This document shows, piece after piece, positions 1 through 64,000 of a stretch of DNA of 64,000 nt (the stretch's first letter is position 1; each line of letters starts with the position of its first letter). The position numbers were made by a program, and so were the translations under genes. The stretch is from Halicephalobus mephisto (lineage: Eukaryota; Nematoda; Chromadorea; Rhabditida; Panagrolaimidae): assembly GCA_009193035.1 (NCBI GenBank), contig SWDT01000166.1:1-64000 (forward strand), in the 5' to 3' direction. The notes below the pieces were generated by a model. It was given only the letters and a program-made list of their open reading frames with translations, ran no database searches and was not told where the DNA came from.

Positions 1-2370
1 TTTTCAATATTCTGAAAATAATAATTTAAATAAAAATAGTTTTTTAAGTGTTAAATTTTGAAAGATTTTAGAAATTTAATTTTCAAAGTGCATTTTTCAT
101 AAATAAGATTTTTGAAATCTTTGTTAAAATTGATATTTGCGGATTATTTTTTACAAAAAATCATTTCAATTTGCTTTTATAAATCCTCCAGATTGTAAAA
201 TCTATTTTTTTTAATATTTTAATTTTAGTTTGTTTTATGTAAAAAATCTTTTTATATTTTTTTATTTAAAAACATTGGTCTTTTTAATTGAAGAAAAAAT
301 CGAGATTCAGACGCAATGGGATTTTAAAAAAAGTCGTCTTGCAACTGGTCATTTTTTTGGAAATTTCTTAATCTGTTCTACCAAGCTTGTTCCGCGATTT
401 GTGTTTCAGTTAATTCTTAATTCAGCACGTAAACATCTCGAAAAAGAACGAATTAAAGTTCATTCAAAAACCATTAAAGTTTAAAATGAACTTTTCCGTA
501 ATTAATTGACTTACGAAACAGAGGCAATAGGTTTGACATAATTATACGGATGCGTTTTTGCTTAGCTAATGTTGTGCAGAATTGCTTTGAATAGATGATT
601 CCAGGTTGCTAAAGAGTGTTTCCTATATTGATAATACAGTTGTTTAAATCTGAAATTTACTGGGAGTCATAGGTACCACCAAAAACTTGTTTGAACTGAT
701 TCGCCAATCTATATAAAGTATGCCCAGAAATCGTCACACAAATGATTTTTATCAGTAATTTCTTCTTCCATTCCAGTCACTATCCAAAGTAGGGGAGTTT
801 AGAGACCCTGAGGGCATGTGGGTAGCGGTCAAACCATTGTGAACACACGCCATCCCGTTCGATCTGGCCAGTTGAACACGATAGGGCTGGGCTAGTACTT
901 GGATCGGAGACGTCCTGGGAATCCTCAGTGCTGCTACCTTTTTCTCAAAACTAACTTTTTAACAATTACCAACCAATTTATATTTTAAGCGCCAATAATA
1001 TTCGTTCCAAGACTCCCTAAAATAGTGAATAATGAATGAATATTCTCACTCTTCTTAGTGCTACTTTTTTAAAACTTTTTAAAGTGTTTTTTGTTTATTA
1101 TTTATCCTCCTTTTTTAATTTTCCTCAGTGATCGCACTCTAGATATTTCCAGAAGTACAAAAGATCCGTTATCTATAAATCGCATCGTTGAAAATTGCAA
1201 CAAGTTGAGTTTATAATTCCCTTTGGTTTTTTCCAATAAAAGAATAAATTTAGCGTTAATCACAAGAAGATTGGTATTTTCAGAATGTTGGACGATCTTA
1301 GTTGAGAGTAAAAATGTAATACTTGAAATCAGAAAGCTGTTTAAAGCCTTTGCTGCCAGCTTAAAAATATAATCGATAGATCTTGATTCAAATACTGACG
1401 ACAAAGTATTTCTATATCTGTATAGCAATCATCAACAAGTTTTCTACCTCGACGTTATACGCAAGTGTTTGAAATTATTATATCACATTCGTAGGCACGT
1501 AAGAAATTCTTCGTAGATTTACTATCATGAAGATAATCAATATAAATAGCTTTATCCTTATAGGATTCAATGAAACTAATAAAAATCCCAAAATCGTCAC
1601 TAATCTTTTTAATTCTGGTGATATTTTTGCGAATTTTATTGTGGACTTGTTTGAATTCTACTTTTGAAGATTTCACATTTGAGTTTTGGCTTCTTGTTGG
1701 AAAATGAATAGTGATAGAAATCATTAAGATACTGTAGCAAGGCAACGTATCGGTACACATGTCCAATGTCGCAGAATATCTTCTAGGAATTAATCAAAGT
1801 GCAATATTTCTAGTTTACAAATATCAATGTCGTAATTGTTTTTGTCATTACAGTAATGGATTCTCAGAAATTCAGTCATGTCTAGATCCTTGGATCAGGA
1901 GATTCTAGGATAAAGGAGAAAAAATCATCTAGCTGTTGCTTTTAAGGTAGGTATTTCTAATTTTTTATTATTTTGTATTGAGATTAGGAGCTCCTTCATA
2001 AAACACACCAAATATTAAATTCTATTCCTATTCACCTGGTGTATTTGTTCCGCATGGACTGACTTCCTTATGAGTATTTAAAGTAAATTCAAGCACCTTA
2101 TTCATTATCTTAGAAATTTAATTAAATATTGCCGTTTTTAATTTTTGTCATTTTCCAGAAACAGGAAGTTCACTTGTCCAAAAGAATAATTGGGAAGTTT
2201 TTTGCAACAAAATTACAGTATTTTCTAGAGACATTGTTGTGTGTGAATTGCAATAGTCCAATTGAGAATTATAAAATGCACAACAATATCTGCTTTGTAG
2301 TTTTAAACAGGATAAAGTAAAATAATTTTAATATCTTCCTGAAATTTCATCAAGAAAATGTCATTTGAAA
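1..2370. other. Gene-poor AT-rich left end
   Basis: Apart from the 5S-like copy at 821-938 I see no convincing gene here. Two open frames on the minus strand (about 1455-1766 and 1102-1428) lie end to end and could be remnants of one decayed gene. They have no recognisable motif and no clean splice pair, so I do not call them. Confidence 0.5.
821..938 (+). rRNA. 5S rRNA-like gene, copy 1
   Basis: A 118-nt sequence with the 5S internal control region (GCCATCCCGTTCGATCTGG, then TAGTACTTGGATCGGAGAC) followed by a T5 Pol III terminator. Helix I is intact: 5' GGTAGCGGT pairs with the 3' end CTGCTACC region. It is preceded by a roughly 45-base leader (CACTATCCAAAG...GGGCATGTG) that most other copies share. 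It may be a functional 5S gene or a 5S-derived repeat; the sequence alone cannot decide. Confidence 0.75.
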
Positions 2371-2549
2371 TACAGCAGAACTTGGATATAAGATACCCCT
2401 GCATAACATATCTTATGTCATAGCATACGGTATGAGTGAGTGAACTTGGTTAATCTGCCTTCAAATTTACCTCCGCTATGATATATCCTTTCTTATAACA
2501 TATGCTTTGCTCGGTTCCAAGAGGTATCTTATATCCAAGTTCGACTGTA
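2371..2549. mobile_element. pogo/Tc-like MITE
   Basis: A 179-bp non-coding element bounded by inverted TACAG...CTTGGATATAAGATACC and GGTATCTTATATCCAAG...CTGTA, with TA at both ends as expected for a TA target duplication. The termini resemble those of pogo/mariner-type elements. No transposase is present. Confidence 0.65.
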
Positions 2550-2744
2550 TAGACATGTAATTGAGATCTTAAATTACAAGTGTTATTTATTTTGAGTTCA
2601 CTTTGGAATAGGTTTAAGAAAAAATTTGCCAAAGTTAAAATTAAACAACGAAAAATGAACACAAAAAAATCTATAAGATTTTTCGAAAAGATACGGATTA
2701 CCTTTGTATTTTCCCACAGTTGACATAGAATACATCCGTACACA

Positions 2745-3215
2745 AATAATGAGATATGGTATGTAATGTATGGATATATTAAAACAACTCTAATGTACTA
2801 GGTATATTATATTTAGTATATCGATACATTGAATATAATGGACTGATACAGTAAGTCTGATTTATGTACTGATACATTAAGGCTATTTTTGTTTGAAAAA
2901 AACTTTGAAAGTTAACTATTCACAAAAAATGACACATGTTATATAACGTATGGATACATTAAAGTAGCTCTGATGTGTCGGATACATTGAATATAATGCA
3001 CTGATACAGTAAGTCTGATTTATGTACTGATACATTAAGGCTATTTTTGTTTGAAAAAAACTTTGAAAGTTAACTATTCACAAAAAATGACACATGTTAT
3101 ATAACGTATGGATACATTAAAGTAGCTCTGATGTGTCGGATACAATGAATATAATGGACTGATACAGTAAGTCTGATTTATGTACTGATACATTAGAGTT
3201 ATTTTTTGTTTTTAT
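2745..3215. repeat. 158-bp tandem repeat, about 3 copies
   Basis: The motif CTGATACAGTAAGTCTG recurs at 2843, 3001 and 3159, giving a constant 158-bp period. The last copies are nearly identical over their length. The unit contains GATACATTGAATATAAT, which also occurs in the 92-bp array at 42.6-43.1 kb. Confidence 0.85.
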
Positions 3216-3317
3216 ATCTATTCTTCTTTTTCATCAATTTTTTATTTTTACAGACAAATATTACTTAACAATGTCGTGATTCTGAAGCACTACTTTACTT
3301 TACAATTTAATGAACAA

Positions 3318-4782
3318 TCATTTTTTCGAAGGTCTTAAGGTAACTTTTACTATATTTGTGAATTGCCGTTGTGAAGTCTGATAACCTGGAGAAACCACAG
3401 AAGGTAATGTTTTTCTAGTGTATTTGGATTTTACTGGTTGATGGCTTTTGTTTGTACTGCTATTCTTAGACAGTAATAATTTTCTTTGTTTGATAATTTC
3501 GGTCACAGTCTGTTTGACTCTGTTGTTGGAGCTAAACATCACAATTGTGTTCACAGCCGGGTTTATCATTCCACAAGTGTTTGTTAATAACACCCCAGTT
3601 AGGGTTGTTCCGAAGCTATACGGTACCATAAAGAAGAAAAAAGCAGAAAACCACTGGAAAAGACAAATAATGATGAATTGAATCACCTAAATTAAGGATT
3701 ACTGTAGGAATTTTTCGTCAAAATATTACCAATTTAAAATTCTGGATTCCTTTTTTGTTGCCCGAATTGTGCATTAATCCGATTTTTATAACCTTCCCAA
3801 TGATGGCGATGTAGCAGATAAACATGCCCCCAGGAGCCGCTTGCCCGAGAACGAACATGAATTGGATGAGGAACGGCTTCATCGGAGCCTCGCAGTCTTC
3901 ACAAACTGTGATATATTGGAAAGTGGAAGGATTAAATCTAAAAATACAAAAATAATATTATTTAAATTTGAATTTGAAATTCCGAGTCCAATGAAAAAAA
4001 ATATTTTTTTCGAAATGTAAAAATTTCTAAATTAATAATTTTAATTTTTTGCAACAAAATTTTTTCGAAATGAATTTTAATTTTTTGAAAATATTTCACT
4101 TTTATCACAAATCAGGAAGAAAATTTTCGGTTTTTTGCGAAAATATAACGAAATTATCATTTTTCATTTTTATACATGGATTTCGGACGTCATTAGTCTA
4201 TTCACGGTCGATTTTCTTTAAATAAATCTGTTAACGAACTTACTTCTTGTAGCACCCTCCAGCGGCATTGATACCAACCATGAATAATCCGAAAATCCAA
4301 GGAAAAATCAAAATCGGAATTTTTTTCTTACTGGCTTCTCTGTGGACATCTGGAGCGAAAAAAATCAAAACCCTCTCTAAAGTCATTTCACAAATAGCAG
4401 CTAATTCGGAATAGTATCCGATAGTGTTTATGGAAGTCAGTATCTTCAACATTGTTTCTGAATAAAATCGACAAGCATTCATGCACGGTAAAAATACGAA
4501 GACATTGCAGCTCAGATAGAACACAGCTGCACTTGAATGGATCACTATTAAGTAATATACAGTAACTTCTGAAGATGACCGGTATTTTCTGATTATATTC
4601 CACAAGCAAAGTAGTAACAATAAATTTAGTACTATTCCATTGGTCGTAAAAACACAATAAATAATAAAATGCAAAACACGGTCCTGAGGGGAAATTTCCA
4701 AAGTAGGGCTTCTGGAGCACGGTGGGGTTACGGTTGTAGTTTGGTTCAGGAGAGATTCTGTGGATGTTTCAGTGGAGTTCAT
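3318..4782 (-). CDS. Seven-transmembrane serpentine receptor
   Basis: Exons on the minus strand are 4782-4244, 3937-3730 and 3686-3318, giving 371 aa; both introns are GT-AG and the frame closes. Hydrophobic segments fit seven membrane helices: TM1 near LHFIIYCVFTTNGIVLNLLL, TM2-3 around the VYYLIVIHSS and YYSELAAICE stretches, TM4 ILIFPWIFGLFMVGI, TM5 FICYIAIIGKVIK, TM6 FIIICLFQWFSAFFFF, TM7 CGMINPAVNTIVM. LERVLIFF stands where rhodopsin-type receptors have E/DRY, and NPAVN resembles NPxxY. The N-terminus is Ser/Thr/Asn rich with NxT/S glycosylation motifs (NST, NQT). This is the layout of nematode chemosensory or peptide GPCRs; I cannot name the class or ligand. Confidence 0.85.
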
Positions 4783-5139
4783 CTTAGAGTAGAAAACAGC
4801 CGCAGTTCATTAAAGTCAACTCAGATGGAAAAACGGACTTTGGTCAAATAGATGTAATTTAGAAACACCTAAAACGAAATTTTTTTAAGGAAAGAATTTC
4901 TTGGAAGTTTATCGTAATGATGAAAAAGCATATGGTTAGGGTGTATATGAAAGAAATTGAAAAGGTGGAAGTTTCCTATGGGCAAAAGATTAATCTTGGA
5001 ATATATAATATACGGTAAAAATTACATCATCCAACGTGCTTGAATGTTTGGCAAAAGTTAAAACTTATGTTTTAATTAAAATTAAAAAATCCCAACATCT
5101 GCTAAATTCAATTATAATTTTTCAAAGTCATTCAAATTA

Positions 5140-5430
5140 AAGATTTCGGAAAATTTGTGTTAAAACAATTTCGGAAAATTTCTGTTAAAACAATTTCGGA
5201 AAATTTATGTTGAAACAATTTCGGAAAATTCTTGTTAAGACAATTTCGGGAAATTCTTGTTAAGACAATTTTGGAAAATCTGTGTAGAAACAATTTCGGA
5301 AAATTTGTGTTAAGATAATTTCGGAAAATTTTTGTTAAAACAATTTCGGAAAATTTATGTTGAAACAATTTTGGAAAATTTTTGTTGAAACAATTTTGGA
5401 AAATTTGTACTAAAACAATTTTGAAACAAT
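5140..5430. repeat. 25-bp minisatellite
   Basis: About eleven tandem copies of a unit containing CAATTTCGGAAAATT, alternating GTTAAAACA and GTTGAAACA. It creates a long open frame on the minus strand that is a repeat artefact, not a gene. Confidence 0.85.
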
Positions 5431-5904
5431 CTTTAGTTCTAATTATCAAAAAAAATAAATATTTAAATCTGTAGTATAGAGAATTAAGGTTTAAAGTTCT
5501 GAACACAATTAAAATCAGTGGGATTTCGACGGTAAAAAGCTTAACGAAAATGGATATAGAAATCAATTATGCTCAACAACAAAATACTTTTTTTCTGGTT
5601 TTAGAAAAAAGTTAAATTTTTAAATTTTTCGTTTATTTCGATTTTTTTAAATTACAATTTTTTTATTTCTTTCAGTTTTTGATGACTTAGGAAATTTCTT
5701 CTTAAAATAAATGAAACGACTTCCTTAGATACGGTTTTTTTAATAAATTGATAGAAAATTAAATAAGATTCTACGGTTTTTCAGTTTATTGAATGATCTT
5801 AGAACATTGAAGAAATCCATAAATTAAAAATCCTAAAGTCTTCGATTTCAACAAAAAAGTTCTAGAAATTTGTGAAGAACTTTTATAAAGTTTATGATGA
5901 ATAT

Positions 5905-6125
5905 TGTTGGGTCGAGTACCATCTATTTAAGTGCAATTCGCACAGCGTTGGTCCCAGAGGAAAGTACCCTGAAGATTAACGAGATATTTACAATTGTGTG
6001 TTGAGGGAATTTAAGGAGATTGTGCAATATTTTATTAAAGTTATTTTTATATCTCGTGCCTCAAGTTCTATAAAGTTATCTTATATACTTCTCATCTACA
6101 CGCGGATCAGGAATCCCTAACCACG
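5905..6125. mobile_element. LTR-like dispersed repeat, related to 35843-36064
   Basis: Starts TGTTGGGTCGAG and shares blocks in the same order with the copy at 35843-36064: GGTCCC, ACCCTGAAGAT, TATCTCGTG, TCTACAC, CGGATC. No clear target duplication is seen at this copy, so its ends are approximate. Confidence 0.5.
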
Positions 6126-6689
6126 ATCCAATAAATATCTATGTAAATTTCCGGATGAGCTGAACTTATTTTTTTGCATCTATTTCAAAACAACATTGAC
6201 CAAAATTCAATTACATTTCTTATTTTTTTAGAAAACCATAACATTACCGTAGTTACAATAGCTATATAGGTTTTTAAGATATCTAAAAATACTTTTCTAA
6301 AAATTTTGGAAAATAGAATTTTTAAAATGATTTTCAACTTCAAATTTGTTTAATTTTTTTGTGCTAATTCACCTAATTTGAAAAAAATTCAATAATTTTA
6401 TCTGTGATTTTTCGGAAAGTGGAATATATCACCGTTAAGTAATCGACGATTAGCGAATTTAAGTTTAACTTTTATTTCCTCGTAACAAGTACCGTATCTA
6501 CACCAATTCCGTTGCATGTTCTCCCCCATTGCGTGTCTGTATTTATAATTTTATTCTGACCGGGAACATATTTTCTGAACATTATGCTTGTTCATTGTCT
6601 AAAATACAAATCTGTTTTTGTTTAGAATTCGACGTCAAAATCAAAATAAACTTTGCAATTTGCACATAACGCTCAAGCAGATCAGTGTT

Positions 6690-6925
6690 CCGTATGATCG
6701 AAGTTAACAGTTACAGTTCGAAATCGAAGTTTAATATCGAAGCTAACAATTACAGGTCGAAGTCAAAGGTTGACTGTTACAGTTCGAAGTCAAAGCTGAA
6801 AGTTACAGGTCGAAATTGAAACTGACAGTTACAGTTTGAAGTCAAAGCTGAAAGTTACAGGTCGAAGTCAAAGGTTGACTGTTACAGTTCAATATCGAAG
6901 CTGACAGTTAGAGTTCGAGATTGGA
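6690..6925. repeat. Minisatellite rich in AGTTACAG
   Basis: Degenerate tandem repeats of about 20 and 40 bp built on CGAAGTC, AAGCTGA and AGTTACAG(T/G)TCGAA. No coding potential seen. Confidence 0.7.
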
Positions 6926-7804
6926 ATTTGAATTTTTTTGTTAATACACGATTTATGGATTATGTTGTGATTCGAAAAATCTGATATCAATTTAGGTAAA
7001 ACTAACTTTTGAAATAAAACAATTCATAAATGTTAGTCTAACGCGAAAAGTTGGAATTTCGATCTTGAACGCTGATCTTCAACTTTGATAATACAGAACA
7101 CAGATTAGGTTGAGGTTAATTTTTAATTTTAATCTTACATTTTTAAAATCACTATAATCTACTACTTTTGCAAAAAGGAACTTTTTAATCTTTAAAATTA
7201 TCTCATCAGCTTAATTAAAACTAAATTGATATATGCAGTTGAATTTTAAAACCTCCAATAATCCCAAATCTAATTTCTTACTAAATGAAATTAGACATAG
7301 TACAACCATGGCATTCACCAATTAAATTATGTTACTGTATGTAATCTGTAAACAAAGTATACTTGACAAAAAATGCTTTTTTAAACCTCAAATTATCCAA
7401 ATTTTCTCAATTTTGAATCAAAATTTTATTTTATTTCGAAATAGATCTTCCATGACGTGGACGTTGATATCCGTAATTTAGAAAATCAACGATGGAGTAG
7501 TTAAATGACGTTCGATGTCCACGGAATATCCTATATTTTCTAAAACAAGTTTTGCTTTTTTGCTATCTCATCGGAAATCAAGGTTGCACAATGGTAATCA
7601 AAAAACCAAAGTTGCATTTTGAAGAAAAATAGAAAAAACAGGGATCAGTAATGAATCAAGTATCTCCAATGAAAATTACCTTTTGAGATGAATTATGTCA
7701 AATCCAAAATCTAATTTTATAAAGAGAAATAATCCAAAAAACCTATATATCCTGGTTCCCATTTTTCCATTTACGATTACGTTCAGAAAACTCGATCGAA
7801 TTCC

Positions 7805-8235
7805 TAATTAAAGCGCAAATGCATCTGATTAAGAAGGAATTATTAAAATAAAACATAAAAATGCAATTTTAAAATAATCGAAAACCATGAAGAACCAAAG
7901 TACTCATATTTTTAAACTTTCGATATATGAAAGTTAATAACTACCTAATTATTATGTCACAAAAAGATACAACTGCGCCTAATTAAGAAGGAATTATTAA
8001 AATTAAAACAAAAATGTAATTTTAAAATAATCGAAAACCATGAAGAACCAAAGTACTCATATTTTTAAACTTTCGATATATGAAAGTTAATAACTACCTA
8101 ATTATTATGTCACAAAAAGATACAACTACACCTAATTAAGAAGGAATTATTAAAATAAAACATAAAAATGCAATTTTAAAATAATCGAAAACTATGAAGA
8201 ATCAAAGTACTCATATTTTCTAAATTTTCGATATA
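7805..8235. repeat. 153-154 bp tandem repeat, three copies
   Basis: CATGAAGAACCAAAGTACTC recurs at about 7886, 8039 and (as CTATGAAGAATC) 8193. The second copy is almost identical to the first; the third ends earlier. The 4.8-9.0 kb interval otherwise shows no gene. Confidence 0.85.
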
Positions 8236-9042
8236 GTTTCTCGACTCTATTCAATTTCTTCATCACGGAAGTGCATTTACCCAAAATAGAAAGCGGATTC
8301 TGAATAGATCTCCATTAGGTTATAAAATAAGATGTGTTTTACAGTAAAAAACTGAATTTAAAAATAACTTTCTTTGAGTGTTTCCGACATTACCGTTATT
8401 CAACAAATTCAACTTTTCATGAATAATTATGAAAAGGTCTTTATTTAGTATTTCTCAATGTCATTACGTTGAATTCCAAAAATGTCTTTTTCAAAAAGTT
8501 TACTCGACGAAATTTTCGTAACAACATGAGATTGAATCTATTTTCCTCGTCGAGATTACAAGACACAATTGATGTAATTTTTGGTTGAATTATGCTTCTG
8601 TATTTTTTATTTTAAAATAAATCATTTAGAATCTGATAGAGACTTTAGAATTATTGAGAATTTAGGTTTCCATACGTTTTTCGAAATTGACATTGAGAAA
8701 GTTTCATAATCATGTATATTTATAATCCTTATAGTATGCTTAAAATGGAATGGCACAGTAGTTGGATAAACTGTTAGTGGAAAAATTCAGAAATTAGACT
8801 TCTATCTATGTCCGTTCCTCGCAGAAATAGCATTCAGGTGAACGTACTCACATAATGACACCAATCAAGAGTTGATCAAAAATCTCCCAAAATCCTAACT
8901 TCCTTGACATCTTGAAACTCCAAAAATTCAAATAGTTACAAATAGTTACAAATAAAGAATTTATTTTCAAAGAATTGTTATCATATTAAATTTGCTTTGA
9001 AGAATAAGTTAATAAGGGAAGAAAATAAATAAGCAATTATTA

Positions 9043-9824
9043 TCAAGATGGTGCTGCAAAAATGCAGCGTACGGAAGTAACTACTATTATCATACTGTCT
9101 TGAGTGAATTCCCATACTCCATTATTGCATATCAATACCGTCATAACCTCTCCACCAGTAACGTCTGATGGACCTCCTATTCCATCATTGAACTCCATGA
9201 AATTTACTCCTCCCGCAACAGGAACTGGGCATGTTACTGTTAATGTCGTAGATCCGTCAGGATTCGTAACCGGGCCTGTACTCTCTGGAGTAGTTACCCC
9301 AGGAACAAGTTCAACATCAGCAGTGCATGTCGGAGTAATTATAAACAAATTACAATTGACTTCAGTGATTGCCATAGAAACCCTGTTTAGAGTAAAGATC
9401 CACTCGCCATCCATACAAACAAAGTCGGCGGTGATAGTGGAGACAGATTCAGTCGTGAGACCAGTTATTCCGTCTTGGAACTAAAGGAGCAGTGATTAGC
9501 TAATAGAAAACTTCTTTGACTTTACCGTCATAAAAGTATTTGCATTGGATATATCACTAATCTCACATGTGGCCGTTATAGTCATGGTACCATCATCTTA
9601 AGTCATTATATCACTTAATGTTGGAGTCACAGTACTCTCACTTGCCTCGCCTAAGGTAATCTGATTGGCACTGCATGTTGGACTATCTAAAAGTCAGGAA
9701 TAGTTATCGAAAATTGCATTAATTAGTTCGAAATCCTTCACCTGTAACAGTGACCGTTCCTCCACCACCACCACTGGTCCTCGTGCATCTTTCAACAAAG
9801 GTGCTACAGAATACAGCAATAAAA
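9043..9824 (-). pseudogene. Secreted tandem C6-domain protein, interrupted by a stop
   Basis: Minus-strand exons 9824-9742, 9686-9526 and 9480-9043 join in frame by GT-AG introns. The first begins FIAVFCSTF and passes through a Gly-rich linker (TRTSGGGGGTVTVT). Two homologous repeats follow, each with Cys, then TxTxTC, then FM(T/E)F(Q/N)DG, a late Cys-x3-W and a final Cys: the pattern of the nematode C6 domain (Pfam C6 family, extracellular, function unknown). In repeat 1 an in-frame TAA at 9598-9600 replaces a residue just before DDGT. No initiator Met or complete signal peptide was found upstream. It is either a recently inactivated gene or carries a sequence error; the downstream part is still fully open. 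Confidence 0.65.
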
Positions 9825-10501
9825 CTGTCTCAAGAAAAGAACGAATTTGATTTTCAAAACTACCTATTTCTAACAGATTTTGAAAATTCTTTTATATGAT
9901 CTTTATTGAAAGGATACTTCAAATCCTTTGAAGAGAAATTTTATTATCTAACCCAATTCCTGGAAATTTATTGTGACCGTGGATTGACAAAACGATCCTA
10001 TATTTAGCGCATTTAATTAAAGTTATTTTACTAAAAAATAACAAAGTAATGAATATAAATGGATTCTAATGAAAGTCATCCAATTGCTATGGCACTTAGT
10101 AAAAAAGTTATATTTGAATTTGTCTAAAAGTACTTTTATATGAAAGAAATGTAGTATAGAAACACTAACACATAGTCTGAATTTGTATTTATTGCCATAA
10201 TTTCGGAGTTTCGTAGTAAATAATATGAACACTGATAAACTAGTCCATCAACTGCCTCATTGATCACTTGCAACAAGGTATCAGGATTGGTAGAAAAGTT
10301 CTAATGTATCTTGATGTAAATATTACTGGAAACTTTTTTGACATTCGAATTTATAATAATCATTGCAAAACTAATATCATATATCATTGGAATCTGAATT
10401 CAGTAATTATTATTTCGTTGTTTTTAAAATTCCTATGAAAACCAACCTTGTATTTTTAAAGGGAGATTTTAAATTGTAAAGTTTTAAATAGATTTGTATA
10501 T

Positions 10502-10711
10502 TCAAAAATTAACTGATCTGATAAAAGTTTCCTTCATAATTCTATCCAGAGAGAAAAATGGAGAAATTACGTGTGCTCCAAAAATACTATTGTGTTTCCA
10601 AGGTGATGGAAGTAGAAATTTATTTTCTGCAATAGCAATTTGAGTACATTCCATAATCCATTTTCCTCTATGTTCAGTTGTTACTCGTTTTAAATCCTTT
10701 ATTTGTTTCAT
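10502..10711 (-). other. Short ORF, possible inverted N-terminal fragment of the adjacent gene
   Basis: A 69-codon frame whose ATG (10711-10709) lies 6 bp from the ATG of the next gene on the other strand. The peptide contains IAIAENKFLLPS, then IFGAHV, then FFSLDRIM. In spacing this resembles the start of an Hsp70 ATPase domain (TPS, then LIGDAA, then FDAKRLIG). This is a weak visual match. No flanking exons are evident. Confidence 0.2.
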
Positions 10712-10717
10712 TTAATC

Positions 10718-12292
10718 ATGTATATTTGTGTGTTTAATGATAAAGAATTTATTTGTAGAGTTTACGATTCATTTACTGGTAATTTTGTTGAAAATATTTT
10801 ATTTTCTGTAGATACCAGCATCGAAATCAGAGTATATATGTTGCTTGATATTTTATCCAGAATGTATGGTTCTCAAAATATAAAGATGGTCATAATAATT
10901 CCCTGTAAATTAATTTTGGAAAAAATGATAGATTACAATAAGTGGATAGTTAAGACTTCAATATTGGCATTAAGATTTAAACTGAAGATCTACATTTACG
11001 ATCCTGTAGATTATATGTTTACTGGAATTCTTCAGATCCTCAAGAAACTGGGAAAAAATTATTGTGTCCACGACAAGATTCTCTATATTGATGGGATATA
11101 TGCTCCTACGCTAGATATAAATATGTTTGTCTTGCAGAAAAAAGATATTGGATGGAATATCGTTACTGAATGCCAAAATATCAAACACATTAAAAACGGT
11201 TTAAATGAGATAAATGTCGAGATATGCAATATAAAGTCAGTCGTATGTGCTCTGAATTTAATTGACAAAAAATATATGGCAATAATTAAATCCATATTCC
11301 CTAATGATATGGTCTTTGATATACCCAATATACATTTAAAACCTATTTCTGATTATCTAGCTAAAATTTACGGAAATGAAAATTTTACTGAATACGACTG
11401 TCTTGTTTGTCCAGTTAGTAGATGCAAATTAGAAGTTCGTGTTGGATGCAAAGTCATTCCTCTACCAATTCAATACAAGCGTCAACCTTGTACGATAACG
11501 CAGAAAATTCACCTTACCAAAAAAACTGACAAGTTAGAAGTAAGTTCCCTATCAATGAAAAACATAATATATATGCTGATTCAGATTTGGAGAGATACTT
11601 TGAGGAATGGTTGGAGTTTATTCTTTAGCCTGAATGTCAAAGGAATTCAACAAGATATTCTCTTGAAAATCAGTTTTAATGAGAGCAAAATGTGTAAAAT
11701 CAAAGTAATGAAGGACAATGAGGATCGAGATATCATCAAGGAAACTGTAAATTTCGATATATTTCCTGATTCAAATCCCAGAATCCTCATTGACAGGAAT
11801 ACTGCTACTGTTTCTTATTGGAACCAAGGGTTATTATTTGATATAACTGACGGGGAGACTAAGAAGATCCCTATGGCCATCAACTTTGGGAAGCAAGTTC
11901 CTATTATCGGTACAAACGCTCTAAAGGAAGATAAATTTAAGGTCCCATTTGTCATCTCAAGACTTTTGGAGGAAAATGCCCTCGAAAGAGAGGCTGAAAC
12001 TAATCCCAAGATTCAACAAGACATTGATGGGACATGGAAGCTCATTGTTCCGACTCTATACGGTCCTAGAAAGACAACATCGGAAATGTTATTTGCGATT
12101 TTTCTCAAATATTTCGTAAATCTAATCGAAAAGAAGACTTCCGAAACTGTCACTGAATTAAATCTTCATGTGAAATTTGATTTGAAAGAAAAAATTCCAA
12201 TTCAACTTTCAGATTCCTCCTGTATTAACAAAAGCGGTAAATTGATAAACGTGAAAATCAATTTAATCAAAGATCTTTGGAGTTTCATATAA
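10718..12292 (+). CDS. Single-exon diverged protein, possible Hsp70-fold relic
   Basis: An uninterrupted 524-aa frame from ATG 10718; an AATAAA polyadenylation signal overlaps the stop (12291-12296). I do not recognise a confident family. Two stretches look Hsp70-like by eye. Residues about 45-105 (YMLLDILSRMYG, VIIIPCKL, then IYIYDP) follow the order KMKE..YLG, VITVPAYF, IINEP. Residues about 360-500 (ILIDRNTATVSYWNQG, IPMAINF, PIIGTNALKE, IQQDIDGTWKLIV) follow IDLGTT, TPSYVAF, LIGDAAKNQ and the DM-WPF region. If so, the phosphate-binding GTT is lost (RNTA), so ATPase activity is unlikely. The lack of introns, unlike its neighbours, suggests retrocopying or intron loss. Confidence 0.55.
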   Translation: MYICVFNDKEFICRVYDSFTGNFVENILFSVDTSIEIRVYMLLDILSRMYGSQNIKMVIIIPCKLILEKMIDYNKWIVKTSILALRFKLKIYIYDPVDYMFTGILQILKKLGKNYCVHDKILYIDGIYAPTLDINMFVLQKKDIGWNIVTECQNIKHIKNGLNEINVEICNIKSVVCALNLIDKKYMAIIKSIFPNDMVFDIPNIHLKPISDYLAKIYGNENFTEYDCLVCPVSRCKLEVRVGCKVIPLPIQYKRQPCTITQKIHLTKKTDKLEVSSLSMKNIIYMLIQIWRDTLRNGWSLFFSLNVKGIQQDILLKISFNESKMCKIKVMKDNEDRDIIKETVNFDIFPDSNPRILIDRNTATVSYWNQGLLFDITDGETKKIPMAINFGKQVPIIGTNALKEDKFKVPFVISRLLEENALEREAETNPKIQQDIDGTWKLIVPTLYGPRKTTSEMLFAIFLKYFVNLIEKKTSETVTELNLHVKFDLKEKIPIQLSDSSCINKSGKLINVKINLIKDLWSFI

Positions 12293-12299
12293 TAAACTA

Positions 12300-13490
12300 T
12301 TATTAACTTATATAACGGTTAAACGTTGTCTTTAATCTTAGATTTTAGGATCATCTATGAGAGAGTTTACGTGAAATCCTGTGATACTTAGTTTCAATAT
12401 TGTGTTCTGAGAATTTCAAAAGATCATAATTTTTAACCACGAATAGTCAAGACATTTGAAAAGATTTTAAGTCTGATTTTTGGAATAAATATGGAGTTTG
12501 AATCGGTTTTGTACATGTTTCAGGAACTTTAAACATAATTAGAAAGCTTTTATCTCCTTGTACTAACTTGAATCAAGTCCGATTTCTCGCTTTTTTGTTT
12601 TTTTGAAAAATTCAAGTATATTAGTTTTTAGAATTACTTTCAACACAGAAATATTATCCTTTTGGATTTAATATCATTCAAAATGTAAAAGTATCCATCA
12701 ATGAAGTTATATATTCATGTGATGTAAATAGGAGGTGTCGATGATGTGATGGCACTTTGGAGCTTCGTGATTAGGCGGAAAACTGTTGGTTCCTACTGTT
12801 TAATGAATTCAAACGTCTATCTTAACTTAAGTACAGAATAAAGAGAAGAAAAGTCCTTGTTTGACAAGAGTCGAACTCAAATCAATTCAAATATGATTTT
12901 TTTCGAAGACTAACTTTTTCGACGTTTTGATCTTGTTATGTCTTCTACTTAGAATGAGATACAATACAAAATAGGAACAAATATTACTAATATTAGAGCT
13001 ATACCCGGTACACTGCAGTGTTCCCTTTTATACTCCTCAGTGGAGAGAAAGGACTGTTAAGTCTTCGGTATTCTGAATATCTCCGGTCATGGGAACTATG
13101 CATCTACAACAGATCTTGTTCTTCAAGTATTAGCTAACTGGATAAAGCTTTATTTTTTGTTTTTAGTTCATTGGCAGTTTGATTTCGTCTTATTTCTACA
13201 ATTATATAAAAACTTGACAGAGATATTTGTTTTATTTTTTCTGAATATATCTCAACTAATAGTCTATTTTCGTAAAGTAACTAATAAACACCTAATGAAG
13301 CATTACATTCTAGTAGATTTTTCGAGGAAAGGAATATTTGAAAGTTATACAGTAATCTGTGATTTTTCTGCATCTTAGAAAAAAATCAGGGAACATTGTC
13401 CTCGATAAAAATAACGAGTAATTGTAGCAATATCCTCTGGTAGATTTAACGTAGAAAAAAATATTTGAAATTTGTGTAGTAATTAGATTT
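12300..13490. other. Intergenic, nothing recognised
   Basis: AT-rich, with no gene, tRNA or long tandem repeat visible. The short frames present lack splice structure or motifs. Confidence 0.5.
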
Positions 13491-13491
13491 T

Positions 13492-13745
13492 GCTTCAGTA
13501 GTACAATGGTAGTATACATGACTGCAGAGTTACGAAACTCGGGTTCGATTCCCGACCGAAGACTGCAGATCCAGGCCTTGCCAGCCGCAATCTGACTACA
13601 AACGGCTAAGAAACACTCATCAAAGAAAGAAGCGAGATCAGAAGGACCAAAAAGATGATCCTGGTAAGAGAAGAATTCCCTGAAGATGATCAGGAAGGTT
13701 GATATGCGCGAACGCAAGCGAACAATAGAGGAGTCCAAGCTTGAG
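13492..13745 (+). mobile_element. tRNA-headed SINE candidate
   Basis: 13492-13562 is tRNA-like: an A box (TAGTACAATGG), a perfect B box (GGTTCGATTCC), an intact T arm TCGGG/CCCGA and a Cys-like CTGCAGA anticodon loop. The anticodon stem does not pair and the acceptor has two mismatches, so it is not a working tRNA. A tRNA-unrelated, GC-normal body of about 180 bp follows without a Pol III terminator in between, which is SINE architecture. No second copy is in the window and no target duplication was identified. Confidence 0.5.
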
Positions 13746-14014
13746 TATATAATGTTCTAAATCCTATATTGTAATTGCTTTGAAAATGTTCGGTAAAGAG
13801 CTAAATTAGACTTTAAATTTTTTTCTAAAATTTGAAAGAGCAACGGGGAACATTGTTCTCGACACAAGTGGTGAGTAACAGCGAATTGTTGTCCCTTGCT
13901 TCTTTTCTTCAGCTTTGTTAATTTTGAAGGTTTTTGATTTTCTTCATTCTTTCCACAGTTGATGTTAAAAGTAATTTGTCAATATCTGTAATACTGTAGT
14001 GAGAAGATAACTAA

Positions 14015-17000
14015 ATGTTTCAGAATCCTATGAAGAACGATAACGATGAATTTTTTCAAGAAGAATTTTCCGAATTCACAGAAGATTCGATTCCAGGTTC
14101 TTTGTTGAAGAAAACTGGAGTTAAAAATGATTCGGATGTTATTTCGGCAAATTTAAGAAATAATATTCCAAATCGATATAACAAGAATCTTAAAAACTCG
14201 GTGGATTTTTCTGGACAAAGATGTTTTTCGTTTTGTTCAAGTGAAAAACTCGGAGATTATATGGATATTCAGTCTCCTACCAGTAACATTCCTGATCCTA
14301 CTGAAGTTATTGGACTATGTGATAAAGTTAAAAAGAAAATTTATAATTCTACAGTAACTGATTTTGTTGATTCTCTACCTAGTACTTCTGGAGTAAACGA
14401 AGTTGAAAACGATTCTGATACTCCTGGAGACGGTAGAACTTATATTCATCCATATATCCCTGGATTCGACGAGATTGATAATGTTGAATATACTTCAAAT
14501 CAAAGAACAGTGGATAAAGTTGAAAAACAACCGAAAAAGTATGTTTTTTTAAAGGTTTTTATATAAAATTCACTTCAGTTCCATTGAGATCTCGACGAAG
14601 ATGTTTAAAAAAGATCAATGGACTTGCGGGATTGACAGAACAGGACAGCAGACTGTCTACGTCGAAGTGCCTGGAGTCCCGAACTATGTCCATTACTACT
14701 GTCAAGACTTGAAAAAACAATTGATTTGTGCCAAATGCCGTTTTAAAGGCAAAAAAACATGGATAAAGTTTGAAAAAGATCCGGAAGGAAACGAAATTTT
14801 GATTCAACATGGAGTTCATTACTCTCATTGCCGACGGCAACTGGATTATGTTCTGGCTGATCAGAAACGATACAAAGCGTAAAATTTTGCATAATTATTT
14901 GTTTAATTTAATTAATTTAGAGCGCTTGCGAATGACAATTTGGAGAAAATTGTTAAAAAATTGAAAACCACTACTGGAACGAGTAATCTTCATGTTGTTC
15001 CTTCTGAATTCGTCCTTCCCGTCAGAGGCAGACCTGTGATCGGAAGACAATGGACATTGGGTTACGACCGATCTGGAGTACTTGGATCACGACTCTTCGT
15101 TTCGACTCCAGAAAATCCCGAATTTGTCCATGTGTATTCCTTCGGGAGATGCGATCCAGAAGGAGCAATTTTCTACTGCACCAGATGCCGACCTAGTAGA
15201 AAAAAACACACTTATATCGTCTTCAATTCAGACGACAACGGAAATGTTTCTATAATCGAACATGGAATCCACATGTCCAGATGTCCGAAGTCAACGGAAA
15301 ACGCAAAACTCGAACAAGAAAATTTTCTCAAGTAAGTACTTTTTTGGTTTGAAAATTTAATTTTTTTCTTAGATTTGGAAAATACGGCTTGTCAGCACCA
15401 CAAAGAACTTTTTTCTTGGAAATCGAAAATAATAGAATTTCCGTTAATCTGAAGGATGTAATCGTGAATGAAGAAGTGATTTTGGAACAAATTAATTCCA
15501 CAAAATCTAGTAGGAAAATCAAAAATCGAAAAAAGTCAAAATCTGAAGTCAAAAAAGAAGCTTCTAAAACCTGGAACATCACTAAGCTGATTCCAGGTGC
15601 TCAAAAAGCACATCAAAATGATTCTGAATCTGCTCAAAGTACTCGTAAAAGAAAACACAACTCATCTCCAGAAGAGTCTGAAGTCAGTCAAGGTATGTTC
15701 GGATTTTAAAAAATATTTCACAATTTACACTCCAGATATCGAATGTGATTCATTTCTGAATGCTTCTGAAAATGGAAATTCTGAATCGGTGGAATTCAAA
15801 GATATCAAACCTATAATCATTCCAGAAAGATCAAACAATGTTTTAGAAATCATGGAAATCTCAGATGTTCAACAAAATACGATAATTAAAAAAACAAAAG
15901 ATCTAGTTCCTCCGAAAGTGATTCATCATAGTGTTGAAGAACCTGATGTAGACAAAAAAGACGAAATTCCGAGGATCATAAATATCTCAAAAGTAAAATC
16001 AGAAGTCTCCACAGAAGACAATAAAGATGGGATGTCTGTGGAGATAATCCAAATCGACCAAGTCATTCAAAAGCAATCAGATTTTTACTCCAATGATGTC
16101 AACCATACTGTATCAATCGATGAAATTACAAAAGACAAAATTACTTCTGTTCGTGAAGTAAAAAGAGAAAATATGTCTCCTGCTCCAACACCTAATAATA
16201 CTAACTTACATTCTGAAGACTTGAAATCTTTTGTTAACTACATGATAGAAGCCAGTGCAGTCGACGAATCCGATAATGTTCCTTCAGAAGACCTAAACTG
16301 GAAACCAGAACCCAACGATGCATTTATAGACGGTGTTTTGGATGAAACAACTTCGACATCGGCGATTCAGAACAATAGTTTTCAGAAGTCCTTGGATATT
16401 CGAACTTCTGACGGAGGAAACGTCATATTTGATAAAAAATGGAAGATTTGTCTGGATACAGTTAACAGAGAAGGAATTTTGATCGAAACTTTGAAAGACC
16501 CCCGATTTGCCAACTACTACCGTTGGAACGGTACTCGATCGAATGCAGAAGTCTCATTCAAGTGTCTGAAGTGCAAAACTCACATCATCATGGTGTCAGA
16601 TGAGGCTGAACGTCATTATCTGATTGAATACGGTCGGCATCAGCTGAAGTGCCGAGTATGTCTCAATGATTTATTCGACGGAAAAGGACGAATTATTCCG
16701 TAAGTAGTTTAAATCAATAATATATATACTGTAATTTTCAGAGATAAACTTTATCCTTCTGGAACGATTTCAAAAATGAATTCGAAAAAGAAAAATGATC
16801 CGTGGAAAGAATTGCGACCAGTAGATGCTGATGATCCTCTGGTCCAGTCCATGAAGTCCTTGGTTGACAATATTGGAAACCATGTCGAAGATAATCCAGA
16901 TAATAAATTTGATCCCAAATGTCCAGGTACAAAACCGATTTTTGGTCGCAGATGGTTACTGTATCAGGACCCCTATGGAGTAGAAAAAATCCTAGTCGAA

Positions 17001-17615
17001 ACCGCAGAAGATCCCAACTACGTCCATGTCTACAATCTCAAGGATGTCAATGTTGATGAAAGACATTTTTCGTGTTTATTTTGTTCCAAAGGCAAAAATA
17101 CCCGTGTAATGCTCAAGAAAGACGAAAAAGGAAAAGATCGTTTGATCCAACATGGAACTCACAATTTAGGATGCAAAAAACCATTAAAACAAATTATAAA
17201 AAATCATGATTTGGAAGAAAAAAATTTCATCATCGGTCGAACTATTCCACCAAAGAAAAAACCGAATTTTGTGGTTAAATGTGTCAAAAAAAAACATTTC
17301 GATGTTCTTATTGCTGTTCCGGAAGATCAATGGATCATTCCATGTGACTCCAACAATGTCATGAAGGGAAAATTATTCATTACTGTAGGTGCTCATCAAG
17401 CAATGGAATTTGTTTTTCAAGGAACCAACGATCAAAAAGAATTTGTTTTTTTTTGTAAATCTTGTTTTTCTCAGAATCATCGAACTTATGCAGTGATCTC
17501 ATATCAAGGAAAAGAAATCTTTGTAGATGCTCAGTGGTCTCACATAGCCGGATGTCGCAAAGTGAATCTTAAAGAAGTCCTCAAAAATGAAACTGGTGTT
17601 TTGACGAATTTTTAA
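14015..17615 (+). CDS. Five-repeat Cys/His module protein, large paralogue
   Basis: Six exons: 14015-14538, 14579-14878, 14921-15331, 15373-15692, 15736-16699 and 16742-17615, giving 1130 aa. The start is uncertain: TTTCAG at 14018-14023 could be a spliced-leader acceptor, which would move initiation to ATG 14030. An acidic N-terminus is followed by five homologous modules of about 80 aa near residues 187-260, 315-400, 750-825, 908-990 and 1035-1120. Each opens with (Q/R/K)-W, often has P.(Y/F)VH(V/Y)Y, then C-x2-C and 18-24 residues later HGxHxxxC (CAKC/HGVHYSHC; CTRC/HGIHMSRC; CLFC/HGTHNLGC). Repeat 3 has Y and repeat 5 has Q at the first His. This looks like a CCHC zinc-binding fold, perhaps nucleic-acid binding. 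It does not match FLYWCH, C2H2 or WRKY spacing, so I assign no family. Long basic/acidic linkers separate repeats 2 and 3. Confidence 0.85.
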
Positions 17616-17805
17616 TTTTCTTAATTTTATCAGAAAATTGTCTAATCTGGATAAAAATTGAGTTAAGCAAACTTCCGATTGGATATTGAAACTTTTTCTC
17701 GATGATCCATGAACTTAGAACCTAATTCTGGATTTGCAAGGAATTATTAATCAGAGAAACTGAGTCATTTAAATTCATGTTTTTAGTTTCGTTTTTTGCT
17801 TCCAA

Positions 17806-17894
17806 TTAATCCTTAATATACCAAGGCTCGCGGTCCAACGCTTTTTACCAAGCTGGGGTTCTCCAGGGACCCTACTTGGTATATTAAGGGTTAA
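17806..17894. repeat. 89-bp hairpin, MITE-like
   Basis: 20-bp arms, 17806-17825 (CCTTAATATACCAAG core) and 17875-17894 (CTTGGTATATTAAGG core), pair with one mismatch around a 49-bp GC-richer loop. Probably a small non-autonomous element in the spacer between the two Cys/His-module genes. Confidence 0.7.
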
Positions 17895-18007
17895 CAAACA
17901 GCAGAGTCTTAGTCCCCAATGTTTTCGCTGTCAATTCCATAAAAAAGATCTTTCAGATGGTCATATATCCAAAACTTATGATGATTTAAAATAGCATTAC
18001 TTCAAAT

Positions 18008-18135
18008 TAAGAGATCTCGCTTATTTTTTGTAAATTACAAAATTAATATCGATCAGGAACATATCCAACGATATAAGATCTCGTTTATTTTTTGCAAATT
18101 ACAAAATTAATATCGATCAAGAGTATATCCCAGGA
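18008..18135. repeat. About 63-bp tandem duplication
   Basis: Two copies of a unit containing GATCTCGCTTATTTTTTG and AATTAATATCGATCA, differing at a few bases. Confidence 0.75.
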
Positions 18136-18859
18136 TATATTATGAAACCCTAGACTGAATCACACTTCACTGGCTAGAATCCGAGTTTTTAACAGAACTC
18201 TGCATCGACATATGCAAAGAAGGTTTAAAAAACGTGTTTTAAGAAAAATCAAGATTTTAAGAGCTACAAAACTATATATAATTCATCTTAAAAAATCCCT
18301 TCAAGAAAGTAGACTTTCCTTGTTTGATGATTTCGAAATTGGTATTTGGGACTTGTTCCTTCGATTGCGGAAATGTTTCAAAAATCACCGGCTTTAATCT
18401 AAGGTTGAAAGTCGGGAATATTTCCATTGATTCCCATGGGAATATTCCCGCCGTTTGATTATTCCCGGGAATCATGTAATTCTACTTTAATCCCATGATC
18501 CGTCTTTTTCACCTCCTGCCGCAATTACAGGATAAGCTCGTTTCGGATGTTCTCATCTTGAACAAACTAATCGTAATCTTTATCCTGTTATATAAAAGTC
18601 CTATTATATAAAAGTAAATAATCAAAGTTAATCCAAAAATAAATATTTTAAAAATCGATAATCCTCGTTAAACTTCCTAATTTTTAGAAATTTTTTACTT
18701 TTTTATTTGTCCTATATATTGCTTTTGATGTTTTAAATCGTGTAAAGTTAAAAAATTAATATTTAAATTTTTGTTTTTTAAAAATGAAATTTGCCAGTTT
18801 GTCCAATTTTTGAAAGATCCAACGTCTTGTGCTGACCAGTCGCCGTTCACTCGCACTGG

Positions 18860-18890
18860 TTTCGCGCCTTGTGACGTTGTTTTTGGCGGG
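18860..18890 (+). promoter_or_regulatory. Two E2F-like sites upstream of the smaller module gene
   Basis: TTTCGCGCC at 18860-18868 and TTTTGGCGGG at 18881-18890 match the E2F/DP consensus TTTSSCGC or its close variants. They lie 63-93 bp before the first ATG (18953) in an unusually GC-rich island (18830-18900). TGACGTTG between them resembles a CRE half-site. Binding is inferred only. Confidence 0.4.
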
Positions 18891-18952
18891 TTTTTTCTGC
18901 TTTGACTTTTACGCTTTTTTGGCTTTCATATGATAATATTTGGATTTCTGCG

Positions 18953-21180
18953 ATGATCAATGGAATAGCTGCTTTGTTGAAATTTATGAATTCAACCCAA
19001 TCGGAAGATGGGTAAGTTTTTTATATATGAAATGGTAATTTTTTGTTTTTTAGGGAACCGAAGAAAAATCAAAATCGATCGCCACTTCGACCGAAGAAAA
19101 CTTATCCTATCCGGAATAAAGTTGCAGTTTATTCGGACGTTATTGAGGAAATCCCAGCTGAAGACGAAGTTTTAAAATTTGCTCCAGAAGTCAGCGGAAG
19201 ACAATGGGGATATATCACGAGATACAGGTTGTGGATTCAGACGAAATACGATCCGATGAAAGTTTTTGTCTATGTGAGGAAATCTGAAGACTCCCGGTAT
19301 TACTGTGTCAAGTGTACTGGTTATTCCAGAACGTCAATTGCGAAGGTTATTGAAGATTCCAACGGTACCGCCAGATGCTTCGAGTTGGCTTCCCATGGCG
19401 AACGCTGTCTCGAGTTATTCGACAAAGTCGTGGTTCCAGCAGAAACGGCGAAGAGGAAATATAGTTCTGAGTTTGTTGACAGTGAAAAGTGGGTTTTGGT
19501 TTTAAATTGTCAAAAATCATTCCAATAATATATTTGCGAAAATTAACACTTCACTCGGGGGTTTTTAGGACATATTACATCTGATTTTGTAGCTTATGAG
19601 ATACGTATTCAGAATCTACTTTTAATTTTTTCCAAAGTACTTTACTGGGGGAAAATTAATCAAGTATGGAGAATTTCGTAATCGAAAATTTAAAAAACAA
19701 AATATATTTTTTAATTTGTCAATTGTTCGTTCTGATTTGCTTGTTTTTTACTTTTTACTCTACTTATTTAAGGCGTTTTCTAATTAAATATAATTTTGTA
19801 TTCATTTAACTTAAAAGTTGATCAGAAACAAAATTAAAACAGATTTTTTGGATTACATAATTTCAGAGCATAAAAATTTGACAATATGTTCTGATTGTAC
19901 TTTTCAAAATATTTTAATTGACATGATTGTTTTTGGAAATGTATTTTGGGTAAATTTTCATGGTCAACCAGTTAATCATTGTATTTCTTTAAATATCTAG
20001 TGTTTTCTAGTGTAAGCCCGGTGAGAGTTACTAGGAAACGGGCAAAAATAATTAAATCCAATTCTGCATCACCTCCATCGAGTAACTTGAATATTGCTCC
20101 CGTCGTTATTGTTATTAAACCAGACGACATGTAAGTTTTCGCAGCTCTCGGTATTTCTAAAAATCATTGTTCAGAGTCAAAGTAGAGCCCGATGATAATT
20201 CTAACGATTTATCCAGTCCTTCAACAACTACCTCATCAGTGGTCGAAGACACTAAATCATTTTCAATGAGTGCAATTTCTACCCCGAGAAATTCTGGAAT
20301 CCGGCGTCGTTTGAAATTAAGGTCCTCGACGGAGTCATCACCCGAGAGGTCTATTACTCAACAGCCCCAGGAAAGAATATTAAGGTCGAGAAGCTGTGTC
20401 CCAGATACGGAGCCTAAATCTAAATCAAAAACACCACAGCCGGACATATCAATTGCGAAGAAGGAATCAGAGGTCTCGATTACAAATGGGTATAAAACTT
20501 CTCAAGCAGAGTTGTCGAATTTGAGGATTCCACTCACTTCCAAAAGAGTCATACCTAAAAGTCGTCTGATACTAGGAATTCAAGACAACGGAGTCAAGGA
20601 TGGTAAAGTCATTGAAATTTTCAAAAAGAATGAAGCGAAATGTTATGTTTACACCACGAATGTCGGGTTGACGAAACCGAATGTTTGGAAGTACACGTGT
20701 GCAGATTGTCGGAAGTACCAAAAATTTATCTATGCTTACAAGATCGTGAAATCTGGAGTAGTATTGGCTGCAGATAGTCATATTTGTAAAGGCAGAAGTC
20801 TAGAAGATGAGTTGATGAAACAGAGGAAATTACAAGGGCTTCCTGATTACGAAACGACTAAGGTTGTGCCGAGTGATTTTTGGATTTTGCCTTGTGAAGA
20901 AAATAGAATCAAGGATACTCTTTTCATTGTTTCTGAAAGGAATCCTTCAATAGGATGTCGATTTATTTTCCAAGGAAAAACTAGCGATGGAGAGCTAATT
21001 TTTACATGTCAATCCTGCTCAATTTTGGCATGTGTGACTTGTGCAACGGTGACGTTCCAGAATGGCAATATTGTTGTGAGAACTGACATAGATGGAGATC
21101 ATGAAGCATATTGTTTTACTGTGAACCTCAAGGATGCTCTTTCTACAGTAACCAGGGTTTTGGTGAATCCTAAGCTGTAG
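18953..21180 (+). CDS. Three-repeat Cys/His module protein, small paralogue
   Basis: Exons 18953-19011, 19054-19488, 20011-20130 and 20175-21180 give 539 aa. The protein carries three copies of the module seen in the gene immediately upstream. The first has RQWGY, CVKC and HGERC. The second has CADC and the shortened end SHIC. The third has FWILPC, CQSC and DHEAYC. A basic, Ser/Pro-rich linker joins modules 1 and 2 and contains VKVEPDD, a SUMO-consensus-like motif. Same strand, adjacency and shared module point to a local duplication of the 14015-17615 gene. The modules are more degenerate here. A nuclear, nucleic-acid-related role is plausible but unproven. The stop lies only 14 bp from the stop of the convergent NACHT-WD gene. 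Confidence 0.8.
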
Positions 21181-21194
21181 CTGAGGAGAGTCCT

Positions 21195-24100
21195 TCACAT
21201 TACTGTACAGATTGCTGATGTCTTTGATTTTTTGCCGATGGATTGCTTGAATTTTGCCGCAGCTTTTGTGATGATACCGAGATTCCTGATATCGAGATTC
21301 TCTTCTTTATCCAACTCCTCGGCTGGTATTCCCAAGTGTTCAGCTAAATAACGTCGACTCGGTAAGCACCCAAGTGAATGAATAGCTTCTGGATTTGTTT
21401 GTGTATCGACCAACATTGCAGTGAGTAACGATCCGTCTTGACCGCCTAAGTTTTTGTTTTCGTTAAATTAATCTTTGACAATTAAAGTTTACCGATTACA
21501 ATTTTTTCTCCTTTGCTGTCACATGCCCAAGTTGTTACTTGAGCATGTGGTCGGAAAGTGCCCACAAGAGCTCCGTCGGAGACCCTAAAAGCCCTCAGAG
21601 TTTGATGACCGTAGTGATAATAAAGGACATGTTTGCCAGTTGGAGTGAATTCTGCTTTGACGTCATTGACTCCTTCGGCAACATAGCCGATCAGAGTGCG
21701 GACAACTGCACCGGTTTTCATGTCGATAATCTAAAGTAGCTGGAGTACGAGGGGAATGTACTGTAGAGTTCGTTTTCAGGAAAGTGTTTATCATTATTGA
21801 CAATTTTTAAAAATTTGTAAAACAACATTTAAAAGTTGAAAATGGACATTTGAGAGTTGGAACCTGTAAGGGATAGTTTATAATGGTTATACTATGTTGG
21901 TTACTGTGAATTATCCCTTACAAGTTCCAACTCTGAAATGTTTATTTTCAATTTTTAAATTCTGTTTTACAAATTTCTAAAAATTGCCAATAAGGATAAA
22001 TATTTTTCTGAAGATGAAATTACACGGCGTTATGCTGCCGGTTTTTTAACTTACATGTAGTCCACCTTTGGTCGGGGCGTACAGACCGAGCTTTCCGTCT
22101 TCTGTAATGATTCCGCTGAAAGTGGACAACGTCCTCAGGAATTTGAGATGTCTGACATCCCAGACTGATCCCCTGCTTTCTCCGTCCATCACTATCAATT
22201 GATTGCTATTGTGGGGCATTGCAATAAGTCTGTGAACAATGACGTCTTTTTTCTGACTTTTTAGTACTCGAGGTCTGAAATTGCCGATTACTGTAAGGGT
22301 TACTGTAATTGGTTGGAGATAGTCAACTACCTCCATTTGTGTTTGATTATCTTCTCTGGAATCGAGACACATTGGAGACTGTCATGGCCTTTGAAAAGAA
22401 CGACGATGACGATGTGTTCAGTGTCTTTCAAAACAGCTACATCTCTGAACATTCGACAACTGAATTCATGAGAGTACTGTAGTCCTAGGTTATCGACGGA
22501 ATACACTGTCACTCTGGCAATTTTTTGTTCGGGGGTGTCTAGGTGCTTGAAGACAACTCCGATCATGGTCTCGTTGCAACACCAAAATAGTTGGTAAGCC
22601 GCAGGGGCTGGGAGACGGAGACGGACGGATTGGGTCTTGAGGTCCCAGAGGAGGAGGGTATCTGACTCGATGCAAGCGATTATCTTGCCAGAAGTGGAGA
22701 CGATGCACTCAGTAACAACGGAGCCGTAGATGTTAGTAACTAAAGTGGTGATGAAGCGATGAGATCTGGAAATTGATTAAAGGTTTTCAGAAATGTGGAT
22801 AATGATTTAATTTTAGAAGACTTGATGAATAATTATGTTTCAAAGCCAAATATAGAAATTGACATGGCAGTGATTGAAAATAGTGTTTTTGGAAAATAGA
22901 TACTATCCAACACTTCCAGTGGAGTTTATTTTTTGGTTTTTAATATAACTTTAGAAATTGAAAAAATAGTGATCGAAAATAACAATTTTTGTGAAATAAA
23001 AAACATTATCCGAAATTCTCTATGGAGTTTATTTTCTCATTTTTAATATAACTTTGAAAATTGAGAAAAAAGTGATCAAAAATAACAATTTTTGTGAAAT
23101 AAAAAACACTATCCGAAATTCTCTATGAAGTTTATTTTCTCATTTTTAATATAACTTTAGAAATTGAGAAAATAGTGATCGAAAATAACAATTTTTGTGA
23201 AATAAAAAACACTATCCGAAATTCTCTATGAAGTTTATTTTCTCATTTTTAATATAACTTTAGAAATTGAGAAAATAGTGATCGAAAATAATAGTTTTTG
23301 TGAAATAAAAAACACTATCCGAAATTCTCTATGGAGTTTATTTTCTCATTTTTAATATAACTTTGAAAATTGAAAAAATAGTGATCGAAAATAACAATTT
23401 TTGTGAAATAAAAAACACTATCCGAAATTCTCTATGAAGTTTATTTTTTGATTTTTAATATAACTTTAGAAATTGATAGGATAGTGACTACTCAAGTTAA
23501 TTTTTAGTTACTAATTTTTTTCTTTGGTTACTGTATTTGGATAGAATTTTTTCTACGAACATTGTTCAATAGCTTTGAAGGTTTTCCAACGAACTTACCG
23601 TATATCCCAAACTCCTAGATACTTTCTCGTTCTGGTAATAGCCAATGCTGGTCTGTCTTTTGCCAACAGGATTTTCTCGACAGCTTGATCCATGTTAACC
23701 AAGGCAAATGATTTTTCGAAAATGTTTTCCATGTTCCAAATCTAAAGTTGATTATTTACTGTAATAGTTAGATTACTGTAAAATAACCACTCACTTTCAC
23801 AGATCTGTCTAAGCTGCTCGAAATTAACAAATTGTGTCCGCCCATCGAGACTGATCTCAGATTCAGGATTCTTCCAAAATGGGCATCAACTGTTCTGACT
23901 AACTGTAAAAGACAGGGTTACGGTAATTGTTGAATTTCGGTGAACCGATGTGATTGTGTGAGAGATGAGATATATGAGTTTCTTATCCGAACAATAAGAT
24001 TGAGCACAACAATAATATTAATAAGTCAACACTCGGTCTGTATGTAGACAGTATACCTGTTGTCTAGCATCTAGAGTATTTCCCTTCGAGATCTGGCTAG

Positions 24101-27100
24101 CTCATACAGTAACCAGTTAATATACCGACATAACAGAGATTAAACATAGCAATTATATTAAATAACTATTCAAATATTCGGTCTATATGTAGACAGTATA
24201 TCTGTTGTCTAGCATCTAGAGTATTTCCCTTTTGAGATCTGGCTAGCTCATACAGTAACCAGTTAATATACCGACATAACAGAGATTAAACATACCAATT
24301 ATATTAAATAACTATTCAAATATTCGGTCTGTATGCACAGTATGCTCACTATCTAGAAAGTACACACAAAAAGCGTTACTTTTGCCCCAGTAACAAATGC
24401 AAATCGTTACTATTTCGTTACAATTCCCGTCGTAAATGTCAAATATTCATGAAAAATGTGACGATTGTGTTACATTTTTACTACATTTCGTAATTTTTAC
24501 AGGATCAAAAGTTACGCTTTTTTGTGTAGGATATTTCCCTCCAAAACCTAATTTGCTTACGTAAGTCATTTAATACATCGATATAACAGTAATTATTGGA
24601 ATAATAATGGTTTTAAAAATTAAAAAATAATAAAGATGTAACAAAAGAATGAATTGTTTGTCGTGGTAGGACCGATAATTTTCCATTCGAAGATTCTTTT
24701 GATATTTATCTTTTAGAAGAGACTTATGATTGTGGTCCCGACACGAATAATGTTCGACTCTTCTTTCTATAACATTTGGTAATTTTAGACACTTTTCGTG
24801 ATAAAATTAATTTTGTTTTATTTTATAATTTTTAAAAAGTTTAATTTTGAGAATACATTTCCGGTAGTGGTCCTGATACGAAAAAAACTTGACTTTATTT
24901 TTCAACCATAGATTTGGTTATTAGTGTCTTAGATTTTTCAAAAATTTAATTACCTGTTTTGAAGCCACATTGAAAATGTATAAATTCTTCCTAATTCCCG
25001 CCACGAAAAGGGAATCATTACAGCACAAGGCTACTGTAGAAGTTGTGTGCATCGGACGGATCGGGATGTTCCGGATTTCCACAGGTAGAGTTAGTACAGT
25101 TTTTTTGTAATGAACTCCGAAATTTTGACAAAGAAGAAAACCCTAAAAATTTTAATTTAAAAAAAATTAAAAAATTATAAAATTTTTATTTTTAAAAAAT
25201 CATAAAATTTTACTTTTAAGAAATTATAAAATTTTTATTTAAAAAAATCATAAAATTTTAATTTTTAAAAAATTATAAGATTTTACTTTTAAAAAATCAT
25301 GAAATTTTACTTTTTAAAAAATCATGAAATTTTACTTTTTAAAAAATCATAAAATTTTTATTTTTAAAAAATTCTAAAATTTTTATTTTTAAAAAATTCT
25401 AAAATTTTAAAAACCGACGTCTACAGTAACCCCGATGATCCAACTCATCTCGATTCCGTTTACTCGTTGTTTTCTGTGCCAGACAAATAAAGCATTGACT
25501 TTTTCGTCGATGTTTTCAGCGATGATGTTTGTTGTTTTAAATTTCCTTTCTGCAGCGTCGAATTCAAATTGGACGATGGCGTAATCTCCTTCTGGATCCT
25601 TCTGGTTGTCTGAAATTAATTTTTAATTAGGAATTTTAGAAAATAAGAAAATTCAGTAAAAGTTTTAAAATTTAATAAAAAATTTTTAAATTTTCAAAAA
25701 ATTTGTGAAAAATTCTGGAACCTTCCAGAATCTAATGAAAACTTTAATTTTAGGATTTTATGCAAATTTTTGAACTTTTATGGAGTTTTTAAAATTTAAT
25801 AGAAAATTCAAAAATTTTCGAAAAATTTTGTGAAAAATTCTGGAACCTTCCATAATCTAATGAAAACTTTAATTTTAGGATTTTATGCAAATTTTTGAAC
25901 TTTTATGGAGTTTTTAGAATTTTGTGAAAAATTTAAAAATTTTCAAAAAATTTCAAAATTAAGATCTAAAATCTGGAATCTTCTAAGTTCTGGAAATCCG
26001 TGTTGAGATAATTTCGCAAAATTGTTCATTTGTGATTTTTGAAATAATGATTTACCTGAGTAAGAACTCAATAAACCGTTCATCTGTAGACAGCAGATGC
26101 CGCCCGTGTAGTCGTCGTCCCAGAAAGCCAAGGAAGCACAGTATTCCAAGGACTCGAATGTCTGGCCGTCTTCTCTCCCGGAGAGTTTGACTGACCAATC
26201 GTCTTTTTCTCCTGTCCAAGTTATCGTCCGGACGGATTTTTTGGATTTAAAAAACACGTCAATTAATTGCTAGAATGGACAAAGTGATTAGAATAGTGAC
26301 TGATTTTTAAATTCATCTTGATAGTGACTGGATTTTAAAAATTTAGCTTAATAGTGACTGATTTTTGAATTCATATTGATAGTGAATAAATTTTTAAAAT
26401 TCATTTTGATAGTGACTGATTTTTAAATTCATTTTGATAGTGACTAAATTTTTAAAATTCTGTTTAATAGTGACTGAATTTTAAAATTCAGTTTAATAGT
26501 GACTGGATTTTTGAACTCATATGGATAGTGACTGATTTTTAAAATTCAGTTTAATAGTGACTGGATTTTTGAACTCATATGGATAGTGACTGATTTTTAA
26601 AATTCAGTTTAATAGTGACTAAATTTTTATATTCACTTTAGTAGTGATTAATTTTTTAACTTTATTTTAATGGCGACTGAATCTATATTTAGTTACTTTT
26701 ATATTCATTAAATTTCATACATTTTTAATTATTTATTAAATTCAAAAAAAATCAAAAAGTTTTTAAAAAACCGCGCGCTTTCGTAATACCTTTAAAAATA
26801 AAATTCTCGCGTTGGGACCGCGTCAGCTCCTTTGGTAAGCTTTAAAATTAGACCAAAAGTAATTTTCACAATTATTAAAAAATAAATTTTTAAATATGAT
26901 TTTTAAAATTAAAAAAATTGAAAACACTAGGTCGTCGTGGCCGAGCGGACAAAGGCGTTTGGTTTATGCCCAAATGGAGGTGACTCTCCGCGCGGGTTCG
27001 AATCCCGTCGGCGACACTATGTTTTTCGAATTTCGTCGTAGTTTAATATCGGAGCGATTTTTCCGATTACATATGAGAAGACATGAGATATTACTGCACA

Positions 27101-30100
27101 TATTGGATGAAGTGACTACAATGCACATTCGCTTGTTTTCGTCTGTGGAAAGAACGAACAAGTGAAATACGCTCAAAAGGATCCTCGAAAATCTGTGATT
27201 TTCGTCTTTGAGAAGCGCAAACCAGAGAACGTCGTTCATGCTTGTTCTCAAAAAAGCGAAAATCGCTTATATTCGTTCTTGAGGGAACGAAAATCGCTCA
27301 TTTTCATCTTTAAAAAAGCGAAAATAGCTTATATTCGATTTTAAAAAAGCGAAAATCGCTCATATTTGTCTTTAAAAAATCAAAAACTTCTCATATTCAT
27401 CTTTAAAAAAGCGAAAATCGCTCATTGTCGCTCTAAGACAGGCGAACAGACGCCTTCAGATAAGCGAAATTCGTTTATATTCGTTCTTAGGAAAACGAAA
27501 ATCGCTCATGTTTGTCCTTGAAAAAAGTGAAATCCGTTAATATTCGTTCTAAGCAAAGTAAACCAGCAAAAAGCACTTTCGTTCTAAGAGTGAATAAACG
27601 AAAGTCGCTTGTGAATAAGCGACATTTCTAATGAAAATTCTGTAATTTCGCTTACGTTTTGTTCGTCTTTGTTGTCGGCCTTTTCTCTGTGAAGGAGCTT
27701 TCCTTCAACGTCGTAGAGATAGAATTGGGACTTGGACCAGACAAGAATCTGCTGGCTCGCAGTAAAAACGACTTTTCCGACCTCCATCTGGTTGTCCATC
27801 CCATCTGGTTCGATGCTTCGGTGTTCTCCAGAAATCAATGACATTACAACTATCTAAATTTAACTAGTAATTAATTACGGACAAAGTTGTCGATTTTGAA
27901 GCGATCCAAGTTCGGATTTCGAAATACTTCGAATTTCGAAATATTTTAAGTTTGGAAATTTCGAAATACTTCGAGTTTAGAAATTTCGAAATACTTCGAA
28001 TTTGGAAATTTCGAAATACTTCAAGTTTGGAAATTTCGAAATACTTCAAATTTGGAAATTTCGAAAAACCGACAATTTTAATTATGGATTATTTTCTAGA
28101 AAATCTTACTTGATTGTTGTTGGTGTAAGCGACGGAATATTTATCGTCCTTACTGACGGCCATTCCGAGGAAGATCCCCTCGATGTTCGGATTTATCGCT
28201 CGAGTCCGATCTCCTGTCCTGATGTCCCAGACAATAAGTTGATTAGAAGTACTGGCTAACGTTTTCTGGTCAGATGTAAGTTCCATTCCAAAAACAGCAA
28301 AAGGATGTTCCTAAAAGTTGAGGATTTCAGAAATCCGATGTGAAATTTCGAAATTTTTGATAAACATAATTTTCATAAATTTCAAGATTTTTGTTAAATT
28401 TTTATAAAAGTTGTTATAAAATTTCTTTGATTTTTATCGATTTTTATATAAAATTTCCAAAAATTTAAAAGTTTTTATATAAAATTTTCTAAATTTTGAA
28501 GTTTTTATAAAAGTTGATATAAAATTTCTTTGATTTTTATCGATTTTTATATAAAATTTCTAAAATTTAAAAGTTTTTATATAAAATTTTCTAAATTTTA
28601 AAGTTTTTATAAAAGTTGATAAAATTTCTTTACTTTTTGGAATTTTATATAAATTTTAGTCTTGTTGTGGCTTTTTTTAATATAGAATTTAAAAAATTGA
28701 AGATTTTAGGGGAGATTAAATAATGTAAAACTTACTTCTAAACTAAATCTCAAAGGTCCGCCGGGAGAGTGGAAACAGTGATGGACAGGAATGAAGCAGT
28801 TGAATTGTGCTGCTTCGAGATCGCATCCAGTTAACAACTTCAACAAACAAGGATTATCCGAAACCAGAGGCAACAATCTCCCAATTAGTTCAAAAGCCAA
28901 CATGTACGGAAATCTGCTTAGTAAACTTGCGGATAGCCTCAGGGCATCCATTACAAGTCGCAATTGTCTGACAGCTTCAGAATCCTCGATTTTCGAAAGT
29001 GCTTCTTCGTAATCAGCGATCAAGGCTTGGAGAGGGAAGGAGCAGAGCTGGAAGACGTAGGATTTGGTGATTTTAACACGTGGACAATGTGGGCCATATG
29101 TGGTACACAACCTCTGGACGGTGCACATAACATTTCGTAACAGATTTATTTTGCGATTTTGGATTTTCTTTGTTTTTTGTAACTGGCAAATACCTCTAGA
29201 TTGAACGAAATTGTTGGATCGGGCATCCAGCCTTAATGGGAAGCGCAACCGACGGGGAGTGCTTGGTCCCGAACGGATTGCCTTAGTACCAATAAGGAGT
29301 GCTCGGTCCCGAACGGATTGTCTTAGTATGGACAAGGGAGCGCTTGGTCCCGAACGGATTGTCTTAGTACGGACAAGGGAGCGCTTGGTCCCGAACGGAT
29401 TCTTTTAGCACCGACAAGAGGACATACAGTTCCTCTTGGCGAGAAGTTGAGTTGTTTTGTGTTTATGTCGATTTCGACATAGTGTTTCTTTGTACTGTAC
29501 CTAAGTCATTTATTTAATAAACCTTCTCTATACTATTCCCCTCCTCATTCAGACGTGGGTCACTTGGCGTGACGGATACAACAGAAACATTCACGAATTT
29601 GGGCCAGAGAAAAAAGAAAAAAAAATATATATATATATCACGTTGGGCCCACGGCACACAAGATTCAAAAACATACATTGTCCGTAAGGAGTTAAAAAAG
29701 ATTACCTTGGCTTGGATAAACTCAAAGTTGAAGAGACAGAGGTTGAACAGCTCTTCGATCCTCCTGGAACGAAGGAGGTGGAAGGGGAGTTCATTTAGTT
29801 TTCTGCAGTTAAAACGGATCTGAAAAAATACTGATTTTAGAAACTCACAAAACTACCAGAAAAATAAAATAACGAAATATACACACTAAAATAAATTTTG
29901 AATGGATTTGAGTAGCAGTCTGAGAAAAGAGAATTTTGGTAGATGAGTTTTTAAACATTGTCTATGTATTGGAGAATTTTAGCAGTTATGAAAGATATTT
30001 TATCATCTGAAAGCAAGATTTCGAAAAAAGGTAGCAGCACTGGGGATTCCGAGGACGTCTCCGATCCAAGTACTAACCCAGCCCTATCGTGTTTAACTGG

Positions 30101-33100
30101 CCAGAGCAAACGGGATGGCGTGTCTTCACAATGGTTTGACCGCTACATGCCCTCAGGGTATCTAAACTCCCCTACTTCGGATAGTGACTGCAATGCATAG
30201 AAAATTCATTCATTATTCACTATTCTAGGGAGTCTTGGAACGAATATTATTGGCGCTTAAAATATAAATGCTTTGATAATTGCTAAAAAGTTAGTTTTCA
30301 GAAAAAAGGTAGCAGCACCGAGGATTCCCAGGACGTCTCCGATCCAAGTACTAACCCAGCCCTATCGTGTTTAACTGGCCAGAGCAAACGGGATGGCGTG
30401 TACTCACAATGGTTTGACCGCTACCCACATGCCCTCAGGGTCTCTAAACTCTCCCCCTTCGGATAGCAACTACAAAGAGAAATCACTCTTTTCGTTCACT
30501 CTCCATTCAATGAGTAGAACTAATTTTGGAACAGAAAATACGATTGAATTGATACTATAATGTCCGAAATATTTTCGAACATGTCCTTTAATCGTTTTCA
30601 AATTTTCCTCTTTAATCAGAAATCTCCCTACCTGGTCACTGTCACTGCTTCTGAAAACATTTGGCTGTTTCGGTACTTTCCTGTCAGCCAATCCCTCGTT
30701 CTCAATGACGCCAAATCTCTGTTTCTGCAAATCCGTGTACTGATAAGGCTTCGGAACTCCTCCCCAAATCCCCAAAAAGTAATCCGCTATCGCCGAATGT
30801 GTGTTTTGCAAGTGGTTTAAATTTTTGAAGTATCGTTCTTCTGCGGACGTTCTGAATTGTTCGTGATACCAATTTAAGACGATGACTCCATCGGCGGCTC
30901 TTTCGGATAAATATCCAGGTAAATCCGCTCTTATCCGACTCCACAGAAGAGGAGGAATTCTTCTCACAGGAGGCAAGTGATACTGGTAGATGTCATCTAG
31001 GACTTTGTCGTCCAAAGAAATGAGATCTTCTAATTCTGAATCCGACAATCCAGATCTCGCTGCAGTGATGTAAGACAACGCGTGACTAACGAGTAACTTT
31101 CCGTGATGTCCTTCTGTCCTGTCGAACAAAGCATGGACACTTTGCTGAACTGATTTGAAAAGTACCGTATCCTGGGCTTTTGAGTAGCTTTTCCATCTGG
31201 CTACTGTAGCGTAGACCAACTTCAAAAACAAAGGAAGAGTACAGTAACCCAGGGCTTTGTTGACAATGTCCATTTGTCTGTTGGTCAAAGTCCTACCAAT
31301 AGCTTTGAGCCACTTCCGGATGACTTCGGCTCCAAGTTCCGGACCCAATGAAGGAACCAGGACGTACTGCTTCTGGTCCTCGACTAATTTATGCATGTTG
31401 GCTTCGATAGTGGTGTTAGTGCTGAATGAAACGATCAACTTGACGTTGGGGGGCAGTTGCGGGGGGAACCAGAGGAGTTCCTCGGCCGAGTCGATTTTAG
31501 AAAGTTGGTCGAGAGAATCTAGGATCATTATCTGGAAAAATCAAAAACGTGAAAGTTATTAAAGTCTATCCATTCACCAATGGTCGATCTCTTGTGGCCA
31601 AAGTCGTCATCTTCTTGTAGTGGAGGAAAAGTTTGGAAACTTCTGTAGGACACTGGGTTTTCAGCATAGGGTTGTAGTTATGGGCAATCTAAAACGAAAA
31701 AATCATTCTTGTAAAAATTATAAATGTGTATTTTTGCAAAATTATCTCGACAAGAATTTCGAAAATTTATTAGAAATTTCCGGAATTTCTAATTTTAAAT
31801 AATAATTATGATTTCCCAAAATTCTAAAAGGTTTCAGAAACTTCCAAGAAATTCGAGGATCTTGTGCTGGATTCTGGAAGATTCTAGAAGATTTCAGAAA
31901 AATCTAAAACTCAAAAATCTCATGAAAGTTTCTATTAGATTCTATGATATTCTGTAAATCCCCAAAGTTTCTATGAGATTTTTGAAGATTTTAAAAATCT
32001 TCAGAAATTTTGATAGAATTTTTGAAAATTCTAAAAATCTTCAGAAACTTCCATGAGATTCTTGAAAATTTCAAATCCTTCTAGATTCTAGAAATTTCGA
32101 TGGAATTTTTGAAGATTTTAGAACTTTCAAAGAAATATAAGATATTCTTCTTTCCAAAATTAGTTGATTCTAAACTTTTTCGTCTTCCTGATCTATGATT
32201 TCGAAACAACTGCTGTTTTGTTTTTTATTGAATATCATTCTAGTTTTAATCTTCACTAACCTGTTCACAGAGGCTGATCAACAACGGGGAGATACTAGAG
32301 CTATCAGGACTCGTCCCTAAGAACCTCAAGATCAAAACAGGTTCAATAGCGTCGGTCATCCATTTCCTGCATTCTGTAGCGATTTTCGCCATCACGGAAG
32401 TTTTTCCACAACCGTTTTCTCCGCAGAAAATAAGAGGAAGACAATTGTCTGACTGTAAGTACTCTTTTGCAATCAGAAGCTCCTGTGTTCTTCCGAAGAA
32501 CATTTCTGCACCGATTTTCCCGTTATAAAGATGCTGCAGAATTTCGCTGAAGGATTCATCTCGGTATTTGTCGTATTTCCTCATGGCATTGTCCACCTAG
32601 AAGTTATTAAAATTAGATTCAGAAATAATGTCAGAGGGGAAGATACCCTACATACAAAAAAGTAGTTTTTAGTACAGTAACAACTATAACCCATCACTAT
32701 TAAGTTATAATTTTTGTAACAAAAATTAAGTTTTATAAAATATGTGACGATTGTGTTGCATTTCGCAGTTGTTATGGGTCAAAAGTTGTGCTTTTTTGTG
32801 TATTGGAGCTGTTTTTGGATAGTGATTTCGACAGCTGCAATAAATTTTGGATAGTGACTAGAAAGCCCTGATTCGAGTCGGAAATAGACACTATCCAAAA
32901 TCTCTACACAAAAAACATAACTTTTTACCTAGTAACAAATGAAAATCGTCACTATTAAACTGTAATTTTCGTCACAAAAATTAAGTTTTATAAAATATGT
33001 AACGATTGCGTTACATTTTAAAATTATTACAAAACTTAAAAGTTATGCTTTTTTGTGCAGGGGAACATACCATGTTTGTGATGCTAGAGTAGAAATCCTT

Positions 33101-36100
33101 GCAAAACTCTTTCAAGTAGCCTGCATGGGCATGGATGTCCATCCCTTCTCTGCCAGACCATTCTACCGTAGATCTGCGAATATTTTTGGGACATAATTTT
33201 GCAGGAACTCTTTCATCTCGAAGATTGGCCAGTAATTTCTGTGCTTCGATATTTACTTGTTTAAGAACAATATCGGTGAATTTAGAAGCAGTGTTAGTCT
33301 GGTTGATGTTGATGTTTTGGATATGTCTGACGTAACAGAGACAATGATCGTTAGGATTCTCTGCTCGGAGGATTCCGTGAATCACCTCACGTTCGGTCAC
33401 TGAAAACAATGATAAAAATTAATAATTTTCAATAACGGAATTGTTGGAAGACTTGCACAAAATAAATCTGCATAATGCAAAAAATCCCAAAAATATAGCT
33501 GCATAGTGATTCGAAAAGTTGGGGAATGATTTTTTTAGTCACTATCCCGGCAATTTGTAGAGCTGACTTTAGAGAATAGGAAAAACGGAGATCTTAGAGG
33601 ACAAGTGAGTTTGAGAGTGGTTGTTTTCGTTACTGTAAATGATTCAAGTTTAAAAAGGGTAGCAGCACTGAGGATTCCCAGGACGTCTCCGATCCAAGTA
33701 CTAACCCAGCCCTATAGTGTTTAACTGGCCAGGTCGAACGGGATGGCGTGTCTTCACAATGGTTTGACCGCTACCCACATGCCCTCAGGGTATCTAAACT
33801 CCCCTACTTTGAATAGTGACTAGAAAAAGAGAAATCACTCTTCTTAATCATTGTGATAACACTTAAAAGAACTGCTTTTTAAATTTACTAAATCAGTCCT
33901 AATAAAATATTTGGATAGTGACTAAAAAAGAGAAATCAATTTTCATACCCATTTTCTTGGAAACTTACTGAATGATTTTTGAAAATCAATTTAAATAGAA
34001 TTTTAAAATCGTCTACTATTACCGAAAAATCAGTGTTTTCAGTCACTATGTTCTATTGGGACGATTTTCGACTAACGAGAAAATATTTCGAGTGACATTG
34101 GGCAGTACTTGAAACCAAATTCGAAAACTCACCGGACATGAAATAATTATGCATTTGATCGTAGGTAAAATATCCCTTGTCGTAACACAATCTGGCTCCT
34201 TTCCTGAGCAATTGTTGTATTTTTCCCTCCACCGCCCACCAGGCCCTGGCGTCTTGTTCCTGGAGCTTCGGGATCCTCTTGTTGTTGAAATTGACCAAGA
34301 TACTACTAATTGGTTGGAGGATAAATTGACTAGGAACTGCGTTGAGGTCTTCTATGTACCAAGTGTCCAGGATCTGGACGTCATCTTGCTGCTCTTTCAG
34401 CGTTCTTTTCAGAATTTCCAGCTCACTAGATAGTATCTCACTTGGAAGCGGTCTATAGCCGTATTTTTGACAAAGAAAAACCACAAAATTCGGTCCCATA
34501 GAGAGCTTCTGACAGTTGTGGATTTCGTTGATGCAGAGATTCGTCGTCATGTGGTCATCCGTGGCTTCGTCACGAACACCCCATCTCATGTCGACCACTT
34601 GGAAGTCCAACCCGTGGATTTCACGACAGTACTTCTTAAGATTTGGATATACGTCTTCCATCAGGGCATTTCTCTCGAGAGTCGTGTCTGTGAAGGTGGA
34701 CGAAGTGAACACACGGACGAGTTTCGACATCGGCTGAGGGATATCATCGAACTGACCGCTGAAGACCCGATGGAAAGTCTCGAGAACTTCTAGATCGACC
34801 TAGAAGGATTTAAAAATCATTAATGTTGGATCAGGCACCCCATCCTTAATAAGAAACGCAATCGACAGGGAGTGTTTGGTCCCGAATGGATTGTCTTAGT
34901 ACGGACAAAGGAGCGCTTGGTCCCGAACGGATTCTCTTAGCATGAACAAAAGAATGGTTGGTCCCGAACGGATTCTCTTAACATGAACAAAGAAGCGCTT
35001 GGTCCCGAACGGATTCTCTTAGCATGAACAAAGGACCACAGTTCCTCTTGGCGCGAAGTTGATATACGGTACTTTCTCTAAAATAAACCCCGGGACTTAT
35101 TTTTTTTCAATCATCTTCCAGAAGGGGCTTATTTTAGAGAAAATACGGCATGTTTCTTTGTATCGAATCTAACACTGTGCTTTTGTATTGTGCCTAAGGC
35201 ATCTATTACAGTAGACTCTCGACAAGTGGAACTTGAAGGGACCGGGAAAATGTTCCACTTATGGTGATTTTTCAGTTATCGAATGTTCAACTTAGGGAAC
35301 ATTGAAGATCAAATGGGATTTCCGAGGTCCATTTAACGTGGTTTTCTACTTATCAAACTTCCATTTATCTGACTTCCATTTTTCGGATTTCTATTTTTCG
35401 GACTTCCATTTTTCGGACTTCTATTTTTCGGACTTTTACTGTATATAAATCCTTTTCTTCGAGAATCGACTTCATCATCTAGACCTGGGTCACTCGGTGT
35501 GACAAATACAACAATTAATAAAAAATCAACTGTCTTGGAACGAAATATTTTCATTACAAAAAATACTAAACTACAGTACTACTGAGAAAATTTCAAAAAT
35601 AATTTTTCGTTCGAAATTTATTTTGAAAAATATTTTTAATGAGAATTTATTAAATTTTTTTATTAATCAAAAACCGAAAATTTTTAATAAATTAAAGTTT
35701 TTTTTTTAAATTCACAATTTTCATTGAAATTATTACTTTTATTAAATTTGAAAAACTCGAAATAATAATTATTTTAAAATTTATTAAAAATTCAAACGAA
35801 ATTTATTTTCAAAATTTAAAAATATTTTATTAAAAATATTTATGTTGGATTGTGCACAATTTATTTGAATGGAAAGTTGTATAACTTTGGTCCCGAAGAG
35901 AACTACCCTGAAGATCAATGAAAGTCGTACGGTAGCCTTTTGGCGGCAATTTTAAAATTGCGCAATATTTTTGATAAAGTTGTGATTTATCTCGTGTCCT
36001 TGGTCCCCATAAAGTTATTTTTATATATTTTTGTCTACACACGGATCCGGATTCCCCAACGACGATTTAATACAGTGAAACCTCGATATAAGCAACCCGA

Positions 36101-36473
36101 AGGGACGACAGAAAAGTTGTTTTTACAGAGGAATTGTCTTTATCGAGGGGTTTACTAGGGGAAAATCCACAGTAGGGGTCGGAATCGAGTTGTTTTTAAA
36201 GAGGATTTGCTCTTATCGAGGGTGTTTATATCGAGGTTTCACTGTAATTTATTAATAAAAAAAACAAACCTCTTCTTCTTCTTTTTTTTGAAAATTTTCT
36301 CCATTTATTAACTGAGCGGCCAGGATGTTCTGTTCCAAAACCAATTTCGATCTACTTGATTGTTTGGTCGTCGGAGGACCCAAACTGACTCCTCTCTTTC
36401 CGTCGCCTCTGGCAGAAGGCTTCACAGATCCAGATTGTCGATGAGAAAGTTTTGCAGAATTCCGTTGACTCAT
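21195..36473 (-). CDS. NWD1: NACHT and WD-repeat STAND protein (NWD1-like)
   Basis: Nineteen exons on the minus strand: 36473-36270, 34799-34133, 33399-33071, 32596-32261, 31688-31578, 31531-30632, 29819-29706, 29047-28736, 28310-28110, 27853-27656, 26269-26056, 25609-25431, 25142-24954, 23902-23795, 23741-23599, 22765-22331, 22274-22055, 21730-21493, 21445-21195. They sum to 1782 aa in frame. Residues about 95-200 are a DUF4062 domain (VRVFTSSTFTDTTLERNAL, DMRWGV). The NACHT ATPase has P-loop GENGCGKT (about 459-466) and Walker B IMILDSLDQL (about 550). The helical region lies at 600-990 and the C-terminal third is WD40 blades (LIVWDIR, LLLWDLK, SVWDVR). Such STAND proteins are ATP-driven scaffolds that assemble through the WD propeller. 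The tail, GKKSKTSAICTVM, looks like a polybasic-CaaX prenylation signal. Thirteen of 18 introns are phase 0; many are swollen with repeats. The 29047 acceptor and the 25431 donor are the least certain. Confidence 0.88.
21801..21986. repeat. Long inverted repeat, about 80-bp arms
   Basis: The left arm (21801-21880) and right arm (about 21907-21986) are reverse complements with scattered mismatches. Shared blocks include CAATTTTTA, TTTGTAAAAC, AGAGTTGGAAC and TGTAAGGGATA. The loop is about 25 nt. It lies in the last-but-one intron of the NACHT-WD gene and would fold into a strong hairpin in the transcript. Confidence 0.8.
22890..23480. repeat. 103-bp tandem repeat, about 5 copies
   Basis: CCGAAATTCTCTATG(G/A)AG recurs at about 23010, 23113, 23216, 23319 and 23422, an exact 103-bp spacing. 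It fills the intron between the 23599 and 22765 exon borders. Unit ends carry ATAGTGA(T/C), the short motif also abundant around the 5S units. Confidence 0.88.
23925..24357. repeat. Dispersed repeat, inverted relative to 37045-37420
   Basis: Contains two 146-bp subrepeats with TGTCTAGCATCTAGAGTATT and GGTTCACCG/CGGTGAACC flanks. The reverse complement of the same structure lies at 37045-37420. Origin is unclear; no coding sequence is present. Confidence 0.75.
24361..24540. mobile_element. MITE, ACACAAAAA family, copy A
   Basis: Inverted termini CACAAAAAGCGTTACTTTT and AAAAGTTACGCTTTTTTGTG, with interior ATGTGACGATTGTGTTAC. No open frame. Intronic. Confidence 0.7.
26290..26690. repeat. Minisatellite built on ATAGTGACT
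   Basis: Degenerate units of roughly 36-40 bp of the form ATAGTGACTGATTTTTAAA...TTCA fill the intron upstream of the 26269 exon border. Confidence 0.75.
26931..27016 (+). tRNA. nev-type tRNA, anticodon UAU with long variable arm
   Basis: The 86-nt cloverleaf is complete. The acceptor GTCGTCG/CGGCGAC is paired with discriminator A, and the D stem is GCC/GGC. The anticodon stem TTTGG/CCAAA encloses loop TTTATGC, placing UAU at 34-36 after U33. A class II variable arm (GGAG/CTCC) and T stem GCGGG/CCCGT follow. The A box TGGCCGAGCGG and B box GGTTCGAATCC are intact and a T5 run follows. UAU reads the Ile codon AUA, yet the body is leucine/serine-type. This matches the nematode-specific V-arm tRNAs (nev-tRNA-Ile), reported to be charged with leucine in vitro. 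It sits in a NACHT-WD intron, antisense to that gene. Confidence 0.88.
27170..27640. repeat. Palindromic minisatellite (AGCGAAAATCGCT)
   Basis: Roughly 36-bp units, each with a self-complementary core GCGAAAATCGC, separated by TATTCGT(T/C)CTT. About a dozen copies of varying decay lie between the nev-tRNA and the 27656 exon border. Each unit can form a small hairpin. Confidence 0.75.
27890..28075. repeat. About 30-bp minisatellite (TTTCGAAATACTTCGAA)
   Basis: Six or so units of GGAAATTTCGAAATACTTC with internal dyads around TTCGAA; intronic. Confidence 0.75.
29212..29583. mobile_element. Solo LTR, 372 bp
   Basis: Runs TGTTGGATCGGG...GATACAACA, flanked by GAAAT (29207-29211) and GAAAC (29584-29588), a 4/5 target duplication. 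It contains about four tandem units of GCTTGGTCCCGAACGGATT (about 41-45 bp). Its boundaries and internal repeats match 34824-35513. It lies between two NACHT-WD exons. Confidence 0.75.
30030..30146 (-). rRNA. 5S rRNA-like gene, copy 2
   Basis: Same core as copy 1, with control-region elements retained and a T-run terminator (plus strand AAAAAA just before 30030). The leader/gene junction lacks 4 nt: CATG joins directly to TAGCGG, so helix I is one pair shorter. Inside a NACHT-WD intron, same strand as that gene. Confidence 0.65.
30308..30425 (-). rRNA. 5S rRNA-like gene, copy 3
   Basis: Full 118 nt with intact helix I and a T6 terminator. It is in direct orientation with copy 2, whose 5' end is 162 bp away. 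Confidence 0.7.
32650..32805. mobile_element. MITE, ACACAAAAA family, copy B
   Basis: Ends CATACAAAAAAG and GCTTTTTTGTG; interior AAAATATGTGACGATTGTG as in copies A and C. Intronic. Confidence 0.65.
32904..33061. mobile_element. MITE, ACACAAAAA family, copy C
   Basis: Ends CTACACAAAAAACATAAC and GTTATGCTTTTTTGTGCAG. Only 98 bp from copy B, in the same intron. Confidence 0.65.
33658..33775 (-). rRNA. 5S rRNA-like gene, copy 4
   Basis: Full-length and helix I paired, with conserved leader and T5 terminator. About 180 bp beyond the 3' end (33478-33657) is shared with copies 5, 7 and 8. Confidence 0.7.
34824..35513. mobile_element. Solo LTR, 690 bp, with nested insertions
   Basis: TGTTGGATCAGG...AATACAACA is flanked by a perfect 5-bp duplication ATTAA (34819-34823 and 35514-35518). 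It shares the CGAACGGATT tandem units with 29212-29583. The extra 300 bp is explained by a palindromic insert at 35063-35150 and a pogo-like insert at about 35207-35443. Confidence 0.8.
35063..35150. mobile_element. Palindromic mini-element nested in the LTR
   Basis: TACGGTACTTTCTCTAAAAT and the inverted ATTTTAGAGAAAATACGGCA bound an 88-bp insert absent from the shorter LTR. Confidence 0.6.
35843..36064. mobile_element. LTR-like element with target duplication
   Basis: Starts TGTTGGATTGTG and ends CCCCAACGACG, with perfect ATTTA duplications at 35838-35842 and 36065-36069. It is related to 5905-6125. It lies in the first intron of the NACHT-WD gene. Confidence 0.65.
36071..36246. mobile_element. 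pogo-like MITE
   Basis: Inverted termini TACAGTGAAACCTCGATATA and TATATCGAGGTTTCACTGTA are perfect over 20 bp with TA ends. Non-coding, 176 bp. First intron of the NACHT-WD gene. Confidence 0.8.
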
Positions 36474-36719
36474 TTTTGAAGTGAAAGTAGACTATTGCAA
36501 AAATATAAAATTTTAAAATCCAGTCAAGCAGAAATTATCGAAAAAACCGAATTATATCCAGTTCATCGAACAAGCTTAAGGATTTGGTTCAGAAGGAGAT
36601 TTTATAAGTTACTTTCTAGATATTCTAAAAATAATTCTAAAAGATATTTTATAAATCACTATAAATATCTAAAATTAATTCTAAAAGATATTTTATAAAT
36701 TATTTCATGGATATTCTTG

Positions 36720-36940
36720 ATCGAAAACTCCACCATGAACGGTCCCAAGCCCGAGCTCAGAAAGGAGGAGGGTTGACGACAGATAGGACTGCCGGTTGTA
36801 AAAACCTTGCTACAACTTTAAAATGGATTCAAGTTCCAGTCAGTTAACCGACAACAGAGACCTGAAGAACTAAAACCCGAACACTCGACCCTAATCTAAT
36901 TGGGACAAGGAGTTGTAGATGATGATGATATATTTTTGAT
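36720..36940 (+). mobile_element. 3' end of a non-LTR retrotransposon (candidate)
   Basis: A GC-normal block (GACTGCCGGTTGTAAAAACC ... AATTGGGACAAGGAG) ends in a short GATGATGAT tail. This is the usual 3' end style of RTE-type elements. No reverse transcriptase is present here. Confidence 0.4.
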
Positions 36941-37044
36941 CAAAAAGGCAATAACGCCATCGATCTCGAGACTACTGAGTTTCCGGAAAAAGTTTACCAA
37001 TTGTATCGATTTTTGTCTTTTATATCGCGTTTTTGTAATTTTTA

Positions 37045-37420
37045 TATCAGTATATTAACTGGTTACTGTATGAGCTACTCAGATCCCGAAGGGAAATACT
37101 CTAGATGCTGGACAACAGGTATACTGTCTACATATAGACCGAATATTTGAATAGTTATTTAATATAATTGCTATACTTGATCTCTGTTATGTCGGTATAT
37201 TAACTGGTTACTGTATGAGCTAACCAGATCTCGAAAGGAAATACTCTAGATGCTGGACAACAGGTATATTGTCTACATATAGACCGAGTGTTGACTTTTT
37301 AATATTATTTTTGTGCTCAACCTTATTGTTCGGATAAGAAACTCATATATCTCACCTTTCACACAATCACATCGGTTCACCGAAATTCAACAATTACCGT
37401 AACCCTGTCTTTTACAGTAC
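37045..37420. repeat. Inverted partner of the 23925-24357 repeat
   Basis: Two subrepeats, each with AACTGGTTACTGTATGAGCT and ACTCTAGATGCTGGACAACA, spaced 145 bp, in reverse orientation to the copy 13 kb away. Confidence 0.75.
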
Positions 37421-37763
37421 TTTATCTAAAAAAATACTTCTTTACAATTACTAAATTACAAAACCCTACTTTCCCTCGAACCATTACCAACCTCGTAACT
37501 TTGTAAACCACATCCAACAAAAAACATCCATTATACAGTAATCTTGACTTTTGAAATCGAAACTAAATTACTTTTAAACAATTAAAAATCTAATTACTAC
37601 TATTCATTCCTAATTGAGGAAAAATAAATTGAACCAAATGGTCACCGAGGTTATCAATTTGAGAACAATCCTAATCTATTACAAATCAAAGATCAACAAA
37701 CTAAAAGAGAATTTTGTCGACAGAATTCCTATGCAACAGTGAAAATTTCCTAAAAACCTGAGT

Positions 37764-39927
37764 CTAAAATTGATCATCACGCCATCCAATTGCTTGTTTC
37801 TCAACCAATTTGTGGAAAATACCGTCTTTGATTGACATCAACTCATCAAAAGTTCCAAGTTCTGCAACACAACCTCTTTCCAACACAACAATTTGATCAG
37901 CATGCTTAATTGTTGATAATCTAAAACCAAATTCTCAATCTCTACTTTGAAAATAATTCTTACCTATGAGCAATAATAATTACTGTCTTCTTATTATTCT
38001 CTAATAGCCTATTTAGAGCCTTTCTAACAAGATATTCACTCGTAGCATCTAACGCTGAAGTCGCTTCATCAAGAATCAACATTTTTGGATCTGTAATTAG
38101 GGCTCTTGCAATTGCAATTCTTTGTTTTTGACCTCCAGAAAGCATTGAATGTCCAGCTTCTCCAATCACTGTTTGAAATCCTTTAGGAAAAGTTTTAATG
38201 AATTCATACGAATTTGATTGACCTGCTGCTTGTTGAACTTGAGCATTAGTTATAAGGCTTGGATTTTCTGCTCCATAACAAATATTATCCCATATTGTTG
38301 TTGAAAAAAGAACCGGTTCTTGAGGAACAGTTCCTATCATTCTCCTCCAATGAGATGGATCCAATTCTTTTAAATCATGATCATCAATAAGAATTCTTCC
38401 TTGAGTTGGATTATATAATCTAAATACAAACAACAAATAACTTCAAAATCACACAGTAATCTTACCTCAATAACAAATTAGCTACAGTAGATTTACCACT
38501 ACCAGAAGGTCCAACTATAGCTGTAATTTTTCCTGCAGGGATTTTAAACGTAACATCATTGAAGATTTGATCACGATCAGGATAAGAAAAACCAACTCCT
38601 TCGAAACGAATTTCACGAACAATGTCATCAATCTTAATTCCACCAATCAATGGAATCGTCGGTTTTTCATCGGCTAATTGGAAAAGACGTTGACTTGCTC
38701 CCAGACCTTTCATCAATTCATTGTAGAAAGTACTCAAATTCGAAAGGCCACCAACACAAAGTGCAGCATAAAGGCAGAAAGATGACAATTCTCCATAGGT
38801 AAGTAACCCTCGACTAATTAGATGAGTTCCATAAAATAAGACCGAAGTTATCGCCAGGTAACCCGTCAATTGGAACTGAAATTCAAAAATTAAAGCCGAA
38901 AAACATTAAAAACTTACAGATCCGAACATGATACCCTTAAAAATGCCTTCTCGCTTACAAATCTCCCAAATTTGATTGATTTTTTCTTTGTAAATATTCA
39001 ATTCTCTATTCTCCGCGACCAAAATCCTCACTGTTTTGATGTTTGATAATCTTTCTGTTGCTATACCATTAGCTCCAGCAACTGCTTCTTGCATTTGAAG
39101 TGTGAACTTGCGTTGAATTTTACCGAAAACATAGAAAGTTCCAACGATGATGGGAATAACTACTGTCACCGGAGCACAGAGAGCAGGAGAAGTGTAAATC
39201 TAAAAAAGTAAACAACGATTAACGAAAAATTCATATAAATTTTACCATCAATCCAGCAGATCCACATATCGTGAATAACGCTCTCAATCCATCACTTAGG
39301 TTAATTGAAACTGCATGTCCAACAACCAAAGCATCTGAACTTAATCTGCTGACGATTTCACCAATTCTGTTTTTGTCGAAGAAAGCCATGTCATGCTTCA
39401 GAACTCGCCAAAACACATTGGTTCTCAAGTCATTGATGATCAATTGCCCAGCGGTGTGCATACAGTAAGACCTTCCAGCAATTGCTCCAGCTCCAGCCAC
39501 CAAAACGAGGACTAACGCCCAAGGATTCTCCTTGAAAAAACGAGCCACCTTTAACGCAGTATCTTCTTCACCGGGTTTTTTCTTTTTAGAATCATCAAAT
39601 TCATCAATGAGTTTGCCAAGAACATGAGGAGTACAAAGGAAGATCGATGATCCCATGCCGAGAAACAGAAATCCCACTGAAAACGGGGATTGGAAGGACT
39701 AACGAAGACAGTGACTTACATCCAATTCTTCTTTTGTAAGGAAAAGCTAATCTAGCGATTCTCTTGAACTGATCCCAGGATGCATCTCTAAACTTCAATG
39801 CCGGTCGTTTATCTGAACTGTAAAATCGCTTGAGTTCTTTCCGTAGGAGCTTCGGAGATCGTATCCTAACAACGTTCAGAAGGCTATGTCTAGGTATCGA
39901 GCAAAATGTCCTGAAATGAATCTCCAT
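37764..39927 (-). CDS. ABCB10: Mitochondrial ABCB10-type half ABC transporter
   Basis: Six exons (39927-39720, 39676-39246, 39199-38918, 38875-38466, 38419-37964, 37920-37764) give 647 aa. The first 40 residues are Arg/Ser-rich without acids until KELKRFYSS, as in a mitochondrial presequence. One membrane domain of about six helices follows, including the family-typical [18 protein letters not shown] and [14 protein letters not shown]. The nucleotide-binding domain has Walker [11 protein letters not shown] loop QEP, signature LSGGQKQR, Walker [12 protein letters not shown] and H loop IIAHR, all intact. It should homodimerise in the inner membrane. The nematode relatives are the HAF half transporters (haf-1/haf-3 type), linked to mitochondrial peptide export and stress signalling. 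I cannot say which one this is. Confidence 0.92.
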
Positions 39928-39929
39928 AC

Positions 39930-41800
39930 ATTAAAGATGCTTTAAAGAGTATTGGGATCAGGTTTATATATAAAAATGAATAAATGAAAAGAGGGGAAAA
40001 TGTTTCCATATGTCAAAAGGTTATGGAGTTGGTTTTACAAATAAAAAAGAAAGAAATTATGTTTTCATATGTTAAAATGCTTTAAAGAGTATTGGGATTA
40101 GGTTTATATGGAGAAAGATATGAATGGAAAAGAGGGAAAAAGGGGAAATATGACGCAATATAAACCAACCTGACTGTACTAGATGTCGGTAAATTCAGAA
40201 TCCCACATTTTACACAACGCAACGGAGCTCCTAGGACACTGACCGGCAGCATCAGACACAAGTTCGAGAAGTGATTCCTGAAAATTAACAGTAACTAACT
40301 TACAATCGATAACCACGAAATATCGTTCAAAAAAAACAAAAAACAACAATATTGACGTCAGATAACTTCCACGAAAATCCTCCAAACTGATTTATTTAGA
40401 GATCCCAGATAATCCTCATTTCAAGAATATCGATATAATCACATTTCTTCAGGATTATTGTAATAAAAATCAAAATTAGCAAAAAACAGTGAAAAAAGAA
40501 GAAAAACCAAAATCAGTGGAATTGCTGCAGGACGCACGTTGCGGGAAAGCCGGACGAACGCTGAGCTTTGACTTTTGGAAAACTTTGAAATTTCCAAAAA
40601 AAAATTTATCGACATAATAAAAAAGATAAAAAATAAAAACCTAGATGGAAATTCACTGAATTAGGGACAGAAAAGGAAAAAGAAGAAAATTAATATATAA
40701 AGAAAGTTTTTTAAGAAAGGATTTAGGGATTGAGAGGAACTTCGGAGTTTAAAAAAGGTTTCCATATATCGATTTCGGACGAAACCTTTAGATTTAGGTG
40801 TAAACCATAAATTTAACCTCAAATGTAAAAAACAAAATCGAAGAAATTTATAAAATTTTGCAATTTTTAAATAAAACATATATTTCGAAATTTCAAGAAT
40901 AATTACGAAATATTTATATTATTTTTTTCGTTAAACTTCTTTTTAAAACGATATTTAAAAAAAACACAAAATTCGGATATATGAAAAATAAAATTTTAAC
41001 ACATTTTTGGAATTTTTAAAGAAAAGTAGAAATTTCGTAATAAATTTGGGATTTATATTTAAATATAAAAAATTAATTTTATTGATGAAATTCAGCCAGG
41101 AAATAAAAATATAAAAAGCAAAGTGTGATGTCAGAAAGTATTTTTTGTAATTTTTAATGTTGAATTTTGAAAATTTACATATTAGGATTCCGGACTTTTC
41201 TAATCTATGTTCGTCAACATACAAATTACGAAATTTACGTTTATCGAAGAAATTAACATTGCTATAAAAATTAAAAATGAAAATTATTACGAAATTTCCG
41301 GAAACTAATCTATGTGACGATTTCGTAATTTACCACTATTTCGTAATAATTTATAAATATTAATTATTGCGAAATCCTCTCGAGAACTTTTGGAGCTTTT
41401 TAGGAACCCAATGGCTTATGTGACGATTTCGTAATTTACCACTATTATGAAAATTAAAAATGAAAATTATTACGAAATTCCTTCAACACTAATTTTTGGG
41501 ATGTTAGGAAATTAAATAACATGTGACAACTTTTATATTACATAATGATTATTTCGTAATTAAGTTTTCAGAGTTGTATTCTTCCTAGACAGATCTAAAA
41601 ACTCCCGGATGAGAGTGCATGGGGCACAGGGGTTTTTGTCTACTCTCGAGAGCTGATGATTGTATATGAAAGTATACATAAATATTGAAAAACCTTAGCT
41701 GGCATTACAGTACACTATCAAAACCAGTGTCAAGGTCTATAAAATAGTCAATTTGAAAATTAAAATTAAATTAGGAAACTTCTACATAATACTGAGATCG
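39930..41800. other. Upstream region of the ABC transporter
   Basis: AT-rich spacer. 40541-40548 (GCGGGAAA) is an E2F-like match in a GC-richer patch at 40520-40570. A short frame near 40179-40277 after a TTTTCAG has coding-like composition but no partner exon. 41230-41520 contains repeated TTACGAAATT motifs. Confidence 0.4.
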
Positions 41801-41816
41801 ATTGGTCTGCAAATTA

Positions 41817-41975
41817 AAAATTTAACTTTAACTTTAACTTTAACTTTAACTTTAACTTTAATTTTAACTTTAACTTTAACTTTAACTTTAACTTTAACTT
41901 TAACTTTAATTTTAACTTTAATTTTAACTTTAACTTTAATTTTAACTTTAATTTTAACTTTAACTATAATTCTTG
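41817..41975. repeat. (TTTAAC)n hexanucleotide array
   Basis: About 26 tandem hexamers, mostly TTTAAC with occasional TTTAAT. This is not the nematode telomere repeat TTAGGC. The array gives a false Leu-Thr open frame. Confidence 0.92.
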
Positions 41976-42559
41976 ATTCCAGTTACTATCAGAATTAAAA
42001 TTAATTTTTGCGCTATAATAATACCCAAAATTACTTGAAACTTAAGTAATATATGATCTTTAAAATCTTACTATTGATTCGATTTTTGAAAATTACATGT
42101 TTAATTTTTCGAAATTCTGCTACCTAAAAGTAAAAAATCAAGAAATTTTCTTAGTCACTTTCTTCTTTATCCTACTTTCAACACTGGTGACCCATTTGAT
42201 TCCATTGTTGATTGGTATTATGGAAACTCCCATTCAAAACAAAAAACAGTTCTGTCATCGTTTCGATAAATGATGATCTTGATTTCTTTATTGTTGAATT
42301 AAATATTGACAACGGTGTTTGTAACCTCCTACCGTAAAGCTATCATCAAGTTGTTCGGGATGACAAAAAAGGGAATTTTCGAGGAAAATCGGAGATAATA
42401 TTACGAAGTACAATGGAAATATTTTAAATAAACGATATAAAAGAAAAATAGTCGATGATCCTAAGAATACGTTCACAGAAGGAAGAAAACTTCAAATGAG
42501 TACCATCATTGACTGCAGACAAAAATAGCTGTAATGTACTGATACATGAATTGAATACA

Positions 42560-43100
42560 ATATATCCGCACATCAGAGTCGTTCTAATGTACTGATACAT
42601 TAAATAGAAACATTTTAATGAATCTATGGATTGAATACAGCACATCGATATCAACTTAACGTTATTCACATATTGAATATAATATATCTGATACATTAAA
42701 ACCGTTTTAATATATTGTTAGATTAAATCAAAAGCACCGATATCAACTTAACGTTATTCACATATTGAATATAATATATCTGATACATTAAAACCGTTTT
42801 AATATATTGTTAGATTAAATCAAAAGCACCGATATCAACTTAACGTTATTCATACATTGAATATAATATATCTGATACATTAAAACCGTTTTAATATACT
42901 GTTAGATTAAATCAAAAGCACCGATATTAACTTAACGTTATCGATACATTGAATATAATATATCTGATACACTAGAACTGCTCTAATATACTGAGAGAAT
43001 AAATACAACATCGATATCAACTTAACGTTATCCCTACATTGAATATAATATATTTCATACACTAGAACCGTTTCAATATATCCATGCACTACATACCATG
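42560..43100. repeat. 92-bp tandem repeat, about 5 copies
   Basis: CTTAACGTTAT recurs at about 42657, 42749, 42841, 42933 and 43022 (92, 92, 92, 90). The unit shares CATTGAATATAAT and TGATACATTA with the 158-bp array at 2.7-3.2 kb. Confidence 0.85.
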
Positions 43101-43723
43101 TGTTATTTTTTTGTCTATTAGTATATTCTGCTCGACTTTAATCTATCTTTTTTTATAAATGAGGACACCATAAATCTGCTCTTATGTTAACAAAACTCAT
43201 TCATCATTACGTAATGATATAACTATTAACAATATTACTGAAAGTTTAACAAAAATCGTACACAAAGTTTGCACAGAAATGTTGTTTAACAACTTTTGGG
43301 TTTTCCAACGAGTATTTCATTTAACTTCAAAATTACGTTTATACTTGTGTACAATCAGGCTTGAAAAGAGTTTTAAGAATAATTTGAATCGAATGTAAAC
43401 ATAACAGATTCTGAAAATTAAAAGTGAAACAACTTTTGAAAAATATTCTTTTCATGTAGATTTCTGTTCAAATTTCAAAAAATAAGTTGTTGATAGTTAT
43501 ATTAATACGCAATAATGAATGGATTGTAGCAATACAAGAACAGACTAATGGCGTGCTTAGCGACAAAGAAGCTACATGAAACTTGTATGGTATTTGCCAC
43601 GGATGAATTGCAAAATGGACTTTTACTGTGTAATAGTTCATCATCAGTATCCATTCTGGAACTATTTAGTTTAATTTTAGTAATTTAGTAATTGCAATAC
43701 GTGAAGATATTTATTTTTTTTAA

Positions 43724-44138
43724 TACAGTTCAATCTCGATATAAGGCACCTTCAAGAGACCGGACAAATCGTGCTTTATATCGAGGGTCGAATATGACTA
43801 AAATTCCTTAAAATCGTGTTTTATAGCATGGGGTGCCTTTTATCAAGGGTCGAACATGACTAAAATTATTTAAAATCGTGTCTTATAGCCTGGGGTGCCT
43901 TTTATCGAGGGTCGAACATGACTAAAATTCCTTAAAATCGTGTTTTATAGCCTGGGGTGTCTTATATCGAGGGTCGAACATGACTAAAATTTATTAAAAT
44001 CGTGTTTTATAGCCTGGGGTGTCTTATATTGAGGATCGAATATGACTAAAATTCCTTAAAATCCTGCCTTATAGCCTGGGGTGTCTTATATTGAGGGTGC
44101 CTTATAGCCTGGGTACGTTATATCGAGATTCCACTGTA
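43724..44138. mobile_element. pogo-like MITE with internal 62-bp repeats
   Basis: Termini TACAGTTCAATCTCGATATA and TATCGAGATTCCACTGTA are inverted, with TA ends. The interior consists of about five 62-bp units carrying TTATAGCCTGGGGTG and GGGTCGAACATGACTAAAAT. Amplification of the internal unit has lengthened the element. Confidence 0.75.
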
Positions 44139-44149
44139 GTTGTTTTTTG

Positions 44150-45235
44150 AAGTTTCGAAGATGAAAGTTATTACGAAATTATCCTGACGTAAACATCCTG
44201 AATTTTTTTGGGATTTTTAGTTCCACATGGTTCAGGAATTAGTATTGGATTTTATAAGGCCTTAGAATCTCTTATTGAATTCAGGGAGATTCTGGAATCT
44301 TGTAAGTTTTCAAAGGTTTAATATTCTTGAAAATTTCAGAATCTTCTACGAAATATTGAGATTTTGAATGATATTTCGAAACTTCAGAAAATTAAGTTTT
44401 TTGAATATTTTAGAATTTTCTATTACATTTTGAGATTTTGAATGACATTTCGAAGCTTCACAAACAAATTTTTTGAATGTTTCAGAATTTTCTACTGGAT
44501 TCTGGGGACTTTCATGAAATTCTGCATTAAGTATTTTGAATTTTGCAAAGTCCCCTCTATTACATAACAGCTCATCTCCGAAAGAAATCTAGGTTCGAAC
44601 TTTCTCTCGACTTTATTTTCCATTACAAAAAAGACGACAAAAGGATGCAGAGACGGAAAAGCCAAAACATTCACTTTTTGCGCAGCATGAAGACAGTCCA
44701 GCTTCATCAATTTCTTGAATGTCGATCGGCGCCGCAAGTCCGCTTTTGCCACCGTCACATTTGTCATTTTTGTCTTGGCCTTTTTTCGGCGAATCATCGT
44801 TCCTTTTTGGGAGACAAAAACGACATTCCTGGTTTCGTCGAGAAACAAAACATTTAATTTTTTCGTTTTTTGGGTCTTTGCTTATTGGTTACATAAACAA
44901 TGGATTTCGGAATTTTCGGTAAAGTACTGTAGGATGAAGGGAAGGACAGTGATTAAAGGTGATTTGGAACTTTTTCTGACTTATCCTAGTTACTGTATAA
45001 GACTGTCTTAGAATTGTTAATACTTCCTAAAATCAGTTTTGTGCATCGGCTCAATACTGGTTAGGAATAACGATTTTCAGTGTATATGGACACTATCAAA
45101 TTATTCTATCGAAACTGTTTTTCTGACATTCAAGAGTAGTTTCACAAGTTCCCGCCATAATGACTCAAAGGAGCAATTTCTTTCCTTCCTAGTCACTATC
45201 CAAAGAACTCGAGTTGAACCGATCCTCGAACCCCG
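44150..45235. other. Intergenic; GC-richer island at 44560-44860
   Basis: No gene is supported. The island is open in several frames on both strands, so the frames are not informative. It may be a regulatory block of the downstream basonuclin gene. Confidence 0.3.
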
Positions 45236-45237
45236 TC

Positions 45238-45355
45238 GGTAACGGTCAAACCATTGTGAGCACACGCCATCCCGTTCGATCTGGCCAGTTAAACACGATA
45301 GGGCTGGGTTAGTACTTGGATCGGAGACGTCCTGGGAATCCCCAGTGCTGCTACC
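45238..45355 (+). rRNA. 5S rRNA-like gene, copy 5
   Basis: Core and T5 terminator intact. One change in helix I (GGTAACGG). The usual leader is replaced from 45205 onward by an unrelated sequence (GAACTCGAGTTGAACC...). The 3' flank (45356-45560) is the reverse complement of the flank of copy 8. Confidence 0.7.
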
Positions 45356-46052
45356 TTTTTAAACTTGAATCATTTATAGTAACGAAAACAACTACTCTCA
45401 AACTCACTTGTCCTCTAAGATCTCCAACTGTTTTTCCTATTCTCTAAAATCAGCTCTACAAATTGTCGGGATAGTGACTAAAAAAATCATTCCCCAACTT
45501 TTTGAATCACTATCCGAAAATACCATTAGACTTATTTTTGAACTAAGCCGGAACTTTAACAATTGCTTGTGTAATGATTTAAGAAGTCAATTTTTTGTGA
45601 AAATACAAACATTGTTGTGTTCATTGATGGAACTAGCAAACGTCCATGAAGATGATTAATTTCCTCAAATTTTTATTTTTGAAATTATTTTCACGAATAC
45701 CGCTTTTCCTAAGGTCCCCATTTCTTGAATTTAACTTTTTTGTCATTCGTTTCATCTTTTGTCATTTGTCTTTCTCCCAAAACCCGTTGATTGTTGATCA
45801 ACAGGGAAAGCTGTTGCGACTTTTGATTGACTCAATTTAAATCCTGGACGCATTGGACAATTGGCGACAGCAATTCCATCGAGTTTCTTACCGCATCAAA
45901 TTCAAATACTTTTGTCGTGGATCTCTTTTATGCTTCTTGCCATTTGCTCCGTTTATCCAGTGCAAAAACATTAAAGAACACGAGTTTTTGCAGAATTGAC
46001 GGCGATAGGAGGATTACAAATAACATGAAAGAGTTTTGATCAATATCTAAAG

Positions 46053-46170
46053 GGTAGCAGCACTGGGGATTCCGAGGGCGTCTCGGATCCAAGTAATAAC
46101 CCAGCCCTATCGTGTTTAACTGGCCAGATCGAACGGGATGGCGTGTCTTCACAATGGTTTGACCGCTACC
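46053..46170 (-). rRNA. 5S rRNA-like gene, copy 6
   Basis: Full length with paired helix I. One change lies in the usually invariant GGATCGGAGACG block (GGATCCGAGACG), and the 3' T run is short (plus strand CTAAAGGG). Possibly inactive. Confidence 0.6.
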
Positions 46171-46844
46171 CACATGCCCTCAGGGCATCTAAACTCCCTT
46201 ACTTCGGATAGTGACTAGAAAAAGAGAAATCACTCTTCTTAATCTTGTGATAGCACTTAAAAGAGCTGTTTTTTAAATTTACTAAATCAGTCCTAATAGA
46301 ATATTTGGATAGTGACTAAAAAGGGAGAAATCTCTCTTCTTACCCTCTCTGGAAGCAATCTGTAGGACTAATTTTATAGTTACCAGAAAACAACCATAAT
46401 ACTAATCTTCGACAGTGACTGAACAAAAAAATCAGCCTTAATTATCACTACTTGAGAAATTAGAACTTTTACAGAATTCAAAAAAGCATTTCAAATGTAA
46501 CTTTCGGATGGTGTTCATGATTGTTCAAAAGCCGTTCTCGTCAATCACGACTCAGAGAACTAGTGAATATGACTTTTGAATGTCAGAAAAATAGTTTTAA
46601 TAATATAAATAATGCCTGTGATTTTTTTGGCAATGGTTATTTTTAGCTGTTGTGCAAGCAATTAGTGCAGGTGGCTTCAAAACTGAAAAAACACAGATTC
46701 TTTTAGAATACTGTCTTGAAATTATATTCGTTAATCACTATCTTAAAAATTAAATAAAATTTTCCTAAAAACCAGGAAAATTGTTTCAATAACAATTTGG
46801 ATAGTGTCTATATTTACTTTGAAAAATCATCCTTCCCAGTCACT

Positions 46845-47115
46845 ATCCAGACAATTAATATAACCGATTTCTGAGATGGAAAAACAGCCCCCAATGGAAT
46901 ATTTGGATAGTGTCTATCATTGTTTCAAAATCGTTCTTCCTAGTCACTATCCAGACAATTTGTGGAACGGTTCTTGAATGTCAAAAATCAGCCCCAATGG
47001 AATATTTGGATAGTGTTCACTATTGTACAGAAATCGTTTTTTCCAGTCACTATCCAGACAATTAATATAACTGATTTCTGAGATGGAAAATCAATCCCAA
47101 TAAACACTTGGATAG
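46845..47115. repeat. Inverted repeat arm (partner 53103-53365)
   Basis: CCCCAATGGAATATTTGGAT, CAGTCACTATCCAGACAATT and TGATTTCTGAGATGGAAAA recur here. They appear as reverse complements, in mirrored order, at 53103-53365. Confidence 0.8.
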
Positions 47116-47319
47116 TGTCTATCATTGTTTCAAAGTCGTTTTTTCCAGTCACTATCCAGGCGATTAGTAACACTTATTTCAAAATCAGGAAAACAAGTCC
47201 AATAAAAAGTATAAACAGTGACTGCAGGAATTAGGAAATCACTTTCCTCAGTCACTATTTCAGCGGTTTCCATAGTTGTTTTTTAGTTACTATCCGAGAT
47301 CGTTATCCTGATAGTCCTT

Positions 47320-47720
47320 TGTCTCGTGTCCCCAAACGGAGTCAGAAGCAAAAGTTACGAGTTTTCGTTCTTCAATAAAGACAATTTGGCGCCGTCACAG
47401 ATCCCCAAATGTCACCCTCGTTTTTCGTCTTTTTTAAAGTCCATTTCCGCCTCCGTGTCCTTTAGGTCCAAAAATAAATTTAGTTTTATCAATTCAAAAA
47501 CCTCTGCTTACGCAAATAGCAAAATCCCCAATTCATCAACGCCAATTTTCCTCCGTGATCATTGAAAATCAGTTGACGCCAACTGTCCCCAGGGTTTTTG
47601 TCAAAGAAAAAGAGGGTGGAAGATGTCAACAATAGGCTCTAGAGCAGAAAAAACGTGACGATGTGGGCTAACCGATTTTGATTTTGATTTCGGTTCGGCA
47701 GCTGATTAGTTTACTTCCGT
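47320..47720. promoter_or_regulatory. GC-richer unique island, candidate enhancer
   Basis: Stands out from repeat-rich surroundings. It contains GTGTCCTTTAGGTCC, echoed as TTGTCCTTTAGATCC at about 51807. No coding frame or RNA gene is recognised. Its role in basonuclin regulation is inferred from position only. Confidence 0.25.
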
Positions 47721-48070
47721 TTTTTAAAATGAGTTTACGAGTTCATAATAGAGTGCAAGAAAAAAAAAGCGAAATAACTTTCGGACTAAGGAGTAGATGA
47801 CAGGATGATTTAGTTGGTGCAAAACAGAACTTTGGGTATCAAACATTAGTCACTATCCACAGCTGTCATTAGTTTGTTTCTGATTCTGCAAAAAATCCCA
47901 AAAATATAGCTGCATAGTGATTTGAAAAGTTAGGAATGATTTTTTTAGTCATTATCCCGGTAATTTGTAGAGCTGACTTTAGAGAATAGGAAAAACAGTT
48001 TGAGATCTTAGAGGACAAGTGAGTTTGAGAGTGGTTGTTTTCGTTACTGTAAATGATTCAAGTTTAAAAA

Positions 48071-48188
48071 GGTAGCAGCACCGGGGATTCCCAGGACGTC
48101 TCCGATCCAAGTACTAACCCAGCCCTATCGTGTTTAACTGGCCAGAGCGAACGGGATGGCGTGTGCTCACAATGGTTTGACCGCTACC
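48071..48188 (-). rRNA. 5S rRNA-like gene, copy 7
   Basis: Full length, intact helix I and T5 terminator. The 3' flank (47888-48070) matches copy 4. Confidence 0.7.
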
Positions 48189-48899
48189 CACATGCCCTCA
48201 GGGTCTCTAAACTCCGGTACTTTGGATAGTAACTACAAAGAGAAGTCAATCTTCTTAATCATTGTGATAAGAACTAGGAAACCTACTCCAAAAAATTTCA
48301 GAAATCATTTGAATAAAACTTTGGGATAGTGTCTATTAGTTGTTCAGAAATTGTTCTTCTCAGTCACTATCCTGACAATGTATATAGCTGATTTTGAAAA
48401 GAAGAATCAGTTCTGGCAGAATACTGTAGGATAGTGACTAAAAAATCAGTTTTTATCAAAATTTTAAAAACTAAATTACAAATTTTTCGTTATTCATTTG
48501 TTTGATTAAATAATTTTTTACAAATGTGATTACAAAATGTCCTTCCGGATTACCACTTACAAAATTGCCAAATTTTTTCGATATAAAAACCATCATTAAC
48601 ATTTGTGACTAATGTTTAATAAAAATTTTTATACCTCGACGATTCCCTAGAAACAATATTTTGAATTTGAAAATTTTTCATCTGTCGACCATCAACGACG
48701 ATCGTCGTGGGTTCGTCATCTCCTCCTTCGAAAAAGCGACGTTTTGGTTGGTTGATGTGTCATTTAACGCCGTTGGCTTTTTCTAGAAACGGACGGAAAT
48801 GGTGTCCCATGGGGTCTTATCGTATCATTCGAGAAGTTTGCTAAAAACAGTCTGAAATTAATTTTTCTTGGAAAGACCGAAGAAATCTTTGGTTTCAAA

Positions 48900-49450
48900 T
48901 TTTGGATTTACGTTTTCGTGATGAGATTGAGGAATATTTGTTTTGGGATCTGGGGGATTTAAATTTTGACTTTCGTGGTGAAACAAAAAATTTTATTTTT
49001 GGTGAAAATTGAAATTGAAATTTTTTGTGATAAGATTGAAAAATATTTTTTAAGATCTTAAATATCAAAATTTAGATTTTCGTGATGAGACTAAAAATTT
49101 AAATTTTTGATGAAAGTTGAAATTTAAATTTTTTGTGATAAGATTGAAAAATATTTTTTAAGATCTTAAATATCAAAATTTTGATTTTCGTGGTGAAACA
49201 AAAACTTTTATTTTCGATGGAAATTAAAATTCTGATTTTCGTGGTAAAATAGAAAAATATTTTTTTTTAAATTTTAAACAATTAAAATTCAGATTCTCGT
49301 GGTGAAACTGAAGAACATTCGTTTCAAGATTTCAGATAAAAAGTGAAACTTAATTTCGTGCCGAGACCAATGAAATATTTATTTCAAAATTTCGAAAAAT
49401 TTAAATTCAAATTTTTCGCGTCAGGACCCAAATTTCTGTTAAATTTTCAA
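48900..49450. repeat. Degenerate tandem repeat, about 115 bp
   Basis: Repeated TTTTCGTG(G/A)TGA(A/G)AC, TTTTTTGTGATAAGATTG and TTAAGATCTTAAATATCAAA blocks. Two central units are nearly identical. Confidence 0.65.
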
Positions 49451-50600
49451 AGTTTTTATATTTTGTAATTTTGAAAATTAATAATCAGCTTTTCGTTAAA
49501 AAATAAATAATATTTTAAAATCTGAATTTTCAAAGTTTTTATTTATTTTTGAGTGAATTTTTTTATTTTGTCCATTTTCACATTTTATTGATCAAAGTTC
49601 TTTTTTGAAAACAAATGACACCATGAAAACTTCCATCATCACCTGTTATCCACGTTTTATCAGGTTTTCGTGTCGAGACAATTAAAAAAAATTTTTTTTT
49701 ACAAATTTAATTTTTTAAATTTTTTCCATAGTTCTGAAAAGCAAATAAAAAAAAATAATTTTTTTCAATTTGATATTTAATTTTTTTAAATTTTTACATT
49801 ACTTCAAAAAAAATAAAAATTATTTAAAAATCAAAAAATTATTTTTTTCTATTTTTTTCTAAAATTTTTTAATTTGATATTTAATTTTTTTAAATTTTTA
49901 CATTATTTCAAAAAAAAATAAAAATTATTTAAAAATTAAAAAAATAATTTTTTTTCAATTTTGTTTAAAAAATTTTTAATTTGATATTTAATTTTTTTTA
50001 AATTTTTACATTACTTCAAAAAAATTAATAAAAATTATTTAAAAATCGAAAAAATTATCAATTTAATTTTTTTGATTTTTAGTTTTTGAAATTTGGTATT
50101 TGACTTTCTTATTTTTATATTTCTTCAAAGAAAGCAAATTAGGAAATCCCTAACGACATCGACAAGTCATCCCGTCTTCATTGCATCTGTTGCTCAGACA
50201 TCTGCAAAAAGTTTTTTGTCCACCGTTTTGCGGCAATTTATAAAAATAATTCCCGAAGAGTGCTGACATTTCCATTGGACGACGGTTAGCCGTTCTTTCT
50301 CGATTTTGGGCTTTTGGCAACAGGAAGCAGATCTAGATTCCCAGTGACAGCAGTTTAGCGAAAGCGAATAATTTAATCTTCATATAAGCAATTGTTAAAG
50401 TTCTGGTTTAGTCCAAAAATAAGTCTAATGGTATTTTTGGATAGTGATTCGAAAAGTTGGGGAATGATTTTTTTAGTCACTATTCCGGTAATTTGTAGAG
50501 CTGACTTTAGAGAATAGGAAAAACAGTTGGAGATCTTAGAGGACAAGCAAGTTTGAGAGTGGTTGTTTTCGTTACTGTAAATGATTCAAGTTTAAAAAGG
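49450..50600. other. AT-rich spacer with an island at 50150-50350
   Basis: 49680-50100 is low-complexity A/T with a roughly 125-bp loose repeat (TTTGATATTTAATTTTTT). The 50150-50350 island is GC-normal, unique and non-coding by eye. Confidence 0.35.
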
Positions 50601-50716
50601 TAGCAGCACTGAGGATTCCCAGGACGTCTCCGATCCAAGTACTAACCCAGCCCTATCGTGTTTAACTGGCCAGGTCGGATGGGATGGCGTGTGCTCACAA
50701 TGGTTTGACCGCTACC
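50599..50716 (-). rRNA. 5S rRNA-like gene, copy 8
   Basis: Full length. Near the box A region it has TCGGATGGGATGG on the plus strand, a few substitutions from consensus. T5 terminator present; long 3' flank shared with copies 4, 5 and 7. Confidence 0.65.
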
Positions 50717-51360
50717 CACATGCCCTCAGGGTCTCTAAACTCCCCTACTTTGGATAGTGACTAAAAAAGAGAAATCAATCTTCTTAACCTTGTGATAGCA
50801 CTTAAAAGATCTGCTTTTTAAATTTACTAAATCAGTCCTAATAGAATATTTGGATAGTGACTAAAAAAGAGAAATCACTCTTCTTATCCACTCTGGAAGC
50901 AATCTGTAGGACTAATTTTATAATTATCACAAAACAATCACAATACTAATCTTCGACAATGACTGAACAAGAAAAAGAAATAGTTTTTTTCAGCCACTGT
51001 TCTGTAATTTCTGAAGCTAATTTCCTCGTTATCAAAAAACAGTTCCAGTAAGAATCTTGGATAGTATCTATGTCTAAAAATTGATCATATTAGTTATTAT
51101 TCGGAAAACTGTTAAATCTACTTTTTCAGAGCTCAAAAATCAACTTAATCAAAATACTTGTATCATGTTCATTTTTACAAAAACAAGTAAAAGATTCCCT
51201 GTATTCAACCAACAGGTGTTATAGTCATAGGTGCGGGGTGGATCAGAGTATCTGATCATCGATGTGAACATCAGTCTCCAAAGAACATGCTTAGGATATA
51301 TTTCTCCGATTCTGTTTACTACGATAGGTTGAAAGCCCCAATATAGCTTTATTTTTACAT

Positions 51361-51520
51361 AATAATGATAATAATAATAATAATAACTATATTAACAATA
51401 ACAATAATAATAATAATAATAATATTAACAACAATAATAATAGCTATATTAACAATAATAATATTAACAACAATAATAATAACTATATTAACAATAATAA
51501 TAACAATGATATTAATAATA
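51361..51520. repeat. (AAT)n/(AAC)n microsatellite
   Basis: About 160 bp of AATAATAAT with interspersed ACA and CTATATTAACA units. Confidence 0.92.
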
Positions 51521-52184
51521 TTTAGTCACTATTTGATTAATTTTTACATTTATTTTTCACCAAAAATCTTCCAAATTAGCAATTTTTTCAAATGTGTGAA
51601 AATATTTACTTTTTTATTACTGTAACTTTATCGTTTTTCTTTCATCGCTAACTTTTACCAGAAACCGAAATAATTTCTTCCAGCAAATCCCGGACAAATG
51701 GCAATTTCGATATTTGTCACCGTCTTTCATCCAGGACTCCAATATGCGTGCAAAATTGAGCACATGTTTTCCTCTTGTCATTTTCTTGGTGTAACTGAGT
51801 TTGTCCTTTAGATCCTAAAATACGACAGGAGATGACTTTTAATGATTGCCGCTGGCGATCGAGAAGTGTTGCGTTTTGCCAATTTTAAATAAAAATTGAG
51901 GCGGATCTTTCACGAAACTTTCGTTTTTCTTAATTTTTTAAATTAAGGTATTTATGTTTTGATCACGGACTAGTTTCAAATTTCTGATTGTTTATGAAAA
52001 TGTCCTGTAATCGTCCTTCGATTGTTTAGTTTTATTTTTTATCAACAAACTGTCATTTGAAAACGTGATCAAATGTCAAATGGGAACTGTTTTGATTGAG
52101 GAAATTAAAGTTATGATTTCCCATTGGATGTAGTTGTGTATTATGTTTGACCTGAGATAGTGGGATTTAAATGAAATTTAAAAA

Positions 52185-52301
52185 GGTAGCAGCACTAGGG
52201 ATTCCCAGGACGTCTCCGATCCAAGTACTAACCCAGCCCTATGGTGTTTAGCTGATCAGATCAAATGGGATGACATATCTTCACAATAGTTTGACCGCTA
52301 C
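52185..52301 (-). pseudogene. Decayed 5S rRNA-like copy 9
   Basis: Recognisable over its length but with many changes in the promoter half (plus strand GATCAGATCAAATGGGATGACATATC), and the same 4-nt leader junction deletion as copies 2 and 10. Unlikely to be transcribed by Pol III. Confidence 0.7.
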
Positions 52302-52669
52302 ATGCCCTCAGGGTCTCTAAACTCTCCCCCTTTGGATAGTGTCCAGTACTGTTCATTCATTTTTTCATTTATTTTATCTTCCGATTCACGTTGAACCTCT
52401 GGCAGTATTCCAGCGATCTTTTACGACATGCTGTATTTTTTTTCAAACAAAAACAATAGGACATTTTTCTCGGGAAAATTTTTTTCTTGTCAAGTCCCGA
52501 TTCCGTCTTGTTTTGAGCCAAAACCGATCTTCCCAGCTGATCACGGGTCCGCTGGAATGACAGTCACTTGTACAAGACGTCGACTGTCACGGTATTTCGA
52601 AATTTGGTTTATTTTCGTGGAATTTTGAATTTTAAAATTACAGTAGTATTTCAGATTGATGAAAACAGA

Positions 52670-55600
52670 ATGTCTGCAGACCTGATTCAGATGGCTTCGT
52701 CGTCCTTCAGTCATCAGTTTCAGAATCAAGAAGAACCTAATTTCGATTTGAATTCCAAAAACGCGAATCCCGCTGGTCTTCTGGGTGACCAGAATCAGAA
52801 TTCGAAGAAAAACGAAAATGAAGTAAAAAACGACAAAGTTCCTGATGGAAGAAAATTGGACGAAATTTTGCTTCCAGCTCTGGTTGGACATCAGGTTGGT
52901 TTTAGATTTCGGAAATTCAAGATGGGGACTGTCGTTGATCTTTATCCAAAAAGCAGCTGGAATGTGGAAAGTTCAGCTACTTCCTAAATATTTTATCGGA
53001 GCCGTTTTCCGATATTCAAAAACAACTCTAGAAGTTGTAAAGATAGTGACTAGAGATGACATTTTCTCTATAAGTACGAACCCTATCCAAGTATTCCATT
53101 GGGGCTGATTTTCCATCTCAGAAATCAGTTATATTAATTGTCTGGATAGTGACTGGAAGAAATGATTTCTGTGCAATAGTGAACACTATCCAAGTATTCC
53201 ATTGGGGCTGATTTTTGACATTCAAGAACCGTTCCACAAATTGTCTGGATAGTGACTAGGAAGAACGATTTTGAAACAATGATAGACACTATCCAAATAT
53301 TCCATTGGGGGCTGTTTTTCCATCTCAGAAATCAGTTATATTAATTGTCTGGATAGTGATTAAGAATGGCAATTTCTGAGCAATTATGGATACTATTCAA
53401 CTCTCCTATCGAAGCTGATTTTATGTTTCTCAAAAATCGGCTCTATTAATTGCTTGAATAATGACTGAAAATGGCAATTTTTTTAGCTATTATAGACACT
53501 ATCCAACTTTTGGAATTATTTTGCTAACATTCAAAACTAGTTCTTCTTGTTCCCACCATAATGATTCAAAAGAACATTTTTTCATTTCTTAGTCACTATT
53601 CAAATATTCTATTAGGACTGATTTAGTAAATTTAAAAAGCAGATCTTTTAAGTGCTATCACAAGGTTAAGAAGATTGCTTTCTCTTTGTAGTTACTATCC
53701 AAAGTAGGCGAGTTTAGATACCCTGAGGGCATGTAGCGGTCAAACCATTGTGAAGACACGCCATCCCGTTTGCTCTGGCCAGTTAAACACGATAGGGCTG
53801 GGTTAGTACTTGGATCGGAGACGTCCTCGGAATCCCCGGTGCTGCTACCCTTTTTGCCGACTTTTTCTTAATAATAATCGAAAGGACCTGCCTCTAACTC
53901 ATTTACCATTCAAAGTTTTTTTGGAACCATTTTTCAGCTTCCATAAAACAGGTCTATAAATTACCGGGATAGTGACTGAAGAAGTGTTTTTCGGTTCTTC
54001 CCAGTCAAGATGTCACTATTCTGTTGAAATTATTTTTTGTAAAGTTTTCTAAAATACAGAAAGTGAGTTAATGCCAACTATTTTTTCCTAAAAATAACCT
54101 AATTAAATCAATATCCAAAAAAAAGCTCCAATAAATGAGATGGATAGTGTTTATTTTCAATTCAAATTTTAGTTATCTAATCACTATTCAAAAAACAACT
54201 TTTATAAATGAGATGGATAGTATTTATTTTCAATTCAAATTTTAGTTATCTAATCACTATCCAAAAAACAGCTCCAATAAATGAGATGGATAGTGTTTAT
54301 TTTTAATTATGATGTAAACTATCTAGTCACTATCCAAGAAACAGCTCCAATAAACGAGATGGATAGTGTCCATTACCAATTTGAATGTAAACTGTTTAAA
54401 TCACTATCTAGAATTCTAATCAAATCAGTCACTATCCAAAAAACAGCTCTAGTGGAAAATGTGGATAGTGACTAAATAATCAATGCTTAAAAATTGTTAT
54501 TTTTATGAATGACGAAACTTATTTTAATTTTCTGTATCTAATAATTTCACTTTTCCAGGCTCTGCCAATCCACCTCAAAGTCCTCTACGATTCCATCTTA
54601 CCCACATGTCCCTCCATCCTCGTCCAGCAATCAATTTCCAAAAGTGACTGGTCGATGTCAGATTTCCATCGAGGTTACATTCTTCAGGTCAGTTTTTCCC
54701 AAATGTCTTTTATGCAAATCATTTCCTGTCCAAAAAAGCCATAACTGATCACATTTATTTTTTATTTTTCTGACAATTATTTTTTACAAAAATTTTTATT
54801 TTTTTTATAAATTACAAAATTTATTTTTAACAAATTTTGAATTTTGAATTTTTTAGAATATATAGGATTTGAGGAGTGTACTGTAGTTTTTGGAATTTTC
54901 TGGTATTTGAGAATTAAAATTTTTAATTACGAAGATATTAACTCGATGTTGATGGGGTACTGTAGGATTAGTTATGATCTTTTTAGTGTATGTTAGACTT
55001 TCGACATATCACTATCAACTCCAGAGGAGCGGATAGAGGATTATGTACTCTATATACCGTAATTTAAAAGTTTCTAGATCCATCTAGGAAAAGTATATTT
55101 CTAAACACTTAATTTCGAAATTCTGTAAAAATACAATTTTAGTCGATTTTAAATTCTTAAATTTCATAATTTTTATAAAATATAATTAATTTCGAAATTC
55201 TGTAAAATTATGAAATAATTATGCAATTTTAGTCGATTTTAAATTTTTAAATTTTTCTTAAATTTCATAATTTTTATAAAATATGATCAATTTCGAAATA
55301 ATGCAAAAATTAACTTTCATTTTAGATCCTAGAAAATTCTGAAAATCCTCTTCAAAACAGTTTTGTAATAATTTTTTTGTTTTTATAATAATTATTCAAA
55401 AATACCAAAAATCAAAAAAAGCGATCAAAAGGTCAATATGCCGAAACCGAAGTTTTTAAAAAAACAGATTTTTCTGTTTTCTGAGCTGTCCCGAATTGCG
55501 CAAGAGTAATGACCCCGACAATATGGAACTTTTTCTCGAGCACTGTCCAAGTTTACAAGCAGTCAACATCGAAATCACATTTAAATTAAATTTTTGGAAA

Positions 55601-58600
55601 ATTGAATAAATCAGCTTTTTTGAATATTGCGTGCAAGTTGCAGATTTTACTTTGATTGAACTGCCAGAATGTTGCGTGCAAGTTGCAGTTTTGATTTCGA
55701 AATTTCCATGAATTTCAATGTAAAAATTTGATAAATCTAGTTAAGTACTGCGAGCAAATTGCGGATTTAATAAATTTAAAAAAACTTTAACTAATTTATT
55801 TCGAATATTGCATGCAACCTGCGAGGTTTTTTTTTTGATTTTGATGTAGACCGCTTTTACACCTTGACTAAGTTTATGTTTTTTGGGAGGGTACTTTTTT
55901 GAATCTTGAAGAAAACAATAGATCAAAAAGAAAAAACGACTATAACCAGACCTTTTTTAAAATAAAACTAACAAAGGAAGTGAATTTACTCGAAATAATT
56001 TTCGAAATGAGTTTTATATAATTTTAAAGTTCCCGAAAAGTACATTCAGGATTTATATTTTGTTTTTGTTAAATATTTTTTTAAAATGAGATAATTTAAA
56101 AAATATGGAATTCTTTTTCACTAAAATCTTAATTTCAAAAAATTTTAACTTACAAGTGGATTTACTCGAAATGAGTTTTATATGATTTAAAAGTTCTCCA
56201 AGTGTACATTCAGGATTTATATTTTGTTTTTGTTTAATACTTTTTTGGAATGAGATAATTTTAAAATTATGAAATTCTTTTTCACTAAAATCTTAATTTC
56301 AAAAATCATTTCGAGTAAATCCACTTTCCTTGTTAGACAGTAATCTTGCTGATCATTTCGAGTAAATCCACTTTCCTTGTTAAACAGTAATCTTGCTGAC
56401 CAGTTTATCTCGTGTTTGGGACATGAATCACGGTCCAAAGTTGTTTTTCTGCAGTCTGGTGATTTTCGAGCTTTGAAAAAATCCGAAAAATAAAATAATT
56501 TTGATAAATTAATTTATTCTTTCAATCGTCGAATATGATTTTAGAATTTTTTTTTCGGATAACGGACAGAAATTATTTTTCATTTTTTATAATTTATTTT
56601 TTTTATTTAAAAAATTTTTTTTGGACAAATTTATAATTTTTAGGTCATTCTAAAAATTCCCGATATATTATTTTGATTTTAAAACATTTTTAGAATACTG
56701 AAAAGGATTTTATAATTTTAAAAAATAAAATTAGGAATTTTTATTGATTTTAAAACGTTTAAAAAAAGTCTTGACCCGGACGTGACTTGAACACGCAACC
56801 TTCTGATCTGGAGTCAGACGCGCTACCAATTGCGCCACCGAGTCCTGTGGGACACTGCTACGCGCTCGCTTTTGGCCGCGACTGCTCTGGCTCGAGAGTT
56901 TTCAACGAAAAAGAAAAAATTGGTCGTTTCAAAAAAATCAAATTTTGCACTTTTTTGAATAATTTCCATTTCAGAATCCAACGACATCTCTTCCTCTTGC
57001 TTCCTGGAAGTGCGCCAACATCCCAACTACACTTCAGATTCTGGTGACGGCGAAACAGTATTTTCCGAACTTGTCGTCCGTCATCGACTCGCTCCAGAAG
57101 TCCCTGACTCAGACCGTTCTTGTTAGTTTAGTAAATTCAAACAGCAACAACACCGTCAACGGCGTCGAAATGCCCATGATCGCTTCTCTGGCCCCGAACA
57201 ACACGAGTCTCCATCTGGAAAAAACAAAGACTGGTCAGCCGTCGATAAAAGTGGAAAATACGGTCTTTCCGACAAGGGACAGTCTGCCCATACCCCCCAG
57301 TCCCGCCAAAAGCGAAGTCAGCTCGACCACCGAAACCGAGTCCTTGAGGAGTTCTACCGTAACCGACCAGGGGATGAGCTCCCCCGGACCCGACGTGAGT
57401 GGTTCCGCACAATTCCAACATCACAAAAAAATCACAGAAATCTAATTTTTATGATTTTTATTAAATTATAGAAAATCCAAATACCGTAGAAATTAAAAAA
57501 AAGCTTTTTAAAAAAATTCCAACATCACAGAAATCCAATTTTTATGATTTTTATTAGATTATAGAAAATCCAAATACCGTAGAAATTAAGAATAAGCTTT
57601 TTAAAGAAATTCCAACATCACAAAAAATCATAAATAAAATTCATAAAAATCCAATTTTTATGATTTTTATTAAATTATAGAAAATCCAAATACCGTAGAA
57701 ATTAAGAATAAGCTTTTTAAAGAAATTCTAAAATTATAAAAAATCAAAAATTTCAGAAAATTTTTAAAATTTCGGAAATTTTCGAAAAATTCTGAGAAAT
57801 TGTAAAAATATTTTTGAAATTTTACTAGTTTTATAAAAATTAAGAATGAAAAAATTTTAGAAAATTATTTTTAAAAAAATTTTTGATTTTAAATAATTTT
57901 AAATTTCTACGAAATTAATTTTGTGATTTTAGAAAATGATGAAATCATTCAAGAACAGCAAGAAGCGGGTCCAGTGTGACAAGTGCCTCCACACCTTCTG
58001 CGACAAAGGGGCTCTGAAGATCCACAACAGCTCGGTCCATCTGAGGGAGATGCACATGTGTACCGTACCCGGGTGCAACAAACAATTCCCCTCCAAGAGA
58101 AGCAGGTTTGCTTTTTTAAGATCATTTTTATAAATATAAAGAATTAAAAACTAAATTTAAAAAAATCTAAAAATTACAGTAATCTTACAGTACAAAACTT
58201 ACAGTAATTTTTTAATGAAAAACATTTCGTTTTAAGAATAAAAAATTTACAGTAATTTTTTAGTGAAAAATTTTTGTTTTAAAAGCTGAAAAATTACAGT
58301 AATTTTTTAGTGAAAAATTTTCGTTTTAAAAGTTGAAAAATTACTGTAATTTTATAGTAGAAAAATTTACAGTAATTTTTGGTAAAAAAATTTGTTGGAA
58401 AATTTAAAAATTACTGTAATTTTTTAATGAAAAATTTTTGTTTTAAGAATAAAAAAACTACTGTAATTTTTTAATGAAAAATTTTCGTTTTAAGAGTTGA
58501 AAAATTACTGTAATTTTTTAATGAAAAATTTTCGTTTTAGAAACCGTCACTCGAACAATCCGAACATGCACACAGAGACCGGTCGTCGAAGAAACTGTAG

Positions 58601-58934
58601 AACAGTGGTTTCTGCGATGAATTTATCTTCCACAAAATCAGAAAACCAATCTGAACAAACCAACCCCCTCCAACCCCCGCTGCCCGATCCCCAAGTCCTC
58701 GGTCTTCTGCAACGATTATTCACTGCTGGACATGTTCAACATCAGCCTCAGGCCTTGGATCTCAGACAAAATCCAAACGTCGTCCATCAGCAGCCGTTTC
58801 TCGCTCAATCTGGATTTTTCCAAACGGGAAATCTTTTGAGTCAGCAGATCCCGGTAGAGCCAACCCCAGGTCTGGGTGTCAGTGAGCTCCTGAAGCTCGT
58901 CATTTCTAGAAACATGAATTTTGTTAAAAGTTGA
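52670..58934 (+). CDS. bnc-1: Basonuclin-type C2H2 zinc-finger transcription factor
   Basis: Exons 52670-52894, 54559-54687, 56975-57394, 57933-58105 and 58541-58934 give 446 aa in frame. The start is supported by TTTCAG at 52649-52654, a candidate spliced-leader acceptor 15 nt before ATG. The basonuclin hallmark is exon 4: RVQCDKCLHTFCDKGALKIH, then HLREMHMCTVPGCN, FPSKRSRNRHS and NPNMH, a linked pair of C2H2 fingers almost identical in pattern to vertebrate BNC1/2 and related to disconnected. Exon 2 (ALPIHLKVLYDSIL ... FHRGYILQ) is the conserved N-terminal basonuclin region. Exon 3 is Ser/Pro-rich and the C-terminus is Gln/Pro-rich. Only one finger pair is present, against three in vertebrates. 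In C. elegans bnc-1 specifies motor-neuron identity. Introns hold a 5S copy, a tRNA-Trp and tandem repeats; 5' exons may be missing. Confidence 0.9.
53103..53365. repeat. Inverted repeat arm (partner 46845-47115)
   Basis: Reverse complement of the 46.8-47.1 kb block, lying in the first bnc-1 intron. Confidence 0.8.
53733..53849 (+). rRNA. 5S rRNA-like gene, copy 10
   Basis: Core intact (GCCATCCCGTTTGCTCTGG and TTGGATCGGAGACG) with a T5 terminator. It has the 4-nt deletion at the leader junction. Located in bnc-1 intron 1, same strand as that gene. Confidence 0.65.
54115..54480. repeat. 72-bp tandem repeat, about 5 copies
   Basis: AGCTCCAATAAATGAGATGG recurs at about 72-bp intervals (54125, 54197, 54269, 54341). 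The repeat stops just before exon 2 of bnc-1. Confidence 0.85.
54760..56700. other. bnc-1 intron 2, mostly AT-rich
   Basis: No gene seen. There are two copies of AATCCACTTTCCTTGTTA(G/A)A near 56320-56390 and an approximate duplicate of the 56000-56130 block at 56160-56300. Confidence 0.5.
56772..56844 (-). tRNA. tRNA-Trp (CCA)
   Basis: A 73-nt cloverleaf on the minus strand. Acceptor GACTCGG/CCGGGTC has one G-U pair. The anticodon stem TCTGA/TCAGA holds loop CTCCAGA, so the anticodon is CCA, and the T stem is GCGTG/CACGT. The A box TGGCGCAATTGG and B box GTTCAAGTC are present; the latter varies from GGTTCGANTCC. A T7 terminator follows. It lies antisense in bnc-1 intron 2. Confidence 0.95.
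57430..57730. repeat. Tandem repeat of 93-116 bp in a bnc-1 intron
   Basis: CCAAATACCGTAGAAATTA recurs three times (57478, 57571, 57687), each with TTTTTATGATTTTTATTA upstream. Confidence 0.75.
58190..58540. repeat. Tandem AT repeat with TTACTGTAA in bnc-1 intron 4
   Basis: About seven units of roughly 50-57 bp containing TTACTGTAATTTTTTA or its complement form, plus GAAAAATTTTCGTTTTA. Confidence 0.7.
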
Positions 58935-58939
58935 AACAT

Positions 58940-60060
58940 TTTTGGGATTTTTTAGTCGAAGAAAAAATTTCAAATTTTATTTTTATGCATCTTCAAAAAG
59001 GTTCAATAATTATAATTATTTTAAAAATCTTTTCAGACACGATTACTGTATAAATATGGAATTTTATAATTACAGTAATCAAATTCGAAATTTTTCTTTG
59101 AAGTAAATTTATCAATGCTGAATTTAAAGGTCAACAAAAGTCAAATCGAATCATCATTGATAAATTTATTTTAAAAATAAATCTATCAATTTTAAATTTA
59201 TTAAGAAATTTAATAAAAATAAATTTAATATTGATAAATTTATTTTTAAAATCTCGAATTAGATTACTGTAATTATTTCTTATATGTTTACAGTAATCTA
59301 ATTTTAAAAATAAATTCATTAATTTTAAATTTATTAAAAAATTTAATAAAAATAATTTTTTTTAAAATCTCGAATTAGATTACTGTAATTATTTCTTATA
59401 TATTTACAGTAATCTAATTTTAAAAATAAATTTATCAATTTTAAATTTATTAAAAAATTTAATAAAAATAAATTTTTTTTTAAATTTTGAATTAGATTAC
59501 TGTAATTATTTCTTATATTTACAGTAATCTAATTTTAAAAATAAATTTATCAATTTTAAATTTATTAAAAAATTTAATAAAAATGAAATTCGAAATTTTC
59601 ATCTTCAATAAAAATCCCAAATTTTTTTCATTTATCTTTATTCATTTTATTGTGCCTTTTCCGTTCCCTGGTACTCGATTAACGAATCGCTGCGGTTTGT
59701 CTCACTTATTTCCCAAAAATTAAAAAATTTTTCTTCACTTTTTTAAACTCTCAACTGGCGGCGATTCGTAATCGAGAAAAGGATCTTCAAGTACTGTTTT
59801 GCTTTAAATCCAAAAAAAACTAAAATTAAATCAAAGCTTTAATTTTGGCTCAATGAATATCTTCCAAAAATTGTTTTTTTTTTCAGGTTATTTTTAAATA
59901 AAATTTTTGACAATTTTTTATTTTTATTTTTTCTTCGAGATGTCCATCGATGACCGGTCGCGGAAATTACGGACAGACATGTCTGTTATCGAGACCAGAC
60001 TTGTCTTTCAAGTCCGATTTTTCGAGAACTCCACTCTTGACTAGTTCCATTTTTTAATTT
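58940..60060. other. Intergenic spacer after bnc-1, with a 115-bp tandem hairpin repeat at 59130-59600
   Basis: TTTACAGTAATCTAATTTTA recurs at 59288, 59404 and 59519 (116 and 115 bp). In each unit AGATTACTGTAA faces TTACAGTAATCT across about 18 nt, so each can form a hairpin. 59640-60060 holds the likely promoter of the next gene. Confidence 0.7.
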
Positions 60061-60063
60061 TCC

Positions 60064-60649
60064 ATGTCTCCAGAAGCCCCCCCACCGTACTACGCTCCCA
60101 TCCAAGCCCAACTGGATAAACGATGTGAATATCTTTGTAAAAAAATAATTTACTTATTTTACGGTATTATCGCCATCGTCGGAGGTGTTTATTTATTTTT
60201 ATTTCTTCGTCGAAATGAATTCCAAAATTTCAATCCAACGACAGAATGGTTTTTCGGAATTCATTTAGTTATGCTTGTTTTCATGTCTGGTTACGGTATC
60301 ATAGCCGTTAAAAAACAAAATCGAAAACATTTCAAACCAGTCGTTTTTTGTGCTGTAAGTTAATTTTTAAATCCTACAGTATAACAAAAAAAATTTTTAT
60401 TTTTAGATTTATTCTGCTTTTTTAATTCCAATTTTTGGTTTTTTCTTCGATTTTTTCCAAAAAACCGAATCCACAGACCTCCACATCCGGTCCCATACCG
60501 AAACCCTTTCCCTCATGCTTACAGTAATCAGCTGCGGAGCCCTGTTCCCCATCTACTCCCTCCACCACGCCTTCAAACAAGCCGACCATTTCAAAAATAG
60601 CGGAATTTTACTTTTTCCCGAAGGAAGTTACGAAGAACCCAAACAATAA
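60064..60649 (+). CDS. Small four-transmembrane protein, unknown function
   Basis: Exons 60064-60354 and 60407-60649 give 177 aa. The N-terminus is Pro-rich and cytosolic-looking (SPEAPPPYYAP). Four hydrophobic helices follow: IIYLFYGIIAIVGGVYLFLF, GIHLVMLVFMSGYGIIAV, AIYSAFLIPIFGFFFDFF and LSLMLTVISCGALFPIYSL. The tail FPEGSYEEPKQ is acidic. AATAAA at 60679-60684 is a good polyadenylation signal 30 bp past the stop. I recognise no family; a nematode tetraspan membrane protein is the safest description. It is convergent with the nucleotidyltransferase gene, with 358 bp between stops. Confidence 0.8.
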
Positions 60650-61007
60650 CAACATTACTGTAGCTTACTGTATCGTATAATAAACGTCTAGATTCATTTT
60701 ATAAATTATAATTTTTCAATTTTTTTCGAAAAAACTAAACTTAAAAGTCCTAGCATCCAGTCCCATGTCGAAACCCTCTTCTTCCCACTTACAGTAACCC
60801 ACACTAAAACCTCATTACTCATCACATTTCCAACCAAATTCAATATTAAAAAATAAAATTCTATTTTCAAATTTTCCAAAAAAAAACCCTTACCGTATCC
60901 TTTAATAAGAACCTAATTTCCAACCAAATTCAATATTTTAAAAATAAAATTCTATTTTCAAATTTTCCAAAAAAACCCTTACCGTATCCTTTAATAAAAA
61001 CCTAATT
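60650..61007. repeat. Convergent spacer with a duplicated 85-bp block
   Basis: CCTTACCGTATCCTTTAATA and CCAACCAAATTCAATATT recur twice between about 60825 and 61010. Confidence 0.6.
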
Positions 61008-63337
61008 TTATATACATTTCAATTTCTCAAACCACGGTTTCCATTCTGCATAACTTCTAAAATGACCAGCTTCTGGAAAATGAGGAAAACTGTCAATCAA
61101 CATTCCCGCTCGCATTTTCCTGTGGATAAAACTGATTGCCGTCGAGAACGCATCTGGTATGTATTCCGATTTGCAGATAGAAACATTAGAATAAGGATCA
61201 AAAATTTGCAATTGTGATTTTTCTTGTTTCGTTATTTTCCGTTTAGTCACAATTCCTCTTCCAATATTGATTACTGAATTTTTAACATCGAAATTTCTGT
61301 AGTAATTTACCATTTCAACGATCAATTGGCTTACTGTTTTCGTATTTTCACTTTTCCAATCTAAAAAACTAAATCATTATTAAAATTTTTAATTATTTTA
61401 CCATTCTCAAATCCGCCTATAGATCCATCTACCAATTTCAGAACTTTGTCAATCGGCAAATCCGGGCCTACTCTATGTGGATGAGTAGAACACAGAACTG
61501 GCAAAACCGGCTTCTGCATCTGAAAACCCAAAAATAACTTTAAACTAAAATTCCAAAATTAATTTTAAATTCAAAATTAATTTTAAATTAAAAAATTATT
61601 TTAAATATTTTAAAAAATTTGAATAAAAACTATTTCGAAACTCGTAACCCAACTTCTAGATTCTGAAGCCAAAGTCAAAATTACTCTTCAGAATCTTCAG
61701 ATGCGATTACGTTATTCTAAAATTTTTGTTAAAATTAAAAACTATTTAAAATTTTTAAAAAATGCAGAATTATCTAGAATTAAAAAATGAAATCCCTACC
61801 GTTCTACATTGTAGGAAATGTACTGTCAACATCATCAGATGGTAACTGGACAACAAGCCGCCTTTGCTATTCCTCAATCCTAAAGCTTCGAATAACCTCT
61901 TGATGTAGAAATAAACCTGAGGAAACCTCGGATCTATCGAGACATAGTGTTTAGCCAAGTTCGTATTTCTGATAGCTTGAAAATTGGACATTGGAAGTTG
62001 AATATCCATCGAAAGACCAAGTTTGAAATTGACAATCATAATAGGAACAGCCAAATTCACGAAGGACTTCATCGTCGAAACTTCTAGTCGACGGTCTTCT
62101 GACGCCAGTTCCGAAGTCAGCTGCTCCAATTGAGAAAAAAAATCTACAATTATATTATTGTAAAAATTAAAATTAATTTTTTTACAAAATTGTCTCGAAG
62201 GAAATTTTTTAGAAAAAAATCAAAATTTCAATTTTCTGTGGTAATTTCGTAATTCATTATGTATTTAAGAATTTCTAAAACTTGGCAGAAATTAAAGTAG
62301 TTCAAAATTTCGATTTTTCACTATTGTAATTTTGTAATTTTTTAAACAAATTTGAAAGTTTTTAAATTTTTAAATTAAAGCTACATAAGGTACGTAATTC
62401 TTTATCCATCTTCTAAAATTCGTTTTCGCATATAAAATTACAAAAAATGATCGAAAAAAATTCAAAAATAATCCTCAAAAATCGTTTTGTAAAATTTAAA
62501 TTTAAACAACTCACATTCTCGGAAATCAGTGTTTTGATGGATATCTTTGTAGAATTTTTCATCTTCGGTGAAAAAACATAAATCAATGTCGGAAGCAGAA
62601 TCATAAATAAGTCCAGTAGCTGACGATCCCACAGAAACCAACCTCGATCTTCCAGGAATACAGAGCTTTCTTTCAATAAGTTCAATAAGTGGTTTTCGCT
62701 CAGCTATAACCTGAAACATGGTAATCATGGTGAATAAACGTTGAACATACGAAAAATTTGGAGTTCATATATAAAAAGTTAAAATTAATAAATTAAAATT
62801 AAAATTCATATATGAAAAGTTAAAATTAATAAATAAAAATTAAAATTCATATATGAAAAGTTAAAATCAATACACAAAAAGTTAAAATTAATAAATTAAA
62901 ATTAAAATTCATATATGAAAAGTTAAAATCAATACACAAAAAGTTGAAATTAATAAATTAAAATTAAAATTCATATATGAAAAGTTAAAATTAATAAATA
63001 AAAACTAAAATTAATACACAAAAAGTTAAAATTACTGAATAAAAACCAAAATTCATGCATGAAAAAGTAAATTTATATATGAAAACTTACTTTTTCATAA
63101 ACTCTCCTCCTGTTGACTTCGCTGTGTTCTAATAATTTATTCAGATAATTCATTTTTTCCTTATATTGACTAGAAATGAGTTCAACAAAGTTTTCATTGT
63201 TATTTCTGGGCTTTGGAGTTGGTTCAGGAGCTGGAAAAAATTATATATGAAAAATTTGAAATCGAAACTCTACCTATAGACGAAGCTGCAGAAGAACACG
63301 CTCTGATGGATACGGTAGAAACGGTTCTTGTCAACAT
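61008..63337 (-). CDS. GLD-2/Cid1-type poly(A) or poly(U) polymerase
   Basis: Minus-strand exons 63337-63274, 63230-63091, 62710-62515, 62143-61800, 61519-61402 and 61360-61008 give 404 aa. ATG follows TTTCAG (63345-63340) by two bases, which suggests a trans-spliced start. The nucleotidyltransferase core is clear: GSSATGLIYDSASDIDLC has the GS motif and the first two catalytic Asp (DID), and the third is in LGLSMDIQL. The PAP-associated region follows (LIVEMVNYYRNFD, then FDPYSNVSI). All three carboxylates are kept, so an active non-canonical terminal transferase is expected, adding A or U to RNA 3' ends. No RNA-binding domain is visible, so it may need a partner as GLD-2 does. Which PUP/GLD/CID member it is cannot be told here. 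Confidence 0.88.
62760..63070. repeat. Intronic tandem AT repeat
   Basis: Units of about 58 bp alternating ATTCATATATGAAAAGTTAA and AATACACAAAAAGTTAAAAT, in the intron between the 63091 and 62710 exon borders. Confidence 0.75.
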
Positions 63338-63684
63338 TTCTGAAACGAAAATAAAAGATTCATCGGGATCGAAAATAAGAAATCTGAGATCAAAGGATTC
63401 CTAGAATTTCGAAGTTGCTGCAAAAATTCGAAAATTTTCGGAACACTTCGCCAAAGAAAAATTTAAAACCTTAGGTAAAAAATAAAACACTTTATTTGAA
63501 ATTTTCTCCAATATAATTCTTATTCGAAAAATATAATTTTAAAGCAGATTTTGAAGAGATTTAAAATGATTAACAATAATGTAATTTTTTTGAAAATTAA
63601 AAATTAAAAGTTCCTTGGTGTTGTGTGAATCAACGCCAATTATCCTAGTTTTCAGTTTCGGAATCTTTTTAGTGTTCTTCCGCC

Positions 63685-64000
63685 ATGGACCCTGCTGCTT
63701 CTTCTTTTCCTCCAGAATCCGATCCCTCAGAAGCAGACTCTACTACTGCTGCTCCGGATGTTGATTCCAACTCGACAACTCAGTACCCGTCGAGTGAAAT
63801 TGAACCCGTTCCTCAAACTTGGGAAGAAGCCCAGAAGGCCGGCTACAGCAAGAACGGATGGCGTCGTGCATTGAAGAAAACAAAAAAATTAGCTCATCGT
63901 CATGCCCTGCGGGCTCGGGAAAGAGAACTTCGAAGAGAAAAGAGAAAGAAAGCCAAGGAAGACGGGACCTTTGTACCTAAGCCTAAAAAGTACAAAATGT
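63685..64000 (+). CDS. 5' part of a probable TRM10-like tRNA methyltransferase
   Basis: ATG in a strong context (CCGCCATGG) opens a frame that stays open to the window end: 105 codons, no stop. A Ser/Thr/Pro-rich acidic start is followed by SKNGWRRALKKTKKLAHRHA and a highly basic helix (RARERELRREKRKKAKEDG). The SK...KK.K start and basic helix are how TRM10/TRMT10 proteins begin before the SPOUT domain, which would lie beyond the edge. TTTTTAG at 63666-63672 may be the acceptor for a leader. Other basic nucleolar proteins are possible. Confidence 0.5.
   Translation, partial: MDPAASSFPPESDPSEADSTTAAPDVDSNSTTQYPSSEIEPVPQTWEEAQKAGYSKNGWRRALKKTKKLAHRHALRARERELRREKRKKAKEDGTFVPKPKKYKM

Follow-up and report, generated by a model that had tools for sequence, protein, structure and literature searches.

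Nematode nev-tRNAs carry a 15-20-nt variable arm, and their main types are Gly(CCC) and Ile(UAU) (excerpts of PMC4300185). The same excerpts describe the C. elegans nev-tRNAs as weakly expressed, provided with CCA, exported, and charged solely with Leu in vitro, nev-tRNA-Ile included. Misreading of GGG (Gly-to-Leu) went undetected in the C. elegans proteome, AUA-to-Leu was left unexamined because the masses of Leu and Ile are equal, and roles in stress were proposed by the authors (PMC4300185, as excerpted). Excerpts of PMC4033280 name the species then known to have them: Pristionchus pacificus, five species of Caenorhabditis and two of Meloidogyne. In excerpts of PMC4810241, five such tRNAs of C. 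brenneri group with those of class I, their mode of origin is called unexplained, and tRNAs of this sort are described as apparently not functional in vivo. Among the records listed by our searches of the open-licence literature, none concerned a panagrolaimid nev-tRNA. Another parallel is the CAG tRNA of Candida albicans, with which CUG is read as Leu or Ser: there too, the pairing of anticodon and amino acid can break the standard code. The Candida ambiguity reaches the proteome at about 5% (excerpts of PMC4300185), whereas in the genome described here AUA looks like isoleucine at the genome level.

The window (the whole stretch of DNA analysed, 64,000 nucleotides) is the start of a 164.6-kb contig, and the genome searched comprised 59.9 Mb in 331 contigs. 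The window gene resembles the C. elegans nev-tRNA-Ile(UAU) (Hamashima et al. 2012, 2015) in being a class II tRNA with a UAU anticodon, a long variable arm and a complete cloverleaf, and in coexisting with class I tRNA-Ile(UAU); this likeness is one of described features. Unlike that of the C. elegans gene, the host is nearest to Panagrolaimus/Panagrellus, judged by one gene. The parts of the locus are as follows.

26931-27016, + strand: nev-tRNA-Ile(UAU) gene, class II, discriminator A73 (ARAGORN, RF00005, 24/24 stem pairs)
26938-26948, + strand: A box TGGCCGAGCGG, internal Pol III promoter (segmentation)
26958-26974, + strand: anticodon arm TTTGG-TTTATGC-CCAAA, with the anticodon TAT at 26965-26967 (ARAGORN, segmentation)
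26976-26989, + strand: variable arm, four pairs GGAG/CTCC with loop GTGACT (stem pairs, segmentation)
26995-27005, + strand: B box GGTTCGAATCC, internal Pol III promoter (segmentation)
27016, + strand: discriminator A73 (alignment of 11 tRNA sequences)
27022-27026, + strand: T5 run, Pol III terminator, five bases past the discriminator (segmentation)

The sequence-only reading of this DNA had proposed a complete class II tRNA with a four-pair variable arm, and this was borne out. RF00005 matched 26931-27016(+) along the whole model (positions 1-71 of 71), scoring 54.8 bits against a gathering score of 29 for the family (E 4.8e-9). Manual segmentation gave the acceptor stem GTCGTCG/CGGCGAC, the D stem GCC/GGC, the T arm GCGGG-TTCGAAT-CCCGT and the discriminator A; all 24 pairs of the cloverleaf are standard, two of them being G-U, and none is broken. 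The variable region spans 17 nt (26975-26991), with a four-pair stem, and thus lies within the 15-20 nt that define nev-tRNAs. The UAU anticodon in the seven-base loop TTTATGC, also claimed in that reading, is read directly in the sequence, and ARAGORN called a tRNA-Ile with a tat anticodon at 26931-27017(+); the loop has U33 and a purine (G37) after the anticodon. Both promoter boxes and the terminator are intact, as had been stated, with the T5 run beyond the gene interval given at the time. The A box 11-mer TGGCCGAGCGG is identical in native Leu(AAG) genes. The minimum free energy fold from ViennaRNA differs from the cloverleaf, since the D arm is extended across the anticodon arm, and is unexceptional (z = -1.57; 15 of 200 shuffles fold as well or better). 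Bare tRNA sequences commonly give such non-cloverleaf folds. The covariance-model match was weighed above the thermodynamic fold. Minisatellite arrays of 29 bp and 31 bp flank the gene, at 26400-26710 and 27217-27500.

Several other identities were considered and rejected. A refolding of the anticodon loop to UAA or UAG would have made this an ordinary tRNA-Leu; the anticodon stem, with its five Watson-Crick pairs, allows no such shift, ARAGORN and Rfam agree on the tRNA, and the anticodon stays UAU. An ordinary tRNA-Leu is ruled out by UAU standing in place of NAA/NAG, an ordinary tRNA-Ile by a 17-nt variable region against the short loop of class I, and a tRNA pseudogene by the absence of broken stems and the undamaged promoter boxes.

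The host was placed by means of proteins encoded in the window. Mitochondrial ABCB10, joined from five window exons, had as its best named matches Panagrolaimus sp. JU765 (87%), P. davidi (85%) and Panagrellus redivivus (84%), and was 92% identical to a metagenome protein. We read this one gene as placing the genome with a panagrolaimid or close kin. The top protein match of an NWD1-like exon was at 97% identity; among named nematodes the nearest were C. brenneri, at 73% across 85% of the query, and Parascaris, at 83% across 67%. The nematode genome and every sequence feature that could be checked fit the assignment to nev-tRNA-Ile(UAU). Thus the conclusion that the window gene is a nev-tRNA in a nematode with panagrolaimid affinity holds on the sequence evidence, nev-tRNAs themselves being already known.

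The genome holds a single match to the window gene, by a DNA search that is blind to distant relatives. Class II tRNA patterns returned 17 genes, 11 and a further six with introns: Leu(AAG) (four), Leu(UAG) (two), Leu(CAG) (one), Leu(CAA) (three), Leu(UAA) (two), Ser(UGA), Ser(AGA), the window UAU gene and two genes with the anticodon CCC. Thus 3 of the 17 have neither a Leu nor a Ser anticodon. The anticodons of the six intron-bearing genes were assigned by eye; in this manual reading, an intron of roughly 29-36 bases follows position 37 in the Leu(CAA) and Leu(UAA) genes and in one Ser(AGA) gene (L042-L047). On the same six genes, ARAGORN gave three Ala and one Leu(AAG), four misnamed according to the manual reading. 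Two wider patterns were also run: the first gave 14 matches, 10 of them class II genes already found, against none in the backward control, and the second gave eight matches, one already found, against 15 in the backward control, so that the rest are at chance level. Among the class II pattern matches no further nev-tRNAs with other anticodons were recognised by eye, a search that diverged or long-intron genes could escape. The same patterns found no Ser isoacceptors besides UGA and AGA, which shows that this census is incomplete. A genome search with RF00005 scored 63 of 3768 candidates. Elsewhere in the window, 13492-13563(+) is a weak tRNA-like match (33.5 bits), for which ARAGORN gave a four-base anticodon, gcag; it is probably a pseudogene, which by eye we take to be Gly-like. 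Ten 5S rRNA genes are dispersed on both window strands without a single tandem array, and no match to SL1 was found near them within the window.

821-939, 45238-45356, 53732-53850, + strand: 5S rRNA
30029-30147, 30307-30425, 33657-33775, 46052-46170, - strand: 5S rRNA
48070-48188, 50598-50716, 52184-52302, - strand: 5S rRNA, the remaining copies

Which synthetase would recognise the window tRNA was examined by aligning it with tRNAs of the same genome. A73 occurs in all six aligned Leu sequences and in the window gene, and G73 in both aligned Ser sequences; the alignment also shows a D loop of leucine length in the window gene. According to excerpts of PMC9976931, the eukaryotic Leu determinants are A73, C3-G70, A4-U69, G5-C68, a large variable region and U8:A14, those for Ser are G73 and a large variable region, and m1G37, plus A35 in vitro, favours leucylation in yeast. 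The window gene carries A73, C3-G70, the large variable region and U8:A14. It is without A4-U69 and G5-C68, having G-C at pair 4, as do all 11 aligned sequences, and U-G at pair 5. G37 and A35 are present at the level of sequence, and G37 is common to the aligned native Leu sequences. Leucine charging of the window tRNA is therefore likely, given a discriminator and a D-loop length of leucine type. The gene is thus like an ordinary cytosolic tRNA-Leu in its long variable arm, A73, A box, D-loop length and G37, and unlike one in its UAU anticodon, which replaces NAG/NAA, and in a best identity of 67%. The case for its Leu parentage draws less on overall identity than on A73 and D-loop length, the serine-type CCC genes (65-66%) being about as close as Leu(AAG) (66%).

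We consider it probable that the gene encodes a nev-tRNA-Ile(UAU) which is charged with Leu, weakly expressed and outcompeted at AUA, causing at most rare, mostly harmless replacement of Ile by Leu. RNA polymerase III would make the tRNA, weakly if the analogy with C. elegans applies. Leucyl-tRNA synthetase would then charge it, as suggested by A73, the leucine-length D loop, the long variable arm, U8:A14, C3-G70, A35 and G37. The resulting Leu-tRNA could in theory decode AUA, perhaps also AUG through wobble, but tRNA-Ile(UAU) and the inosine-type tRNA-Ile(AAU) would outcompete it; because of this competition, Leu-for-Ile swaps should be rare at most, and mostly harmless. Retention of the gene would imply some use, perhaps conditional or tissue-specific. 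Four other readings overlap with this one, and the likelihoods that we give them are not meant to add up to a whole.

The first is that the gene is a silent relic, a formerly working tRNA that is now barely or not transcribed and has no consequence. The single copy found, set between two minisatellite arrays, the weak expression of C. elegans nev-tRNAs (PMC4300185, excerpts) and the apparent lack of function in vivo (PMC4810241, likewise) all speak for it. The window gene is 67.4% identical (58/86) to Leu(UAG) and Leu(CAG), 66.3% to Leu(AAG), 65-66% to the two CCC genes, 59-62% to two Ser tRNAs, 57-58% to Leu(CAA/UAA), 57% to Arg(UCU) and 51-54% to class I Ile. A fresh point mutant of any of the local tRNA-Leu sequences found is excluded, the closest being 67% identical. 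Compared to Leu(CAG), 13 pairs are unchanged, two are changed on one side, nine on both sides, and none is broken. When 20 stem substitutions were placed at random from Leu(CAG), all pairs were kept in 0 of 200000 trials, with a mean of 11.8 of the 24 remaining paired; starting from Leu(UAG) or Leu(AAG), the count was likewise 0 of 200000 each. The simulation is a yardstick, and assumes a living Leu tRNA as the ancestor. Of the 262 cells in the alignment of 11 sequences, 98.5% hold standard pairs, and the failures lie outside the window gene. At 67% identity, yet with nine pairs changed on both sides and none broken, the gene is, to judge from its pairing, an old and maintained lineage rather than a fresh mutant. 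This record, some 20 stem substitutions without a broken pair, together with intact promoter boxes and terminator, argues against a silent relic, which we regard as unlikely.

The second reading is that the gene is a functional mistranslator or conditional tRNA, placing Leu at some AUA codons under stress or in some tissue. It overlaps the Leu-charged, outcompeted nev-tRNA favoured here, and differs from it in degree; the structural maintenance of a diverged lineage and the stress roles proposed in PMC4300185 (excerpts) would both suit it. That AUA has no ordinary decoder can be rejected: at least two class I tRNA-Ile(UAU) genes exist (C312:20971-21044 and C318:316652-316724), and at least seven tRNA-Ile(AAU) genes were read. 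The window tRNA is thus a competitor, not the sole reader of AUA. Both of these class I tRNA-Ile(UAU) genes (L067:4857-4930 and L064:152-227) were called without an intron, and have G, not A, after the anticodon, as does the window gene.

The meaning of AUA was assessed from conserved columns. AUA accounts for seven of 54 Ile codons in ABCB10 and occurs twice in the NWD1-like exon. On average, these nine columns held Ile at 0.42, Val at 0.26 and Leu at 0.15, compared to Ile 0.44 and Leu 0.15 for AUU (44 columns) and Ile 0.38 and Leu 0.13 for AUC (22 columns); columns of the six Leu codons held Leu at 0.45-0.82. Single AUA columns vary widely: two are nearly all Ile (111/120 and 113/119), but Leu outnumbers Ile at ABCB10 residues 248 (58 Leu versus 32 Ile of 118) and 189 (39 Leu, three Ile and 70 Val of 119), another column is near-equal (31 Leu and 36 Ile of 105), and one more is mostly Cys/Ala. 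In a PRP8 exon of 1270 residues AUA is one of 72 Ile codons, and at this codon each of the five PDB chains shown has Ile, four of the chains being nearly identical to one another. As for GGG, Gly stands at 3/3 PRP8 sites in the PDB chains shown; in ABCB10 and the NWD1-like exon three alignable columns are mostly Gly, the fourth having no homologue.

Reassignment of AUA to Leu was accordingly rejected at the genome level, since an ordinary tRNA-Ile(UAU) exists and AUA columns resemble those of AUU and AUC on average, if in small numbers. The sequence-only reading had also described nev-tRNAs, including Ile(UAU), as charged with leucine in vitro, which agrees with excerpts of PMC4300185, and had suggested that AUA could be misread as Leu. 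This last idea is corrected to AUA as isoleucine at the genome level: by conservation AUA looks like isoleucine, while misreading at the per-cent level is beyond the sight of conserved columns. As the masses of Leu and Ile do not differ, looking for Leu at AUA in the proteome would call for a reporter or for fragmentation of side chains. The resemblance of AUA to AUU and AUC, its rarity in the PRP8 exon and the lack of detected mistranslation by the sister nev-tRNA-Gly in C. elegans (PMC4300185, as excerpted) make a functional mistranslator slightly less likely still than a relic.

The gene might instead have a non-translational role, such as supplying tRNA fragments or serving as a Pol III landmark. 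This has no direct support and would account for retention without codon ambiguity; it seems improbable, as structure alone needs no open anticodon loop with U33, a purine at 37 and A73, all of which are present. Weakest is the idea that IleRS charges the gene product, an isoleucine tRNA whose variable arm has become long: UAU fits the eukaryotic Ile determinants N34, A35 and U36 (PMC9976931, excerpts), but the gene is 67% identical to class II Leu against 51-54% to class I Ile, and in vitro Leu alone was loaded onto the nev-tRNA-Ile of C. elegans (PMC4300185, excerpts), so that we hold this to be very improbable. Since A35 and U36 sit in the anticodon, the sequence leaves room for partial charging by IleRS.

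To return to the favoured reading of a Leu-charged nev-tRNA, its origin may be approached through the other class II genes with unexpected anticodons. As in C. elegans, which has nev-tRNA-Gly(CCC), this genome contains two class II CCC tRNAs.

L032:1494-1575 (G000:C72:44224-44305): class II CCC tRNA, nev-tRNA-Gly-like
L039:1490-1571 (G000:C293:401730-401811), minus strand: class II CCC tRNA, nev-tRNA-Gly-like

The two are 89% identical to each other. Both anticodon stems contain the same T-T mismatch, and acceptor pair 5 differs between the copies by a compensated change. A DNA search with one of them returned only both CCC genes, a weak test in that Leu and Ser tRNAs were not listed either. 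Both have G73 and a serine-length D loop, in contrast with the C. elegans nev-tRNA-Gly(CCC), charged with Leu in vitro according to the excerpted report. Because of these two features, the CCC tRNAs are predicted to carry Ser, not Leu as reported in C. elegans.

The anticodon arm of the window gene is identical to that of tRNA-Arg(UCU) of the same genome at 15 of 17 positions, including both stem strands, and the next best arm reaches 10. One base separates UCU from UAU, and base 37 also differs. The comparison set consisted of 31 distinct arms of 27 isoacceptors from part of the genome, excluding that of the window gene; among its 407 cross-isotype pairs, the top identity was 14/17, found once, and identical stems occurred in three. 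A 15/17 match is thus unusual but not unheard of. Transfer of the arm followed by one anticodon change is possible on this comparison, as is convergence. It is tempting to speculate that the window gene is a mosaic of a leucine-type body and an Arg(UCU) arm and that, with the serine-type CCC genes, it forms a set of latent decoders, of AUA as Leu and GGG as Ser; we offer this tentatively, as a minority view. If true, it would provide a mechanism of origin for nev-tRNAs, and nev-tRNAs would not all be leucine tRNAs.

Nev-tRNAs are a standing puzzle: they are intact and on paper break the code, yet the one tested showed no mistranslation. An intact copy near Panagrolaimus/Panagrellus would extend their range beyond Caenorhabditis, Pristionchus and Meloidogyne, the genera listed in the excerpts of PMC4033280, and offers a one-gene case for asking why nev-tRNA genes persist. 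Testable ideas on how nev-tRNAs may have originated come from the two serine-type CCC genes and from the anticodon arm that resembles the one of tRNA-Arg(UCU).
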